Assembly (NCBI RefSeq): GCF_030816015.1
Contig: NZ_JAUSXN010000001.1
Location: 3,410,001 to 3,474,000, forward strand
Direction of reading: 5' to 3'
Length of the DNA: 64,000 nucleotides
From: Pedobacter sp. W3I1
Lineage (GTDB): Bacteria; Bacteroidota; Bacteroidia; Sphingobacteriales; Sphingobacteriaceae
Below, in pieces: positions 1-64,000 of this stretch (position 1 is its first letter; the number at the start of each line of letters is the position of its first letter). Made by a program: the position numbers and the translations under genes. The notes under the pieces were generated by a model that had not been told where the DNA came from, searched no databases, and saw only the letters and a list, made by a program, of their open reading frames with translations.

Positions 1-774
1 AAAATAAATCAGCCAGTCTTTTCCAATCTTTACCACAGTTGGCCCCTCGGTTAATTTTGGGCTAAAAGTTTCCGAAACCTTTTTGTAAGGTCCTAAAGCA
101 TCTGTTGCGAAAGCGACCTTTAAGTTTCTGTTCGGGCGTGTATTGTCTTTTAAAACCAATACATAATCTTTGCTTGTCCTTTTCACAATCACCGCATCGA
201 TCACACTAAAACCTGGATCTAGAAATAATTTTGGTTTCGAGAAGGTGATAAAATCTTTTGTGGTAATGCTGTACATCCTGTGATTGTTTTCTTCTTCTTC
301 TATTCCTTTAGCAAAGCGGAATGGTATGGTTGAAGCCCAGATGATTACATATTCGTTTCTTTCATCATCGAAGAAAATTTCAGGTGCCCAAACATTCACC
401 GTTTTCGGCTCGCTTTCCATTACCGGAATAAATTTCTGTTCGCTCCAATTGATCAGGTCTTTTGAACTGGCATAACCAAAACCTTTATCGCCTTTCCAGC
501 TGCAGGTCCAAACTAAATGGAAAGTGCCGTCTGGTCCTTGTGCGATGGATGGATCACGTAATACCTTTTGGGTGCCAACGGCAGGTTTCAGGAAAGTTTT
601 ATTCAAATCTGTCCAATGGTAAGCATCATAGCTGTATAAAAGCCTTAATCCTTCATTTGCAGGCTCGTGGAAAGAGGTAAACAGGTAAGCCTGTTTTGAG
701 CAGGATGTTAATCCACAAAGCAGCAGGCCAATTATAGCTAAGCGAAATGATGTTATGGACTTTAGTTTGTACAC
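1..774 (-). CDS. GH43-like lipoprotein glycosidase, 3' part missing
   Basis: The gene reads leftward and has no stop before base 1, so the C-terminus is outside the window. The first usable start is GTG at 774; an in-frame stop lies a few codons upstream and no early ATG exists, so the GTG start is likely but not certain. Residues 10-25 form a lipoprotein signal ending LTSCSK, which predicts an outer-membrane or periplasmic lipoprotein. The body matches the five-bladed propeller of GH43/clan GH-F: VLRDPSIAQGPDG (candidate base D74) and NVWAPEIFFD (E132). Family members remove arabinofuranose or xylose from plant polymers; the exact specificity cannot be read. It is the last visible member of the minus-strand pectinase block, separated from its upstream neighbour by a 303-bp repeat-bearing gap. 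Confidence 0.8.
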   Translation of the reverse strand, partial: MYKLKSITSFRLAIIGLLLCGLTSCSKQAYLFTSFHEPANEGLRLLYSYDAYHWTDLNKTFLKPAVGTQKVLRDPSIAQGPDGTFHLVWTCSWKGDKGFGYASSKDLINWSEQKFIPVMESEPKTVNVWAPEIFFDDERNEYVIIWASTIPFRFAKGIEEEENNHRMYSITTKDFITFSKPKLFLDPGFSVIDAVIVKRTSKDYVLVLKDNTRPNRNLKVAFATDALGPYKKVSETFSPKLTEGPTVVKIGKDWLIYF

Positions 775-1077
775 TGTTATTTTATTTCGTTATTTTATTC
801 TTTAATGATCGTCATTCCCTTGCAGGCAGGAATCTTAATACAAACGCTTTAAGATTCCCAATCAAGTTGGGAATGACGACCGCTCTAATCTATCGTCATT
901 TCGACCGAAGTGGAGAAATCTTTTTAACTAGCGGAAAAGATTGCCCTTCGACTACGCTCAGGTGACATTTTTTATCTCTTCAAGGCCGTCTTTTCCGCGA
1001 AGGCGGGAACCTTAACAAACAAACAATGGCCAAAGCATTAAGATTCCCAATCAAGTTGGGAATGACGACCTAACTAT
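775..1077. repeat. Intergenic gap with two copies of a 33-nt hairpin repeat
   Basis: The gap holds a 33-nt sequence at 849-881 repeated exactly at 1038-1070. Each copy is itself a small hairpin (TTCCCAA, loop, GTTGGGAA) followed by TGACGACC. Between them lies TCGTCATTTCGACCGAAG, the core of a hairpin repeat seen in several other gaps of this window. No gene is seen. The repeats may shape the 3' ends or stability of the mRNA, or be REP-like selfish elements; neither is shown. Confidence 0.75.
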
Positions 1078-2478
1078 TTATATCTCCTCCAACACCAACA
1101 CCCAATCATTTCCATTTGCCGGTTCGCCTGGTGGGTTAAATTCCTTTATGCCTTTATTTTCAAATTCTCCAATTGGCGTAATTTTACTGGTCCTTGGATC
1201 AAACCACGATGCTTTTACTTCATCACCATCAATTTTTCCCATCTGTACACTGAAATTTCTGCCTGTATAAGTATAAAGCAAGGCGAACTCTTCGCCTCTT
1301 GTAGCAAGAACACGCTCATACTTTTCCCCATTTTTTCCAGCAACCAAAGTCTGATCAGGTACACGGTCGAAGTATGAATGTGAAAGCATTAAATTTTTCA
1401 GGTATTGCATCTGTTTTGCTCCGGGGGCATTTATTGCTGTTACCCATTGGTCTTTTGGACCATAAGCAGGTTTTAAATCTGTTTTTTTATACATCTGCAT
1501 AACCGAATTATGACCGTAGGTATAACCGAAAGCACCCGCAAAAACCGACCAATAACCATATCTTCTCACATCGCTATCTGTCCAGCGTGGTTGTAAAGTG
1601 TCGTGCAAACCTTGTGGAATATCCTCGTACGAAGGTTCACCATCAATTGTAGGTTTGGTCGGTTTCAGTTTATAATCGGCTTCGATGTATTTCCAGTTAT
1701 CTTCTCCATAATGTAATTTCTCATTTTTAGAGGTATCCTGATCATAACGGCGGTGACCAGATTGAACCATGTCGAAATCGCACCATTTTGCATTTTGGAA
1801 CCATTGTGAAGAAGCAGTTCTGCCTCTTGGATGGAAAGTAATTAAATGATTCGGATCGTTTGCCCTTAAGGTTTCACCAATGGTATTCCAAACGGGGGCA
1901 CCTTCACTCCCTTTAATATCACCACCATTTAACCAGATGATATTCCATTTTTCTTTATAACGTTTAGCCAAAAATTCGGAATAGGCTTTTGCCTGATCTT
2001 TATTCACTTTTTTGGCTTTTACATTTGTACCCCAAACCGGAACTAAAGCCATGTAAAGTCCCTTTTCTGCGGCCTTATCTACAATATAATCTACGTGATC
2101 CCAATAATCGTAGGCCAAAGAATCTTTAGGATTGTTGCCTGTTGTAAGCATTGGTTTGGAAACATCAGCATGAACGACCGAAGAATCCAGATACACATTT
2201 CTTGATGGCACATCGTGTAATAACATCACCTGAATTACATTAAAACCTTTTTGTTTACGGTCTTCGAGATAGGTATTTGCCTCTTCGCGGGTTAAGCGGC
2301 TCAATAAAAGCCAGCCCGTATCGCCAAGCCAAAAGAAAGGTTTACCATCACCCGTGGTTAAATACCGTCCGTTTTCTGAAACCAAAAGACTTTTATCGCC
2401 AAAATGAGGTTTTTGTTTACAGCCAAAAGCAAGGCAAGAAAACACAGCAAGCAGGAATATTTTTAATTTAAGATTCAT
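1078..2478 (-). CDS. GH140-like (DUF4038) apiosidase-type lipoprotein
   Basis: The start at 2478 is chosen over an upstream ATG at 2520 because it places a lipoprotein signal (KIFLLAVFSCLAFGCKQ) at the very N-terminus; the upstream 14 residues look like translated leader. The protein is 466 aa. The TIM-barrel part opens with GKPFFWLGDTGW and contains NGGDIKGSE (D187) and DGEPSYED (E281), positions fitting the two catalytic acids of the family. A C-terminal beta domain ends in WVLVLEE. Characterised GH140 enzymes cleave the apiose-galacturonate bond of rhamnogalacturonan II. The neighbouring pectate lyases and GH43 fit a pectin substrate. That it acts on apiose is inferred from family membership. 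Confidence 0.82.
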   Translation of the reverse strand: MNLKLKIFLLAVFSCLAFGCKQKPHFGDKSLLVSENGRYLTTGDGKPFFWLGDTGWLLLSRLTREEANTYLEDRKQKGFNVIQVMLLHDVPSRNVYLDSSVVHADVSKPMLTTGNNPKDSLAYDYWDHVDYIVDKAAEKGLYMALVPVWGTNVKAKKVNKDQAKAYSEFLAKRYKEKWNIIWLNGGDIKGSEGAPVWNTIGETLRANDPNHLITFHPRGRTASSQWFQNAKWCDFDMVQSGHRRYDQDTSKNEKLHYGEDNWKYIEADYKLKPTKPTIDGEPSYEDIPQGLHDTLQPRWTDSDVRRYGYWSVFAGAFGYTYGHNSVMQMYKKTDLKPAYGPKDQWVTAINAPGAKQMQYLKNLMLSHSYFDRVPDQTLVAGKNGEKYERVLATRGEEFALLYTYTGRNFSVQMGKIDGDEVKASWFDPRTSKITPIGEFENKGIKEFNPPGEPANGNDWVLVLEEI

Positions 2479-2680
2479 ATTCAGTTTAATATATTTACAA
2501 ATGTTGGTGGGTGTATACACCCACCAATAAAAAACGTGCTGTCATGCTGAGGTACAAAGCATCTCTTACCTATTCTATACAGCTTATGTTTGCTCACTTC
2601 CGTTTTTGATGGTGGTTTATTAACGTTTTGTTTCCATCGCTTGAAGATTCTTCCCTGCGCTCAGAATGCAAAACCCACTT

Positions 2681-5600
2681 TTATATTTTATTTACAACGA
2701 TAACTTCATCTCCTGAAGCTACTTTATTCAGTTTTACAATTGCACTGGCGTTAATTTTCTCTTCCTTTAGCACTTTCCCGGTTCTAGCATTCAGCACTTT
2801 CACATTGAATTTTCCTGTGATCTTGTTTAAATCAAGATTAATCGCTTCTGCAGAAGCATTATATAAAATGTAAGCTTTGCCTGCGTTTTCCAGCCCGTAT
2901 TGTTTAACTGATTTACCTGCCGGAAGAAAAGGTTTCATAGCAGATGCAGCAGTAAGAACTGTTTTATCTATTTCATTAACATTTGATAAAGAACCGCCAG
3001 CCATTAAAATTGCCCATCCGAAACTATCAAAGCTATCGCCCGAATACATCACTGCTTTCTCAGGGAATTTGTTTTTATATTCAGAAACAGCATGATAAAC
3101 TTCTTCGAAAGAGGTTTTCTTTGGTTTTAACAAGCGAGCGTGCTGACGGGGGGCTAAACTTAAGCCACCTTGAGGCGCATAAGCTGTTCCATCGGCCTGA
3201 TAATGCCAATACCTGATATCAATTAGGTTAATCACACTGGCACGTTCCGGATCGGCTAAAATGGCATCCTGAACATCTTTAGTTACACTTAAACCGATGA
3301 TGGGATGTTTGCCGGTTTCTTTTTCCCATTCTTTAATCGTATCAATCCAGAATTGCACAAAATGTAATGGACCGGTAAATTCGGCACCAATTAATTGGAT
3401 AACGCCAGTGTTTCCATCAAAATTCTCTAAACATTTTCTGATGTAAGCCCTATGAATCGCTTTACGATGTTCGTTTGTAATGTCGTAAAACTGCTCGGCC
3501 ATAAAAATGCGTTTATCGCCAGCATAAGGAACAGGTTCGGGAAAACCCGTGTTGTTGATATTGTTTGCGGTACGCCAGGGAAAATCGGCATAATGTGCAC
3601 CAGCTTCGATAATATTATGCTGAAAATAATTTTCATGGATTAAAACCAGGCCCTTTTGATCGGCAAGATCGACGAATTGCTTTAACCGGTCCCAATACCA
3701 AAGATTGTATTTGGTGATATCGTATTTGCTTAAACCATCCCAGGCTTTATCCTGCCCGCTACGGGCAAAAGGCAGTTCGTAAAAAGGTGCCCAAACATCG
3801 CCATCCATGCGGCGGATACGCTCGTGATCATCTCTCCTTCTGTCATACCAAAGGCCGTAATTGTGATCAAGCACTTTAACCGAACCGTTTTTCATGGCAT
3901 CAGTAATCGAATCCAAATCATCTGTTAAGCCATTTCCCGAACGGCCAGGTACAAAACGCGTAATATGGAACTTCGTATTTTTTAATCCATGAGGTCGGGC
4001 ACTTCCATTCCACCAAGGTACATCCTGACGATTACCCACCACAATTTCATTGCCACGCACTAACCAGCCATTTTTAATTGTCATGGCATCTGCAATTGCA
4101 GGTTGAACAACTTTATCTAAACCAATTTTATCTATGCTCTTTGCCGAACCGGCATCTGTCGGGATTTTATTCCTGTCAGATGCTGCATCAATATATTCTG
4201 AAACGGTTAAAGCAGATTTGTAGGCCAGCTTCGTCAGTTTTAGCGCCACATCAACAGGTGGACTACTCGAAGCTTCTGTTTCTACCGGAAGAACAAAATT
4301 CCGTTCCTCTACTTCATTACCCAATCTATCTTTCAACTGCGCATAATATAAACTACGTGGTTGAATTTGCTCATTCGACATATCCCAGTAACCATTTCCA
4401 GAAAATTGTGCCCATGTTCCGAACGCCCAATTTTGAGCTGTTGGGGGCTGAAAATTATCAACCCTCGCCGCACTACACTGCCAGAATACACTGTTTGCAG
4501 CGCTCCACCCTGCACCCTGGCCATCCTGTCCGCGGTTTAAATAACTTAAAGCCTGTCCATCAATGTTTACGATATCGAATAACACACCAGATGCCCAGCT
4601 ATCAATTGCGCCGCTAAAACTAAAAGGCAAATACGACTGGCATTGAACAAAAACATTGGGTCCGGGTGCACAAAAACCCACAGCAAAATCATGGTAACCA
4701 TATTCTGAGTAAAGCCTTTGGAAAAGTGTTTGTTGACCTGTGGTTAAAAATGTAAAACGGCGCTCACCACCAATTTCAGAAACTGGGGCAAGCGATTTAC
4801 AATCTTCAACTGTTATTCTTTTTGCAGTTTCGAGTACATTAACGGCAGCGCCTGCGAAATGCTCAAAAACCACCTGGCGAACCCATGCATCCTGCACATT
4901 CTCTAAACAGATGGCTGTCCAGCGGTGGTATTCATCTTTAATATTTTCTTTATGATAATCGGATTCGATTTTTAGATTCTCAACGCCTGACTGTGTAATT
5001 CTGCCCTCCCATTTGTATTTTGAAATGGTAGCACCTCCAAACCTGGAATCCAAAGCTGTTGTAATTGGCGCGTCGAAAGTGATGGTATTGCCGTTTATTG
5101 CGGTAATTTTTCTATCCCAATGAATATCTCTTGTTCCCGGTTTCCAACCCAAAGCGCTTTCACCTCCACCAAACTCTACAGTTTTCAGGGTTTCAATCCA
5201 TTCTTTGGTTGAAGGACGATGGATCAAAATCTGATCGCCAACTTTTAATCCGCTGGCATTGGTTAAGGTTATTTTATTCGCATTTACGGGCACATAAGTG
5301 TCAGTAATGGCAATAGGCTGTTCCTCAACCTTGTTCTTTTGACCTAAAATCCTGATTACACCAATACGGTCTAAACCTGTAGCGAAAATTTTAGTGCCAT
5401 TTTCGTCCATTCCACTTCCACGAAGCACTACTCCAGACGCTGATAACCGCAATGTTCCGGCGACTTCATATGTGCCTTTTTCTAATAAAACCGCACCACG
5501 TAAACCATCTTTTCCAAGGGGTAATTTCGAGACATAATTAATAGCCGATTGAATCCTTAATGTAGCATCGCCCGTTGAAACCGGAACAACTACCTTTATT

Positions 5601-5812
5601 GTTGCATTGGGAATGGCTTTTTCGCCAGCCATGTAGCCAGCATAAGAAAAATCGGGAATCCGGTTCCCATCTGCATCAGGTGTATAGGCCATTTTCCCAT
5701 CCTTTCCTTTAAAGATCGGCTTTGGCGGCTCAACAGGCTTTGTTTTTTGTGCAAAAGAAAAGTTAGTCACTAAAAGAGCAATTACCAAAATTGGTAAGGT
5801 CTTCAGTCGCAT
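2681..5812 (-). CDS. Large secreted beta-helix plus barrel fusion protein
   Basis: About 1043 aa. The start at 5812 is preferred to the ATG at 5842: the 30 bases before it contain AAAACTAACCA, the leader found directly before both full SusC starts here, and MRLKTLPILVIALLVTNFSFAQ is then a clean signal peptide. Residues about 50-560 read as a right-handed parallel beta-helix of the pectate-lyase type (repeated short hydrophobic turns, GTYEVAGTLRLSASGVVLRG). Residues about 620-940 look like an alpha/beta barrel with conserved aromatic and acidic stretches (DHNYGLWYDRRRDDHER, LIGAEFTGP). A small beta-sandwich closes the protein. I recognise it as an uncharacterised family found in Bacteroidetes pectin loci (DUF6298-like; recalled, not searched). 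It lies between GH140 and PL1 genes and is probably an exported pectin-active enzyme, with two possible catalytic modules. Confidence 0.72.
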   Translation of the reverse strand: MRLKTLPILVIALLVTNFSFAQKTKPVEPPKPIFKGKDGKMAYTPDADGNRIPDFSYAGYMAGEKAIPNATIKVVVPVSTGDATLRIQSAINYVSKLPLGKDGLRGAVLLEKGTYEVAGTLRLSASGVVLRGSGMDENGTKIFATGLDRIGVIRILGQKNKVEEQPIAITDTYVPVNANKITLTNASGLKVGDQILIHRPSTKEWIETLKTVEFGGGESALGWKPGTRDIHWDRKITAINGNTITFDAPITTALDSRFGGATISKYKWEGRITQSGVENLKIESDYHKENIKDEYHRWTAICLENVQDAWVRQVVFEHFAGAAVNVLETAKRITVEDCKSLAPVSEIGGERRFTFLTTGQQTLFQRLYSEYGYHDFAVGFCAPGPNVFVQCQSYLPFSFSGAIDSWASGVLFDIVNIDGQALSYLNRGQDGQGAGWSAANSVFWQCSAARVDNFQPPTAQNWAFGTWAQFSGNGYWDMSNEQIQPRSLYYAQLKDRLGNEVEERNFVLPVETEASSSPPVDVALKLTKLAYKSALTVSEYIDAASDRNKIPTDAGSAKSIDKIGLDKVVQPAIADAMTIKNGWLVRGNEIVVGNRQDVPWWNGSARPHGLKNTKFHITRFVPGRSGNGLTDDLDSITDAMKNGSVKVLDHNYGLWYDRRRDDHERIRRMDGDVWAPFYELPFARSGQDKAWDGLSKYDITKYNLWYWDRLKQFVDLADQKGLVLIHENYFQHNIIEAGAHYADFPWRTANNINNTGFPEPVPYAGDKRIFMAEQFYDITNEHRKAIHRAYIRKCLENFDGNTGVIQLIGAEFTGPLHFVQFWIDTIKEWEKETGKHPIIGLSVTKDVQDAILADPERASVINLIDIRYWHYQADGTAYAPQGGLSLAPRQHARLLKPKKTSFEEVYHAVSEYKNKFPEKAVMYSGDSFDSFGWAILMAGGSLSNVNEIDKTVLTAASAMKPFLPAGKSVKQYGLENAGKAYILYNASAEAINLDLNKITGKFNVKVLNARTGKVLKEEKINASAIVKLNKVASGDEVIVVNKI

Positions 5813-5842
5813 GGCTTTTAATATGTGGTTAGTTTTTGGCAT

Positions 5843-6027
5843 ATTTTAATTTTTTGACCACAAAGGCATTAAGGATTCCCCCTCTTGATCGTCATTTCGA
5901 GCGGAGTGCAACGCAGTCGAGAAATCTGTCTTGATAGATCTCTCTCCCGAAAGTTCGGGACTGTGCTTCAGTCGAGATGACGATTTCGATAGAAGATGCC
6001 CGGCCTTTCAGCTTTAGTCTTTCTTCT
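5843..6027. repeat. REP-like imperfect hairpin between genes
   Basis: The segment at about 5886-5985 contains TCGTCATTTCGAGCGGAG and, inverted, CTTCAGTCGAGATGACGA, with AGAAATCT and AGATCTCT inner arms and a CCCGAAAGTTCGGG hairpin. The same modules recur at 893, 26.5 kb, 26.7 kb and 45.4 kb. No gene is visible. Confidence 0.7.
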
Positions 6028-7668
6028 TTAACCTTTCGAAGGTCTAACTTTATTCACATCAACCAAACTATTTAAATAAACTTCGATATTGGCATAACCT
6101 GATTTCGACGTCTTTGTGGCGTCTTTAGCATCTTTAGGGTTAAGTCCGTTTTTGGTTTCCCAGCTATCCGGTATTCCGTCCCCATCTGTATCTAAATAGG
6201 GTTTCCCTTTATATTCAGGATAACCACCCACTTGTGCAATATCAGAAATGATTCCTTTTTTATATGAATCGGCAGGTAAACGGCGTTTTACATAACTTTG
6301 TTTAGCAGGCAATTTACCATCTTCAATATGCTCAATTTTACCGGTGCTAACCTGTTTAATCATTCGTTGATCAACAGCATCGCGAACGGGTAAAGATGCA
6401 CCTGCATTAGCCAGCACATAATCATAAGCTTTTTTGGTATCGATGATGGAGATTTTAGCCATAGGCAAAGGTTTATCTACTTTTATCGAATCTAATAGTT
6501 TTTGTTTATCTCTTTTGCTTTCAGGTTGAACGCCACCATCCCAATTATTTTTAGTTACTTTTTCATTTCCTTCAATAATGTTTCCCGTTACATAAGCTTT
6601 ACCAAATTCATTCGAAAACTTTTTATCCCTACCCGACTCTGGCTTTAAGATACGATAAGAAATTGGTTCGCCTGCAGGTGTAATTGGCCCTGGTTTATAA
6701 TAGTTATTAATGAAACTATAAAAAGAGGCATTATCGCCGCCATCGGCACTTCTGTTCCACCAGTTGAAGATCACGTTATTGGCAAAACCAAAATCGCCGT
6801 ACATGCCCACAGATGGATTGCGACTTATGTTTGATGCCCAAAGGTTACGGACGAAAGTTGAATTTAGGCCTCCAATGGTGCTACCGAAAGCATGGTTATA
6901 GGTATCCAAAGCCTCAGAAAAGATTGAATTTTGAATGGTCACGTTTACCGTTGGTAATTTCTCCGGTTTAGAGCCGTCTTTTTTATCATAAACATGGCGA
7001 TAGATAGACATGTTTTCATCTAAGCCCCAACTGGCCGAAACGTGGTCGATAATGATGTTTCCGACAGGATTTCCGCCAATGGCATCATCTCTACGGGTAA
7101 CATCAGTTGCACCACGACGGAAACGCATATAACGGATGATCACATCATGTGTATTAATCCAAACTGATTCGCCAGCCACACAAACCCCGTCGCCTGGTGC
7201 ACTTTGACCAGCAATTGTGATATAAGGTGCACGGATAATCAGCGGTGTTTTTAATCTGATAATGCCTGAAACGTTAAAAACGATAATTCTTGCTCCACCT
7301 TGTTCGCAAGCCTCACGTAATGTTCCGGCACCAGAATCTTCAAGACTGGTTACTACATAAACTTTCCCACCCCGGCCTCCAAAAGAATAAGCACCGCCAC
7401 CTTCGGCACCAGGAAAGGCCACTGTTTTAGCCTGTGGTAAATCACCTGGTTTAGCTGCCCATGGAATATAAGGTTTGCCATGTTTTGCCTCTTCATCTAC
7501 AATGTGTTTTACTTTTAAAAATTGCAGTTCCGATTTTTCTTCAATGCTTTTTAAAAGTGAATCGGCTTTCTTTTCCATTGTTTCAGGGATAACAGGATAC
7601 TGTGCAAAAGCAACATTTCCAATACCGCATAAAGCAATTATGCTAAAAATTGAGTTCCGGGTGCGCAT
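6028..7668 (-). CDS. PL1-family pectate lyase (copy A)
   Basis: The 546-aa protein has a signal peptide (FSIIALCGIGNVAFAQ). The family 1 polysaccharide lyase fold begins at KTVAFPGAEGGGAYSFGG and shows GGKVYVVTSLEDSGAGTLR, the PL1 signature IIIDHVSASWG, RRDDAIGG for calcium and substrate binding, and a candidate catalytic arginine in ISRNPSVG. The C-terminus has a calcium-binding repeat DTDGDGIPDSWE. PL1 enzymes cleave polygalacturonate by beta-elimination, giving unsaturated oligogalacturonides. The start codon lies one base from the stop of the upstream paralogue, so the two are co-transcribed and probably translationally coupled. Copy A and copy B are a tandem duplication: nearly every motif is shared, while the N-terminal region and loops differ. 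Confidence 0.93.
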   Translation of the reverse strand: MRTRNSIFSIIALCGIGNVAFAQYPVIPETMEKKADSLLKSIEEKSELQFLKVKHIVDEEAKHGKPYIPWAAKPGDLPQAKTVAFPGAEGGGAYSFGGRGGKVYVVTSLEDSGAGTLREACEQGGARIIVFNVSGIIRLKTPLIIRAPYITIAGQSAPGDGVCVAGESVWINTHDVIIRYMRFRRGATDVTRRDDAIGGNPVGNIIIDHVSASWGLDENMSIYRHVYDKKDGSKPEKLPTVNVTIQNSIFSEALDTYNHAFGSTIGGLNSTFVRNLWASNISRNPSVGMYGDFGFANNVIFNWWNRSADGGDNASFYSFINNYYKPGPITPAGEPISYRILKPESGRDKKFSNEFGKAYVTGNIIEGNEKVTKNNWDGGVQPESKRDKQKLLDSIKVDKPLPMAKISIIDTKKAYDYVLANAGASLPVRDAVDQRMIKQVSTGKIEHIEDGKLPAKQSYVKRRLPADSYKKGIISDIAQVGGYPEYKGKPYLDTDGDGIPDSWETKNGLNPKDAKDATKTSKSGYANIEVYLNSLVDVNKVRPSKG

Positions 7669-7669
7669 A

Positions 7670-9325
7670 TTAGCTAGGTTTTACAATTGAAACTGGAACC
7701 ACACTATTTAAATATACTTCGATGTTCGAATAACCACTTTTAGTGATTTTTGCTGCATCAGATGCATCTTTAGGGTTCAAGCCATTTTTCAGTTCATACG
7801 CATCTGGCATGCCGTCATCGTCACTATCTTTATATGGCGTTCCTTTATATTCCGGATAACCTCCAACCTGAGAAACTTCTGTAATGATACCTTGCTTGTA
7901 AGAATCGCCAGGTAATCTGCGGTGTTCGAATTGAAATGCAGATGGTTTAGCGTTAGGATGAACTTCAATTTTTCCGGTGGCTACCTGTTTAATTACACGG
8001 GTATCAACCGGATCTCTTTTTGGTAAGGTTGCACCCGCATTTGCCAATACATACGCTTTTGCTTGTAAGGTTGGTATGATGCTGATTTTCGGCATCGGGA
8101 ATGGATCTTTTGCTTTCATCGCCGCAAAATATTTACTTGCAGCTTCAAACGACATGAGGCTCCCTTTTTTATCTTCTAACTGCACGCCCCCATCCCAGTT
8201 GTCTTTAGTTACTTTTTCGTTGCCATCGATGATATTCCCTGCCACATAAGCACGTCCGAAAACAACATAAGGTAATTTACTGCGGCCAGATTCTGGTTTT
8301 AAGATGCGATAACTGATGGGATCTTTTAATTCAGTAACCGGACCTGGTTTGTAGTAGTTGTTGATGATATTAAATTGTGCGGTATAATCTCCACCATCTG
8401 TAGAGCGGTTGTTCCAGTTAAACACCACGTTATTAGCGAAGTTAAAAATGCCGTTCCATCCTATTGATGGGTTACGGGCACCGTTATCGGCCCAAAGGTT
8501 ACGCACAAAGGCGCAGTTTTCGCCACCTAAGGTACTGCCAAAAGCATGGTTCCAATAATCTAAAGCTTCAGAAAATATAGAGTTTTGTATAGTGATGTTA
8601 ACCGTTCCTAATTTTTCTTCGGTTTTACCAGTACTATCGTTATACATGTGGCGGTACATCGACATATTTTCATCTAAACCCCAACTTGCCGAAACGTGGT
8701 CAATCATGATGTTTCCAACCGGATTTCCACCAATGGCATCATCGCGACGACCCACAAAAGTTTCACCTCTTCTGAAACGCATAAAACGAACAATCACATC
8801 ATGTGTATTTAACCAAACCGATTCGCCAGCTACACAAACACCGTCACCAGGTGCGGTTTGGCCTGCAATGGTAATATAAGGGGCACGGATGATTAATGGT
8901 GTTTTTAATCTGATGATTCCGGCAACATTGAAAACAACAATCCTGGCCCCACCTTGTTCACAGGCATCACGTAAAGAGCCAGGACCACTATCGTTTAAAT
9001 TTTTAACAACAATTACTCTACCACCGTGACCACCAAAACTATATGCACCACCGCCTTCTGCGCCAGGAAATGCTAATAATTTAGATTGAGGCAGATCGGT
9101 AGGCCTACCCGCCCAAGGAATGTATGGCTTGCCCTCACCCGCTTCTTTTGCGATAATAGGCTTGGCCTTTTCCCAGGCTATATCAGACTGGTGATAAGCT
9201 TCTTTCATCATCGAATCGGAAGATTTTTTGATGTTGGCCGGAATATTCGGGTATTGGGCAAATGTATAATTTGCGGAGAAAATTAATGCTGTTGTACACA
9301 ACAAATTTAAAAAATTCTTTTTCAT
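7670..9325 (-). CDS. PL1-family pectate lyase (copy B)
   Basis: The 551-aa protein starts with a signal peptide (LCTTALIFSANYTFAQ) and has the same architecture as the copy downstream: FPGAEGGGAYSFGGHGG, GPGSLRDACEQGG, RRDDAIGGNPVGNIMIDH, GARNPSIG and a C-terminal DSDDDGMPDAYE calcium repeat. It is the first gene of the minus-strand pectinase block, and the 650-bp region before it carries the operator-like sequences shared with both SusC promoters. Reaction: eliminative cleavage of de-esterified homogalacturonan outside the cytoplasm. Differences from copy A in the loops around residues 210-330 suggest different oligosaccharide preferences, which is an inference. Confidence 0.93.
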   Translation of the reverse strand: MKKNFLNLLCTTALIFSANYTFAQYPNIPANIKKSSDSMMKEAYHQSDIAWEKAKPIIAKEAGEGKPYIPWAGRPTDLPQSKLLAFPGAEGGGAYSFGGHGGRVIVVKNLNDSGPGSLRDACEQGGARIVVFNVAGIIRLKTPLIIRAPYITIAGQTAPGDGVCVAGESVWLNTHDVIVRFMRFRRGETFVGRRDDAIGGNPVGNIMIDHVSASWGLDENMSMYRHMYNDSTGKTEEKLGTVNITIQNSIFSEALDYWNHAFGSTLGGENCAFVRNLWADNGARNPSIGWNGIFNFANNVVFNWNNRSTDGGDYTAQFNIINNYYKPGPVTELKDPISYRILKPESGRSKLPYVVFGRAYVAGNIIDGNEKVTKDNWDGGVQLEDKKGSLMSFEAASKYFAAMKAKDPFPMPKISIIPTLQAKAYVLANAGATLPKRDPVDTRVIKQVATGKIEVHPNAKPSAFQFEHRRLPGDSYKQGIITEVSQVGGYPEYKGTPYKDSDDDGMPDAYELKNGLNPKDASDAAKITKSGYSNIEVYLNSVVPVSIVKPS

Positions 9326-9979
9326 TTGTGTTTGCTCGTTGGGAAGAGAAAAGAAGTTACGAATTATTTGATCAGCGAAAAAAAACTAATCGTTTATGTT
9401 GAAATTCATGGCTCATTTCTTTGTCTATCCTTGTAAATAATTTTGGTTAGAAAGTATATTATCTTTCAAATTTGCATGCAAAAAGCGGCTATTTAATGTA
9501 TAATTTTGGCTAGGTATTGTACCATCTTATCAATTGGTAAAAATGCCTGTAACAAATTAAATTCATTCTCGCAGCCATGGTACAAGATAGCAATAAAATT
9601 CATATATAAATGTAACATTCTTAAATAAAAAAACTGAAACAAATTAATGTTCCCTTTCCAAAAACCAAATATAAAAAATGAGAGGTTTTTAAGAATTTGA
9701 ATTGTTTTTATTTAGGGGATTGTAAGGCCGCTTAAAATCGGCTGGGTGTAAATCTTTTAAATCCTCACACAGCATCGACTAAGGTAAACCGCCAAGAATT
9801 GCAATAAACCATTTTTAACTAACAAATGTGGAATAAGTATATTTTCGAAGAGGTCTATTATAATAGACACAATATTATGGATAATATTCTACATCATGCC
9901 GATAAAATAATATATCAAAACGCTTCAGTTAGTCCGTAACTTTAAATCAGTCCAAATTTTTAACTAAAATCAGTATATT
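9326..9979. promoter_or_regulatory. Divergent control region with shared PUL operator elements
   Basis: This 654-bp gap separates the pectate lyase block (minus) from a small secreted protein gene (plus). It contains GGTTAGAAAGTATATT at 9445-9460, TTGTACCATCTTATC at 9517-9531, an inverted half ATGGTACAAGAT at 9577-9588, and AAATTCATATATAAATG at 9596-9612. The first and last recur in the same order and spacing before both complete SusC genes. The right half (9700-9979) shows no further structure I can name. Confidence 0.7.
9445..9612 (-). promoter_or_regulatory. Operator/promoter module copy 1 (pectate lyase block)
   Basis: A module of about 168 bp in which four blocks match copies 2 and 3: GGTTAGAAAGTATATT (9445-9460), ATGTATAATTTT (around 9497), TTGTACCATCTTATC (9517-9531) and AAATTCATATATAAATG (9596-9612). 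Copies 1 and 2 also share a stretch of the form GGYAAAAATGCYTGTAACAA (Y = C or T) after the third block. The inverted ATGGTACAAGAT at 9577 makes a spaced dyad with 9516-9525, as expected for a dimeric activator. It lies 120-290 bp upstream of the PL1 start. Confidence 0.7.
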
Positions 9980-10372
9980 ATGAAAACAAAAAAAATTATG
10001 ATGTTCAGCGGAATTTTATGCTTCTTTTTACTCACAGGATTAACGAGAGCTGTAGCGCAGGATGTTGAAGTGCCGATCTATTTGCCTTATAGCGGCAATT
10101 ATAATGATTGGTACATCACCTTTACCAAAGTAGGAACTACAGAGTCCTATTATTTTCATACCGACGATGATACTTTTGAATCCAAAGTTCTTGGTACACT
10201 GCCAGCGGGTAACTATGATATTGAATTTCAAAGCTCTCATTTCCCTAATGGATTTGATTTTGGGATTTGGGGGAATGAAACCTATTCTTTTAAAATCAGA
10301 AGTGATGGTTTTATTTGGTATGGAGTAACAATCGATCAGTATACCTCTATGGCTATTGATGAAGGCTATTAA
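9980..10372 (+). CDS. Small secreted protein, unknown function
   Basis: This 130-aa protein is the only plus-strand gene in the first 25 kb. MKTKKIMMFSGILCFFLLTG and a following RAVAQ form a good signal peptide; the mature part of about 100 residues is rich in aromatic and acidic residues (YLPYSGNYNDWYITF, DFGIWGNETYSFKI) with alternating hydrophobic residues, as in a single beta-sandwich domain. I do not recognise a family. A strong terminator follows 25 bp after the stop, supporting a real, separately transcribed gene. A carbohydrate-binding or periplasmic helper role would fit the setting but nothing in the sequence proves it. Confidence 0.72.
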   Translation: MKTKKIMMFSGILCFFLLTGLTRAVAQDVEVPIYLPYSGNYNDWYITFTKVGTTESYYFHTDDDTFESKVLGTLPAGNYDIEFQSSHFPNGFDFGIWGNETYSFKIRSDGFIWYGVTIDQYTSMAIDEGY

Positions 10373-10397
10373 ATAACCTTCATTTAATTTAAAGAAG

Positions 10398-10430
10398 CCA
10401 TCTCATAAATCAATTATGAGATGGTTTTTA
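10398..10430 (+). terminator. Rho-independent terminator of the small secreted protein gene
   Basis: An 11-bp perfect stem (CCATCTCATAA / TTATGAGATGG) with a 5-nt loop is followed by TTTTTA. It sits 26 bp after the stop codon at 10372. Confidence 0.9.
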
Positions 10431-10505
10431 TTTATGCTTTATTTGTTCAGCTAATTTGAAGATTTACATGTATCAACTTATTTTAGGACAGAATACTTTC
10501 CAAAT

Positions 10506-10532
10506 AAAAAAGGGGACAATTGTCCCCTTTTT
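10506..10532 (-). terminator. Symmetric terminator after SusC/SusD pair 1
   Basis: GGGGACAA/TTGTCCCC is a perfect 16-bp palindrome flanked by A6 on the left and T5 on the right, so it can stop transcription from either direction. It lies 60 bp downstream of the SusD stop on the minus strand. Confidence 0.85.
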
Positions 10533-10592
10533 CAAACCAAATATATTGTAAAATTGTGGCGGTAATAAGCCGCCATTAAGGATCTTTGCTAA

Positions 10593-12437
10593 CTATTTTA
10601 ACGGATCGAATGGCCCACCCCAAGTGTTATTTTGTTTTAGATTAACATTGTTTTGAAGTGATACCGTAGGGATACCAAAAAAGTAGGTTGCTGGCTGATA
10701 AGCAATATTATAAGTGTCCTGGCTTTTTGTTTTAACAGTAAAACTTGCAGCGTATAACGCATCTAAGTCTGTATTGGCTGACGCATCTCTTGTACCAGTT
10801 ATATAGTCGGTATATGCTAGGGTATTCTTCAAAGTTATTGTGATACCCATTCTCCTTTTACCGTTTAACGTACTTTCTAATAGTTTGCGCCGACGTAAAT
10901 CCCAAAAACGTTTTCCTTCAAAAGCCAACTCTATTTGTCTTTCTTTCATTACGGTATTTACTAATTGAATGCTATTCATTCCTGCAGATAAACCATATAA
11001 ACCATCAGTGCCAGGCTCAATTCCTGCTCTTTTTCTAATATTGATCAAATTAGCATATGCCTCTTGTGATTGTCCTGTATTACCGATCTCAGCAGCACAT
11101 TCTGCTTGATTAAGCAAAACCTCAGCATAACGTATTTCTAACCAATCAGTTCCTGCATTTATAAAATTCGCTAAAGTTAAAGCTGGATCGATTCCTTTTC
11201 TCAAGTATAAGCCACTACCAGTTGCCGCACTCTCAGTTGAAGCCAATTCTTCTTTTTTTGTTGTAGCATTTAATCTTGTAAAATAGTAAGTCCATAAACG
11301 ATAGGCAGGATTTCCGGCTAGCGGCCAATTACAACCATTATAAGCTATGGTTTGATCAAATCTTGGATCGCGGTTTTTGTAAAATGTTGCAGTACTGTAA
11401 GCATACTTTGAAGTTAGGGTATCCTTACCATCTTTCATAGGAAAAGCTCTTGCCATATCCCATGTAGGTAAATTTGATCCACCTGTTGTACCAATATACT
11501 TCGGAACGCTGGCGTTGGGATAAGAGTTGTTATTTTGTCCAATATCTGTTGTTCCGGTATTGTAGAGTGTTGCAAGAACAGCTTCAGGATTGCGGGGGCG
11601 ACTTCCTCCATTAGATCCTTCGGTGGTCCACATGGTTGCATCAAATTTCGCATATAAACCAAATCCATTGGCAGACAAAGTATTTATGGCATCTGTGTTA
11701 GCTTTGTATGCATTTTGCCACCTCAAGCCATCGTTAGCCGGATTAAATTGTGGACTCGCAAAAGTCAACAAAACCCTTCCTTTATATGCTTGGGCAGCCC
11801 CTTTTGTGATACGTCCATAATCATCATTTTTTGGCCAGGTAATCGGTAAATATTTAATACAGGTATCTAAATCACTTGAAATCTGTGCAAAGGTTTCGGT
11901 TGTTGAACTTCTGGGAATCAGCGCTGCTTTTTTAGCATCCTCGCCAACAGCATCCAATGGTATTAAAACCAATGGTACTCCACCGTAAAGTTTTACCAAT
12001 TCGAAATACCTGAATGCTCTCCAAAAATAAGCTTGTGCAATAAATCTCTTTTTTACAGCAGGATCCATTGTGCCAGCATTAACATCCCTGATAAACATAT
12101 TAATGCTTCTGATCTTAAAGTAGTTACCAGCAGTATTGCTAGCTCCCAAATCGGTAACCGATTCTGATGTGGCTGTTCCTTTAACAAATACGTTATCTCC
12201 AAATTGCTCATCAGATAAACTACTTACCGAAGCACTTAAGCCACCTACGTTACCAAACCAGGAAGGCTGATTTTGGCTGTAAATATAATCAATGCTTAAT
12301 TTTGTGGTGGTAGAATCATTATATACCTGATCAGCTGTAAAACTTCCCAGATCTTGTTTTTCAAGAACCTTTTTACAACTTGTAAACATCAATGATGCTG
12401 TACAAAAACTTATAATTATAATATAATACTTTTTCAT
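10593..12437 (-). CDS. SusD/RagB-type glycan-binding lipoprotein 1
   Basis: The 614-aa protein has a lipoprotein signal (CTASLMFTSCKKVLEKQ) and the usual SusD layout: an N-terminal SusD-like part with TPR-type helices (KKRFIAQAYFWRAFRYFELVKLYGGVPLV) and a C-terminal RagB part with RYAEVLLNQAECAAEIG and MKERQIELAFEGKRFWDLRR. It caps the partner SusC barrel at the cell surface and delivers oligosaccharide to it. It begins 11 bp after the SusC stop in the same transcript. Ligand specificity cannot be deduced, but the promoter module is shared with the pectate lyase block. Confidence 0.95.
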   Translation of the reverse strand: MKKYYIIIISFCTASLMFTSCKKVLEKQDLGSFTADQVYNDSTTTKLSIDYIYSQNQPSWFGNVGGLSASVSSLSDEQFGDNVFVKGTATSESVTDLGASNTAGNYFKIRSINMFIRDVNAGTMDPAVKKRFIAQAYFWRAFRYFELVKLYGGVPLVLIPLDAVGEDAKKAALIPRSSTTETFAQISSDLDTCIKYLPITWPKNDDYGRITKGAAQAYKGRVLLTFASPQFNPANDGLRWQNAYKANTDAINTLSANGFGLYAKFDATMWTTEGSNGGSRPRNPEAVLATLYNTGTTDIGQNNNSYPNASVPKYIGTTGGSNLPTWDMARAFPMKDGKDTLTSKYAYSTATFYKNRDPRFDQTIAYNGCNWPLAGNPAYRLWTYYFTRLNATTKKEELASTESAATGSGLYLRKGIDPALTLANFINAGTDWLEIRYAEVLLNQAECAAEIGNTGQSQEAYANLINIRKRAGIEPGTDGLYGLSAGMNSIQLVNTVMKERQIELAFEGKRFWDLRRRKLLESTLNGKRRMGITITLKNTLAYTDYITGTRDASANTDLDALYAASFTVKTKSQDTYNIAYQPATYFFGIPTVSLQNNVNLKQNNTWGGPFDPLK

Positions 12438-12448
12438 AATAATAGATA

Positions 12449-15400
12449 TTAGAGTCCAACATTTAAACCGAATGAATATGTTTTCAAAGTTGGATATGTT
12501 CCTAACTGACTTTGAAAATCTCTGTATTTGCCTGGGAATGGATTAATAAATTGAACCGGATTTGTTGCCTGTGCAAAAACCCTAATACTACCGATTCCAA
12601 TTTTTTCAGTCCATTTTGTAGGTATTGAATAACTTAAATTAGCATTTGTAACATTGAACTGTGTTGCAGATACCAGCCAAAAATCACTGGTCTCGTAAAT
12701 GCTAGAGAAATATGGGTTTGGATACTGTGCACCTGTATTGTTTTTTGTCCAATGATCTGCCCAGTACGATGCTCTGTTGTCATAAACAGAAGCCCCTGTT
12801 CCGCTCGGTTTTAAGCCGCCGATACTTGTTTTTCCACCCCATGAAATACCCATAACAACATTTAAGCTTAAACCTGAGTATCCCACATTAAAATTTAAAC
12901 CTAAGTTATTATGGTTATTCTGTCTATCGGTAACATAGGTTTTATCCTTAACATCAATTACACCATCACCATTTACGTCTTCATAATTGATCATTCCTGG
13001 TTGTAACGGGTTATCTAAAATTTTAATTTTGGTTTTATCACCAGCTACAGCCGATTTATTTAACCTATCAGCTATTATTGCATTGGCTTCATCTTGTGTC
13101 CTAATAATGCCCAAAGATTTATAACCAAATAATCCAAGATCACTTGATTTTCCGGTTAAATCTTCAAGTGTTCCTACAATACCAGAGGCTACGTCAATCT
13201 TGATGTTTTTATTATCACTCCATGAGTAAAACGGAGAAAACCCATAACTAACTTTTCCAATTTTATCTCTCCAGCTTGCACTAATTTCATAACCAAACAT
13301 ATTTGCAGCAGCAAAATTCTCCGTTGGTACGGCCGCACCAATTGTAGCAGGAACGGATGAACTAAGTGTTGTTAACAAACCATAGCCGTGTGTCCAGAAA
13401 TATTCTGCTGTAACCGTTAATTTGTTCTTAAGGAAACCCATATCAACTCCGTAATTGGTCTTAAAATATTTATCCCATATTACATTCATGTTTGGAATGG
13501 CAATATTCGATTTAATTGCAATACTTCTATCGATTTCATTAAATACGGCACCGCCACTGCTTCCAGTACCCAGATTATAAGAGGCTAAATATTGATAAGC
13601 TTTGGTTGCGTCGGTTCCTGTTAACCCTGCAGATGCCCTAAATTTTAATAAATCCATCCACTTAACATTATCTTTAAAGAATTTTTCTTGAGATACTACC
13701 CAACCCAATGATGCAGCTGGGAAACCTCCCCAGTTATTGCCAGGGGCAAATCTTGAACTACCATCTCTACGATAAACCAGTTGTAATAAGTATTTATTAT
13801 CATAATCGTAATTTAAACGGGTAATAAGCGACTGAAAGCCTGTTTCGCTCACCTGGCCCGACTGGGTTGATGTCTGTGTTCCTACCGTAAATGTTTGATA
13901 AGGTAATCCTCCGGCAACAACACCTTCTGTCATTGCTGCAACTCCTTCTAACGCACTTTCCCTTTGTTCAACCAATGCGAGTGCGCTAATATTATGTTTA
14001 CCGAAAGATCTGTTATAGTTTAACCCTGCATTTAACTGGTAAGCATCTGTAAAACTAGGATTTAATCTAATCCTATCCCCATTTTTGATCGCATACACTC
14101 CTAAAAGGGCACCACCTGGAATATGATTGTTATCGCCGGTACCTGCGTATTTATAATAATTAAAGGTAGTTCCGAATTGCTTAGTATTGGCACTATTGAT
14201 ATTTTTATTGAATGTAGCTGTTGCTGTCAGGCCTTTTACTCCAGGAATTTCGTACGTAATTTTACCCAGCATATTCATAACATAAGTTTTGCCACCTGTA
14301 AAATTATCGGAATTTTGAATTAAGAAAAAGTTTACATTTTCTAAGCCTCCCGTATTGCTAGCGCCAAGTACAACAGGATTACCATTAATAAAATATTCAG
14401 ACCATGGATTAACATTCTGCAATGTAGCCACATCATTATCTAAACTCTCTGAGGTGCTGTTTAATTTATAGTAATAACTCTTGGTATAAGAAACATCCCC
14501 GCTCATCGATGCTGAAACAGAAAGGCCTTTAGCTAATTTAGCATCAATACTGGCCCTTAAACCATATTTATAAGAGTTAACACCTTTAAAATTAGAGTTT
14601 TGAGTAGTGTAATTTGCACCAACAAAATAGGTTACTTTATCACTACCACCACTAATATTAAGTGCTTGCCTGTAAATATTGGACGTTTGAAATGCTTCAG
14701 CTAGCCAATTGTGGTTGTTAGCAGAAAAGTAAGAAAGTTCATCAGGTGTATACCACTGTGTTTCTCTTGTAGTGGCAGTTACACCGTTGGTTACTTTAAA
14801 ACCATCAGCATTAATAAAATTGTTCACTTCAGTACCAGCTATTGTTTGCTGGTAAACCGAAGTATTTAAATAATCATTAACAAAATTGCCCAATTCTACA
14901 CCCGACATCATCTGTGGAAGTTTTGTAGCGTTTGAAAGACCAACAGAACTGCTGAAACTAATTCGCGGAGCACCTTGTTTACCACGTTTGGTACGAACTA
15001 TCACAACGCCATTAGCACCAGAAACACCATAAATTGCAGCTTCGGCATCTTTTAAAATGGAAACGCTTTCTACCGTACTTTGATCTAATAAATCAAAATC
15101 TGCTTGTGTTCTAATAATATCGTCGATTACAAATATTGGGTTCGTTCCTTGTTGACTGTCTTTTGAATACACCACAGGGTTACGAATGGTGATGGTTGTA
15201 CCTTGACCTGGACGCTGCGTACCTCCCGAAACAGCTAAACCCGGCGCGGTGCCACGTAGCGCCGCACTCAAAGATAAGGCTGGTACATCCTCTACCTGTT
15301 TTAAGTCTAAGGCAGAAACAGCTCCCGTTAATGTTGCTTTCTTCTGTGTACCATAGCCCACTACTACTACATCTTCTAAGCTTTTATTATCAGATACCAA

Positions 15401-15697
15401 TTTTACATTAATAGTAGTTTGTGTGCCTACAGGAATGGTTTGTCGGGCATAACCGATGTACGAAAACACAAGCACATCGCTGTTTGATTTTACCTGTATG
15501 GTGTAAACGCCATCTGAGTTTGTACTCACATTGCTTGGCACACCTTTTAGACTTACATTTACTCCGGGAATTCCCTGCCCATCGGCCTGATCGATAACCT
15601 TACCTGTAATCTTTCGGTCTTGAGCAAAAAGGATTGTACTTGCCAGTAGCATCAATAGCAAGGACAAAGAAATTTTGCGTAAAAATTTTAAGTTCAT
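12449..15697 (-). CDS. SusC/RagA-type TonB-dependent transporter 1
   Basis: The 1082-aa outer-membrane transporter has a signal peptide (LLLMLLASTILFAQ), an N-terminal carboxypeptidase-regulatory-like domain (KITGKVIDQADGQGIPGVNV), a TonB box region EDVVVVGYGTQKK, the plug domain (FVIDDIIRTQADFDLLDQ, GVSGANGVVIVRTKRG) and a C-terminal barrel ending in TYSFGLNVGL. It imports oligosaccharides across the outer membrane using TonB energy, with the SusD encoded next. The start is preceded by AAAACTAACCAAATAA, a leader shared with SusC 2. No FecR-like N-terminal extension is present, so control by an anti-sigma factor is unlikely. Confidence 0.96.
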   Translation of the reverse strand: MNLKFLRKISLSLLLMLLASTILFAQDRKITGKVIDQADGQGIPGVNVSLKGVPSNVSTNSDGVYTIQVKSNSDVLVFSYIGYARQTIPVGTQTTINVKLVSDNKSLEDVVVVGYGTQKKATLTGAVSALDLKQVEDVPALSLSAALRGTAPGLAVSGGTQRPGQGTTITIRNPVVYSKDSQQGTNPIFVIDDIIRTQADFDLLDQSTVESVSILKDAEAAIYGVSGANGVVIVRTKRGKQGAPRISFSSSVGLSNATKLPQMMSGVELGNFVNDYLNTSVYQQTIAGTEVNNFINADGFKVTNGVTATTRETQWYTPDELSYFSANNHNWLAEAFQTSNIYRQALNISGGSDKVTYFVGANYTTQNSNFKGVNSYKYGLRASIDAKLAKGLSVSASMSGDVSYTKSYYYKLNSTSESLDNDVATLQNVNPWSEYFINGNPVVLGASNTGGLENVNFFLIQNSDNFTGGKTYVMNMLGKITYEIPGVKGLTATATFNKNINSANTKQFGTTFNYYKYAGTGDNNHIPGGALLGVYAIKNGDRIRLNPSFTDAYQLNAGLNYNRSFGKHNISALALVEQRESALEGVAAMTEGVVAGGLPYQTFTVGTQTSTQSGQVSETGFQSLITRLNYDYDNKYLLQLVYRRDGSSRFAPGNNWGGFPAASLGWVVSQEKFFKDNVKWMDLLKFRASAGLTGTDATKAYQYLASYNLGTGSSGGAVFNEIDRSIAIKSNIAIPNMNVIWDKYFKTNYGVDMGFLKNKLTVTAEYFWTHGYGLLTTLSSSVPATIGAAVPTENFAAANMFGYEISASWRDKIGKVSYGFSPFYSWSDNKNIKIDVASGIVGTLEDLTGKSSDLGLFGYKSLGIIRTQDEANAIIADRLNKSAVAGDKTKIKILDNPLQPGMINYEDVNGDGVIDVKDKTYVTDRQNNHNNLGLNFNVGYSGLSLNVVMGISWGGKTSIGGLKPSGTGASVYDNRASYWADHWTKNNTGAQYPNPYFSSIYETSDFWLVSATQFNVTNANLSYSIPTKWTEKIGIGSIRVFAQATNPVQFINPFPGKYRDFQSQLGTYPTLKTYSFGLNVGL

Positions 15698-16416
15698 CTT
15701 ATTATTTGGTTAGTTTTTAATTCTATTTAAGCAGGTTTATAGCTACTTTTTTAATATTATAATTCCATTCTTGAGGATCTGAACATCCTTAATCAAAGGT
15801 TTATTGCACCTCAATTTTAAACTTTATATGGGGAGAGGGTTAATGAGTTGAAATTATTATTTACTATATATTATTTCTCCTGAAGCAACCTTATAAGCTT
15901 TCCAGAAAAAAAAATGAAAATAACATGCGGTGATTTGGCTCATTCTTTATTTTGATCTCAATAATTAGTGTGGTTAGAAAGTATATTATAATTCAAAATT
16001 GCACGCAAAACATCACTATTTTATGTATAATTTTCTCCGGGTATTGTAGTATATTATCATTTGGCAAAAATGCTTGTAACAAATTAAACTGATTAGGTTA
16101 ACCAATATACAAGGTAGATATTAAATTCATATATAAATACAATATTTAAATAAAAAATATATTAACATTGAATTTTAACAATTTTAAACTTCAAAAACGT
16201 TGTTTTGACGCTTATTTTAAAGCTTTTGTAAGAAAATATTTACAAAAGAAAATAGGTTATGTATCATAAATATGGATATGTCATCCTGAGGGATAATTTA
16301 TTTATAAAATAAAGTTAATTGCCTCTCTCCTATAACAAAAAAGAGAGCCATAAGCTCTCTCCTTTCCAAACCAAAATATAAAATTGCTGCGGTGATACTC
16401 CGCTGACTAAAGCATT
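15698..16416. promoter_or_regulatory. Control region of SusC 1 with operator module copy 2
   Basis: In this 719-bp gap the shared elements are GGTTAGAAAGTATATT at 15972-15987, TTGTAGTATATTATC at 16044-16058 and AAATTCATATATAAAT at 16123-16138. The order matches copy 1. The long distance (about 275-440 bp) from the SusC start leaves room for a leader. The right end contains the terminator of the neighbouring operon. No gene is seen. Confidence 0.68.
16336..16361 (-). terminator. Terminator of SusC/SusD/lipoprotein operon 2
   Basis: Read on the minus strand: AGAGAGC, 5-nt loop, GCTCTCT, then TTTTTTG. It lies about 55 bp after the stop of the lipoprotein gene. Confidence 0.85.
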
Positions 16417-17406
16417 TTACCGCTGAATTTTAATGCTGACATTGATGTAAGGCCTTTTCTGCAAGTCGGAAGTAGCTGCATTAACATACAACATGCCATA
16501 TTTGCCTTCTGGCGTAAGAAAAAACACAGCATTACCTGCCGCCAAACCGTTAGCTGGAAGGGTCTGAGTAGTTTCGTTAAAAGTAATTGCTCTTGCTTTA
16601 GCCAAAGTCTCTAAAGAAGAGCCGGAAATTGCCGTAGTCAGAAATGCATTGGCTTGTCCGGTAACAGGCTGACTAAATTTAGTTGTTCTTTTAGGACTAA
16701 AGCCACTAATGTTGTAAACAGTTAATGGATTAGTAGCAACACTTGGAGAATATAAATTAACTACCCAGGTTGGCGTCTGAACTGTAGTATTGGAACCTGG
16801 TTTTCTATATATACCAAAATCTATTTTCCCAGCATTAGCTGATGCATTTGTGTAACTAAAACCTGTAGCGTCAGTAAGTGATAAGAAGCTTGGTAAAGAT
16901 TTTGCAACGGTATCCGGCAAATAAATATCTCTGTTAGCATAAATCATAAAACTTGGATTTACATCAACTGTTACTTTTTTATATCCATCACCAATGAACA
17001 CTCCCTTTTCATTTAACGCACAGATACGATAGCTTTGTTTACCATCACGAAGTGCAGCTGCTGGAAAGAGAGCGGTATTTGGAAGTTTAATAATTGCTGA
17101 AAAACTTCTGCGTTGGGTAGGATCGGTTATGGCAATCGTATAACGTGTAGCCTGAGCTGTACCTGCTGAAACCTCAAACACGTAAGAATACATATCCTCT
17201 TTAGCAGAGTTTATAGTAAAATCAATCCATACCTCTTCTTTATCGTTAATTACTTTATAATCAGTAACACAACGAGGATCGCTATTGTTGAAAGTTACGG
17301 TTACGTCTTCGAACATGTTAAAGATGTTCGCCGATTCTTTTTTACAAGAAGCGAAAAGAATGAAGGATAACCCGATGAGTAACTTATTAATATATCTAGT
17401 TTTCAT
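16417..17406 (-). CDS. PUL lipoprotein in SusE/SGBP position
   Basis: A 329-aa lipoprotein (LSFILFASCKKESANIF) encoded directly after SusC 2 and SusD 2, the place where surface glycan-binding proteins usually sit. After the lipobox, residues 30-150 look like one beta-sandwich (VTVTFNNSDPRCVTDYKV, WIDFTINSAKEDMYSYVFEVSAG), with a second, longer beta-rich part to the end (ATGFSYTNASANAGKIDFGIYRKPG, KRPYINVSIKIQ). No enzyme motif is visible. I infer a surface-exposed protein that captures glycan for the SusCD complex. The family name is unknown to me. The 47-bp gap after SusD and the terminator behind it make it the last gene of the operon. Confidence 0.78.
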   Translation of the reverse strand: MKTRYINKLLIGLSFILFASCKKESANIFNMFEDVTVTFNNSDPRCVTDYKVINDKEEVWIDFTINSAKEDMYSYVFEVSAGTAQATRYTIAITDPTQRRSFSAIIKLPNTALFPAAALRDGKQSYRICALNEKGVFIGDGYKKVTVDVNPSFMIYANRDIYLPDTVAKSLPSFLSLTDATGFSYTNASANAGKIDFGIYRKPGSNTTVQTPTWVVNLYSPSVATNPLTVYNISGFSPKRTTKFSQPVTGQANAFLTTAISGSSLETLAKARAITFNETTQTLPANGLAAGNAVFFLTPEGKYGMLYVNAATSDLQKRPYINVSIKIQR

Positions 17407-17453
17407 TATTTTAATTTTTAATCAGATCAACTGAAACATTTATTCTTTAAATA

Positions 17454-19340
17454 CTAATCAAGTGGGTCAAACGTACCACCGGCCCAACCGATAGTTGGAA
17501 GGATTTTATTACCAAAACTCACAAAATCATTATGGAAGGTGTAGAAGTAATGAAATTCAGGTACGTTATATGGTAAATACGTAGTGTTTGTGATCACAAC
17601 ATTTTTAAAATACTTTGTATAAGTTGCTTTATCGTTAATGTTTAAAGTTTCTCTGAATGATGTTGTACCTCCTGGAACTGTTGGATCTTCTAATACTTTT
17701 TTATCTTTTTGGTCCGATCCTGATGGAGGATTCACTAACTGAACTTCCAATTTTGACATATTCCCAGTTAACAAGTGCATGGTGCGAGATCTTCTCAAAT
17801 CTGAATTACGTTTATTTTCAAAAGCGAATTCAATTTGTCTTTCGTTAAGAATTAAGTTCCGCAATTGTGGCGTGCTTCCTGCCAACGCAAGTCCGTAATC
17901 TGAATCACCGGCAACTACTCCGGCTCTTTGACGGATTTGTCTGACTAAATCTTTTGCACCAGCGATATTTCCTGTTTCATTCATACAATCCGCATAATTC
18001 AACATTACCTCAGCAAATCTAAGTTCAATCCAATCCATACCACTTCCACCACCAACAGAACTATTGTAAACAGAAGAGCTTGCTGTTAAACTAGGCGTAG
18101 AGAAACGCTTAACATACACCGCATTTCCACTACTTTCACCAACTGCTAAATTATAATTCCACTGTTTCCTATTCGCGTTTCCACTCAAAGGATATACTGA
18201 TCCGTTTGTAGCAAACGTAGCTTCAAACCTCGGGTCTCTATTTTGCCAGAACATGGTGGCGTCATATGGAAAAGCCGTAGATGTGTTTAATGGTTTTCCA
18301 TCTCTCATTGGATAGGCATCCAACATTTTTGTTGTAGGCATAAAGTATGTATTAGGACTTCCACCTTCAGAAGTTGGCCTTACACGCTGTTCAGTTTGAT
18401 TGCCTCTATTTGGTACTGTATTAGAATAAGTTCTTACCAGAATGGCCTCAGTATTGTTTGTACCTTCTACACGGAAAACATCTAAATAATTTGGCATTAA
18501 TTTTTTTCCGGCCGAAACGCACATATCATAAGCTTCTTTATTAACCGTTAAAGCATCAGCCCATCTTGAGGCTTGGTAAGGATGTTTTGCATCATTTGTA
18601 GGGTTAAATTGAGGACTAGCCCAATACAATAACACCTTTGCTTTTAAACATGTGGCAATCAATTTAGTTATTTTACCTCTTCCGTCGAGATCATTTGGTG
18701 CAAAACCTTCTAATAGGTTAATAGCGTTATTTAGATCGCTTAATATTGCCGCAAAACACTCTTTAGCCGGTCTTCTACCTTCATCGTAAATACTGTCACC
18801 TCCCTGCGGCGTTAATGGTAGTGGAACACCACCGTAAACTTTAACCAGTTCGAAATAGGTTATTGCTCTTAGTGCATAATATTGGCCAAGCAATTCATTT
18901 TTTTTGGGGGAAGGCATCGTACTGTTAGGAAGATTGGCAATAGCATCATTACACCTGGCAATATCCCAATACTTATTATTCCCTGGGTTACCGCCATAGG
19001 TATTACCAGTATACCTCACATCGTTATTTCCCAACACACCTTGTAATCCAAGTGCTGCTTTTGCATTTGCATCACCATCAGGAAAATAGTTCTCATCACT
19101 TGCATAGTGAACGCCATAACGGTCAGGAACTAGCTGTAATGGAAATTGATACATGGCTACATCGTACACCCTGTTAAGGTGTAGTTGTACAGAACCCTCA
19201 TTATCCCATATGGCCTGATCGATACCACCGGTATCAGGTAACAAGAAAAACTCATCTTTATTTACGCAGGCGGGCAAAAGTGCAGCTAAAGTTAAAATAG
19301 CTACTGCTTTTTTTATATTGTTTTTTATTTGATTAATCAT
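17454..19340 (-). CDS. SusD/RagB-type glycan-binding lipoprotein 2
   Basis: The 628-aa protein carries a lipoprotein signal (VAILTLAALLPACVNKDEF), the N-terminal SusD helices (GQYYALRAITYFELVKVYGGVPLPL) and the C-terminal RagB domain (LRFAEVMLNYADCMNETG, LILNERQIEFAFENKRNSDLRR). It starts 11 bp after the SusC 2 stop. It serves as the mobile lid of the SusC 2 transporter. Its sequence is clearly different from SusD 1, so the two systems probably take different oligosaccharides although they share promoter elements. Confidence 0.95.
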   Translation of the reverse strand: MINQIKNNIKKAVAILTLAALLPACVNKDEFFLLPDTGGIDQAIWDNEGSVQLHLNRVYDVAMYQFPLQLVPDRYGVHYASDENYFPDGDANAKAALGLQGVLGNNDVRYTGNTYGGNPGNNKYWDIARCNDAIANLPNSTMPSPKKNELLGQYYALRAITYFELVKVYGGVPLPLTPQGGDSIYDEGRRPAKECFAAILSDLNNAINLLEGFAPNDLDGRGKITKLIATCLKAKVLLYWASPQFNPTNDAKHPYQASRWADALTVNKEAYDMCVSAGKKLMPNYLDVFRVEGTNNTEAILVRTYSNTVPNRGNQTEQRVRPTSEGGSPNTYFMPTTKMLDAYPMRDGKPLNTSTAFPYDATMFWQNRDPRFEATFATNGSVYPLSGNANRKQWNYNLAVGESSGNAVYVKRFSTPSLTASSSVYNSSVGGGSGMDWIELRFAEVMLNYADCMNETGNIAGAKDLVRQIRQRAGVVAGDSDYGLALAGSTPQLRNLILNERQIEFAFENKRNSDLRRSRTMHLLTGNMSKLEVQLVNPPSGSDQKDKKVLEDPTVPGGTTSFRETLNINDKATYTKYFKNVVITNTTYLPYNVPEFHYFYTFHNDFVSFGNKILPTIGWAGGTFDPLD

Positions 19341-19351
19341 TGCTCAAAAAA

Positions 19352-22300
19352 TTATAGGTTAACACTTAATCCCAAAGAAATTGTTCTCAACATCGGATAA
19401 TCCCAAGCACTTGAAGTATATGGATCTTTATAAGGAAGTGGATTCACAATGGTCCACAGGTTATTTCCAGTAAGTAGAATACGCGCACCGCCAATGCCTA
19501 ATTTTCTTGCAAATTCTGATGGCGCCTTGTAACTCAAGGTCATGGTATTGATGCGGATCATCGTTCCATCAACAGCCCAAAAATCAGAGTTTATTCCTAA
19601 TGATGGATCATCAAATCTTGGATATTTACCACCCATTGGATTGTCTAATGTCCAACGATCTGTCCAGATAGATAAGGTATTTCTAGTTCTTGATGGAGCC
19701 GTTCTCGCTCTGCTGTCGTAGAAAATTTTACCACCAAATCGTGCATTAATATTAGTGTTTAAACTGAAGTTTTTGTAAGTTAAATTTAGTGAGATACCAG
19801 ATGAAAAAAATGCGTTGGTATTGTTATACAATGGCGCTAAATCGCTATCAGAGATTACTCCATCAGCATTGGTATCTTCATAATACAACCACCCAGCTTG
19901 TGGAATTCTATCATAAATCCTATAATTAGGATATTTCGCCATCCAGACATCAACTTCTCCCTGCGTTCTAAACATGCCGAGGTTAGTTAAACCATAATTG
20001 CTGGTATTGTACTTGCGTGGGTCAGTACCGAATAATTGTAAGTTAGGAAATGTATTGTTAATTAAGTTTCCTGCTGTATAAAGAATCCTATCTGTAACTG
20101 AATTGCCATAAGAGAAGTTCATGCTCGCACTAAGATTCCAATCTGTTGCAAGTTTCGCTTTATATCCAATACTAAATTCAGAACCCCAGTTATATAGTTG
20201 TCTGTAGTTTAACACTGGTGCCTGCGTACCAAAATATTGTGGATATTGATTATTAGCACCTAATTCGAAAGCATCATAAGTATAGTTTTGGAACGCCTCA
20301 ATACTAATATCTAATTTGTTGTTAAACATTGCAGTTTCTAAACCAACGTTGATTGTTCTTTTCTTTTCCCATGTAATATCAGGATTAGCCAAACGCGAGC
20401 GGTTCAAGCTGTTGGAATTGGCATTTCCGTAGATATATCCATTGGTTACATCAATCTGGAATCTATCTTGCCATAAACGAACCCCAACCCTATCATCACC
20501 AGTAATACCAATATTTGCTTTTAATTTTAAGAAATTAATGAAGCCAAGTGCATTGCTATTTTTAAAGAAATTTTCCTGACTCACTATCCATCCAATTCCA
20601 ATATTTGGTGATACACCCCAACGATTGCCCAGTGCGAAGTTAGACGAGGCATCGATACGGGCGATACCTTCTATTAGGTATTTTTTATCAAAATCATAAC
20701 TAAAACGGGCAAAACCAGATCGCTTTGAAACTGCTGTTTTATCTAAGTTTGATGCCACCAATGTATTAATATCATAAGCAAAATACTGGTCCACACCTGG
20801 GATGAGCTGATTTGTGTAACGAACAGTTGAATTTTGCGAATTTCCCTCACTTTGCTCGGCACCAGCTAAAACACTAAAACTATGTTTAGCAATGCTTTTT
20901 GCATATTGAAGCGTTAGGAAAAACTGATAGCTATTGTTATCAACTAAGCCGGGTGTGAAACTTGAATTGGCTGCACTTGTTGGCTGAAAAGTGGCTGCAG
21001 TACCAACAGGTAATTGATTAGTGAATAACTCTAGGTTATTGCCTCTTTTAGCAAAATTGTAAAGTGTAAAAGGTGGTATATATTGAGTGTTTTTTGATGA
21101 TCCACTTGATTGTGAAACCTGGCCTTTAATTACAAGTCCTTTCAAGAAGGTGGGCTCGTAAGTTATTGAGGCATTAATGCGGTATGATTTATTTGAACCA
21201 TTATTGTAATAACCCGATTCAGCAACGGCTAGCGGGTTGATATTACTAGTGTTAACTCCGTTAACATTATAGTTTACATATTTTCCGTCTATACTAATTG
21301 GAACCCACCTTGGAATTGTTATAAGTCTTTCAAAAAAAGGTGCATCATTATCTTGGGCATTATGGTGTAATTCTTTCGTACCATAATCAACGTTAAAATT
21401 CACATCAGCTTTTAAGCCATTCGCTACTGTTGCAACTACACCACTTCTGAATGAATACTTATTAAATTTCATCCCTGCATAGTTTCCATTTTCACCCTGG
21501 TAACTTCCACCTGCGAAAAAGGTAATTTTATCACTTCCACCAGAAATACCGATATTATGTCTTTGTGTCGTAGCCGCTTGCCAAACCTCATCGTACCAGC
21601 TTTTATAATCCAGCGTTTTGATATAATCTAAATCTTCTGGAGCAAAGTATTCCGATGCAGCAGCACCTTGAGAGCGGAACGTATCATTTAATAATAATGC
21701 ATGCTCATATCCGGATAACATCTTTGGCACCTTAATCGCGTCAGAAATGCCCACATAACCATTATATGTGATGCTTGGTTTACCTATCTTACCTTTTTTT
21801 GTAGTAACCAGAATAACACCTTTAGCGCCAGCAGCACCATAAATTGCAGCAGAAGCATCTTTTAAAAATGTTAAATTTTCAATCATTGAGGCATCGATAT
21901 TATCGAAGGCTTCTCTTGTTACCGTAATATTATCTACAACATAAAGTGGTTCATCTGTTGTACCAGCGGCAGCAGTGGTCGTAGTAGAATTTCTAATATT
22001 TAAGGTAATTGGCGAACCTGGTCGGCCTGATGATTGGCTCACTCCAACACCAGCGATTCTATTCCTCAATGCGCCTGCTAAGTTAGGTGCAGGAATATCT
22101 TGAATTTCAGCACCACTAATAGTTGCTACAGCCCCTAGAATTTCTGATTTTTTCTTGGTTCCATAACCAATAACCACCACATCATCTAATGCTGTATTGT
22201 CTTCAACAAAATTTACGGTGATATTTGTTTTCCCAGCCAATGGAATGGTTTGCCGAACGTAGCCCACATAAGAAAATACGAGTACATCTGTTGCAGGATC

Positions 22301-22507
22301 GGCTACCAGGGCAAACTCTCCGTTATTGTTAGTGTTTACATTATTGGTTTTGCCGCGTATCCCAACAGTTACGCCAGGAACGGGCTGCCCGTCTTTTTTG
22401 TCGACCACCTTACCTGTGATTTGCTTTTGTTGAGCAAAAACAGCGGTACATGTGATTAGCATGAGCACTAAAACCCATGAGGTTTTTCGTAAAAATTTTG
22501 AGTTCAT
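19352..22507 (-). CDS. SusC/RagA-type TonB-dependent transporter 2
   Basis: A 1051-aa outer-membrane transporter with signal peptide (LVLMLITCTAVFAQ), regulatory-like domain (QITGKVVDKKDGQPVPGVTV), TonB box region DDVVVIGYGTKKK, plug (PLYVVDNITVTREAFDNID, GAAGAKGVILVTTKKGK) and barrel ending RTISLGLSVNL. It heads an operon with SusD 2 and a lipoprotein. The leader AAAACTAACCAAATAA lies just before the start and the promoter carries module copy 3. The plug has an alanine- and threonine-rich insertion (STTTTAAAGTTDEP), a variable surface loop. Confidence 0.96.
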   Translation of the reverse strand: MNSKFLRKTSWVLVLMLITCTAVFAQQKQITGKVVDKKDGQPVPGVTVGIRGKTNNVNTNNNGEFALVADPATDVLVFSYVGYVRQTIPLAGKTNITVNFVEDNTALDDVVVIGYGTKKKSEILGAVATISGAEIQDIPAPNLAGALRNRIAGVGVSQSSGRPGSPITLNIRNSTTTTAAAGTTDEPLYVVDNITVTREAFDNIDASMIENLTFLKDASAAIYGAAGAKGVILVTTKKGKIGKPSITYNGYVGISDAIKVPKMLSGYEHALLLNDTFRSQGAAASEYFAPEDLDYIKTLDYKSWYDEVWQAATTQRHNIGISGGSDKITFFAGGSYQGENGNYAGMKFNKYSFRSGVVATVANGLKADVNFNVDYGTKELHHNAQDNDAPFFERLITIPRWVPISIDGKYVNYNVNGVNTSNINPLAVAESGYYNNGSNKSYRINASITYEPTFLKGLVIKGQVSQSSGSSKNTQYIPPFTLYNFAKRGNNLELFTNQLPVGTAATFQPTSAANSSFTPGLVDNNSYQFFLTLQYAKSIAKHSFSVLAGAEQSEGNSQNSTVRYTNQLIPGVDQYFAYDINTLVASNLDKTAVSKRSGFARFSYDFDKKYLIEGIARIDASSNFALGNRWGVSPNIGIGWIVSQENFFKNSNALGFINFLKLKANIGITGDDRVGVRLWQDRFQIDVTNGYIYGNANSNSLNRSRLANPDITWEKKRTINVGLETAMFNNKLDISIEAFQNYTYDAFELGANNQYPQYFGTQAPVLNYRQLYNWGSEFSIGYKAKLATDWNLSASMNFSYGNSVTDRILYTAGNLINNTFPNLQLFGTDPRKYNTSNYGLTNLGMFRTQGEVDVWMAKYPNYRIYDRIPQAGWLYYEDTNADGVISDSDLAPLYNNTNAFFSSGISLNLTYKNFSLNTNINARFGGKIFYDSRARTAPSRTRNTLSIWTDRWTLDNPMGGKYPRFDDPSLGINSDFWAVDGTMIRINTMTLSYKAPSEFARKLGIGGARILLTGNNLWTIVNPLPYKDPYTSSAWDYPMLRTISLGLSVNL

Positions 22508-23009
22508 ATTTGTTATTTGGTTAGTTTTCTACTAAATACAGCTAATCTGATATAATCAGGCCTTGTGTCTGATCAATTCATTTAGCATACATAAGCTGTA
22601 ATCGCAATTGCTTTATACAGTTTATTCAATAGTGTTTCCGGTTAAGGATGGTTTGTTTGTTTTGCTTTTTACAGCTTGCTAGTTAGGCAAAAGAATTAGA
22701 CAGCGTTATTTTAAAAAATCTATCTCACATTAATTGTCTGTGTGGTGGCTCATATTTCTTTTTTAGAGTAAAAATTATTGGTTAGAAAGTATATTTTAAC
22801 TTTACATTAATGAAGTAAAAATCTATTTTTAAAAAAATAGCACCGATTATTATACAATCTTATCGATTTAAAATAACCCGCTCGCTATAAGCTATTTAGT
22901 AATTTAATTCATATTACAATATAAACATAAATTCATATATAAATGAAATATTCTTGAATAAAAAATATAAAAAAATAATGGAGCGTTTAAATGCGCTCCA
23001 TTAGCCGTG
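22508..23009. promoter_or_regulatory. Control region of SusC 2 with operator module copy 3
   Basis: Of this 502-bp gap, 22780-22945 is the third copy of the shared module: GGTTAGAAAGTATATT at 22780-22795 (identical to copies 1 and 2), TTATACAATCTTATC at 22850-22864 and AAATTCATATATAAATG at 22929-22945. Distance to the SusC 2 start (273 bp) matches that of SusC 1 (275 bp). The right end holds the terminator of the DUF3826 gene. Confidence 0.7.
22965..23002 (-). terminator. Terminator after the DUF3826 gene
   Basis: On the minus strand a 9-bp perfect stem AATGGAGCG / CGCTCCATT with an 8-nt loop is followed by ATTTTTTTATATTTTTT. It begins within 10 bp of the gene's stop codon. Confidence 0.88.
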
Positions 23010-23678
23010 CTAGTTTGTTTGTGCTTTTGCTTTTCTCCGCTTCTCCCACTCTATTCCTTCTTTCTTTAAATCGTATCCGGCTGCCGAGAGGTAATTGTTG
23101 ATGCGGCCTTTATACTTCCCAAACCAGGCATGTTTTTTATCTGATGATTCTGCATCCATTGCGTGCTCGCGCGCTTCTGTCAACCAAACCAAAATTTGTT
23201 TTTTCTGATTGTCTGTTAAGGTTAAAATTTCTTCCTGATAAGCTTTGTATGTAATCGGTAATACATTGTAAGTCATACCATTTTTGACAAGTTCAATCTG
23301 CTCATTAGTTAGTTGAGACGAGAGTTTACCGATGTATTTTTTATGGAGTTTTGCCAATGATGCTTCTACAATGCGGGCATCTTTAGCGAGAGCCGAATCG
23401 CGTTCCACTTTATTGTCTTTGTTTTTTTCTTTAATTGCTTTAACACGAATGTCGCGTGCAGCATAAATATCATTTAAATTACTATACTGATCCCTGATGA
23501 TCATTGTTACCTTTTCTGTTTTCTTCGCATCAGTAATGCCCAGATTGGCTGCAATTTTGGCTGAGCGTTCAGTAATCATTTTAGTATAAGCTTCTTTATC
23601 GGCAACTGCATTGTTCTGGGCAAAAATTGCAGTAGCACTTAAGAAGGTTAACAGCAAAGCTAAAATTGATGATTTCAT
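23010..23678 (-). CDS. DUF3826-type exported protein
   Basis: The 222-aa protein has a signal peptide (LLLTFLSATAIFAQ) and an all-helical, charged mature part: two similar helical segments, one around KIAANLGITDAKKTEKVTM and one around LTLTDNQKKQILVWLTEAR, each resembling a helix-turn around a tryptophan or asparagine. I recognise DUF3826, a family linked to Bacteroidetes glycan loci, with no known reaction. It starts 7 bp after the stop of the fucose isomerase-like gene and is followed by a terminator, so the two form a two-gene operon. A periplasmic helper or chaperone-like role is possible. Confidence 0.8.
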   Translation of the reverse strand: MKSSILALLLTFLSATAIFAQNNAVADKEAYTKMITERSAKIAANLGITDAKKTEKVTMIIRDQYSNLNDIYAARDIRVKAIKEKNKDNKVERDSALAKDARIVEASLAKLHKKYIGKLSSQLTNEQIELVKNGMTYNVLPITYKAYQEEILTLTDNQKKQILVWLTEAREHAMDAESSDKKHAWFGKYKGRINNYLSAAGYDLKKEGIEWEKRRKAKAQTN

Positions 23679-23685
23679 GTTTTGA

Positions 23686-25326
23686 TTATTTAAATTGAAT
23701 TTCTTTTTTAGTAAGGTTTACATCTCCGCAGAAATGCACTTTTAAGCCAAGTTCATCTAAGGCAGCGGCTTTAATCCGGCAAGCCTCGTGTGCCCCGGCT
23801 TCATAATTGGTGTAAACCACCTGAATATGGTTGGCTTTATGTCTGGCCATTAGCTGATCGCGACTTACACCTTTTAAAATGGCATGCATAATCGGCCATT
23901 CAGGAGTTGTGCCATCCCAACGTCTTTTGGTTTCTTCCTCAGGCAAAGCTACTACTTCCCCAACACCCAAATCGCAATGTATTTCATTATCCATTATATA
24001 TATGCGGCTCCATACAATAAAGCCTGGTTTACTAATGCCTTTTAACGAACCTCCGCCTAAACGGAAATACATAGCAGGTTGCCTGTCGCTGCTTGCCCCC
24101 GCATAACCATCTATAAAGTGTGCGGGTGGTGCAGCGCCTGAGATCAAAAACAGCCAAACAAAACCATCTACCCCATCATTTTTATAATATTCACCCCAAC
24201 GGATATCGTGTAGGGTATTTTCTCCGGTCATTCCTAATTCTTTCCAAAGATTGTACGTGACCAGGGCATCTAAACCTGCACATTCATCTACCTCGTTAAA
24301 ATGCGGTAAAGCACGTTTGGGGTAAAGTTCTTTACCATCTTCAGAAAATACAGGCGGGCGGTCTTCATTATTTAATAAACCCTCTACTAAATCGCTGGCA
24401 ACAGTTAAATCTTTTAAACCTTGTTGGTACTGTATCCCAATCGTATCACAGCTAAATTCATCTGCAATCCTTAAGGCTGCAATATACATTTTGCATTGTT
24501 CAAGGGTTTGTCTTTTGGTTAACTGGGTTTCTTCTTCAGTGCCCCAGTTAAAGGTCATGCCTTTTTGTAAAAGCCAGTCTAAAACAGCCTCTGCTTCAGC
24601 ATCTGTTACCTTCATCATAGCAGCATATAATGCCGATTGACTTAAACGTTCTTTAAAAAAACCGGTCTTATGTAATAGTTCATCGGGTATGATAGCATTG
24701 TACATACCCATGCAGCCCTCATCAAACACCCCCATAATTACTTTGCGCTCTTTTAAATTTCTGGCAAAGGTTCTTCCCGTCTTGTCATCGCCCATCGGGA
24801 TTTTACTGAGTGCAAAACTCTTTACGTGGCTTTGATCGTAGCTGATTTTACCTGTTGATAGCCATTGATGTAGCCCTTCTGTAAAAAAGTCATCGGTAAA
24901 ATCTTCACTCCATAAAGTGCTGTAAGGAATAGCAGCTTTGGTTAAACAACCATTTAGATTTAACATACCTACCAAACCAGGCCATTGGCCGCTCCAATTG
25001 GCTACGGTTAATATTGGTCCGCGATGCGTGATAAGTCCTGCCAATACGTGATGAGAGTACTGCCAAACACTTTCTGCTACAATTAAAGGCTGGTCAGGAT
25101 CAATATTTCTAAAGATATCCATGCCCATTCTTTGCGAATCGATAAAGCCATGTTTTTTTGTTGAATTATAAGGATGGGCACGTTTAACTTTCCAGCCAAA
25201 TTGCGCTATAGCTGCCGTTAATTTTCGCTCCATTTCAAGTTGAGCTGCCCAGCAGTTTTGATTTGCCGAAAGTCGTAAATCTCCGCTGGAAACCAATAGA
25301 ATTTCGTTCTGTTTGCCTTGTCTCAT
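23686..25326 (-). CDS. L-fucose isomerase-like protein
   Basis: A 546-aa cytoplasmic protein. Its length is a little below L-fucose isomerase (about 590 aa). It shows HFNEVDECAGLDALVTYNLWK (E345) and LHDIRWGEY (D374), matching the spacing and context of the two metal ligands of FucI, and a NWSGQWPGLVGMLNL segment in the N-terminal Rossmann-like part. L-fucose isomerase converts L-fucose to L-fuculose; family relatives act on arabinose and other aldoses. No fuculokinase or fuculose-phosphate aldolase is nearby; instead an oxidative pathway lies at 42-47 kb, so the substrate may be another deoxysugar or pentose. It is divergent from an AraC regulator with 222 bp between the starts. Confidence 0.72.
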   Translation of the reverse strand: MRQGKQNEILLVSSGDLRLSANQNCWAAQLEMERKLTAAIAQFGWKVKRAHPYNSTKKHGFIDSQRMGMDIFRNIDPDQPLIVAESVWQYSHHVLAGLITHRGPILTVANWSGQWPGLVGMLNLNGCLTKAAIPYSTLWSEDFTDDFFTEGLHQWLSTGKISYDQSHVKSFALSKIPMGDDKTGRTFARNLKERKVIMGVFDEGCMGMYNAIIPDELLHKTGFFKERLSQSALYAAMMKVTDAEAEAVLDWLLQKGMTFNWGTEEETQLTKRQTLEQCKMYIAALRIADEFSCDTIGIQYQQGLKDLTVASDLVEGLLNNEDRPPVFSEDGKELYPKRALPHFNEVDECAGLDALVTYNLWKELGMTGENTLHDIRWGEYYKNDGVDGFVWLFLISGAAPPAHFIDGYAGASSDRQPAMYFRLGGGSLKGISKPGFIVWSRIYIMDNEIHCDLGVGEVVALPEEETKRRWDGTTPEWPIMHAILKGVSRDQLMARHKANHIQVVYTNYEAGAHEACRIKAAALDELGLKVHFCGDVNLTKKEIQFK

Positions 25327-25453
25327 AATTTATTAATAAACAAATAATTTATATAAAAATTATTTGCCAGCTTATATTTGGGTTATGCCTTTACGGCCAG
25401 ATACAAAACTCAGCAATGAAAAACACTATTTTCTAATGGTTTTTATCAAATTA

Positions 25454-25468
25454 ATATAGGATGTTATC
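25454..25468. promoter_or_regulatory. Weak match to the shared operator between isomerase and AraC genes
   Basis: ATATAGGATGTTATC here matches the SusC 1 site (TTGTAGTATATTATC) at 11 of 15 positions, and the following ATT continues the match. It lies 128 bp before the isomerase start and 81 bp before the araC-type start, a plausible place for autoregulation. The match could be chance in AT-rich DNA. Confidence 0.4.
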
Positions 25469-25548
25469 ATTAAACTCGTTAACTTTAGACCGCTGTTGAA
25501 TAATTTATAGAATAGTTAACAGAGCCCTAACCAAATATTTATTTTAAC

Positions 25549-26418
25549 ATGAAACCTCATTTTCATAAAGTTCCAATTACCTTACAAAGTTCTTTTAGTA
25601 TCCGTCATGATATCAAACCTGATTTCGGGAATATCTGGCATTACCATCCAGAGCTGGAATTGCATTATGTAATCAAGGGCGAAGGCGTTCGTTTTATCGG
25701 TGATAACATCAGTAATTTTGTACCAGATGAGATGGTACTTTTAGGGGAAAACTTACCACATACCTGGCGCTGTAAAGATGAATATTTTCAAAACAACCCT
25801 GATCTTACCACCGAGGCTATGGTGATTCACTTCTTGCCCGATTGCCTGGGGAAATACATGCTTACTTTGCCCGAAGCTTATCTGATTCCTAAATTATTTG
25901 AAAAGGCAAAAAGCGGGATGGTGATTAAGGGAAAAGCCAAAGATAAACTGGTTGATTTAATGCGGGCTGCTGTTGATGCTACAAATCTGGATAGGATCAT
26001 CATTTTGTTATCTATTTTAAAAACATTGGCAGAAACAGAAGAATATTCAACTATTGTAACCAGTAAAAATACATTCTATCAAAGTAATGAATCTGAAACG
26101 CTCCGCATTAATAAAATCTGCAATTATACTTTGAGTAATTATAAAAAGGATATTACACTGGAAGAAGTAGCGTCGTTGAGTAATTTAAGCGTGACTTCTT
26201 TTTGCAGGTATTTTAAACTGATGACGAAAAAAACCTTTTATGATTTTCTCATCGAAATTAGGGTGAGCCATGCCTGCCGTTTCCTGATCGAGAACAAACT
26301 GCCTACCGAAATGATCTGTTTCGATTGTGGTTTTAACAATGTATCCAATTTCTACAGGCACTTTAAAAAGGTTACAGGGATGACGCCTTTGGACTATAAA
26401 AGGAAATATTTGAATTAA
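25549..26418 (+). CDS. AraC-family transcriptional regulator
   Basis: The 289-aa protein has an N-terminal cupin sensor (residues 1-150, with FGNIWHYHPELELHYVIKGEGVRFIGD) and a C-terminal double helix-turn-helix (residues 190-288: TLEEVASLSNLSVTSFCRYFKLMTKK and FDCGFNNVSNFYRHFKKVTGMTPLDYKRKY). The HxHPELE pattern is the usual cupin metal or ligand site. Proteins of this type sense a sugar and activate catabolic operons. It is the only conventional regulator in the 47-kb pectin region; no hybrid two-component sensor or sigma/anti-sigma pair is present. I infer that it controls the isomerase operon and may bind the repeated operator elements. Confidence 0.92.
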   Translation: MKPHFHKVPITLQSSFSIRHDIKPDFGNIWHYHPELELHYVIKGEGVRFIGDNISNFVPDEMVLLGENLPHTWRCKDEYFQNNPDLTTEAMVIHFLPDCLGKYMLTLPEAYLIPKLFEKAKSGMVIKGKAKDKLVDLMRAAVDATNLDRIIILLSILKTLAETEEYSTIVTSKNTFYQSNESETLRINKICNYTLSNYKKDITLEEVASLSNLSVTSFCRYFKLMTKKTFYDFLIEIRVSHACRFLIENKLPTEMICFDCGFNNVSNFYRHFKKVTGMTPLDYKRKYLN

Positions 26419-26832
26419 GTTCTTTTCCATAGCTCGCAGGTTTTAAAGGGCGGTCGTCATTCCAGCGCAGGCGGGAATCTTAAAGCTTATTGCATTACGA
26501 TTACCAATGACAGATTCTAAAATTGCGTCATCTCGACCGAAGCAAATGCGGAGTGGAGAGATCTTTAGACTATGTTAAAAGATCTCTCCACTGCGGTCGA
26601 GATGACGATTTATCTTTCCTGTTATCCAACTCCTTTGTTTTTTGCTAAAAAACTGACCTCTGGGAATGAAGAACCGACAAAAATTACGAGCTAAATAGAT
26701 CCTGAAACAAGTTCAGGATGACGAAATGAACATAATTTATCGTCATCTCGACTGTAGCGCAGTCCCGAACTTTCGGGAGAGAGATCTATTTACAAAGATT
26801 TCTCCACTTCGGTCGAAATGACGAATATACCA
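26419..26832. repeat. Two REP-like hairpin repeats in a convergent gap
   Basis: The gap lies between the convergent araC-type and dapA-type genes. Hairpin 1 at 26526-26607 has outer arms CGTCATCTCGACCG / CGGTCGAGATGACG and inner arms GTGGAGAGATCTTT / AAAGATCTCTCCAC. Hairpin 2 at about 26742-26824 has TCGTCATCTCGACTG and CGGTCGAAATGACGA arms. Both are members of the family found at 5.9 and 45.4 kb. A further partial copy (CGTCATTCCAGCGCAGGCGG) is at 26456. No gene is seen; strong hairpins here could end both transcripts. Confidence 0.75.
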
Positions 26833-27765
26833 CTATATAAAAACCTTAATATTTAAATTATTGCGCAGTAAGGTATAATCATCAAACAATGTTTCTACCT
26901 CTTTTATTATACTTGGCGTAAACGAGCCTACATTTCTGCGTGTAAAAGTTGAAATATTAAGACCTCGTTTTTGAAGAAAATATTTCGATACCACTGGATA
27001 AACGTTATGCATGACGTCCATATTATCGATTAAAAACTGTTGCACCACTTGTACTTCATTTTTAAAAGCTTCATCATTGTAATGGTCGCAAAGCCAAACA
27101 ATGAGTTCAGGAAAATAATTGCCCTGAATGCACGATAAGCCTGAAGCTCCAGCTTTTAATGATTCTACCGCATGTACAATATAGGCATCATAAAGTCCAA
27201 AAGTTCTGCCTGATGTCAGTTTCAGTTTTTCTTTAATCTGTGCAAGGTTTAAGCAGGTATCTTTGTGGTAAATTACTCTGCCAGTAGAAACGAAATCGGC
27301 CAGTTGTTGCGGTTTTAATACCCTTTTATAAGGTACCGGACATTCATAAAACCCCAGTGGAATTTGATCTGTTTGATCCAAAAGATCGAATACTCTTTCG
27401 TTAAAAATATCGTCAGTTTCATTTTCTTCAGCAAGTAAACTGGTAATGGCAATCACGGCCTCTACCCCAGCATCGCTCACTTCTTTCACAAAATCTGCTT
27501 GTTTACTGATTTCCCCTCCAAACGTTCCGGTAGCTACTACAGGTACTGCCCCGTTTACTACTTTTATCACATGTTTTATGGCCTGTATCCTTTCTTTATC
27601 GCTTAATTCGAACATTTCGCTTGATAAGCAATTCGCGAATAAACCCGATGAGCCAGCCTGCAAATAAATCTCGGTAAGCTGTGTAAGTGCCGGATAATCT
27701 ATATTTCCGTTGCTTAAAAAAGGCGTAAGCATCACCGGGATGAACCCTTTTTGTGAGTTTTCCAT
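26833..27765 (-). CDS. DapA/NanA-family class I aldolase
   Basis: The 310-aa protein belongs to the dihydrodipicolinate synthase/N-acetylneuraminate lyase superfamily: GFIPVMLTPFLSNGNIDYPAL at the N-terminus, GFYECPVPYKRVL (catalytic Y140) and VIYHKDTCLNL (Schiff-base K168). Members cleave or form 2-keto acids with pyruvate. The usual DapA GTTGE segment reads ANCLSSEMFELS, so it is not a lysine-biosynthesis enzyme. Adjacent to a sodium:solute symporter and a pectinase operon, it may split a 2-keto-3-deoxy sugar acid (for example from L-fucose, L-rhamnose, galacturonate or a Kdo-like sugar). The exact substrate is unknown. Confidence 0.85.
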   Translation of the reverse strand: MENSQKGFIPVMLTPFLSNGNIDYPALTQLTEIYLQAGSSGLFANCLSSEMFELSDKERIQAIKHVIKVVNGAVPVVATGTFGGEISKQADFVKEVSDAGVEAVIAITSLLAEENETDDIFNERVFDLLDQTDQIPLGFYECPVPYKRVLKPQQLADFVSTGRVIYHKDTCLNLAQIKEKLKLTSGRTFGLYDAYIVHAVESLKAGASGLSCIQGNYFPELIVWLCDHYNDEAFKNEVQVVQQFLIDNMDVMHNVYPVVSKYFLQKRGLNISTFTRRNVGSFTPSIIKEVETLFDDYTLLRNNLNIKVFI

Positions 27766-27822
27766 TATAATTTTGATATGGTAAATTGTTCTTTATAATG
27801 CCTGGATAAAATCAGAGTGATT

Positions 27823-29391
27823 TTAATTGGCTGTTTTAGTCTTTTTGTTTTTAATTTTCGTTAGAAAAAGCCCTGCTAAAAAAATGGTTAAAGTGCCAAT
27901 CACTATGATCATATTTTTATGCAATGGATTTCTAAAAACTTCATATTCCGGAGGAAGAAGTGAAGAAAATGTCATCCATATAATTACGGCAATACCGATT
28001 ATTGTTGCAGTGATGGCTTCATGATTTTTAGTTTGCCTGCTGATGATCCCTAACAGGAACAGCCCCAACATTCCTGCTGCAAAAATCCCCGATAATTCCC
28101 ACCATACATCTAAAATACTTTTTACACCAATCATGGCAATGCCAGCAATCATACCCAATAAACCAAAGCCAACGGTGGCTAAATGTAACAGCGATAAATT
28201 CTGCTTCTCGGTTACATCAGGTTTAAAATACCGCTTATAAATATCAACCGAAAACACCGTTGCTGAGGCATTCATCCCTGAACTAATGGTACTCATGGCG
28301 GCCGATAAAATGGCCGACACAATCAAACCAACCAAACCGATTGGAATTTTAGTGACCATAAAATGTGGCATAATTTTATCACCATAATCTGCTGGTTGTA
28401 ATGCACTTTGCACTTTTAATACTTCTGCCGCCGAAGCATGTAAGGGCAAACGCTCAATGGCTACCTGATGTTTAATCGATTGCACCAGATCAGGATTAAT
28501 TTCGTAATAGGCATACAAGCAAGATCCTATAATAAAAAAGAGCAGTGATGCCGGGATATACAACCATACACACAACCAGATTGATTTTGAAGCTGCTTTA
28601 CTTGATGACGCCGTATGGTAACGCTGAATGTAATTTTGATCCATCCCAAAGTTGTTCAGGTTGATGAAAAATCCATAGAGCAGTACCACCCAAAACGACG
28701 ACCCGATGAAATCAAATTTAAAGCTGCCCAAACTAAATTTATTGGCTGATTGTCCGATCTCTACAATCTTCGAAACACCTCCCGGCATATTCGAAATAAT
28801 TAAATAGAGAATAAGCAAAGCGCCAAAAGTTTTCACTACAGCTTGTACCACTTCCGTCCATATTACCGCTTCAATTCCTCCTAAAACGGTATAAACAATG
28901 ATACAAATGCCCATTACGATCATAATCACCTGCATAGAATAGCCTGTAAGTGCTTGTAAACTCAAGGCAATTCCAAAAAATATCGATCCCATCCTTGCCA
29001 GTTGCGTTAACAGGAAGCATACCACTGCATAGACCCTTGCCCATGCACCAAAACGTTTTTCTAAATGTGTATAGGCCGATATTTCGCCAGTATTCCGGTA
29101 AAAAGGGACAAAGTATTTTGAAGCGATCCAGGCCGCTAACGGCATCGAAATGCTAAATACAAATGCATTCCAATTGCTCCCGAAAGCCTTACCAGGTACA
29201 CCTAAAAAGGTATTACTGCTTAAAAATGTCGCATAAATAGATAAACCTATCGCCCATCCGGGAATCAGGCCCGAAGCTTTTGTAAATTGCTCGGAGTTTT
29301 TATTTTTCCTGGAAAAATAAACCCCAACTAATATCATTCCAACAAGATAAATGAAGATTATTGCAAGATCGACGACAGGAAGTCCTTTCAT
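27823..29391 (-). CDS. Sodium:solute symporter (SSS family)
   Basis: The 522-aa inner-membrane protein has about 13 hydrophobic segments, starting with VDLAIIFIYLVGMILVGVYFSRKNK, then the SSS core (GWAIGLSIYATFLSSNTFLGVPGKAF, AVICFLLTQ-like helices, and GLIVSAILSAAMSTISSGMNASATVFSVDIYKR). Members co-transport sugars, sialic acids or other organic acids with sodium. It is followed after 57 bp by the aldolase gene; a symporter plus DapA/NanA-type pair suggests uptake and cleavage of an acidic or deoxy sugar released by the upstream hydrolases. A shared operator sequence lies 84 bp before its start, so it may have its own promoter besides read-through. Confidence 0.92.
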   Translation of the reverse strand: MKGLPVVDLAIIFIYLVGMILVGVYFSRKNKNSEQFTKASGLIPGWAIGLSIYATFLSSNTFLGVPGKAFGSNWNAFVFSISMPLAAWIASKYFVPFYRNTGEISAYTHLEKRFGAWARVYAVVCFLLTQLARMGSIFFGIALSLQALTGYSMQVIMIVMGICIIVYTVLGGIEAVIWTEVVQAVVKTFGALLILYLIISNMPGGVSKIVEIGQSANKFSLGSFKFDFIGSSFWVVLLYGFFINLNNFGMDQNYIQRYHTASSSKAASKSIWLCVWLYIPASLLFFIIGSCLYAYYEINPDLVQSIKHQVAIERLPLHASAAEVLKVQSALQPADYGDKIMPHFMVTKIPIGLVGLIVSAILSAAMSTISSGMNASATVFSVDIYKRYFKPDVTEKQNLSLLHLATVGFGLLGMIAGIAMIGVKSILDVWWELSGIFAAGMLGLFLLGIISRQTKNHEAITATIIGIAVIIWMTFSSLLPPEYEVFRNPLHKNMIIVIGTLTIFLAGLFLTKIKNKKTKTAN

Positions 29392-29474
29392 TATTTGTTG
29401 GCTCGTTTATTAATTTGGTTAAAACAAATATGCATGTCTAAATATCTATATTAATATAAGATTTTGGCCACATC

Positions 29475-29489
29475 TTGTACCATCTTATC
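29475..29489 (-). promoter_or_regulatory. Shared PUL operator before the symporter gene
   Basis: TTGTACCATCTTATC is identical to 9517-9531 before the pectate lyase block, and the extended ATCTTGTACCAT matches the reverse strand at 9577-9588. It lies immediately next to the stop codon of the GH2 gene and 84 bp upstream of the symporter start. Confidence 0.65.
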
Positions 29490-32400
29490 TTATTGAACAT
29501 CTAAAGCATCAACCGCTAGTCCTTTAGCTTCCGTTGCAATTAATCTGAGTTGATAAGTTCCGGCATTAATCATGCTTCCTGTATTGGTACTCAAATAGTT
29601 CCATTTGCCCGTTTTGGTTGGTACAAATTCAACACTTTCTGTTTTCATCAGGGTGCCATCAGCTGATGAGAACTCTAACCTTCCTTTTAAAATATACCCT
29701 GATGGGTTATGATATTTAATGGTTAAAGAATAGGTATCTGCCACCCCAACCGAAATCTGCCAGGTTAAGCTTCCCTGATTTGCAGCATTGAAAACTACAC
29801 GTTCCTTATCCATCAATACAGATTTTACGACATCTTTGCCTGCTAAAATACCATCGGTAGCTTTATAGGTAGTAGTCGTTTTCAAATCGTATGCCGGCTG
29901 TAAATGAGTAACAGGCAGTACAAAAACAGTGGCTGCTCTGCTATCGAAAATAATCCTTTCGTTAGGAACGAGTCTTTTTCTGTAGAGATTAAAGCTTTCG
30001 TCGCTACTGTTTCGTACTGAGGTTTTCGTATCTTCGAATCCCTGAGGCACGCTGCTATTGTTTTTCAGGGCGATAAAAGTGTCTACTGTATCGGTAGCGG
30101 TGAATTCAATGCGATCCTGCCCCCTTGAGGCTTTTAACCACTCTGCACCATATAAATTGGAAGGCAGATCCGTAAAGGTCGAATTTTCATTTCTAAACTG
30201 TTCTTCTCCAATATCCAGCCAACTGTTTAGCTCTGCATTTTTAATTTTAGACAAGAGTGAACTGCCTGGCGCTGCAGGCTGGATGCCCGGCTTTAAACCA
30301 GCAATTGCAATGGCCGAAATAACGGCCTGACCAGCTTTTACTTCCGGGAAATGGATATCCAAAAAGCCACCTTTAACAGTCGTTTTGATTGTTTTCTTTA
30401 GCAAAGCATTACTTCCAGCTTCTTTCCATATGTCTAAATCTTTAATTACCGTTTTACCGTTAAAGGCCACATTAAATAAGCGCATGGCTTTGGCATCAAA
30501 ACCTCCGCCAATACCCAGCCAGGGTTCGATAAAATAAAGTTCCACCTGATATTCTCCGTCAGGCAGCGGGAAATGATATTTTAACTGATCTCTGCCATAT
30601 CTGAAAGTCTGAAAAAGCTTCCAGTCTTTGGTGCCTTCAATGGGTTGAAAGGTACGGCGCTGACTGGCAAAAAAAGCAGGGATACCCGTAAAATCTGCCG
30701 TCCAGGAGGTTGAACCAAAATTATGCTTCGAAGTTAACTTCCTGTCAGCAGACCATTTACTGCCGTTGGCATCTGTATAATCGTCACCTCCACAGTTTAC
30801 ACGGTATATATAATTATAACCTTGAGCGGGAGCCGTTAATTGTTTATCTTGAATTAAAGCATTAAAATTTGGGCTTTCAGGCAGGTTTTGCAATACCATT
30901 TGATCTTTAGCCACAGCTTTTCCGTTCACATAACCCACGGCATACAATACATTATATTGGATCTCAGGCTTGTTCCACTGAAAATGTGTACCTATTACAC
31001 CACGTTTTCTCCTGCCTAAAGATTGGCCGTTTATATCGTTAAAAAGTTCTACTTCATCGCAATTAGAATACACCACAACACTGTCTTTGATTCCGGGTTT
31101 TGTCCAACGGTTTGGCCAGGTATGGGAAACGATATACACCATAGGTTCAGTTTGTTTCGGTGCATAATTTGCCCTGAACATATACAAAACATCAGTAGGT
31201 TCCTCCCAAGGCGTAAACATGCCCTTATAATTTACCGGACCAACCCGATCCAGATCTCTTAACCCTTCTCCCCCTTGTACCCTGCCCGGATTATCGTGCG
31301 AACTATACAGCCAGAAAAAATGTCCTGCGGTTTTATCTCTTACCGATTCGGCCAGGCGCACCTTGGTTTCCATTAAATCTGTCATTTTGTTTTCGGTGTA
31401 ACCTTTTCCATTGGCATCTGTGGTATGAAGATCGATTGTTCTCCACGCACCGTATTCGCCAACCAAAACCTGCCTTTGAAGATCCTCGCCATAGCTCAAA
31501 GGATTACCACCATAGGTACCCGTCCAGTTTTGAGGTATATCCCAATCTGTTCCTTTTCCGCCGTTACAGGTAGTTACTTTTCTTTGTGATGACGCTGTAG
31601 GATCAAGTTTTCTGATCAGCTCCGTGCATTCCCTTGCGAAATCTTCTGGCAAAGTACTTTCGTTTTCCAAACCCCATAATACCACCGCCGGACTGTTCCT
31701 GCGTTCTTTTACCCAGTCTGCTAATAGCGATTTAAAATTCTTCTTAAATTCGGGCGTATCATACCAGATATGAGCAGCCATTTGCGTCCAGCATAAAATG
31801 CCTTCCTTGTCCCAATAATCTGAGTACAATAAATTATGGGGTTGGTGTGCATCACGGAAGGCATTAAAACCTGCTGCTTTAATTTGCATCACCCGCGACC
31901 TGATCTGCTCGTTACTAAAAGCATGGCTCTGACCAATTAGATGCTCGTATTCGGCAATGCCATTAATAAAAACAGGTTTACCATTTAATAGAAACTGTTT
32001 CTGGTTCGCTTGTTCGCCAATAGGCCAGCTAATCCAGCGGATACCGTAAGGTGTTTTCAGCTCATCTATAACTTTTCCATTCTCCGTTATTGTAGTCTGT
32101 AAAGTATAGAGATATGGATTTTCAAGCGACCAAAGTTTCGGATTAATGATTTTATCAGTCTGTTGATCGATCTGGATTTCTTTACTAACAGGAACAGTTA
32201 TTGTTTTCATCAATTCTTCAACCTGTTTTCCGTTCGAATCTAGCAATCTGTTTACAATGCTTACATTTTTAGGCTTTAAACTATAATTTTTAACTGTGGT
32301 ACTCAAATTCAAAATCGCCTCCTTTTCTGAAATTTTATTATCGTTCCAAATGTGTACACCAAAGGGTTCAACTCGAACTTCGTTGGTTACGATTAAATGA

Positions 32401-33080
32401 ACGGGACGAAAAATACCCATGGGCTGTGAGCCTTCTGAAAAACCACGTTCGGTGGAACATCCGCCATCAACCCAGGGTAAATCCTGGATGTTTGCAGGAT
32501 GATCTGCTCTAACTGCCAAAATATTTTCCTGATTGTTCAGTTTAACTGCAGCGGTAACGTCTAATGTAAAAGTTGTTCGACCTCCGGCGTGATAGCCTAC
32601 TTTTTTACCATTTAACCAGATGTTTGCATAAGAACCTACACCTTCGAAATATAGAAAAAACCGTTTTCCCTGTTTAATTTCTTTGGTTCTAAATGTTTTG
32701 CGGTACCAGGCATAACCATGTTTATTGCCATGAAGTTTCCGTTGGTAACCTTCGTATTGATCCCAGTTGTGTGGTACATTTACTGTTTTCCAGTTTATGG
32801 TTTTGTAGCTGCCTACCTGGAAACCATCAAAAGCATTTTTGTTTTTCTCATCGGCAATAGTGAGCCAATTGGTGTTTAAGGAAATGTCTTTCCGCATCTG
32901 TGCGGATACTTTAAGAGGTAAATTGAAACAAAACAGTACCAATAAAAGAAGCGGGTAATTTCTTCCGAAGTTTTGTAAGGTGGTGCGGTGGCAAACTTCG
33001 GAAGTATTTACAGAACTACATGCTAAGACTGACGAAATCTTCTCCCGCCAAACTCTTTTAGATTTCGTAAGTTGATTCAT
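29490..33080 (-). CDS. GH2-family beta-glycosidase with malectin-like and carbohydrate-binding domains
   Basis: The 1196-aa protein starts at 33080, overlapping the GH95 stop by four bases (ATGA), which implies translational coupling; the unusually long 60-residue lead ends in a membrane-type signal (PLLLLVLFCFNLPLKVSAQ). GH2 domains follow: jelly-roll (HGNKHGYAWYRKTF), immunoglobulin-like, and barrel with WGLENES (acid/base E474) and VGEYGAW (nucleophile E542). A malectin-like module (YIYRVNCGGDDYTDANGSKW, about 770-930) and a C-terminal beta-sandwich (about 1060-1196) probably bind glycan. GH2 covers beta-galactosidase, beta-glucuronidase and alpha-L-arabinopyranosidase; the operon suggests removal of a pectin side-chain sugar. 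Confidence 0.9.
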   Translation of the reverse strand: MNQLTKSKRVWREKISSVLACSSVNTSEVCHRTTLQNFGRNYPLLLLVLFCFNLPLKVSAQMRKDISLNTNWLTIADEKNKNAFDGFQVGSYKTINWKTVNVPHNWDQYEGYQRKLHGNKHGYAWYRKTFRTKEIKQGKRFFLYFEGVGSYANIWLNGKKVGYHAGGRTTFTLDVTAAVKLNNQENILAVRADHPANIQDLPWVDGGCSTERGFSEGSQPMGIFRPVHLIVTNEVRVEPFGVHIWNDNKISEKEAILNLSTTVKNYSLKPKNVSIVNRLLDSNGKQVEELMKTITVPVSKEIQIDQQTDKIINPKLWSLENPYLYTLQTTITENGKVIDELKTPYGIRWISWPIGEQANQKQFLLNGKPVFINGIAEYEHLIGQSHAFSNEQIRSRVMQIKAAGFNAFRDAHQPHNLLYSDYWDKEGILCWTQMAAHIWYDTPEFKKNFKSLLADWVKERRNSPAVVLWGLENESTLPEDFARECTELIRKLDPTASSQRKVTTCNGGKGTDWDIPQNWTGTYGGNPLSYGEDLQRQVLVGEYGAWRTIDLHTTDANGKGYTENKMTDLMETKVRLAESVRDKTAGHFFWLYSSHDNPGRVQGGEGLRDLDRVGPVNYKGMFTPWEEPTDVLYMFRANYAPKQTEPMVYIVSHTWPNRWTKPGIKDSVVVYSNCDEVELFNDINGQSLGRRKRGVIGTHFQWNKPEIQYNVLYAVGYVNGKAVAKDQMVLQNLPESPNFNALIQDKQLTAPAQGYNYIYRVNCGGDDYTDANGSKWSADRKLTSKHNFGSTSWTADFTGIPAFFASQRRTFQPIEGTKDWKLFQTFRYGRDQLKYHFPLPDGEYQVELYFIEPWLGIGGGFDAKAMRLFNVAFNGKTVIKDLDIWKEAGSNALLKKTIKTTVKGGFLDIHFPEVKAGQAVISAIAIAGLKPGIQPAAPGSSLLSKIKNAELNSWLDIGEEQFRNENSTFTDLPSNLYGAEWLKASRGQDRIEFTATDTVDTFIALKNNSSVPQGFEDTKTSVRNSSDESFNLYRKRLVPNERIIFDSRAATVFVLPVTHLQPAYDLKTTTTYKATDGILAGKDVVKSVLMDKERVVFNAANQGSLTWQISVGVADTYSLTIKYHNPSGYILKGRLEFSSADGTLMKTESVEFVPTKTGKWNYLSTNTGSMINAGTYQLRLIATEAKGLAVDALDVQ

Positions 33081-35893
33081 CGCGCTTTCAAATCTCCATT
33101 CAGTTTATAGCTTTCACCAACTTTCGTTTCAATATTGATGTTGTTATTTTTGTAATGGATTTTACAATTTCCTCCGGTTTTAGATTTTACCGTTAGCGAA
33201 GTTAATAGTCCTTTATCCCAGGTTAAATTTAATTCAAAGCCACCTCTGGCACGGAGCCCCTTAATTTCACCATGGGGAATAGCCGTTGGCAATGCCGGTA
33301 AAATATCTAAATAACCCTGATGGCTCTGTACTATCATTTCAGCCATTCCAGCTGCACCACCAAAATTTCCATCTATCTGAAAAGGTGGATGCGCATCAAA
33401 AAGATTCACATAGGAACCTGCGCCATTATTAGCTGGTTTCATTAACATTTTTACCAATTTCATGGCGTGATCGCCGTCTTTAAACCTTGCCCAAAAATTA
33501 ATCTTCCAGGCCAAACTCCAGCCAGTAGCATCATCTCCACGATAAAGTAATGACTGTTTAGCCGCCTGCATCATCTTTGCGTCGCCATCCCAGGTGATGT
33601 CATTTCCAGGATAAACGCCCCATAAATGAGAAACATGGCGATGTTTGTTGGTCGTATCATCTTTATCTTCCAACCATTCTTGCAACTGGCCATATTTTCC
33701 GATCTGGTTTGGTGCTAGCTGTTTAACTTTCTCCGTTAACGATTTTCTAAAATCCGTATCGATATTGAGGGCTTCTGATGCAGCAATACAATTCTTGAAC
33801 AAAGATCTGATAATTTGGTGGTCCATTGTCGGACCAGCCACTAAACCTCCATTTTCAGGCGAATTAGATGGTGTACTGATTAACCATCCTGTCTTGGGAT
33901 CTTTCACCAAAAAATCTTCATAAAACAAAGCAGCTTGTTTCATTAAAGGATAGGCTTCAGTTTCCAGAAATTTACGATCCTTACTAAATTGGTAATGCTC
34001 CCATAAATGTTGACTTAACCAACCGCCACCACTTACCCAGATACCATGATTGGAAGCGTTGATGGGCGCTGTTCCATTCCATAAATCGGTATTATGATGC
34101 AAAACCCAACCACGGGCATTGTAATATGCCTTTGCAGTTTCAGCACCAGTTTTAGATAAGCCTTTAATTTTGCTAAAAAGTGGTTCGTTCAAGGCCGATA
34201 AATTGAGCATTTCCGTTGGCCAATAATTCATTTCGAGGTTAATATTGGTGGTATACTTGCTTCCCCATGGTGGTGTAAGCAGATCATTCCAAATCCCTTG
34301 AAGATTGGCTGGTTGTGTACCTGGCCTCGAGCTGGAAATCAACAAATACCGCCCATATTGCATGTACAAAGCTGCAAAAGCAGGATCGTTAGCAGTAGCA
34401 AATTTTGCCAGTCTTTCGTCTGTAGGAAGGTTTTCATGATCTGATCGGCCAAAATCGACACTAAAAGTGTTGTAGTAACCTTGGTATTCTTTAATATGGT
34501 TCTGCTTAATTTCCTGATAAGTTTTACTTTTTAATCCATTCAAAGCTTTAATATTTGCAGTTGCCGGATTTCCGGAAACATCTTGTGCATTAATAAAGTT
34601 AGTTCCTCCCGTCAAATAAAGCGTTACTTCATCGGCCTGATTGATGCTAATCCTACCATTAACAACTTTAACTGATCCATTTTTAATTAAAGCGGTTAAA
34701 CGGCTCTCGCCTTTCAATGCACCATCTTTTACCTGAACAGTTAAAGCAATGACGTTATTACCCAAAACCTTTACTGACGACTTTCGGTGCGGGCTGGAAA
34801 GTTCGGCATCAAAGCTAATAGACGCTTTTTTATCGGCCGTTAAATGGATCACAACAGCCTGATTCGGTTGGCTTGCGAAATACTCGCGCACATAGTTTAC
34901 CCCGTTTAAAGTATAAGTGGTTTTCGCAATAGCCGTACTGATATCCAAAGACCGTTTGTAATTACTGACAATAGATTTTGTTTGTTTGAAATATAAGTTT
35001 AAATCGCCAAAAGGCTGATAACTCCCCTGGTATTGCGGAACAGCAGGCGGATTTTCATCCTGAATTTTATATTTCCAATCTTTAACTAACGAAATACCCT
35101 GTTCAATACTTGCTCCAACCGGGTAAATTCCAATCTTTTTTGTGGTGTCTTTATAACCGGCCAATCCGCCTTTATCAAAATAATTAAGTACCTGGATGGC
35201 AATTACATTTCTGCCCTTTTTAATCAGTTTTGCAGGTATGGTATACTTTCTTGGCTCTGTATTATCGGTGTTGCCCACCAATTCGCCATTTACATAAGTA
35301 AAATCCTGATCACGGATGCGGTTAAGATCGAGTACAAGATCTTTTTCAGTCCAGTTTTCGGGCACATCAAAAGTTGTTCTAAACCAGACCGCTCCATCTA
35401 AATTGGCCAGACCAACGGTTTCCCATCCTTCGTAGGCAGGTACTTTTATAGTTTTCCATAGCTTGTCGTCAAAGTTTGCAAGTGCAGGATTTCCCTGGAT
35501 ACCTTTCCCGGCTTTCATTTCATTTACCCAAACTTTTCTGTCACCAGAACTGCTTTGCAAGCCCATAAAATGTTCTTGTGCTAAAGCTTCAGCTGCTGCC
35601 TGTTTTCCTTCCGAAAGTAGTTTTCTGATCTCAGGCAGATATTGATAGGCTTCTTTACGGTTATAATCTCTTGGCTTCCCTGTCCATAAAGTTTCCTCAT
35701 TAAATTGGATATGATCAACCGCAGTACCGGCGAAAATCATGGCTCCCAACCTTCCGTTACCAATGGGCAAGGCATCAGTCCACTTTTCGGCTGGTTTATT
35801 ATACCATAAAGTGTGGTTGTTTCCTTGTGCAAAGCTGCTAAAATGAGCAGTCAATAATAAAAATGATGTGCTTAATAAAAGTTTAAACTTCAT
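33077..35893 (-). CDS. GH95-family alpha-L-fucosidase/alpha-L-galactosidase with inserted jelly-roll domain
   Basis: The 938-aa protein has a signal peptide (LLLTAHFSSFAQ) and the GH95 N-terminal domain (LWYNKPAEKWTDALPIGNG, QFNEETLWTGKPRDYNR). The (alpha/alpha)6 catalytic domain shows TNINLEMNYW (N550, N552), TPSNSPENGG (E680) and HPPFQIDGNFGG (D841), the residues known to act in GH95. Unusually, residues about 115-280 interrupt the N-terminal domain with a GH2-like sugar-binding jelly-roll (WKTIKVPAYEGWETVG, GAVWFRTTFDVPENW, LVLDLNRIRDQDFTYVNG). The enzyme inverts alpha-1,2-fucosides or alpha-L-galactosides. GH28 stops two bases before its start, and GH2 overlaps its end. Confidence 0.92.
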   Translation of the reverse strand: MKFKLLLSTSFLLLTAHFSSFAQGNNHTLWYNKPAEKWTDALPIGNGRLGAMIFAGTAVDHIQFNEETLWTGKPRDYNRKEAYQYLPEIRKLLSEGKQAAAEALAQEHFMGLQSSSGDRKVWVNEMKAGKGIQGNPALANFDDKLWKTIKVPAYEGWETVGLANLDGAVWFRTTFDVPENWTEKDLVLDLNRIRDQDFTYVNGELVGNTDNTEPRKYTIPAKLIKKGRNVIAIQVLNYFDKGGLAGYKDTTKKIGIYPVGASIEQGISLVKDWKYKIQDENPPAVPQYQGSYQPFGDLNLYFKQTKSIVSNYKRSLDISTAIAKTTYTLNGVNYVREYFASQPNQAVVIHLTADKKASISFDAELSSPHRKSSVKVLGNNVIALTVQVKDGALKGESRLTALIKNGSVKVVNGRISINQADEVTLYLTGGTNFINAQDVSGNPATANIKALNGLKSKTYQEIKQNHIKEYQGYYNTFSVDFGRSDHENLPTDERLAKFATANDPAFAALYMQYGRYLLISSSRPGTQPANLQGIWNDLLTPPWGSKYTTNINLEMNYWPTEMLNLSALNEPLFSKIKGLSKTGAETAKAYYNARGWVLHHNTDLWNGTAPINASNHGIWVSGGGWLSQHLWEHYQFSKDRKFLETEAYPLMKQAALFYEDFLVKDPKTGWLISTPSNSPENGGLVAGPTMDHQIIRSLFKNCIAASEALNIDTDFRKSLTEKVKQLAPNQIGKYGQLQEWLEDKDDTTNKHRHVSHLWGVYPGNDITWDGDAKMMQAAKQSLLYRGDDATGWSLAWKINFWARFKDGDHAMKLVKMLMKPANNGAGSYVNLFDAHPPFQIDGNFGGAAGMAEMIVQSHQGYLDILPALPTAIPHGEIKGLRARGGFELNLTWDKGLLTSLTVKSKTGGNCKIHYKNNNINIETKVGESYKLNGDLKAR

Positions 35894-35894
35894 G

Positions 35895-37481
35895 TTATTG
35901 TCCTTTATCTCCCGAAATAATTTCGATGTTACTGCTTACTTCCTTTTCTTTTTTAACGGCCACCTTCACTAGCCTAAAATTATTGTTTCCCAAAAATATA
36001 TTTTTAGTTTCCGCCCCGCCTAATTTCAAATAAGTAACAGTTTCTTTCGTTGGAAAAGCATTGTACAGAAACAGATCTGATACGTTTGTAAGATCGATTA
36101 CTGCTGCATTGGCATGAGGTTTATTGCTTTCTAAACCATCTACAATTAAATTATTCACTTTTAAAGCCTTTAACGATGCACCTAATTCCGTATTTACCGT
36201 CACATTATGAAACTCAATATTACTAGAATTATTGATAGAAAAGCCAGTTTTAGCATCCATATTAATATCATTGAAGGTAATATTATCGATAGGCATTTCT
36301 TCTAAACCATTTAAATAAGCAGCCTGGTTAACCTGACCAGTGATATTACTGAAATGGATATTTCTAAAGATAGGTGTGCGTTCGGAAACGGGTTCTACAC
36401 TGGTTTTTGCATACTGCATATCCAATACAATCGCCTGATCTTTTATGTTTTTCATGATGATGTTACTCACTCTAATATCTTCCACTACGCCACCCCTTCC
36501 CCGCGCAGTCTTAATGCGGATACCACGATCTGTTCCATCGAAAATACAATTAGAGATGGCAATCTTCCGTACATCGCCCGACATTTCGCTGCCGATCACC
36601 ACCCCACCATGGCCAGACAACATGGTACAATTGGTAATCACATAGTTTTCTGCAGGAATAGCCATTTTTCTGCCCGGCGCATCTTTGCCTGATTTAATGG
36701 TGATACAATCGTCGCCTACACTGATGTGGCAATCTGAAATGTGCACATTTTTACACGACTCAGGATTTATCCCGTCGGTATTTGGTGAATGTGGATTGTT
36801 GATGGTAACCGCATGAACCTTAACATTTTCGCAAAATTCAGGATTTACCGTCCAGAATGGAGAATTACGGATCGTAATCCCATCAATCAATACATTTTTA
36901 CAGAACATAGGTTGTATAAACGGCGGACGAAGAAAGCCGCGCTTCATCTGCTTAGGATCGTCCGGCAAAATGATATCTTTATTAAGGCCATCAAAAGTAG
37001 TCTGCCATTTCGACCGGGGCTGTCCCTCTTTATAACCTTCTACAAAATCCCACCATTTTTTACCATGTCCATCAATAATCCCTCTGCCGATAATCGAAAT
37101 ATTCTCTACTTTATAGGCATAAAACAATGGCGAAAAACTGGTTACGTCAACACCTTCGTAACGACTTTTTACCATGGGTAAATAGTCATCAAAATTATCG
37201 CTGAAATGTAATTCGGCACCTGCATCAATGAATATGGTGATATTGCTTTTTAAATGTATGGCACCTGTTAGATATTTCCCAGCAGGGAAATAAACAGTAC
37301 CACCGCCAGCTTTTGATGCCGCTTCTATCGCATTTTTAATCGCTGTTGTAGCCAGTTTACTGCTGTCGTTTCTTGCACCGTATTTAATTACGTTGTAATA
37401 AGACTGGGCGTTTGCAGTTAAGCCGATGCCAAAAGCAAGGATGAAAATTAAAGCTTTAATGATGTTGATGGAATATTTCAT
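35895..37481 (-). CDS. GH28-family polygalacturonase or related pectin hydrolase
   Basis: The 528-aa protein has a signal peptide (ALIFILAFGIGLTANAQ) and a right-handed beta-helix. GH28 signatures occur in order: SPNTDGINPESCKNV, ISVGDDCITIKSG, SGHGGVVIGSEMSG and TDRGIRIKTARGRGG, containing the three catalytic aspartates, the histidine and the RIK substrate-binding arginine-lysine. Members hydrolyse alpha-1,4-galacturonan, galacturonate-rhamnose links or terminal galacturonates. It lies directly upstream of GH95 with a single base between genes, and downstream of a 500-bp repeat-filled gap, where a promoter would have to lie if the upstream transcript does not read through. Confidence 0.94.
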   Translation of the reverse strand: MKYSINIIKALIFILAFGIGLTANAQSYYNVIKYGARNDSSKLATTAIKNAIEAASKAGGGTVYFPAGKYLTGAIHLKSNITIFIDAGAELHFSDNFDDYLPMVKSRYEGVDVTSFSPLFYAYKVENISIIGRGIIDGHGKKWWDFVEGYKEGQPRSKWQTTFDGLNKDIILPDDPKQMKRGFLRPPFIQPMFCKNVLIDGITIRNSPFWTVNPEFCENVKVHAVTINNPHSPNTDGINPESCKNVHISDCHISVGDDCITIKSGKDAPGRKMAIPAENYVITNCTMLSGHGGVVIGSEMSGDVRKIAISNCIFDGTDRGIRIKTARGRGGVVEDIRVSNIIMKNIKDQAIVLDMQYAKTSVEPVSERTPIFRNIHFSNITGQVNQAAYLNGLEEMPIDNITFNDINMDAKTGFSINNSSNIEFHNVTVNTELGASLKALKVNNLIVDGLESNKPHANAAVIDLTNVSDLFLYNAFPTKETVTYLKLGGAETKNIFLGNNNFRLVKVAVKKEKEVSSNIEIISGDKGQ

Positions 37482-37994
37482 TTGGTTATATTTTATTGTC
37501 AGCCCACATCGTCCTCGTTTGTAACGAGGATGCGTGAGAATAGCGATTCTATCGCCGCTTAATCAATTTTTATTTCGGTCTGTGCGGACACAGACCAAGG
37601 TATTTCATAATTCATGCTTGCGCTCGTTTCTGAACGAGTGCAAATACTATTACGATTATCGTCATTCATCGTCCTCGTTTGTCACAAAGTGATTCCCTTG
37701 GAATAACGAGGATGCACGAGAACAGCGATTTTATCGATTTTTACCCGCAAGCCTTGGTTCGTGTCTCCACGAACCCACATCGTCCTCGTTTGTAACGAGG
37801 ATGCGTGAGAATAGCGATTTTATCGCCCCTTAATCAATTTTTATTTCGGTCTGTGAGTACACAGACCAAGGTATTTCATTAATTCACGCTTGCGCTCGTT
37901 TCCAAACGAGTGCAAAATAGTATTACGATTTTATCACTAAAAACAATTAATTATTCAACGCTCGTTAAAAACGAGCGTTAGCCTGGGTATTTTA
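37482..37994. repeat. Intergenic repeat cluster of hairpin-rich 150-bp units
   Basis: Unit A (about 37504-37656) and unit B (about 37775-37931) are near-identical and in the same orientation. Each starts CCACATCGTCCTCGTTTG, has the hairpin CCTCGTT/AACGAGG, then TTTTTATTTCGGTCTGTG and ACAGACCAAGGTATTTC, then CGCTCGTTT/AAACGAG. A shorter third unit (37667-37735) sits between. A separate perfect 10-bp hairpin (AACGCTCGTT / AACGAGCGTT, 37957-37979) lies 16 bp after the stop of the upstream gene. No coding potential is seen. It splits the minus-strand operon between the GH63/GH142-like gene and GH28. Confidence 0.75.
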
Positions 37995-39548
37995 TTAATT
38001 CATCTGCACTTTTACAGGCTTCAAATCTTTGCCTTTGTAAATCTGTTTACCATCTACAAATACCAATAATCCTTTGCCTTTATTGTATTTTTTTCCGGTT
38101 TTATCCCATAAAATTGTCACCACTTTATTGTGATAGGTTACTTGATCTAACATAAACCAGTCCCACTGATTCTTAGGGATTAATGGAGAAATTTCAAGCA
38201 CATTATCCTGACGCGGCTTTATGCCAATCAGGTCATTTATAATTAAATCATTAAAGGTAGAGTGGTTATAAAAACTGCTCCGTGGATTATCACCCTTTAA
38301 CCATTCTCCTGTTTTCTCATCCTGGTATTCACCTAGGTAAGGTTTACCATTTTTAATGTGAGAAGCAGCATACTGATGTAGTTCCTGATAAAAGACTCCG
38401 GCATTCATTTTACCATGTTTTTTATAATTGGTTAATAGATTGGCCAATCCTTTTAAAGTTTGCGAACTGGCAAAAGGCCACAGTGCACCATCCCATTCAC
38501 AGCTATGCCCTGTTCCCCTTGTTCTGAATGTTGGGTTTCGTCTTTCGGCCGTGGTTAATCCCCAGGGTGCTTTAAATCCTGCAGTATCAAGCAACTGATC
38601 CCATGCTTTTGCATATTTTGACTGATCATCAGGTAAGTTAAATTCCCATGGTGTAAAACCAATGGCTTCTCTAACATCCGATGAACCTCCTTTGGCTTTT
38701 CTTGTTTCGAAAAACGAGGAAGAAACATTCCATAAACTGTCCTGCACCAATTTTTTCAGTACTACGGCTTTATTTTTATACTTACTGGCAAGCGTTCCGT
38801 CACCTAAAAGTGTGGCAATTTTATGCAAAGCCATAGCATTACCATACATATAACTGTTTATGGTTGGTCGTTGATTCTGATCTTTTCGCGATCCACTGAT
38901 CGATTCTTCCATGCCATCCTTAACATCATGCTGCCAGAACAAACCGTTTTTAAGTTGCCTTTCCAATTCCCATTTGCCGTAATCTTTATCCAATGCAGGC
39001 AAAATTTCCTTCAAAAATTCCTGATCGGGTTTTACCAGATAATTCTGATAAACAGCATCATCCACCCAACTGCTAAATTGATGGAAACGTTGCTTCGTTT
39101 GACCAACATCGGCATGGTAAAGCCAGAATTTGATATAATCTTTTAAATAAGCATTATCCTTTAGCCACCTGCCTTCGTAAATATGGTGACCTAATGCACA
39201 GCTGATGGAATTATATTTTCCGGCATGTTTAACCGGTTCGATAAACTCGGTGAAGATAAAACCCTCAGGCGTTTTAACCAGGTGTTTACGGTAAGTCCAC
39301 CAGCGGTAGTAATAGTTTTGCTCCAAAACTGAATCAGGACATTCGAATAAAGGCGCCTGCTCTGCCAGCCATGTAAAGGCATCGGCATTGGGTACATGGT
39401 TTTTAACCGCTTCCGTGTCGATCGAATTGAAATAGGTGACATATTTCTTCAATTTTTCAGTTCCCAGAATTGATTTCTGCTGCGCAAAACCTGTAATTGT
39501 TAATACCGATAAAGCTGCTGTTGCAATTAAATTTCTTGTATTCATCAT
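37995..39548 (-). CDS. GH63/GH142-like (alpha/alpha)6-barrel glycosidase
   Basis: The 517-aa protein has a signal peptide (LIATAALSVLTITGFAQQ). The rest is helical with the look of a GH63/mannosylglycerate-hydrolase-like six-hairpin barrel: WWTYRKHLVKTPEGFIFTEF, GHHIYEGRWLKD, GTGHSCEWDGALWPFASS (candidate catalytic acid or base) and SFYNHSTFNDLIINDLIGI. Enzymes with this fold in Bacteroidetes pectin loci include GH142-type beta-L-arabinofuranosidases. Which sugar it removes is unknown. Its ATG overlaps the stop of the upstream gene (TAATG), so the two are coupled; two adjacent ATGs (39548 and 39545) are both possible starts. Confidence 0.68.
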   Translation of the reverse strand: MMNTRNLIATAALSVLTITGFAQQKSILGTEKLKKYVTYFNSIDTEAVKNHVPNADAFTWLAEQAPLFECPDSVLEQNYYYRWWTYRKHLVKTPEGFIFTEFIEPVKHAGKYNSISCALGHHIYEGRWLKDNAYLKDYIKFWLYHADVGQTKQRFHQFSSWVDDAVYQNYLVKPDQEFLKEILPALDKDYGKWELERQLKNGLFWQHDVKDGMEESISGSRKDQNQRPTINSYMYGNAMALHKIATLLGDGTLASKYKNKAVVLKKLVQDSLWNVSSSFFETRKAKGGSSDVREAIGFTPWEFNLPDDQSKYAKAWDQLLDTAGFKAPWGLTTAERRNPTFRTRGTGHSCEWDGALWPFASSQTLKGLANLLTNYKKHGKMNAGVFYQELHQYAASHIKNGKPYLGEYQDEKTGEWLKGDNPRSSFYNHSTFNDLIINDLIGIKPRQDNVLEISPLIPKNQWDWFMLDQVTYHNKVVTILWDKTGKKYNKGKGLLVFVDGKQIYKGKDLKPVKVQMN

Positions 39549-42283
39549 TATTCAAATAACCAATCGATGTCTTTTCCTCTGCCATCCAAACCTGCGTTAA
39601 AAATCCGCAGTTCCTGTTTATCGTCAATAAAACCTAAAACTAAACAAGCTCCCTTACCTAAATTTAAAGTATGTGTTCCTGCCGGGAAAGAATAAGCATG
39701 AACATTTACTGGTGGAAAACCATAAGGTACGAGGGCATTTGATATTTTAATTTCCGATTGTCCGTAGTTGTTGGCACTTGCATCGGTTTCCAACTGTGGA
39801 GGAGCAAGATATTGAGGATCTTTCTGATTAAAAAAGCCTATCAGCAATTTTACAGGTGCTTTGGTGCTGAATTTAATTTCAGTACCTGTTTTAATTTGTT
39901 TTTCTTTTGCAAGTTTGATTCCTTTTAAACCCACCAGTTGCGCTGCAACTTCTTTTATCTTAATAGCAGTATCTGAAAAGAGCTGTACATCTTTCGCAAT
40001 CACATAACTTTCGGTTTCATTTAAAACTTTTACATCAGCAGCTTGATAAGGCACAATTGCAGCAACCGTTCCCTGTTTTATTGATTTTAAAGAATCGATA
40101 CTGCGTTTAAAATGATTAAGTTCTTTGGTAAAGACAGGTAACATCTCTTTCCAATGAATAAAGGTTTTATCCACTCCACGCATCGGAATTTTTCGCTGCT
40201 TGGTTTGCATACTATTGGCATACAGGTAACTATGTGCTGTCAGTTTAACCAATTGAGCATAATGATCTACACTTTTTTGGAGAAAAGGCAATGCCTGCTC
40301 CAAATCAGTTACCTGGTTAGAATATTTATATCTTAGTATCCATAGTGCTGCTTTAACTTTTTCGGCATAAAAATTAGCCATTTCATCATAACAATAGATA
40401 TCGTTTTTAAGCCGCTTAAACTCTGCAGTATCTTTGGTTACACCGGGTGCAGCTTCATTAATAGATTGAATGGCTTTTTTTCCATGTTCAACTACTTCGC
40501 GTGCCACCTGAACCGGAGTTTCGCCAATATGGCCCTGTTTCTTCCATTCTTTCTCGGCATACTCAATGATCATTTCACCTTCTGGGGCTTCCGATTCGTA
40601 CATTAAAGTAAACAAGCCATAACGGAACGGATTAATCAGCTGCGTCATCAACATGCCCAGGGTTAGTGTTTGTCGGTTGCCATCGGTAATGCCATACCTG
40701 CGCAAAAGTTTAGGCGATATTTCACCTGATTCTTCGTAGGCATTCAGAATAGCTTTACCACCTGCTAAATTAGCACCATATTTATTAGCCAGTTCTTTAC
40801 CCCAATAAGTTATTTCCTGGCTACGGTCTCTTTGCGAGTTCCAGGAATATCTTGCCCATTCTTTGTACCAGATCCAATCGCGGTCTACCTCCAATAATCT
40901 TCCTTTTACCTCATCAGCCGAATAAGGCCAATCCCAGTAGCTGGCCTGAGGATACAAATGCAAACCTTTTGCACCATAAATCTTGTTCATCGCCTGAACT
41001 GATTTCTGGATAAAATCAGCCGATCCGTATCTAAATGGCTCTAAATTGGCTAAAATATGTACGTTAGAGATATTAATGGTACCAATAGCGGCTAATTTCC
41101 TGTTTAATTCGGCCCATGCGCCACGCGGTGTATATGTGGTTAAAGCTTCGCCATTAAACTTGTTTTCGGTATACAGGTTTTTATACAAGGGCAACGCAGC
41201 TTTCATTACGCTAGGCGCATCGGTATCGTGCGCCCGGAGTACAATCGGAGGTTCTTCCTTAATGCCAGCAGCTTTTAGTCCATCTTTAACCCCTGGGATA
41301 ATCGTTTTGGTAAACCAATCAATGTCGTCCTGACCAACACCTTCCATCGCTTCGCCTAAGGCCACCATTAAACCTACGTTTGGGTATTTCTCTACAAAAG
41401 ATGAAATCGATTTACGGGTATAATCGGCAATTAAAGGAATAATGGGGCGGTTCCTATCTTGTGTTTTTAAGCCATGTTTATCTGCAAAAGGTTTTGGAAT
41501 AATGATATTGTAGAACATCTGGATCACCCAGATGCCGCGTTTATCCGCCTCTTTGGTTAAAAACTGGAAGATTTCTTCATTCTTTTTTAAAGTAACATCA
41601 TCCACCTCAACTGCATAAGGGTAATCTTTTAAACGCAACAACGACGAAAAAGGATGTCCATTCCATAAATAAAGCGAGTTATAACGGTTTTCTACCATCA
41701 TATCCAGGTACTTAATCCATAAAGCTTTATCGTAAAGCCAGGGGAAAGTTTCTGGCGTATAAGGATATTCGTATACATCATGTCCCGGGAGATAATCAGG
41801 TTTCTGTAAACCGATACAAGTGCCTCTTAACACCATCTCAGGCTGGTCGGAAAGTGCTATCTGCGTGGGTAATTTACCTGTGCTGCTGATCTGATCGACC
41901 AATTCTATACAACCATATAAAGCGCCCGATGCATCGTTGCCAATTACATAAAGCATCCCGTTTTTTCCGGTGTAGATATGAAAGCCCTCTGTTTTGGTCG
42001 TTGAAATTTTATTTTTAATCTCTGCCGGAAGATTATTGGCAAAAAGTTTATCTGAAAACACACCAATCGCAATAACGTTGTTAATTGCAGTAAGTTTATC
42101 TTTTTGTTCGATTTTGGCTGAATAATTCAACCTAGCTAAAGCTTTTGATAGCTTTTCGGCACCAAAACGCACACGCACATGGTTTTCCGTAGAAATTACA
42201 ATTGTTTTCGGCGCCTTAATATTGGCATCTGAAAATGATATCGATAGAAAATAACAGGAAATAAAAATCAGAAAATTTCTCAT
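39548..42283 (-). CDS. Uncharacterised glycosidase with GH20/GH67-like N-terminal domain
   Basis: The 911-aa exported protein (signal LIFISCYFLSISFSDA) opens with an alpha/beta domain like those preceding GH20, GH67 and GH84 barrels (NHVRVRFGAEKLSKALARL, GNDASGALYGCIELVDQI). A TIM-barrel-like part follows (about 150-480: VENRYNSLYLWNGHPFSSLL, NVGLMVALGEAMEGVGQDD, PPIVLRAHDTDAPSVMKAAL), then a helical region (480-740) and a beta domain ending in GKDIDWLFE. Candidate catalytic acids are E of LGEAMEG and D of AHDTDAP. I cannot assign it to a numbered family. It heads the hydrolase operon and probably attacks an acidic or branched pectin substituent. Confidence 0.65.
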   Translation of the reverse strand: MRNFLIFISCYFLSISFSDANIKAPKTIVISTENHVRVRFGAEKLSKALARLNYSAKIEQKDKLTAINNVIAIGVFSDKLFANNLPAEIKNKISTTKTEGFHIYTGKNGMLYVIGNDASGALYGCIELVDQISSTGKLPTQIALSDQPEMVLRGTCIGLQKPDYLPGHDVYEYPYTPETFPWLYDKALWIKYLDMMVENRYNSLYLWNGHPFSSLLRLKDYPYAVEVDDVTLKKNEEIFQFLTKEADKRGIWVIQMFYNIIIPKPFADKHGLKTQDRNRPIIPLIADYTRKSISSFVEKYPNVGLMVALGEAMEGVGQDDIDWFTKTIIPGVKDGLKAAGIKEEPPIVLRAHDTDAPSVMKAALPLYKNLYTENKFNGEALTTYTPRGAWAELNRKLAAIGTINISNVHILANLEPFRYGSADFIQKSVQAMNKIYGAKGLHLYPQASYWDWPYSADEVKGRLLEVDRDWIWYKEWARYSWNSQRDRSQEITYWGKELANKYGANLAGGKAILNAYEESGEISPKLLRRYGITDGNRQTLTLGMLMTQLINPFRYGLFTLMYESEAPEGEMIIEYAEKEWKKQGHIGETPVQVAREVVEHGKKAIQSINEAAPGVTKDTAEFKRLKNDIYCYDEMANFYAEKVKAALWILRYKYSNQVTDLEQALPFLQKSVDHYAQLVKLTAHSYLYANSMQTKQRKIPMRGVDKTFIHWKEMLPVFTKELNHFKRSIDSLKSIKQGTVAAIVPYQAADVKVLNETESYVIAKDVQLFSDTAIKIKEVAAQLVGLKGIKLAKEKQIKTGTEIKFSTKAPVKLLIGFFNQKDPQYLAPPQLETDASANNYGQSEIKISNALVPYGFPPVNVHAYSFPAGTHTLNLGKGACLVLGFIDDKQELRIFNAGLDGRGKDIDWLFE

Positions 42284-42547
42284 TCAAAAGGCTCTAATAA
42301 CAAAACCTATATGATAGGTTAAGGTGATATTTGGTTAATATTTGTATTTAAATATAAATATATTATTCAAATATAAGTAATTTAAACGATCGACTTTGTA
42401 AAATTTATGCAAGGTAAGGCCATTTCAATATCCAGAATGGCGTATGACAATATCTGTTAATATTTAGACAAGAAGATAAAATTTTTAATCAAGAATATTT
42501 ATTTTATTTGTATGCTAATCAATTATAATTTATAACCAATCATATAC
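42284..42547. promoter_or_regulatory. Divergent control region between hydrolase operon and deoxysugar pathway
   Basis: A 264-bp, very AT-rich gap drives two large operons outward. No copy of the TTGTACCATCTTATC element is recognisable and no clear TTTG/TAnnTTTG pair with 19-nt spacing is found. TTTG at 42507 followed by TAATTTAT at 42526 is too closely spaced to be convincing. Confidence 0.4.
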
Positions 42548-43312
42548 ATGTTTTCACTAAAAAACAAAAAAGCCGTAGTTACAGGCGGGGGAAGCGGCAT
42601 AGGAAGAGCTATTGCAACTATTTTAGCCAAACAAGGTGCTGAGGTTCATATCATCGAATTAGGAACTGAGCAGGCCCGGGATACTTTAGATGAAATTAAG
42701 ACAAATGGCGGAGAAGCTTTCAGCTATGGCTGTGACGTTTCAGACCATAAAGCGGTTCACGAAGTTTTTAACCAGATCGGGCATATTAACATTCTGATCA
42801 ATAATGCAGGTATCGCGCATATCGGAAAAGCTGATACTACGGAAGAGGCTGATTTTGACCGTGTAATGCGCGTAAACGTGAAAGGTGTTTATAACTGTTT
42901 GCACGCTGCTATTCCACAGATCCGTTTAGCTGGCGGAGGGGTAATTATCAATATGGCATCAATTGCTGCATTAATAGGCCTTCCAGATCGTTTCGTTTAT
43001 AGTGCTGCAAAAGGTGCTGTAAAAGCGATCACCATGAGTGTAGCCAAAGATTATATTGGCGAAAATATCAGGTGTAACTCTATTTCACCTGCAAGGGTTC
43101 ATACGCCTTTTGTAGATGGTTTTTTACAGAAGAACTACCCGGATAATATCCCTGAAATGTTTGAAAAGCTTTCTAAAACGCAGCCGATCGGCAGAATGGC
43201 CAAACCGGAAGAAGTAGGTGCCCTGGCTTTATATCTTTGCAGTGATGAAGCCTCTTTTATTACGGGTTGCGATTACCCGATTGACGGTGGATTTACGACA
43301 TTAAACAATTAA
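42548..43312 (+). CDS. SDR-family 2-keto-3-deoxy-L-fuconate/rhamnonate dehydrogenase (probable)
   Basis: The 254-aa cytoplasmic enzyme has the short-chain dehydrogenase features TGGGSGIGRA (NAD binding), NNAGIAH and the catalytic pair Y151/K155 in FVYSAAKGAVKA. The closing segment FITGCDYPIDGGF is typical. SDRs in this genomic setting (next to an FAH hydrolase, a mutarotase and a lactonase) oxidise 2-keto-3-deoxy-L-fuconate at C4 to 2,4-diketo-3-deoxy-L-fuconate. Alternatively it could be the first enzyme, L-fucose dehydrogenase. The order of genes (SDR, FAH) favours the former. It is the first gene of a plus-strand operon, 33 bp before the next. Confidence 0.8.
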   Translation: MFSLKNKKAVVTGGGSGIGRAIATILAKQGAEVHIIELGTEQARDTLDEIKTNGGEAFSYGCDVSDHKAVHEVFNQIGHINILINNAGIAHIGKADTTEEADFDRVMRVNVKGVYNCLHAAIPQIRLAGGGVIINMASIAALIGLPDRFVYSAAKGAVKAITMSVAKDYIGENIRCNSISPARVHTPFVDGFLQKNYPDNIPEMFEKLSKTQPIGRMAKPEEVGALALYLCSDEASFITGCDYPIDGGFTTLNN

Positions 43313-43345
43313 TCAATATTTTTAAATACGATAAAGCATTTTATA

Positions 43346-44200
43346 ATGAAATTAATACGATTTGGCGAAGCCGGAGCTGAAAAACCCGGAGTAATTATAA
43401 ACGATAATTATTTCGATGTTTCTGCATTGGTTAAAGATTATAATGAAGAATTTTTTGGTGGTGATGGCTTAGCGCAATTAAAGTCTGCTATTCAATCTGC
43501 TGATTTACCTCAGGTAGACAAAGGTGTGCGCCTAGGCCCTGCTCTGGCCCGCCCTTCCAAGATAATCTGTGTGGGCTTAAACTATAAAGACCACGCTGCA
43601 GAAACTAACGCACCAATTCCATCAGAGCCAATTTTGTTCTTCAAAGCTACCTCTGCTATTGTTGGACCTAATGATGATCTGATCATCCCAAAAAACAGTA
43701 AAAAAACGGATTGGGAAGTAGAATTGGCTATTGTGATTGGCAAAAAAGCAAGTTATGTTGCCGAAGAAAATGCTTTAGATCACATTGCAGGTTATGTTTT
43801 GCATAATGATTACAGTGAGCGCGAGTTCCAGATCGAAAGAAACGGACAATGGGTAAAAGGAAAAAGCTGCGATACCTTCGCGCCTATCGGGCCATTTATT
43901 GCTACCCAGGATGAAATTGCCGATGTGCACAATCTTCGCCTTTGGTTAACGGTGAACGGAAAAACCATGCAGGATGGCAATACCTCAAACCTGATTTTTA
44001 ATGTGCCGTTCATGATTGCTTACATCAGCCAATTCATGACGCTTTTACCAGGTGATGTAATTACAACTGGAACACCTGCTGGCGTGGGCTTAGGTCAAAA
44101 ACCTGAACCCTGGTATTTAAAAGCTGGTGATGTGGTAGAACTGGGTATTGATGGTTTAGGCACAAGCAAACAAACAGTTAAGTCTTACGGCGGAAATTAA
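43346..44200 (+). CDS. FAH-family 2,4-diketo-3-deoxy-L-fuconate hydrolase (probable)
   Basis: A 284-aa fumarylacetoacetate hydrolase-family enzyme. The metal-binding acidic triad is visible as DWEVELAIVIGK (E124, E126) and HNDYSERE (D155); PSKIICVGLNYKDHAAE and GDVITTGTPAGVGLG are the usual flanking motifs. Relatives in the oxidative deoxysugar pathway cleave 2,4-diketo-3-deoxy-L-fuconate or L-rhamnonate to pyruvate and L-lactate. The L-lactate dehydrogenase-type gene 1.6 kb downstream would use the second product, which strengthens this reading. It lies one base before the mutarotase gene. Confidence 0.85.
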   Translation: MKLIRFGEAGAEKPGVIINDNYFDVSALVKDYNEEFFGGDGLAQLKSAIQSADLPQVDKGVRLGPALARPSKIICVGLNYKDHAAETNAPIPSEPILFFKATSAIVGPNDDLIIPKNSKKTDWEVELAIVIGKKASYVAEENALDHIAGYVLHNDYSEREFQIERNGQWVKGKSCDTFAPIGPFIATQDEIADVHNLRLWLTVNGKTMQDGNTSNLIFNVPFMIAYISQFMTLLPGDVITTGTPAGVGLGQKPEPWYLKAGDVVELGIDGLGTSKQTVKSYGGN

Positions 44201-44201
44201 T

Positions 44202-44531
44202 ATGAAAAGGTACTGCTTAACGCTTGATCTTGTAAATGATGAAAAGCTTATAGAAGAGTATAGGCAGTATCATCAATCGGTTTGGCCGGAAATTAAGGAA
44301 AGTATCACTTCTTCTGGCGTTGATGATTTAGAAATCTATTTATTAGGTAACCGGTTATTTATGATTATGGACGTGAATGAGCACTTTTCGTTTGAGGAAA
44401 AAGCAAAAGCCGATGTAGCCAACCCAAAAGTGCAGGAATGGGAAAACTTAATGTGGAAATTTCAGCAGGCACTGCCAGGTTCGAAACCAGGAGAAAAATG
44501 GGTCTTAATGGATCAGATATTTAAACTTTAA
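44202..44531 (+). CDS. L-rhamnose/L-fucose mutarotase (RhaM-like)
   Basis: The 109-aa protein is full length for the RhaM (DUF718) fold. YRQYHQSVWPEI contains the likely catalytic H24, and KVQEWENLMWKFQ is the conserved C-terminal helix. Such enzymes interconvert alpha and beta anomers of 6-deoxy-L-sugars so that the downstream dehydrogenase or isomerase receives the right form. It is tightly packed between the FAH hydrolase (1 bp) and the lactonase (10 bp). Which sugar is turned over cannot be told from sequence. Confidence 0.88.
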   Translation: MKRYCLTLDLVNDEKLIEEYRQYHQSVWPEIKESITSSGVDDLEIYLLGNRLFMIMDVNEHFSFEEKAKADVANPKVQEWENLMWKFQQALPGSKPGEKWVLMDQIFKL

Positions 44532-44541
44532 ACCAATTCTT

Positions 44542-45363
44542 ATGATTGATACACACGTACATTTTTGGAATTTTGATCCGGTTAGAGATAGCTGGATAAA
44601 TGAAGATATGCTTGCCATCCGTAATGATTTTTCTCCAAAAGACCTTACAGCGGTGTACAACGATCTTCAAATTACAGGATGTATTGCGGTGCAGGCCAGT
44701 CAATCGGAAGAAGAAAATCATTTCTTGTTATCCCTGGCAGCACAAAATGAAATTATAAAAGGTATTGTGGGCTGGATAGATTTACTTGATCCAAATTTAG
44801 ACGAACGTTTAACTTACTGGAGCAATTTCAAAACCATTAAAGGTTGGCGACATATTTTACAGGCCGAAAACGCTGATTTTATCCTGAACAAACAATTTAT
44901 TGCCGGCGTTAATCTTTTAAAAAAATACAATTACACCTACGATTTATTGTGCTATCACAATCAACTAGCTGATATTATTAAAATGGTTGATCAAATCCCC
45001 GATCAACCATTTGTATTGGATCATTGTGGCAAGCCGGATGTTAAAAGTCAGGATATAAAAACCTGGTCTGAAAATATTAAAACCTTGGCAGCAAACCCAA
45101 ATGTACTTTGCAAAGTATCTGGCTTACTTACTGAAGCAGACTGGAAAAACTGGACAGAAAGAGAGCTTTTTAATTGCTTTGATATCGTATTCGAACATTT
45201 TGGCCCTAAAAGGATAATGTATGGTAGCGATTGGCCGGTAGTGTTGCTCAGCAGGCCTTACCAGAATTGGTTTAATTTAGTTGCTAAGTACACTGAGCAG
45301 TTCACTGCAGCTGAAAGGAAATTAATTTTTACTGATAATGCGAAAGCTTTTTATGGAGTTTAG
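44542..45363 (+). CDS. Amidohydrolase-family L-fuconolactonase/rhamnonolactonase (probable)
   Basis: A 273-aa metal-dependent hydrolase of the amidohydrolase_2 group. The motif MIDTHVHFW supplies H5 and H7; FVLDHCGKPD gives H161 and MYGSDWPV gives D230. Relatives hydrolyse L-fucono-1,5-lactone or L-rhamnono-lactone, the second step of the oxidative deoxysugar pathway. It closes the four-gene block. The enzyme that would come next, an enolase-superfamily sugar-acid dehydratase, is absent from the window. Confidence 0.88.
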   Translation: MIDTHVHFWNFDPVRDSWINEDMLAIRNDFSPKDLTAVYNDLQITGCIAVQASQSEEENHFLLSLAAQNEIIKGIVGWIDLLDPNLDERLTYWSNFKTIKGWRHILQAENADFILNKQFIAGVNLLKKYNYTYDLLCYHNQLADIIKMVDQIPDQPFVLDHCGKPDVKSQDIKTWSENIKTLAANPNVLCKVSGLLTEADWKNWTERELFNCFDIVFEHFGPKRIMYGSDWPVVLLSRPYQNWFNLVAKYTEQFTAAERKLIFTDNAKAFYGV

Positions 45364-45787
45364 TTTTATGAAACGACCGTCATCTCGACTGGAATGCAGT
45401 GGAATGGAGAGATCTATCGTGCATGAAAGACCCTGAAATAAATCCGATAGCTATCGGATCAGGGTGACGATGCGCTGGAATGATCATCTCGACTCGACCA
45501 TAACAAAATGGAGAAATCTTTGAATCTCTCATGTCAGTTTAAACAGATTTCTCGGCTTCGCTGCACCCGATAGCTATCGGGTCCGCTCGAAATGACGGAT
45601 TAAGCTTTATAGCTAACGCTCGTTTAAAACGATCATGTAATAGCATATCGTATTTTACATTATAACTGTAATTATACCCACATAAAACAATAATTACAAA
45701 ATAGCAGATAGAGCAGGATGGAAAATATAATATAAAATATTAGTTTTCGCTTTCTAAAATAGAATCTGACCAATACAATATTTAAAT
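45364..45787. repeat. REP-like hairpins between lactonase and lldD-type gene
   Basis: About 45371-45598 contains two hairpin repeats of the CGTCATCTCGAC family, with embedded CCGATAGCTATCGG palindromes at about 45447 and 45569. A later short stretch (TAACGCTCGTTTAAAACG, 45613) resembles the 38-kb repeats. The last 130 bp before the next ATG are AT-rich and probably hold its promoter, but no clear boxes are seen. Confidence 0.7.
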
Positions 45788-46957
45788 ATGAGTAAAAAGA
45801 TTACATTCCCTTACAATCCTCAATTCCCTTCTGTAGCCGACTTAAGAAAAAAGGCAAAATCAAGGATTCCTAAATTTGCTTTTGACTACCTGGAGGGTGG
45901 TTGTAATGAGGGACTTAATTTATCGCGAAACGAGAGCGACTTCGACAATATTTACCTTAAACCAAATTACTTACGTATTGGTGGAGATATCGACATGTCG
46001 GTTGAATTATTTGGCCGTCGTTACAGTGCTCCATTTGGGGTATCTCCGATTGGTTTACAAGGTTTGATGTGGCCTAATGCACCCGAAATTTTAGCTAAGG
46101 CTGCCGCTAAAGCCGATATTCCTTATACATTAAGCACCGTATCTACCAGTAGTATCGAACGAATTGCCGAAGTATCTGAAGGAAAAGCATGGTTTCAATT
46201 GTACCATCCTACGGAGAATAGCTTGAGAGATGATATCTTAAATCGCTTAAAAGCTGTTGAATGTCCGGTATTAGTTGTTCTGGTAGATGTGCCTGCATTT
46301 GGTTTACGATATAAAGAAATTAAGAGTGGCTTGTCCATTCCACCAAAAATGTCAATCAATAATATCCTGCAGGCTTTTGCCCGTCCGCTATGGGGAATTA
46401 AAACCTTACAACACGGAATTCCATCATTTGCGACCTTAAAGCCTTATATGGAAAAAGGAATGGACATGTCGCAACTGGGACAATTCATGAACAAAACATT
46501 TACCGGTAAGGTTGATATCGAAAAAGTTTCTGCCATTCGTGATCTTTGGAAAGGACCTTTAGTACTGAAGGGAATCGCGACTGATGAAGATATGCAGGCT
46601 GCTATCCAAATCGGTGCTGATGGTGTGATTGTTTCCAATCATGGTGGCAGACAGATTGACGCAGGCGAATCCTCCATCAATTCACTAATCAAATTGGCGA
46701 ACAATCCACTATACAAATCAAAATTGAAGATCATGTTAGATGGAGGTATTCGTTCAGGCGTTGATTTAGCGAGAGCACATGCCGTTGGATCTGAATTCAA
46801 CTTTATGGGCCGACCTTTTATGTATGGAGTTGGTGCTTTAGGTAATGAAGGAGGTGATCATACCATCAATATGTTCAAAACTCATTTATACCAGATCATG
46901 CAACAATTAACCATTGAGAAAATTACACAATTTCCTGACCGGTTATTAAATCCTTAA
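45788..46957 (+). CDS. FMN-dependent alpha-hydroxy-acid dehydrogenase, L-lactate type
   Basis: The 389-aa protein is full length for the LldD/glycolate oxidase family. It shows AFDYLEGGCNEG near the N-terminus, SPIGLQGLMWPNAP and STVSTSSIE (FMN binding), VLKGIATDEDM, VSNHGGRQID with catalytic H285, and LDGGIRSGVDLARA with the phosphate site. It oxidises L-lactate (or a related 2-hydroxy acid) to pyruvate, passing electrons to quinone or oxygen. Its position after an FAH hydrolase expected to release L-lactate supports the lactate assignment. It has its own 424-bp upstream gap and may be separately promoted. Confidence 0.88.
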   Translation: MSKKITFPYNPQFPSVADLRKKAKSRIPKFAFDYLEGGCNEGLNLSRNESDFDNIYLKPNYLRIGGDIDMSVELFGRRYSAPFGVSPIGLQGLMWPNAPEILAKAAAKADIPYTLSTVSTSSIERIAEVSEGKAWFQLYHPTENSLRDDILNRLKAVECPVLVVLVDVPAFGLRYKEIKSGLSIPPKMSINNILQAFARPLWGIKTLQHGIPSFATLKPYMEKGMDMSQLGQFMNKTFTGKVDIEKVSAIRDLWKGPLVLKGIATDEDMQAAIQIGADGVIVSNHGGRQIDAGESSINSLIKLANNPLYKSKLKIMLDGGIRSGVDLARAHAVGSEFNFMGRPFMYGVGALGNEGGDHTINMFKTHLYQIMQQLTIEKITQFPDRLLNP

Positions 46958-46983
46958 AGCGGAATTTGTAAGTGAAATAAGAG

Positions 46984-47105
46984 GTTGTATCATAAACATA
47001 GTTACTCCAGAAATTTGTCACGTTGAGCCTGTCGAAACGCCGTAACGGTGTTATAGTAGGTCCTTCGACAAGCTCAGGATGACAATTCTATATTTATGAT
47101 ACAAC
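46984..47105. repeat. Nested inverted repeat in convergent gap
   Basis: Outer arms GTTGTATCATAAA (46984-46996) and TTTATGATACAAC (47093-47105) are perfect 13-bp complements. Inside them GTCACGTTGAGCCTGTCGAA and TTCGACAAGCTCAGGATGAC form a second imperfect arm pair. The whole could fold into one hairpin of about 122 nt. It may act as a two-way terminator between convergent genes or be a small mobile repeat. Confidence 0.75.
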
Positions 47106-47112
47106 GTTAATG

Positions 47113-48265
47113 TTATTTCAAAAACTTATATGTTGTACTCGTTTTATAAGTTTCGCCTGGTTTAAGCACTGTCGATGCGAAATTTGCATGATTTGGTGCA
47201 TCAGGAAAATGTTGTGTTTCTAAGCAGAAAGCTGAACGGTGAGGATATGACTTTCCACCTTTACCATCCTTATCAGCACCGGTTAAAAAGTTGCCACTAT
47301 AAAATTGTATTCCTGGCTCGGTTGTATAAACCTCCAATGTTATACCTGTAACGGGACTTTTAACGGTAGCCACTGGCGTTTTGCCATCATGATGGGTCAA
47401 CACAAAATTATGATCGTAACCTTTGCCAAATTTTAACTGCTGATCACTTTCTTCGATTGATTTTCCGATGGTTTTGGCTTTATTGAAATCAAAAGCTGTT
47501 CCTGCTACAGGCGTTAATTTCCCGGTTGGAATCAGTGTAGAATCTACCGGCGTATAAGCATTAGCATCAATTGTTAATTCATGGTCTAAGATTGTTTTAT
47601 TGCCTTCCCCATTGAGGTTGAAATATGCATGGTTGGTTAAATTCACTACGGTCGTTTTGTCAGTAGTAGCCAAATAATCGATCTGCAAAGCATTATCGTC
47701 AGTTAGCGTATAAGTTACCTTAACATCCAATTTCCCAGGATAACCGGCTTCGCCATCGTTGGAAACATAACTCAACTCTAATTTTTGGCTATCTAATTGT
47801 TTAGCCTCCCAAACTTTAGAGAAAAATCCATCTGTTCCACCATGCAAGGTGTTAACACCATCGTTAAGTTGTAAAGTATATTCTTTTCCGTCAAGCGTAA
47901 ATTTACCTTTACCAATGCGGTTACCGTATCTGCCAATTAAGGCACCAAAAAATGGCTCACCTTTTTTACGGTACGAACCTACACTATCGTAGCCTAAAAC
48001 CCACATCGGTTAACTTATTGTTTTTATCGGGAACCAAAAGCGAAACTACCCTCCCACCATAATTGGTAATGGAAACCGAAGCGCCCTGCTTATTTTTTAA
48101 AGTATAAAGCTTTACACTTTTCCCATCAATGGTGGTGGTATATTTTAATGAATCAGTTTGCCCGGTTGTTTGTGCCCCTTTATCTGATTTAGGATTACAA
48201 GAAGTAAAAGCAACAGCTAAACATAATGTAGCGAAGGGCAAAGCCTTAAAGAATATTTTTTTCAT
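47113..48265 (-). pseudogene. galM: Aldose 1-epimerase (galactose mutarotase) lipoprotein with a one-base frameshift
   Basis: Two reading frames together make one mutarotase. The N-terminal part starts at 48265 (MKKIFFKALPF, lipobox VAFTSCNPK) and runs through SITNYGGRVVSLLVPDKNNKLTDV, then breaks. The second frame resumes at VLGYDSVGSYRKKGEPFFGALIGRYGNRIGKGKFTLDG and continues with LHGGTDGFFSKVW, TNHAYFNLNG (catalytic histidine), YDHNFVL and the C-terminal glutamate region FCLETQHFPDAPNH. A run of three C at 48000-48002 (GGG on the gene strand) has one base too many; removing it joins both frames as TDVVLGYDS. It is either a real recent inactivation or a sequencing error. The intact enzyme would interconvert anomers of galactose, arabinose or glucose in the periplasm. 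Confidence 0.85.
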
Positions 48266-48457
48266 TTGTTTAAAAATTTGAGGAAGCAGACCTGCAATTG
48301 CGCGCAAAATCAGAAACGGCTTCATATTGATTTATTTTTGGTTAAGGCTAATGTAGCAAAAAATTATTAACGTTAAAGTAACGATTATAATTATTATTTT
48401 TCATAATATCGACAAGGATTCCCAACAGTAAAAAAAATCACATAATTTAGCAGCCAT

Positions 48458-49129
48458 ATGCATAATTTAAATTTCAAGCCAAAGGCTTTTCTTTTTGATT
48501 TGAACGGTACGATGATTAACGATATGGAATACCATACTTTAGCCTGGTACAGCATCATGACAGAAGATTTAGGTGCCAAACTTGATTACGAAAGCGTAAA
48601 AAAAGAAATGTATGGCAAAAACCACGAAGTTTTAGAACGCGTTTTCGGAAAAGATAAATTTAGCGCTGAAGAAATAGAACGCCTTTCCATCGATAAAGAA
48701 AAGCGTTATCAGCAAGGTTATATGCCGCATTTAGCGCTTATTGAAGGGCTGGATGTCTTTTTGGATCGCGCAAAGCAAGCCAACATTCCAATGGCGATCG
48801 GATCTGCTGCAATACCTTTTAATATCGATTTTGTAATAGATGGTTTAAATATCCGCCGGTATTTAGCTGCAATAGTGAGTGCAGATGATGTAAAAACGAG
48901 CAAACCAGATCCCGAAACTTTTTTAAAGGCTGCAGCAGCATTAAATATTGCACCGGCAGACTGCCTGGTTTTCGAAGATGCGCCCAAGGGTGTAGAATCG
49001 GCTTTAAATGCAGGTATGCCCTGTATAGTATTAACCACCACACATACCATCGAAGAATTTGAAGGTTATCCGAATATCTTAGGTTATATTACAGATTACA
49101 ACGATGCTAAATTAAATACGCTTTTTTAA
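48458..49129 (+). CDS. HAD-superfamily beta-phosphoglucomutase-like phosphatase
   Basis: The 223-aa protein has the HAD fold with a subclass I cap: motif I is LFDLNGTMIND, motif II is IGSAA, the lysine is in VKTSKPDPETF, and motif III is VFEDAPKGVESALNAGMPC. Members dephosphorylate or isomerise sugar phosphates. Notably motif I reads D-L-N where the family normally has D-x-D; the second aspartate is the general acid/base, so activity may be changed. It is co-directional with the Nudix regulator one base downstream, making a probable two-gene operon divergent from the galM-like gene. Confidence 0.87.
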   Translation: MHNLNFKPKAFLFDLNGTMINDMEYHTLAWYSIMTEDLGAKLDYESVKKEMYGKNHEVLERVFGKDKFSAEEIERLSIDKEKRYQQGYMPHLALIEGLDVFLDRAKQANIPMAIGSAAIPFNIDFVIDGLNIRRYLAAIVSADDVKTSKPDPETFLKAAAALNIAPADCLVFEDAPKGVESALNAGMPCIVLTTTHTIEEFEGYPNILGYITDYNDAKLNTLF

Positions 49130-49130
49130 C

Positions 49131-49829
49131 ATGGGAAAATATTTAAATCAAAAACCTGTTCTTGTTGCAGTAGACTGCATAATTTTTGGTTATGACGGCG
49201 ATCAGCTGAAACTTTTGGTCATAAAAAGGGCAATAGAACCTGTAAAAGATCAATGGAGTTTGATGGGTGGTTTTATTGGTGAAAGTGAAGATCTTGATGG
49301 CGCGGCCAAAAGGATTTTATTAGAATTAACAGGATTACACGACGTTTACCTGGAGCAACTTCATGCTTATGGGAGTCCGGATCGGGATCCCATCGAACGT
49401 ACTGTTTCGGTAGTCTACTTCGCATTGATCGATATTAATAAATACAGTAAACAGATCAATGATCAGTACCATGCCGAATGGTTTAAGCTAAAAGAAGTTC
49501 CAGCGTTAATTTTCGACCATGATATGATGGTTAAGGCTGCAATGGATAAAATCCGTTATCAGGCCGCCCTCCACCCTATTTTATTTGAACTTTTACCAAA
49601 ACGTTTTACCATACCGCAGTTGCAGGCTTTATATGAACAGGTTTACGATTCGCCGATAGACAATAGGAACTTTATCCGCAAGATTACAGCCAGTGGATTA
49701 TTAATTAAACAGACCGATAAGGATAAATCGAGTTCGCGCCGCGGGGCTTTTTATTTTAAATTAGATAAAAACAAACACAAAGCACAATTCCAATCGTTTT
49801 TAAACTTTATTCCTAAAGCAATTCAATAG
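49131..49829 (+). CDS. Nudix-domain transcriptional regulator (NrtR/AraR-like)
   Basis: The 232-aa protein has an N-terminal Nudix domain (residues 8-140: DCIIFGYDGDQLKLLVIKR, WSLMGGFIGESEDLDGAAKRILLELTGL) and a C-terminal winged helix (145-230: KRFTIPQLQALYEQVYDSPIDNRNF, SSSRRGAFYF). The Nudix box lacks two key glutamates (RILLEL instead of REUxEE), as in regulators that bind a ligand rather than hydrolyse it. Known relatives respond to ADP-ribose (NrtR) or L-arabinose (AraR of Bacteroides). Lying next to a HAD phosphatase and divergent from a mutarotase gene, it probably represses a sugar pathway; the ligand is unknown. Confidence 0.86.
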   Translation: MGKYLNQKPVLVAVDCIIFGYDGDQLKLLVIKRAIEPVKDQWSLMGGFIGESEDLDGAAKRILLELTGLHDVYLEQLHAYGSPDRDPIERTVSVVYFALIDINKYSKQINDQYHAEWFKLKEVPALIFDHDMMVKAAMDKIRYQAALHPILFELLPKRFTIPQLQALYEQVYDSPIDNRNFIRKITASGLLIKQTDKDKSSSRRGAFYFKLDKNKHKAQFQSFLNFIPKAIQ

Positions 49830-49868
49830 ATCTGATATGGAATTGGTGAGCGTATTAAAATAAATTCT

Positions 49869-49936
49869 CAGCTCATTTTTAAACATACAAAATTTAAAAT
49901 CAAGCAGTTAGAGCAGCTCATTTTAACCATACAAAA
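49869..49936. repeat. Short imperfect direct repeat before tRNA-Lys
   Basis: CAGCTCATTTTTAAACATAC at 49869 is followed by CAGCTCATTTTAACCATAC at 49914 with two small differences. It lies just upstream of the tRNA promoter. Function unknown. Confidence 0.6.
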
Positions 49937-49963
49937 AAACGTCAAAAACATTTTTTAAAAATG

Positions 49964-49994
49964 TTTGCAAGAAAAGGATAAATCCCTATATTTG
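49964..49994 (+). promoter_or_regulatory. Bacteroidetes-type promoter of tRNA-Lys
   Basis: TTTG at 49964-49967 and TATATTTG at 49987-49994 are separated by exactly 19 nt, the consensus -33/-7 arrangement for the Bacteroidetes primary sigma factor (TTTG, 19 nt, TAnnTTTG). The tRNA begins 22 bp after it. Confidence 0.92.
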
Positions 49995-50016
49995 CACCTC
50001 CTTAAACAAAAGGAAT

Positions 50017-50089
50017 GATTCCGTAGCTCAGCTGGTAGAGCATTACACTTTTAATGTAGTGGTCCTGGGTTCGAATCCCAGCGGGATCA
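50017..50089 (+). tRNA. tRNA-Lys(TTT)
   Basis: A complete 73-nt cloverleaf with discriminator base: acceptor GATTCCG / CGGGATC (one G-U pair), D-arm GCTC / GAGC, anticodon stem TTACA / TGTAG around loop CTTTTAA (anticodon TTT), T-arm CTGGG TTCGAAT CCCAG, discriminator A. CCA is not encoded. The 3' 17 nt (50074-50090) are repeated at 57607-57623, marking it as an integration site. Confidence 0.97.
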
Positions 50090-50090
50090 C
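50074..50090 (+). other. Attachment site, tRNA side (attL)
   Basis: AATCCCAGCGGGATCAC is the end of tRNA-Lys and is repeated without mismatch at 57607-57623. The bases outside differ at both ends, so this is the exact core of the direct repeat. Confidence 0.85.
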
Positions 50091-50094
50091 AAGA

Positions 50095-50121
50095 AACCTC
50101 ACAGAAATGTGAGGTTTTTTT
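50095..50121 (+). terminator. Terminator after tRNA-Lys
   Basis: A 9-bp perfect stem AACCTCACA / TGTGAGGTT with a GAAA loop is followed by TTTTT. It lies inside the island boundary, so it was probably brought in with the island and replaces the original terminator. Confidence 0.9.
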
Positions 50122-50506
50122 GTTTTATCCCCGCTAGGATTCGAATACGTCTTAAGACAATCTGCCAGACGAAGGTGAAAAATCCCTCCTCGTCATCTGG
50201 TTCCTTTCCTAGAAAATAAACAAGGTGATATTGTAAAAGGCTGGGTATTCTTTTTCAGGTGATGTAAAAAGCTTTTTTATAAAAAGATTATCCTCGAAAC
50301 AATTTTTCAGGCCGGTAAAACACCTATATCATAAGGATGTGGATTGAGGTTGAATGCTTCGTGGGGTTTGAAATATTTGTTGGGCATGGCTTTGAGTATT
50401 AGCCACCTAGTCCGGATGATTACTTTAAAATTATGTATTGCTGCTAACGGTTTCATATAATTGACTATTCGAGCACTCAATTTCTAAAATAGAGTCAATT
50501 TAACAA
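50122..50506. other. Left end of island, no gene; inverted tRNA-like fragment
   Basis: At 50128-50145 the sequence CCCCGCTAGGATTCGAA is, on the minus strand, TTCGAATCCTAGCGGGG, a one-mismatch relative of the T-arm and 3' end of the adjacent tRNA (TTCGAATCCCAGCGGGA). It is inverted relative to the tRNA. The rest of the 385 bp shows no convincing gene; one 26-codon frame (50307-50387, minus) looks like a possible gene scrap. Confidence 0.55.
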
Positions 50507-50902
50507 TTAAAAATAACTTTCTGCAAGAGAAGCCTGTAAACCTTCTTGTTTCATTAACTGAAGAACCAAGGCATGAGAATAATCTACATGCTCAACTTTT
50601 TCAGTTAAAGGGTCATGTGTAATAGACAGATTAAGATCGAAGTAGACGCTAGCTTTAAGTACTACCCCTAAGTGAGTGTTTGAGTCAAAAAGTTCCTCAA
50701 GACTAGGTGCCAAGGCTACTATATTTACAGATAGCCCATTAACATCTCTTTTTGGATCTGGTCGGAAGGCAATCCTGCTTAGCCGCATGCTGCCGTCTGG
50801 CATAATTTTCATCAAGTCATTTTGGTCACGATTCGGTGGGGGAAGTTTCACCCTCCTTAATATATCATCATCAGGCAGCACTGTATATTTTTCAATTGGC
50901 AT
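50507..50902 (-). CDS. Small island protein, unknown function (131 aa)
   Basis: I choose ATG at 50902, five bases after the stop of the upstream gene; longer versions would overlap it by up to 115 bp with a hydrophobic lead unlike a signal peptide. The protein is soluble, with MPIEKYTVLPDDDILRRVK, a central RIAFRPDPKRDVNGLSVNI stretch, and HVDYSHALVLQLMKQEG near the end (a conserved-looking histidine and aspartate cluster). I do not recognise a family. It is the last gene of the three-gene minus-strand island operon and so probably works with the DUF4209/HEPN-like protein, as toxin partner, sensor or antitoxin; this is inference from position. Confidence 0.7.
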   Translation of the reverse strand: MPIEKYTVLPDDDILRRVKLPPPNRDQNDLMKIMPDGSMRLSRIAFRPDPKRDVNGLSVNIVALAPSLEELFDSNTHLGVVLKASVYFDLNLSITHDPLTEKVEHVDYSHALVLQLMKQEGLQASLAESYF

Positions 50903-50906
50903 AGCT

Positions 50907-51392
50907 TCAACTTTGATTAACGAAATCATCCAGTAAATAAAGAGAGGATACTGATAACTCATGTTTTGTGACAGTATTATCAGAGCCAGTATAGCGCCTA
51001 ACCTCAATTGAAGTAGAATCAAGTATCTCTATATCTGCCTTAAGGTATTGTCCATCAAGTTCAATCTGTATACCATTGTCTTGATTAGAAAAAATATGGA
51101 TTGCAACATCTCTTTCAATGAAACGTTTGATAGAAAGCCATTTTAAAATTTCCTTCGTAACGTAGAAAGTAGAGCCTGAGATATGATATTCTGAGTCCCC
51201 CTGACCAATTTCTTTTGATGCGAAGTAATCTATTTTTGACAGCAGTTTAAAATATCTCACAGACACATTGCTCGATAGAGGTATAGACCGGGGTGTCTTG
51301 GTATAGGTTATTGCCGGAGGTGGTGTATCTGGGAATAACGTCCAGATATTTTTGAATTCTACGTCCGATTTTTTTTTTACAATTGTCGCCAT
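50907..51392 (-). CDS. Small island protein, unknown function (161 aa)
   Basis: The 161-aa soluble protein starts 3 bp after the stop of the DUF4209 gene and ends 5 bp before the next start, so all three are one transcript. The N-terminal 50 residues are proline-rich and probably flexible (LFPDTPPPAITYTKTPRS). Then come helical (RYFKLLSKIDYFASKEIG, FYVTKEILKWLSIKRFIERD) and strand-rich (GIQIELDGQYLKADIEILD) segments. No family, catalytic motif or membrane segment is recognisable. Tight packing with the HEPN-like gene suggests a cognate partner. Confidence 0.7.
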   Translation of the reverse strand: MATIVKKKSDVEFKNIWTLFPDTPPPAITYTKTPRSIPLSSNVSVRYFKLLSKIDYFASKEIGQGDSEYHISGSTFYVTKEILKWLSIKRFIERDVAIHIFSNQDNGIQIELDGQYLKADIEILDSTSIEVRRYTGSDNTVTKHELSVSSLYLLDDFVNQS

Positions 51393-51394
51393 AT

Positions 51395-53269
51395 TTAAAC
51401 CTGTGGAGTGTTTTCAAAATTATAATGCGCTAATTTGAGTATGATAGAAAGTACCAGAAAAGGTGATTCAATACCATATTCCACATTATCTACCAATCCG
51501 TGCGCTATCTTATTTCGGAGGTTCAGTCCCATCTTATCGCTCATTACGAATCTTATAAAAGTATAATTATCCTCTTCAAGATCGTCTTTTAAATCTCTTA
51601 ATAGGTCATCAAAAAGCTTTTCCATAACTATATTCTGTTCTCTTTTGTCTGGACGCTGCTTAAACGTAACGATCCCTAACTTGAGACAAAATTCTCTTAG
51701 AAGATACTCAATCTTTAATGTTAATGAATCGGTGCTGAGTATATAATCTGGCAGAACTTCTTCACCATTCAGCCATTTTTCAGTCTCTAAAAATAGATTT
51801 CTGATACCTGGTTCTATTAATTTCAAGTGGCTTATTGGTATGTCCTGTCCACTGATACGCCGGGCTGAAGATTCTCCTACCCAAGTTTTTGATAAGACCT
51901 CCAAGACCGCGTCTGCCGACAGCTTACCCGCCTTTATACTTTCGACGATTATCTGGATTAGTGTTTGCGAAGCAAGCTGAAAATGGTTGGAGTAATGTTG
52001 TAGAAAAGAAAACTCTTTTTTTTCATCTTCTAAAACATAGGACTCTATTGTGTTTCCAAACTTGTCCTGAACATATTTGGGAATCATTTCCATGAAAGGG
52101 GCTGTTCCTTCAAGTGCAACCGCCATACTCCTGATTGTTTGAACATCTGCAAGCATGGGTGTCTGCGTAATTACTGCAATAATATCAGTGGTTCCACCAT
52201 CAGTTATAAGCCTATTAATGTTTCCGGTAATCCGTTCGGTGGCTTCATCTGGAATTGCCATCGATATTTCAGAAAGACTTGTTTCAGTGCGTTGCTTCTG
52301 ATATTTTTGAGATAGTCGTTCATAGTCGGCATCACTTTTTATTTCCCGATAAATCCTTAATGCCTTATCGATAAATGTAACAGCGACATTATTATAATTT
52401 GGTGCGTTTTCGGCAAGCCTTTCATATTGATATGCAATTCTATTTTTCCAGTTATATCGCTCGTCCGTTATTTTATTAGCGAGGCGATCACTTTCACTGC
52501 ATATAGGAATAATCTCCCATGGATCGTTAGCCGCGATAGCATCAATAACCTGCTCATTTTTGTCGAGAATTACTTTTAGATCCAAACCCATCTGTAAAAT
52601 ATCCTTTGACCGTTCATTTATCAATCCTGTTGAGTCCACGATGAATCTCATAAGACCAAAATTGTTTATATTCCAGCTTAAATGTCTTGAATATATCTTA
52701 TTTAACATCTTATCATAAACACTCGCAATAGTAATTTCCGCCTTTCTCCTGGCAGATGCGATATTCAGTAGCTGCTTTATTGAAGCAAAATATTTGAGCA
52801 GGTTATAATTTTTTTCTTGTGAGTCGGATAAATCCCAGAGGATATCACATCTTTCTTGCAACACCTCCAACAGTTCTAATAAATCTTCATTCCTTTTAAG
52901 CCGCTTGGAATAGAAAAGAAAAAGCCCAAATTCTGTTTTAAGATATTTGTTTTGGGTTGATTTGTAGCGTTTTTCTATATTAGAATAATCTTCCTCCCGG
53001 AAATTATTACTATCAGGCCACTGTATTGGAATTTGATTGCCATCTTCATCAGTTCCTGTTCCTGTAATTTTTGGAGTCAAGCCTTCTTCTGCTGTTTTAA
53101 CAAACATCAATGCCTCTCGCTCTCTGTTGAGGAGCACCGCCTGATCCAGATCCGTCTTTTCTATCTCCTCAATAATCCCAATATATTGGGAATTTATTTC
53201 GATTTCAGATTCATCTCTTAAAAAATCAACTTTTTCTAGACTTTTATAAAAATCAGATATGACACTCAT
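51395..53269 (-). CDS. DUF4209-type protein with HEPN-like RNKIAH motif
   Basis: The 624-aa soluble protein is almost wholly helical, with long alpha-solenoid-like stretches in residues 1-430 (TEFGLFLFYSKRLKRNEDLLELLEVLQERC). The C-terminal 200 residues resemble DUF4209: SHLKLIEPGIRNLFLETEKWLNG, IEYLLREFCLKLGI and then MGLNLRNKIAHGLVDNVEYG. RNKIAH (R585 to H590) is an Rx4H motif as in HEPN ribonucleases, many of which are effectors of bacterial immunity. First gene of the minus-strand island operon, divergent from the GHKL-nuclease gene with 147 bp between starts. Nuclease activity is inferred; DUF4209 itself has no agreed function. Confidence 0.78.
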   Translation of the reverse strand: MSVISDFYKSLEKVDFLRDESEIEINSQYIGIIEEIEKTDLDQAVLLNREREALMFVKTAEEGLTPKITGTGTDEDGNQIPIQWPDSNNFREEDYSNIEKRYKSTQNKYLKTEFGLFLFYSKRLKRNEDLLELLEVLQERCDILWDLSDSQEKNYNLLKYFASIKQLLNIASARRKAEITIASVYDKMLNKIYSRHLSWNINNFGLMRFIVDSTGLINERSKDILQMGLDLKVILDKNEQVIDAIAANDPWEIIPICSESDRLANKITDERYNWKNRIAYQYERLAENAPNYNNVAVTFIDKALRIYREIKSDADYERLSQKYQKQRTETSLSEISMAIPDEATERITGNINRLITDGGTTDIIAVITQTPMLADVQTIRSMAVALEGTAPFMEMIPKYVQDKFGNTIESYVLEDEKKEFSFLQHYSNHFQLASQTLIQIIVESIKAGKLSADAVLEVLSKTWVGESSARRISGQDIPISHLKLIEPGIRNLFLETEKWLNGEEVLPDYILSTDSLTLKIEYLLREFCLKLGIVTFKQRPDKREQNIVMEKLFDDLLRDLKDDLEEDNYTFIRFVMSDKMGLNLRNKIAHGLVDNVEYGIESPFLVLSIILKLAHYNFENTPQV

Positions 53270-53372
53270 AAAGTTAAAGGTATCGATATTTTTGCAAATC
53301 TTCCTCTGTAATTTCTAACTAACTATTTTAAAACGGTGCTATCATTTATATTATTCCTTTAAAATAGCTAAT

Positions 53373-53399
53373 CAATTTACTAATTTATTTAGTAAATTG
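53373..53399. promoter_or_regulatory. Perfect 11-bp dyad in the divergent island promoter
   Basis: CAATTTACTAA and TTAGTAAATTG are exact complements separated by 5 nt. The dyad ends 17 bp before the ATG of the GHKL-nuclease gene and lies 104 bp upstream of the DUF4209 start, an ideal place for a repressor that silences one or both sides. The helix-turn-helix-like protein at 55603 is a candidate binder. Confidence 0.65.
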
Positions 53400-53416
53400 C
53401 ATGCCACATTTCTGCC

Positions 53417-55555
53417 ATGATGAATTCAACCAATAAATTAATAACTTCACGATCTGATGTTGATATGCCATTTTCGCATCATAATGTAAACAGAGAGGCT
53501 AAACACTTAAATACAATGAAGAATAAAGTAGGTGTAAACAACAACAGTATTGATTCTGCTGGAATAACCAAAGACTACATGGACGCTGTTTCAGAATTGA
53601 TCTGGAACGGTTTTGATGCAGGAGCTTCCAAAATCGACATCAAATTCAGCTCCAACGAGATAGACCATATTGATGAAATCAATATCGTTGATAACGGTAC
53701 AGGCATTTGCTTTCCAGACTTAAGTGAGACATTTGGCTCTTTTTTAGACTCTGTAAAACGAGGCTCTTTCCAACGATCTTCCTATGTGCGGGGAAAAAAA
53801 GGTAAGGGTCGGTTTTCCTTTATTGCCTTTGCAGGTACAGCTGTTTGGTCTACCGTTTTTTTAGATCCTGATTCCGAAAAGTGCTTGGCCTATGACGTAA
53901 CAGTACACGCTAATGATAAAGACCACTATAACGATGAGAATAAAAGAATAGCCGATACCGAAGAAACAGGCACGTGGCTAAAACTAACCAATCTCCACGG
54001 CGTGACGGCCTATTCTTTTCAATGTGATGATTTCATAAATTATTTAAAATATGAATTCGGCTGGTTTTTACTTCTCAATAGTAAGAAAGGATATACGCTG
54101 AGCATCAATGGAAGACCTTTGGAATATGATGACATATTGGGAGATCACGAAGTTTCCAACAGGATAATTACTGATATTAAAGGCGTAGACCACAATTTCA
54201 TTATTACTTACGTCAGATGGAATGAAAAAATCGGCGATAAGTTCTATTATTACTTTTTAAATGGAGAGAAAAAAGAGCTTTTTAAGCAACTCACTTCATT
54301 TAATAACAATGCTATTAATTTCTTTCATAGTATTTATATTGAGTCAGACTTTTTTAACGATTTCACTTTTTCCGACAATGAGGATTCGGAGCCAATTTTT
54401 GGGCAAACACAGAACAGCCCGGTATTTAAAATACTAGTTAAGGAACTGCAAAGAATAATCAATTTAAAGCAGAAAGAATTTGTTCGCATTAATGCTGCCG
54501 ATGAACTTATATCCCGGTATGAGAAAAATGGCGTTTTTCCAAAGTTTAAGAACAACAAATATGAACAGGAAAAGCGAAAAGACCTTGTAGAAGTTGTAAG
54601 GGAAATATATTGTATTCAACCCAAAATATTCAAGGGCTTAAACGAGACTCAGGAGAAAACAAGCATTGGGTTCATCAATCTCTTGTTGGACACAGATGAA
54701 CGTGAGAATATATTGTCTATTCTTGAAGGTATTGTGAGTATATCAAGTGAAGAACGTGAAAACCTTTCCATCCTTCTTAAAAAAACGAGCTTTGGGCATA
54801 TTACGAAAACTATAAATCTGATAGAGAGCAGGTTTAAGACAGTGGAGCTTTTAAAAACTCTAGTATTTGACCTCAAACATTTTTCTAACGAAAGGGATCA
54901 TATTCAACATGCAATTGCCGATAATTATTGGCTTTTTGGCGAGCAATTTCATTTAGTAACCGCCAATGAAGGTTTTGAAAAACTATTATCTAATTATCTA
55001 TATCTGGTTGACGGTTTATCCAAACCGTCTAAATCCAAGCTAAAAGATGAAGAAAAAAACCGCAGGCCAGATCTATTTATGTGTCGGCAAAGAAGTATTC
55101 CTGATCCTAACAATCACGATGATGATATAGAGGAAAATATTATGGTAGAACTTAAACGCCCTAACGTAACAATTGGAAAGGATCAACTTAGGCAGATCGA
55201 AGATTATATGGACTTCATTACACGGGAAGATCAGTTCAATTCACAAACCAGAAAATGGAAATTTTTCGTAGTCAGCAACAAGGTTGACGAATATATCGAA
55301 AAGCAATATGATGAATTTAAGGATAAGGGTAAACGATACCTAGTAAAGTCATGGGGAAACCTAGAGGTTTTTGCAATGACATGGGATGATGTATTCAGAA
55401 GCTTTACTATTAAACATAAATACTTGCTGGATAAACTTGATTTCGATCAGAAAGCAATCCAAGAAGAACTTAATATTAAGGGGATTAAATTGGATATTTC
55501 AGGCTCGCAAACCATTACTAATACTGTCAGGTTAAAAGCAGTACAAAACAATTGA
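53417..55555 (+). CDS. GHKL (MORC/HSP90-like) ATPase fused to PD-(D/E)xK nuclease
   Basis: The 712-aa protein joins two modules. Residues about 35-250 form a GHKL ATPase: N-box SELIWNGFDAGA (E60, N64, D67), G1 box VDNGTGI (92-97) and G2 lid RGKKGKGRFSF (126-135). A long helical middle (350-530) follows. Residues about 545-680 form a nuclease-like domain: RRPDLFM (D552), MVELKRP (E578, K580) and KDQLRQIEDYMDFI, a PD-(D/E)xK arrangement. ATP-driven clamping of DNA by MORC- or MutL-like GHKL proteins coupled to cleavage is a known theme in restriction-type defence. First of three plus-strand island genes. No methyltransferase is nearby. Confidence 0.88.
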   Translation: MMNSTNKLITSRSDVDMPFSHHNVNREAKHLNTMKNKVGVNNNSIDSAGITKDYMDAVSELIWNGFDAGASKIDIKFSSNEIDHIDEINIVDNGTGICFPDLSETFGSFLDSVKRGSFQRSSYVRGKKGKGRFSFIAFAGTAVWSTVFLDPDSEKCLAYDVTVHANDKDHYNDENKRIADTEETGTWLKLTNLHGVTAYSFQCDDFINYLKYEFGWFLLLNSKKGYTLSINGRPLEYDDILGDHEVSNRIITDIKGVDHNFIITYVRWNEKIGDKFYYYFLNGEKKELFKQLTSFNNNAINFFHSIYIESDFFNDFTFSDNEDSEPIFGQTQNSPVFKILVKELQRIINLKQKEFVRINAADELISRYEKNGVFPKFKNNKYEQEKRKDLVEVVREIYCIQPKIFKGLNETQEKTSIGFINLLLDTDERENILSILEGIVSISSEERENLSILLKKTSFGHITKTINLIESRFKTVELLKTLVFDLKHFSNERDHIQHAIADNYWLFGEQFHLVTANEGFEKLLSNYLYLVDGLSKPSKSKLKDEEKNRRPDLFMCRQRSIPDPNNHDDDIEENIMVELKRPNVTIGKDQLRQIEDYMDFITREDQFNSQTRKWKFFVVSNKVDEYIEKQYDEFKDKGKRYLVKSWGNLEVFAMTWDDVFRSFTIKHKYLLDKLDFDQKAIQEELNIKGIKLDISGSQTITNTVRLKAVQNN

Positions 55556-55602
55556 TATAGAAAATACCAAGACTAAATTATTTAAGCCCAATTAATATCT
55601 AA

Positions 55603-56250
55603 ATGGAACTTACAACGCCTCAAAAAGGAAAATGGAAAAGATTAAAAGCAGAAATAATTAAACGACCATTTATTGCTTATTCAATGGGGCTGAGCCCTAA
55701 AGATATAGAGCGCCTGTTTCTAGGCGGCTATCCAACACTAAAAGAATTAGATGAATTACTTGCTAAAATGCTGGAGGTGAGAGAAGCAAAGATTGAACGC
55801 CTAAGGCCGGTATTGACAAGAGTAGTGGGACATAGAGGATCTGCCCAGTTTGCAGCTAAAATTCATACAGACAGCATGAGCATTAAATATATTATTGACA
55901 AGAGATATAAGTCTGTTCCTTCTCATGACCTTATTTCTAGGATTGAAATTTATCTATATTATCTATGCGATTTTGAATTATCCCTGGAATACCAAACAGA
56001 GGCCAAATTATTCTTTTCAGGCAAAATTGAAGAATTATCATTAAAAGCCAGTAAGGTTTCTGCGAGTATTAACACGCTGCCAGGATATTTGGAAAAAATT
56101 AAGGTCTTTGATAAAAAAAATACATCCCAGCATTACGGTGATAAATACGCCATTGGTAGCTTAACCTATCATTTAGACAAGGCCATTGAAGACTTACAGG
56201 AAATGAGGTTGGAAGTAGAAATTATCCTCGAAAATTTGATTGATGTGTAA
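55603..56250 (+). CDS. Helix-turn-helix-like island protein (215 aa)
   Basis: The 215-aa soluble protein lies 47 bp after the GHKL-nuclease gene. Residues 15-55 (IIKRPFIAYSMGLSPKDIERLFLGGYPTLKELDELL) and 72-110 (RVVGHRGSAQFAAKIHTDSMSIKYIIDKR) both look like XRE-type helix-turn-helix units: helix, turn at small residues, recognition-like helix, then a linker to a further helix. The C-terminal 100 residues are helical with heptad-like leucines (LTYHLDKAIEDLQEMRLEVEIILENL), fit for dimerisation. It may be the regulator of the island, perhaps at the dyad 53373-53399, or a DNA-binding specificity subunit of the nuclease. No homologue is known to me. Confidence 0.68.
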   Translation: MELTTPQKGKWKRLKAEIIKRPFIAYSMGLSPKDIERLFLGGYPTLKELDELLAKMLEVREAKIERLRPVLTRVVGHRGSAQFAAKIHTDSMSIKYIIDKRYKSVPSHDLISRIEIYLYYLCDFELSLEYQTEAKLFFSGKIEELSLKASKVSASINTLPGYLEKIKVFDKKNTSQHYGDKYAIGSLTYHLDKAIEDLQEMRLEVEIILENLIDV

Positions 56251-56343
56251 GGTTTATCCATTAAACATTATGATCGTGTTGCTCTCTTTAACAATCGCTA
56301 CCTAAACCGAAATAACATTAATCTTATCTAAACCATTCTTAGT

Positions 56344-57390
56344 ATGTCTCCTAGAAAAAAGGTAACTAATCCAACAACACAATCTGAAAATGAAAACATC
56401 AGCTCAAATATTAATCCATTAGTATTTATTAGCCATGATACTAGAGATGCAGAACTGGCCGAAGAATTCAGCAATCTATTAAAAAGTGCGAGTGCTGGAG
56501 CACTAAAATCATTCAGATCATCAGATAAAAAAGGAACTCAAGGAATAGAATATGGTATGGAATGGTATCCAGCAATTATGGATAAGATTGATGAGGCATC
56601 TGATGTTGTTTGCTTGTTGACCCAACACAGCGTGGACAGGCCTTGGATTCTATATGAAGCTGGTGTGGCAAAAGGTAAACTTGATAAAAAGGTGATTGGA
56701 ATCGCACTAGGTATTCCTTTTAGTTCTGCCATAACTGGGCCATTTGCCCTATTTCAGAACAACAGTGGTGATTCGGAATCCATTACCAAGCTCGTACTTG
56801 AACTGGTCATGAAGGTTCCAGGATTAGATCCTGACAAAAGCCTAGTAAGGTTACTAGTAGATAAATTTGTCGAAAAGGTTAAGGAGATCACAGAAAAAAA
56901 GACAGAAGATGGTGGCGAAATTGAAAAAGTCGAAAGTGTAGATGAAAATTCTGTAGCCAAATTATTTGAAGAGGTTAAGATTATGTTTGATAGCCTCCCT
57001 TCAAGAATTGAAAATAGAATTGATCCCGATATGCGTAGAAAGAGAAGAAAATCACATCCTATGATGCTGGAAGAAATGCTTCATTTTGGATTTGAAGATG
57101 AAGAGCCGTCTATCGGATTTTTGATGTTAGTCAGTTTGTACAAGGACGATTTTCCCTGGTTTTATGAAATAGGTGTTGATACCTACCGAGGTTTAAAAGC
57201 GGTTAAAAGTAATGCTGAGCGTGAAAAAATCATCCGCGCTTTTGAACGTGCAACTGAAATGCTTTCTCATCCAATAATGAGAGAGTTCCATGGAGAATCG
57301 AAAGATAACTATTTCCTTTTCAAGGAAACAAGGCATATGTTCCATCGTTATTTGGAACGCTTTTATACAGACAAGAGATCAGAGAAATAA
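56344..57390 (+). CDS. TIR-domain protein, probable NAD-consuming defence effector
   Basis: The 348-aa protein has a TIR domain at residues 25-150: LVFISHDTRDAELAEEF (first strand and alpha-A), SDVVCLLTQHSVDRPWILYEAGVAKG (with candidate catalytic E105 in LYEAG) and KKVIGIALGIPF. Prokaryotic TIR domains of this type hydrolyse or cyclise NAD+ during phage infection, killing or signalling. A charged linker (KEITEKKTEDGGEIEKVE) leads to an unknown helical C-terminal domain (230-348, MMLEEMLHFGFEDEEPSIGFLML) that probably senses or oligomerises. It is 93 bp after the HTH-like gene and last in the plus-strand island group. Confidence 0.87.
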   Translation: MSPRKKVTNPTTQSENENISSNINPLVFISHDTRDAELAEEFSNLLKSASAGALKSFRSSDKKGTQGIEYGMEWYPAIMDKIDEASDVVCLLTQHSVDRPWILYEAGVAKGKLDKKVIGIALGIPFSSAITGPFALFQNNSGDSESITKLVLELVMKVPGLDPDKSLVRLLVDKFVEKVKEITEKKTEDGGEIEKVESVDENSVAKLFEEVKIMFDSLPSRIENRIDPDMRRKRRKSHPMMLEEMLHFGFEDEEPSIGFLMLVSLYKDDFPWFYEIGVDTYRGLKAVKSNAEREKIIRAFERATEMLSHPIMREFHGESKDNYFLFKETRHMFHRYLERFYTDKRSEK

Positions 57391-57606
57391 GCATTCATAA
57401 ACATACTAAGAGTAATTAAAATGTTGTTGGTTATGACAGAATTAAATATAGAAGATACTTTGATTTGCATTTTTTAGTATAAAATGCTATATTTATGTAT
57501 AGCATTTGCAGCTATTCTCTATTAAATAAAAGGTGCGTTATTCGGGGAGTTCGAATTTCAAAACCACTCTAAAATATTGCAAACGTTGATTTTTACACGA
57601 GGTGTA
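57391..57606. other. Right end of island with a perfect 10-bp inverted repeat
   Basis: AAATGCTATA (57482-57491) and TATAGCATTT (57498-57507) form a perfect inverted repeat with a 6-nt loop, possibly a terminator for the TIR gene or a recombinase binding site near the attachment core. Just before the distal attachment repeat, TTTACAC/GTGTAAA (57592-57608) is another small inverted repeat. AGTTCGAATTTC at 57549 faintly resembles a tRNA T-loop. No gene is seen. Confidence 0.5.
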
Positions 57607-57623
57607 AATCCCAGCGGGATCAC
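57607..57623 (+). other. Attachment site, distal side (attR)
   Basis: AATCCCAGCGGGATCAC, an exact copy of the tRNA-Lys 3' end, without any of the 5' tRNA sequence. It is followed by GAAGACTCAAGAACTTGCGTCTTTTTG, whose arms AAGACTCAAG / CTTGCGTCTT (one mismatch) and T-tract look like a tRNA terminator, written here in parts: stem arms then TTTTTG. Confidence 0.85.
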
Positions 57624-57748
57624 GAAGACTCAAGAACTTGCGTCTTTTTGCTTTAATAGTATTTAAGCAAAAGCTTTTCTAAGATAAATCAATCAAATGC
57701 AACTTAATCCAATCTGTATGATGGTGAATTCGCTGGCCATTTTATGAT

Positions 57749-57952
57749 TTAAATTTGTTGTCCCCCATTGGGCTCCCCACCTATCGAATCAGTTTTAGCA
57801 TAAGCCGTTGTGCCGATCAGTCCGGAAAATAACATGTTTACTTTAAATGAATAGCGGATAAAAAACCAGTAGATAATGACTGTATTTCCAATTAAAAGGC
57901 TACTATTTCTTATTAATGCTGTGTACTTATAGGTAAACAAAGACAAATCCAA
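57749..57952 (-). CDS. Doubtful small membrane protein (67 aa)
   Basis: A 67-codon frame with one hydrophobic stretch (LIGNTVIIYWFFIRY) and a polar tail. It lies between the island and the sulfatase gene, where 405 bp otherwise hold nothing. There is no recognised family, no leader element and no terminator, so it may be a chance frame in AT-rich DNA. Confidence 0.22.
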   Translation of the reverse strand: MDLSLFTYKYTALIRNSSLLIGNTVIIYWFFIRYSFKVNMLFSGLIGTTAYAKTDSIGGEPNGGQQI

Positions 57953-58028
57953 GGGTTTCCTAGTGAGAATCTGTTATACAAAAGCTTAGGGATAACATCC
58001 GCTACCCTAGCTATAATATTACCTGTCT

Positions 58029-59444
58029 TTATTTTACTGTCCAGTAGGGAGAATCTGTTCTTGCAGTCAGAAGGTATTCCTCAATTTTCCTGACAATATC
58101 AGGATGAGCCGCTGCTACATCATGGGTTTCGCCTATGTCTGTTTTGATATTATAAAGTTCGAGTTTATGGTGTCTTTTTACGCCTTTCCACCGCCCATAA
58201 CGTACACCTTGTTCAAAACCCAATTCAAAAAACTCCCAATATAAAAAGCGATCGGTTTTAATCTTACCACCCTTAATCAAAGGATATATACTGGTGCCAT
58301 CGGTACGGAATCCGGTGGTTTTACCGGCAATCTCTGCAAAAGTTGGCATAATGTCAGGAAAATAGCCCGGCACATTACTTATTTTCGGCGCATTTTTAAT
58401 GAAGGGTGCCCATGCAATAAATGGGATTCTGATTCCACCATCGTACATATCTCTTTTGTATCCCTTAAGTTGACCATTCGAATCAAAGAATTCAGATACC
58501 GCTTTCAGCTGGCTGGTCGGCTCCGACCTTGGGCCGTTATCGGATGCAAAAAACACAATCGTATTCTCTGATAGTCCGCTTTTAATGAGGTAATCTTTTA
58601 TTTTACCGACTGATTGGTCCAAATAATACACCATGGCGGCATAGGTTTTCATGTCCTCTGGCCAATCTTTATTCTTGTAGATCGCCTGATCCGGCACATC
58701 AAGCGGAGAATGCGGGTTATTAAAGTTCAACATTAAAAAGAAGGGCTTTTTGCTATCTTTCTGCGTATTGAGATAAGCCAATGCCTCATCCGTACAGATA
58801 TTGGTCTCATAATATCCCTTTCTCGCATTGGTATTGGGTTCTACGGTCACAAGCTTTCCATTGATGTAACGATGGTCTGGCCAATAGGTGCTGGCATAGG
58901 TAGAGGGAATATTGATGAGCCAACCTGAAAATTGATCGAAGCCTCTTTGTAAGGGTGTGGCGAGCGAATCATATCCATCTACATGCCATTTCCCAACCAA
59001 AGCGGTATTATAACCGGCATCCTGCATCAAGTTTCCAATGGTATAATCATCTTTGGTGAGGTTGGCCCGATACACTACATTTTTTCCCTTTTTCCCGGCA
59101 AGCCCTCCTTGTTCGGTGGCATTTCCCCTAATCGTAGCATGCCCGGTGTTAAGGCCTGTAAGAATTGATCCCCTCGATGGCGAACACACCGGCGCACCCG
59201 CATAAAAATCAGTAAACCGCGTTCCTTCACTGGCCAATTTATCGATATTAGGCGTAAGGATCTGTTTTTGTCCATAAACACCAACATCTCCATAACCCAG
59301 GTCATCTGCCAAAATAAAAACAATGTTAGGCTTTTCCCCTGGCTTTCGCTGGGCAAACGTTGCTCCACTGTACAGGAGCGAAAAACCGATGATGATTAAA
59401 CTTCTTTTGATCATGCTGTTAAATTTAAATATTCTACTCATCAT
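58029..59444 (-). CDS. S1-family sulfatase (arylsulfatase A type)
   Basis: The 471-aa protein has a signal peptide (SLIIIGFSLLYSGATFAQ); ATG at 59414 would give a cleaner signal than 59444, both are possible. Metal-binding PNIVFILADDLGYGD (D47, D48), the sulfatase signature PVCSPSRGSILTG with the cysteine C87 converted to formylglycine, GKWHVDG, and FFASDNGPRSE follow the S1 pattern. It removes sulfate esters from glycans in the periplasm. It follows SusD 3 by three bases, so the third locus targets a sulfated or host/algal glycan rather than pectin. An anaerobic or aerobic maturase must be encoded elsewhere. Confidence 0.93.
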   Translation of the reverse strand: MMSRIFKFNSMIKRSLIIIGFSLLYSGATFAQRKPGEKPNIVFILADDLGYGDVGVYGQKQILTPNIDKLASEGTRFTDFYAGAPVCSPSRGSILTGLNTGHATIRGNATEQGGLAGKKGKNVVYRANLTKDDYTIGNLMQDAGYNTALVGKWHVDGYDSLATPLQRGFDQFSGWLINIPSTYASTYWPDHRYINGKLVTVEPNTNARKGYYETNICTDEALAYLNTQKDSKKPFFLMLNFNNPHSPLDVPDQAIYKNKDWPEDMKTYAAMVYYLDQSVGKIKDYLIKSGLSENTIVFFASDNGPRSEPTSQLKAVSEFFDSNGQLKGYKRDMYDGGIRIPFIAWAPFIKNAPKISNVPGYFPDIMPTFAEIAGKTTGFRTDGTSIYPLIKGGKIKTDRFLYWEFFELGFEQGVRYGRWKGVKRHHKLELYNIKTDIGETHDVAAAHPDIVRKIEEYLLTARTDSPYWTVK

Positions 59445-59447
59445 ATA

Positions 59448-60938
59448 CTAGTTATAACCAGGATTTTGAATATAAAGGCCTGGTGCAGTCTGAATTTCTG
59501 ATGCAGGCACCGGATAAATCACATAGTTTGGTACAATCTCGTTAATTTTCGTGATCGCATCGGTTACTCTCCAGGTATTCATCTGCGAAACGGCCAGTCC
59601 TTCCCGCACAAGGTCGTTCCAGCGGAGTCCTTCGCCTAAAAATTCTCTTTGCCGCTCCTGCATCAGGGTTTGAATATTCACATTCGACAATGCACCTACG
59701 CCAGCCCTTGCCCTCACCCTATTCACGGCAGCATCAACATCACTTTGAGCACCTGCAGCACCATGAAGAATACATTCGGCTTTCATGAGAAGTATATCAG
59801 TATAACGCAATACAATAAAGTTAATAGGCCAGTCTTTTCCCGTCAAGCCTTTTTTGGCTACATCGATATATTTTTTAATAAAAGGGCCAGCGGTATAGGT
59901 AGTCGCTACATTGAAAGGATACCGCACATCTGTTCCGCTAACCGTATTGGCGGTGTAAGCATTTACCAAACTTTTTGATACCGGAAAAGTACTGGCTCCA
60001 TAGCCGTTCCCAAAACTGTTAGAAATCCCGTTACTGGTCCAATAAGCTACAGGCACCAAATGTGAGGGGAAACCTGCTCCGTTTAAACTTGAGGCAAACT
60101 GTACATCGAAAACAACTTCACTATTGTTCTCGTTGGTATAAGAAAATATTGATGCATAATTAGCGGCAAAGCTGTAAGGGCTCCCGGTAAGTACAGCATC
60201 GAATAAGGCAGCGGCCTTATCATATTCATTGCTGTTAAGGCCAGGTCCGTTTATACCATAAGTAGGTCCTGATTTAGTGAGATAAACCAGTCCCAACAGT
60301 CCTTTGGCAGCATAGGAAGTCGGTCTTCCAAGATCTGCACCGGTAAAAGCTGCAGGCAGATTGGCCGCTGCATACTGCAGATCAGATTCGATCAGGGCAT
60401 AAACCTCCGCTACCGGACTTCTGGGAATAGTGGATACTTCAGCAGCGCTCTTTACCGTCGATATCAATGGCACCTGTCCGAAAGTTCGTACCAGAGAAAA
60501 ATAATAAAATGCCCTTAAAAAACGGACTTCGGCAGTATAGCGTGTTGCGTTTGCAGCGGTAAGCACACTTCCCTTTGTTTCTAATGCTGCCAGAACGGTA
60601 TTTGCATTATATATCCCGTTAAAATTGGCTTTCCAGGCCGTAGTGATAAATCCTGTAGTAGTAATGCTTTGTGTAAAATTATTGATTCCGTCCCAGTCAC
60701 GGTTACCATCAGAGGTGGCATTTAGATTATCGCTACGCATTTCGCTAAGCCACAAAGCCTGACTTGGATAATTGCTCAGTTGCGCATAAACACCATTTAC
60801 CGCCTGGAGAAAGTCGTTGTTATTGGTGAAAAAATTATCGGCAGCTAAGCTCGACTCTGGTGTTTGATTTAATTGCTTTTCGCAGCTGCTCAATATCAGC
60901 AGTACGGAAAACAGGGTTAAGTATATTTTCGTTTTCAT
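59448..60938 (-). CDS. SusD/RagB-type glycan-binding lipoprotein 3
   Basis: The 496-aa protein, shorter than the two other SusDs here, has a lipobox (VLLILSSCEKQLNQTPESSL), the SusD helical part (YTAEVRFLRAFYYFSLVRTFGQVPLI) and the RagB part (LRYTDILLMKAECILHG, LMQERQREFLGEGLRWNDLVREG). It is encoded 9 bp after SusC 3 and just before the sulfatase. It should bind a sulfated or sulfate-masked oligosaccharide for import by its SusC. Confidence 0.95.
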   Translation of the reverse strand: MKTKIYLTLFSVLLILSSCEKQLNQTPESSLAADNFFTNNNDFLQAVNGVYAQLSNYPSQALWLSEMRSDNLNATSDGNRDWDGINNFTQSITTTGFITTAWKANFNGIYNANTVLAALETKGSVLTAANATRYTAEVRFLRAFYYFSLVRTFGQVPLISTVKSAAEVSTIPRSPVAEVYALIESDLQYAAANLPAAFTGADLGRPTSYAAKGLLGLVYLTKSGPTYGINGPGLNSNEYDKAAALFDAVLTGSPYSFAANYASIFSYTNENNSEVVFDVQFASSLNGAGFPSHLVPVAYWTSNGISNSFGNGYGASTFPVSKSLVNAYTANTVSGTDVRYPFNVATTYTAGPFIKKYIDVAKKGLTGKDWPINFIVLRYTDILLMKAECILHGAAGAQSDVDAAVNRVRARAGVGALSNVNIQTLMQERQREFLGEGLRWNDLVREGLAVSQMNTWRVTDAITKINEIVPNYVIYPVPASEIQTAPGLYIQNPGYN

Positions 60939-60947
60939 CTTATTTTA

Positions 60948-63900
60948 CTAAAAGCCAATGTTTATACCAATAGAAGCTGTTTTACTTAATGGCGCCGAAC
61001 CATAATCGCCCGATATGGCATAACTGGCATCGCCACTTACATTCGTATTCTGCGCTTCCGGGTTCGCGCCGCCCTTGTATTTATCGTGAGAGAAATAGTT
61101 TTCTAATGCCAAAAATATCCTTGCCGACGAAATGCCAGGGGTTTTGATCAATCCTTTCAGGTTATAGCCCAAAGTAATGTTCTGCACCCGAAAGAAATCA
61201 CTGGAGTAAACCCAATCAGATGTTACATTTGGATAGGTATAGGTTGCGCCTAATTTTCCCCTTGGTGCATCCGGATTAGGATTTGCCGCTGTCCAGTGGT
61301 CTCTCCATACGCCAAGAACATTTGCCGTTGTACTTCCCGAAAAGTCGATTGCACGGCCCAGGTATGAAAGTATAGATCCTCCATGCTGACCATACAACTG
61401 TATGCCCAAATCAAAATTTCCGTATTTAAAGTTGTTTGTCCAACCCCAGGTATATTTGGGAGAAGGCTGTCCACCAACTACTCTATCTGCAGCACTGATT
61501 TTCCCATCGCCATTGGTATCCACGTACTTGGCGTCTCCAACTTTTTGTCCGGATACCTTCGCTATGCTTGGATTGGCCATATCAGCAGCCGTTAAAATCC
61601 CATCTGTTTTGGTGATGTAATAGCTGAATGCAGCAAGCCCTTCCCTTAACAGGTATGGCGCATTGCTACCGCTATAGGCAGATGCGATTTCTATATCAGC
61701 ATGTGTTGGGCCAAGATCGGTTACGGTATTTTTATTAAAGGCAATATTGGCGCTCATAGACCAAGTGAAGTTGGCCGTTTTTACATTTACGGTATTGAGG
61801 CCGAACTCCAGGCCCTTGTTTACCACTGCACCTATATTCTGCAGACTTGTACTGAAACCGCTTGCAGATAATACGGGTAAGTTTAACAGCAGATCGGTAT
61901 TCTTTTTATGATAGGCATCGAAAGTGAAATTGATCCTGTTGGCCAAAAGGCTCAGGTCTACACCAAGATCATAAGTGTTTGATGTTTCCCATTTCAGTGC
62001 TTTGTTTGCAAGTCCGGAAACCACCTGACCAGTGGCCGTTATTGGCGTATTGCCACCAAATACATAGTTCGAATTTACCAGGGTGCTGATGGCATTGTAG
62101 TCGCCAATATTGTTGTTCCCCGATTTACCCCAGCTCAACCTTAGTTTTAACTCGCTGATGGCTTTAACATCTTTAAGAAAAGATTCTTCTGAAACCTTCC
62201 ATCCGGCAGATACTGAAGGAAAGGTTCCCCATCGGTTTTCGGAACCAAATTTAGAAGAGGCATCTCTTCTGATGGTACCAGATAAGAGGTACCTGTCTTT
62301 AAAAGCATATTGAAGCCTGCTGTAGTAAGAAAATAGCGTATTATTAGCAGCCGTCGATGTTCCTGTAGTGGTTACCCCGGCTGAGTTAGCAATGGCATTA
62401 CTTAAGGTTTTGATGATATCGTTGGCAAAACCTCCGGCCGTTGCAAGGCTTACCCCTTCGGTATGCACTATATTGTACGACACTCCTGCAATCGCTGAAA
62501 TCTTGTGGACACCGGCAATTGTTGTGCTATAGTTCAGCGTATTTTCGTTAAGAAAGTTTTGTTTCTTGGTTACTGCGTAAGAGCCGGTTGAGTAAAGACC
62601 GGGATTGGTTAACAAGGCCGATGCTGCACCAACGGTAACCTGATCGGATGTATATTTCGAGGTATTTCTGTCTACATTATCGTAATTTACGCTCGATCTT
62701 AATGACAGTCCTTTAACTATTTGATAATCTGCATATATCGAAGCCAATAGTCTTGAAGTTTTAACCTTGTTTACAGCAGTTTCCAGATAGGCATACGGAC
62801 TAATCAGCCTTGGGCTCGCCCAGGTGTAAGTACTGTTTCCATAAGCGCCGGAATTTAATCCTGCTGAACTTTCGACTACCGGCACCATCTGTAAAGCATT
62901 CATGAGCTGGTTATCCTTACCCTCGCCTGGCGGAGCATTATTAACAGAATATGATGGCGCAAGATTGATTCCGAATTTAAGTTTCTTGCTGGCATTCGCC
63001 TCCACATTAGCCCTTAAACCATAGTTCTTAAAATTGGAATTGATCAGTGTTCCGTTTTGATTAAGTACGTTGCCTGAAATAAAGTAGGTCACATTTTCTG
63101 ATCCTCCACTTGCCGAAACCTCATAATTTTGATAAGGTGCATGGGTAAAGATGGCATCCTGCCAATCTACATAATCAAGTCCGGGGTGTCCAGGCTGTGC
63201 CCATCTCGGATCGGTCATAAAAGAGGTGTTAATGGTACCTGGAGCAAGGCCTAAGATTGTAGCTCTTTCAGCGTTGGTCTGGGTAGCCGTTCTTCCGGTA
63301 CCAGAGGCTACCCATGCAGTGTTAGCCAGCTCTGTTGCCTGGGCAACCCATTCATCGGCACTCAGCATATCGACCTTTCTGGCTACCGAACTGATACCTG
63401 CATTCGCATTTACACTAATTCTGGGTTTCCCAGCAACACCTTTTTTGGTGGTGATAATCACTACCCCATTTGCGGCACGCGAACCGTAAATGGCCCCTGC
63501 TGCTGCATCTTTCAATACCTGAACACTCTCGATATCGTTTGGATTAAGGTTATCTAGTGGACTGTTTGAAATACCTCCGGAGGCATTTTGGCTGGCCACA
63601 TCTAATGGGAAGCCATCTAATACATAAAGTGGTTCGTTGCCTGCAGTGATGGAGCCAGCCCCACGTACCTGAATACTTAAACCAGCTCCGGGCGTGCCGC
63701 TTTGCTGCCTTACCTGAACGCCAGCCATCTGACCGATAAGCGCTTGCTCAACTCTTGATATCGGTTTTTCTTCTACTGCTTTTGCATTAAAAGTGGCTAC
63801 CGAACCTAGTACATCGCTTTTTCTCTGGGTACCATACCCTACCACAAGTACCTCTTCGAGCTTACTTTGATCAGGATCTAGTTTTACGGTAAGCGGCTGA

Positions 63901-64000
63901 CCGTTGTAAACCACTTCCTGGGTTTTATAACCTACATAGGTAAAAACCAAAGTAGGCTGATTTAGCTCAGTAACCAGTTGAAATTCGCCATCGAGATTTG
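60948..64000 (-). CDS. SusC/RagA-type TonB-dependent transporter 3, N-terminus cut by window edge
   Basis: The frame is open through base 64000, so the signal peptide and first part of the regulatory-like domain are missing; the visible start is LDGEFQLVTELNQPTLVF. TonB box region LEEVLVVGYGTQRK, plug motifs (PLYVLDGFPLDVASQN, GSRAANGVVIITTKKG) and a barrel ending KTASIGINIGF are complete. About 1017 residues are present. It transports glycan across the outer membrane with SusD 3 and probably has its promoter beyond the window. Confidence 0.95.
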   Translation of the reverse strand, partial: NLDGEFQLVTELNQPTLVFTYVGYKTQEVVYNGQPLTVKLDPDQSKLEEVLVVGYGTQRKSDVLGSVATFNAKAVEEKPISRVEQALIGQMAGVQVRQQSGTPGAGLSIQVRGAGSITAGNEPLYVLDGFPLDVASQNASGGISNSPLDNLNPNDIESVQVLKDAAAGAIYGSRAANGVVIITTKKGVAGKPRISVNANAGISSVARKVDMLSADEWVAQATELANTAWVASGTGRTATQTNAERATILGLAPGTINTSFMTDPRWAQPGHPGLDYVDWQDAIFTHAPYQNYEVSASGGSENVTYFISGNVLNQNGTLINSNFKNYGLRANVEANASKKLKFGINLAPSYSVNNAPPGEGKDNQLMNALQMVPVVESSAGLNSGAYGNSTYTWASPRLISPYAYLETAVNKVKTSRLLASIYADYQIVKGLSLRSSVNYDNVDRNTSKYTSDQVTVGAASALLTNPGLYSTGSYAVTKKQNFLNENTLNYSTTIAGVHKISAIAGVSYNIVHTEGVSLATAGGFANDIIKTLSNAIANSAGVTTTGTSTAANNTLFSYYSRLQYAFKDRYLLSGTIRRDASSKFGSENRWGTFPSVSAGWKVSEESFLKDVKAISELKLRLSWGKSGNNNIGDYNAISTLVNSNYVFGGNTPITATGQVVSGLANKALKWETSNTYDLGVDLSLLANRINFTFDAYHKKNTDLLLNLPVLSASGFSTSLQNIGAVVNKGLEFGLNTVNVKTANFTWSMSANIAFNKNTVTDLGPTHADIEIASAYSGSNAPYLLREGLAAFSYYITKTDGILTAADMANPSIAKVSGQKVGDAKYVDTNGDGKISAADRVVGGQPSPKYTWGWTNNFKYGNFDLGIQLYGQHGGSILSYLGRAIDFSGSTTANVLGVWRDHWTAANPNPDAPRGKLGATYTYPNVTSDWVYSSDFFRVQNITLGYNLKGLIKTPGISSARIFLALENYFSHDKYKGGANPEAQNTNVSGDASYAISGDYGSAPLSKTASIGINIGF

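Follow-up and report, generated by a model that had tools for sequence, protein, structure and literature searches.

A stand-alone GHKL ATPase-nuclease of the paraMORC3 kind in a tRNA-Lys cassette of Pedobacter, probably acting as an anti-phage enzyme

Proteins that combine a GHKL ATPase with a nuclease were described in 2008 by Iyer, Abhiman and Aravind, who defined the paraMORC families through their restriction-modification neighbourhoods (PMC2292703). In one of these families, paraMORC3, a GHKL and S5 module is followed by an RE-fold nuclease with an E-D-ExK motif, and stand-alone members were recorded at that time in both Proteobacteria and Bacteroidetes (PMC2292703). For some versions found outside of restriction-modification contexts, the same authors suggested a role in repair (PMC2292703). 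More recently, a 2025 study established that VcSduA of Vibrio cholerae, which contains GHKL and PD-(D/E)xK domains, blocks phages and that protection is abolished by either an ATPase (E27A) or a nuclease (K557A) substitution (PMC12137116). Its authors assigned VcSduA to Shedu type I-D, tied it to paraMORC3, and read its robust protection at every multiplicity tested as direct restriction with survival of the host (PMC12137116). Additionally, certain other Shedu proteins reportedly sense a DNA feature (PMC12409362). In the literature that we searched, VcSduA is the only GHKL-gated anti-phage nuclease to have been tested. A sequence-only reading of the locus described here had regarded stand-alone fusions of this type as little studied, a view that is outdated given the description of paraMORC3 in 2008 (PMC2292703) and the testing of VcSduA in 2025 (PMC12137116).

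We analyzed a 64,000-nucleotide stretch of the Pedobacter sp. W3I1 genome (the window), whose list of open reading frames includes one that encodes 712 aa at 53417-55555 on the plus strand. The true gene probably starts at M34 of this frame (53516) and encodes a product of 679 aa, because the proteins of relatives L022 and L025 start at the equivalent position, in-frame stops occur shortly upstream of it in L021, L022 and L025, and residues 1-33 have no predicted structure in the full-length model (pLDDT about 35). Residues are numbered below as in the 712-aa frame unless M34 numbering is indicated, in which E60 becomes E27 and K580 becomes K547. The gene and its domains are as follows:

53417..53515, plus strand: upstream extension of the open reading frame, 33 codons, probably untranslated
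53516..55555, plus strand: GHKL-S5-PD-(D/E)xK protein, probable true gene, 679 aa
53540..54016, plus strand: GHKL (HATPase_c_3) domain, residues about 42-200, with E60, N64, D67, D92, G94, G96 and G129-x-G131-R132 (Pfam; invariance; fold match to the TRAP1/MORC3 N-M region)
54089..54406, plus strand: S5-like transducer (middle) domain, residues about 225-330 (model; TRAP1/MORC3 alignment)
54419..54871, plus strand: all-helical linker, residues about 335-485 (model secondary structure)
54890..55444, plus strand: PD-(D/E)xK nuclease domain, residues about 492-676, with Q593 as a further position (conservation, profile comparison, predicted fold)
54890-54892, 55070-55072, 55148-55150 and 55154-55156, plus strand: codons of E492, D552, E578 and K580, respectively

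Pfam analysis of the 712-aa frame recovered HATPase_c_3 at residues 56-169 (1.6e-13) and sub-threshold matches to HSDR_N_2 and VRR_NUC around residues 545-603. Relatives were drawn from 395 genomes of the class and from a survey in which each species was represented by one genome. Together these provided 65 full-length proteins, most of them from Bacteroidota and the remainder from Bacillota, Cyanobacteriota, Chloroflexota and other groups. Distribution of the full-length protein is patchy, as it is present in about 10 of the 395 genomes of the class. In the resulting 66-member alignment, where identities are as low as 20%, the ATPase residues E60, N64, D67, D92, G94, G96, G129, G131 and R132 are invariant, as are E492, K580 and Q593 in the nuclease part, while 65 of the 66 sequences retain D552 and position 578 is E in 64 and D in two. 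Thus the ATPase boxes that had been noted in the sequence-only reading (E60/N64/D67, D92-N-G94-T-G96-I97 and G129-K-G131-R132) are confirmed as intact with invariant key residues, and the nuclease core of D552 and E578-x-K580 holds up in the homologue alignment that had been named as a check. Close pairs of the nuclease form exhibit whole-gene dN/dS values of 0.03-0.09, with values for the nuclease part that are lower still. The protein is a real, conserved enzyme that is probably active.

Structure prediction, the other check that had been named, places a PD-(D/E)xK nuclease fold at the C-terminus. Neither of the two outcomes that had been named as refuting was thus seen, and the presence of an ATPase and a nuclease in one chain is confirmed. 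The isolated C-terminal domain was modeled with a mean pLDDT of 87, and its closest structures are PD-(D/E)xK enzymes headed by NucS/EndoMS (Z 10.0 and 9.8 over 106-109 residues), with further matches to the BspD6I small subunit, FokI, SduA of E. coli (Z 8.8, rmsd 3.8, 147 residues aligned) and SduA of B. cereus. Since these matches are nearly tied, the model settles the predicted fold as PD-(D/E)xK and leaves the family to other evidence; an assignment to SduA by structural rank alone was rejected, because NucS, FokI and other enzymes of this fold score too closely to be told apart from it. Profile-profile comparison matched the nuclease to SduA over 145 columns (90.4%, E 1.4e-6), aligning the NxWxFG, D, ExK and Q positions of the two, and to HSDR_N_2 (89.1%, E 2.3e-6) over a shorter stretch of 66 columns. 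Reversed profiles used as a control yielded nothing, and a PDB sequence search with the nuclease profile gave a single insignificant match. The SduA_C Pfam model (DUF4263, PF14082) has no match in the Pedobacter protein or in nine relatives. An Mrr-type nuclease was also rejected, given the absence of an Mrr_cat Pfam match and an hhalign probability of 0.1%, although the latter carries little weight because the Mrr alignment was small and uneven. In the full-length model (mean pLDDT 80), residues 42-359, which span the GHKL and S5 module, match TRAP1, MORC3 and MutL, with the N-terminal and middle domains of TRAP1 and MORC3 scoring Z 15.7 and 15.2, respectively. The proposed kinship of the ATPase with MutL and MORC is therefore borne out by Pfam, by MutL model scores and by fold matches, and the protein is not a MutL equivalog, as it scored 26.8 bits with TIGR00585, for which the cutoff is 180.

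The gene is located within a 7.5-kb cassette (50074-57623) that is bounded by two exact 17-bp copies of the 3' end of a tRNA-Lys gene and contains the following features in addition to the ATPase-nuclease gene:

50017..50090, plus strand: tRNA-Lys (TTT), the last 17 bases of which (50074-50090) form the left copy of the attachment-like repeat
50507-51022 and 50907-51392, minus strand: two small overlapping open reading frames without assigned function, downstream of the PDC-S39-like gene
51395..53269, minus strand: DUF4209 protein related to candidate defence family PDC-S39, divergent from the ATPase-nuclease gene
55603..56250, plus strand: 215-aa protein without assigned function, 47 bp downstream of the ATPase-nuclease gene
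56344..57390, plus strand: TIR-domain protein (TIR_2; PADLOC TIR-TM and ThsB-like)
57607..57623, plus strand: right copy of the 17-bp repeat AATCCCAGCGGGATCAC, an exact copy where 0 are expected by chance

Neither an integrase nor a ThsA-like gene was recognized in the cassette. In Pedobacter alluvionis (L020) a cassette that is 98% identical over 7.2 kb adjoins the same repeat, and also adjoins what reads as an apparent tyrosine integrase split into two open reading frames. Among eleven same-genus relatives (L144-L153 and L156), the DNA that is 3' of the NUDIX-adjacent tRNA-Lys is different in most of the genomes, which points to this tRNA gene as an insertion hotspot and to a cassette that has no recognized integrase of its own. 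In two of these genomes, L150 and L152, the first ~50-60 bases of the right flank of the window directly follow the tRNA, an arrangement that is suggestive of an empty site although the stretch is short. The cassette may be moved in trans.

None of the cassette genes recurs beside other relatives except in the P. alluvionis cassette, and the 215-aa and TIR genes were thus rejected as conserved operon partners, both being confined to that same cassette. The commonest cluster of neighbours is found at no more than 6 loci. Defence genes often adjoin the relatives but vary in kind, with immediate neighbours that include type I restriction subunits, GajA of Gabija and AbiEii of AbiE, each at a few loci. 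Some plasmid-borne relatives have restriction-modification genes nearby, namely a cytosine methyltransferase and an LlaMI-like nuclease in Psychrobacter, a DNA methyltransferase in Deinococcus and a type ISP enzyme in Phaeobacter, so a partner role is conceivable for part of the family. A distant relative annotated as hypothetical also occurs in Pasteurella phages Pmp14 and Pmp3 (L141, 3932-5890); in Pmp14 it sits among tail genes, and it is possibly a phage-borne defence gene.

We consider it likely that the Pedobacter protein is of the paraMORC3 kind and works like VcSduA, as a stand-alone nuclease gated by ATP and directed against phages. This reading is based on intact and conserved ATPase and nuclease motifs, the predicted folds and low dN/dS; on VcSduA, which has the same architecture and requires E27 and K557, the equivalents of which are E27 and K547 (M34 numbering) in the Pedobacter protein; on the PDC-S39-like and TIR genes of the cassette and the frequent defence genes beside relatives; and on the lack of both a recurring partner gene and, by Pfam, any C5, N6/N4 or D12 methyltransferase, with one unlinked HsdM in the genome. 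What counts against it is the failure of the SduA_C Pfam model to detect the protein and nine relatives, as well as the restriction-modification genes beside some plasmid-borne relatives. By analogy with the superfamily, ATP binding would cause two chains to dimerize via the GHKL and S5 module, and dimerization would in turn close a clamp on the DNA and place the two C-terminal PD-(D/E)xK domains in position to cut. The scan-and-trap mode of action put forward in the sequence-only reading is likewise an analogy. Invading DNA might be known by a free end, its topology or a bound protein as opposed to missing methylation, which is the weakest step of the scheme. Phage DNA would then be cut and the host would survive, as has been proposed for VcSduA from infection curves. 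The gene itself appears from its flanking repeats to move within a defence cassette that inserts at the tRNA-Lys end.

Many PD-(D/E)xK effectors act by abortive infection, and no methylation-based self mark is linked to this gene, both of which would suit an effector that once triggered cuts host and phage DNA alike. We nevertheless regard this as unlikely, as the protection by VcSduA at all multiplicities tested was read as direct restriction (PMC12137116). A somewhat poorer prospect is that the protein supplies the ATPase and nuclease of a restriction-modification system that has its methyltransferase gene at another locus, with self DNA spared by methylation. The manner in which paraMORC families were defined (PMC2292703), the methyltransferase or type ISP genes near the Psychrobacter, Deinococcus and Phaeobacter plasmid relatives, and the presence of one HsdM in the genome are all compatible with such a system. 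In opposition to this, Pfam detects no methyltransferase within the cassette and, in the genome, no member of the three further families searched for (C5, N6/N4 and D12), the sole HsdM is about 0.92 Mb distant, and no restriction-modification neighbour is conserved among the relatives whose neighbourhoods were compared. The earlier statement that no methyltransferase is linked to the gene is upheld. The absence of a cassette methyltransferase and of three families from the genome, together with a single distant HsdM, makes self-marking by methylation unlikely. Sensing of a DNA feature is favoured, though unproved, as the means by which the anti-phage nuclease would tell self from non-self; Shedu proteins that have other N-terminal domains are known to sense DNA ends, a property that may not transfer to the GHKL form. 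As no methyltransferase is linked to the gene and almost none was found elsewhere in the genome, the locus provides a clean case for asking how a GHKL-gated nuclease spares host DNA. A repair nuclease akin to MutL or NucS that acts on host mismatches or damage is very improbable, for despite the MutL-like ATPase, the top (albeit tied) structural scores of the NucS/EndoMS nuclease domains and the repair role proposed for some versions (PMC2292703), the gene is patchily distributed, is on a mobile cassette among defence genes, and encodes a protein with the architecture of anti-phage VcSduA (PMC12137116).

The family also includes nineteen shorter proteins, 403-455 aa in length, in which the chain terminates ahead of the nuclease (L002, L007, L057, L060-L062, L064, L067, L072, L074, L079, L081, L085, L088, L089, L093, L096, L098 and L099). 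All ten of the ATPase residues checked are kept in each of the nineteen, and close pairs have dN/dS values of 0.02-0.11 that indicate strong purifying selection. A tblastn search with 66 nuclease domains found no nuclease domain in the surrounding DNA examined near these short forms. They occur in several branches of the tree such that at least five changes between forms are needed, and the simpler reading of their distribution is that the nuclease was lost and not gained. One of them, L002, is encoded in the Pedobacter sp. W3I1 genome itself (2978485-2979750) between genes that read as antiporter-like and SGNH-hydrolase-like. Nuclease-free relatives from Chitinophaga and Pedobacter have common chromosomal neighbours, and several, L002 included, are in stable chromosomal surroundings. 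We tentatively suggest, at a little under even chances, that the GHKL-S5 module has a second, nuclease-free life, in which it perhaps clamps DNA in an ATP-driven manner or regulates the nuclease form. These recurrent short relatives represent natural controls for the ATPase acting alone.

Comparison with known systems places the Pedobacter protein closest to paraMORC3, with which it shares a GHKL domain with all motifs, an S5 domain and a C-terminal RE-fold nuclease with E-D-ExK. Like the stand-alone paraMORC3 subset it has no conserved neighbours, and no difference was observed across the features tested, the 2008 members being compared by their described features; location in a tRNA-Lys cassette is a trait of the Pedobacter member. 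VcSduA is likewise a single protein with an N-terminal GHKL ATPase and a C-terminal PD-(D/E)xK nuclease. Using the published VcSduA positions and M34 numbering, the catalytic Glu is at 27 in both proteins and the ExK lysine is K547 in Pedobacter versus K557 in VcSduA, which separates the two catalytic residues by 520 and 530 residues, respectively. SduA of E. coli and B. cereus (8ps4/8ps5 and 8ti8/8ti9) have a similar nuclease fold and the same E, D, ExK, Q order but, unlike the Pedobacter protein, contain no GHKL ATPase, and with a Z of 8.8 the SduA fold match ranks level with those of FokI and other PD-(D/E)xK enzymes, about 1 below NucS. With MutL and MORC ATPases the protein has in common the GHKL and S5 module, while a PD-(D/E)xK nuclease replaces the MutL endonuclease domain at its C-terminus. 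Because the Shedu type I-D signature, DUF4263, is matched by profile comparison only, where HSDR_N_2 scores nearly as high, and not by the Pfam model, our claim is limited to the protein working like VcSduA. Most likely, the Pedobacter gene does not represent a new kind of system but is a good further example of one that has been described before, namely paraMORC3 with VcSduA among its members. With it, the GHKL-gated anti-phage nucleases gain a well-conserved branch in Bacteroidota.
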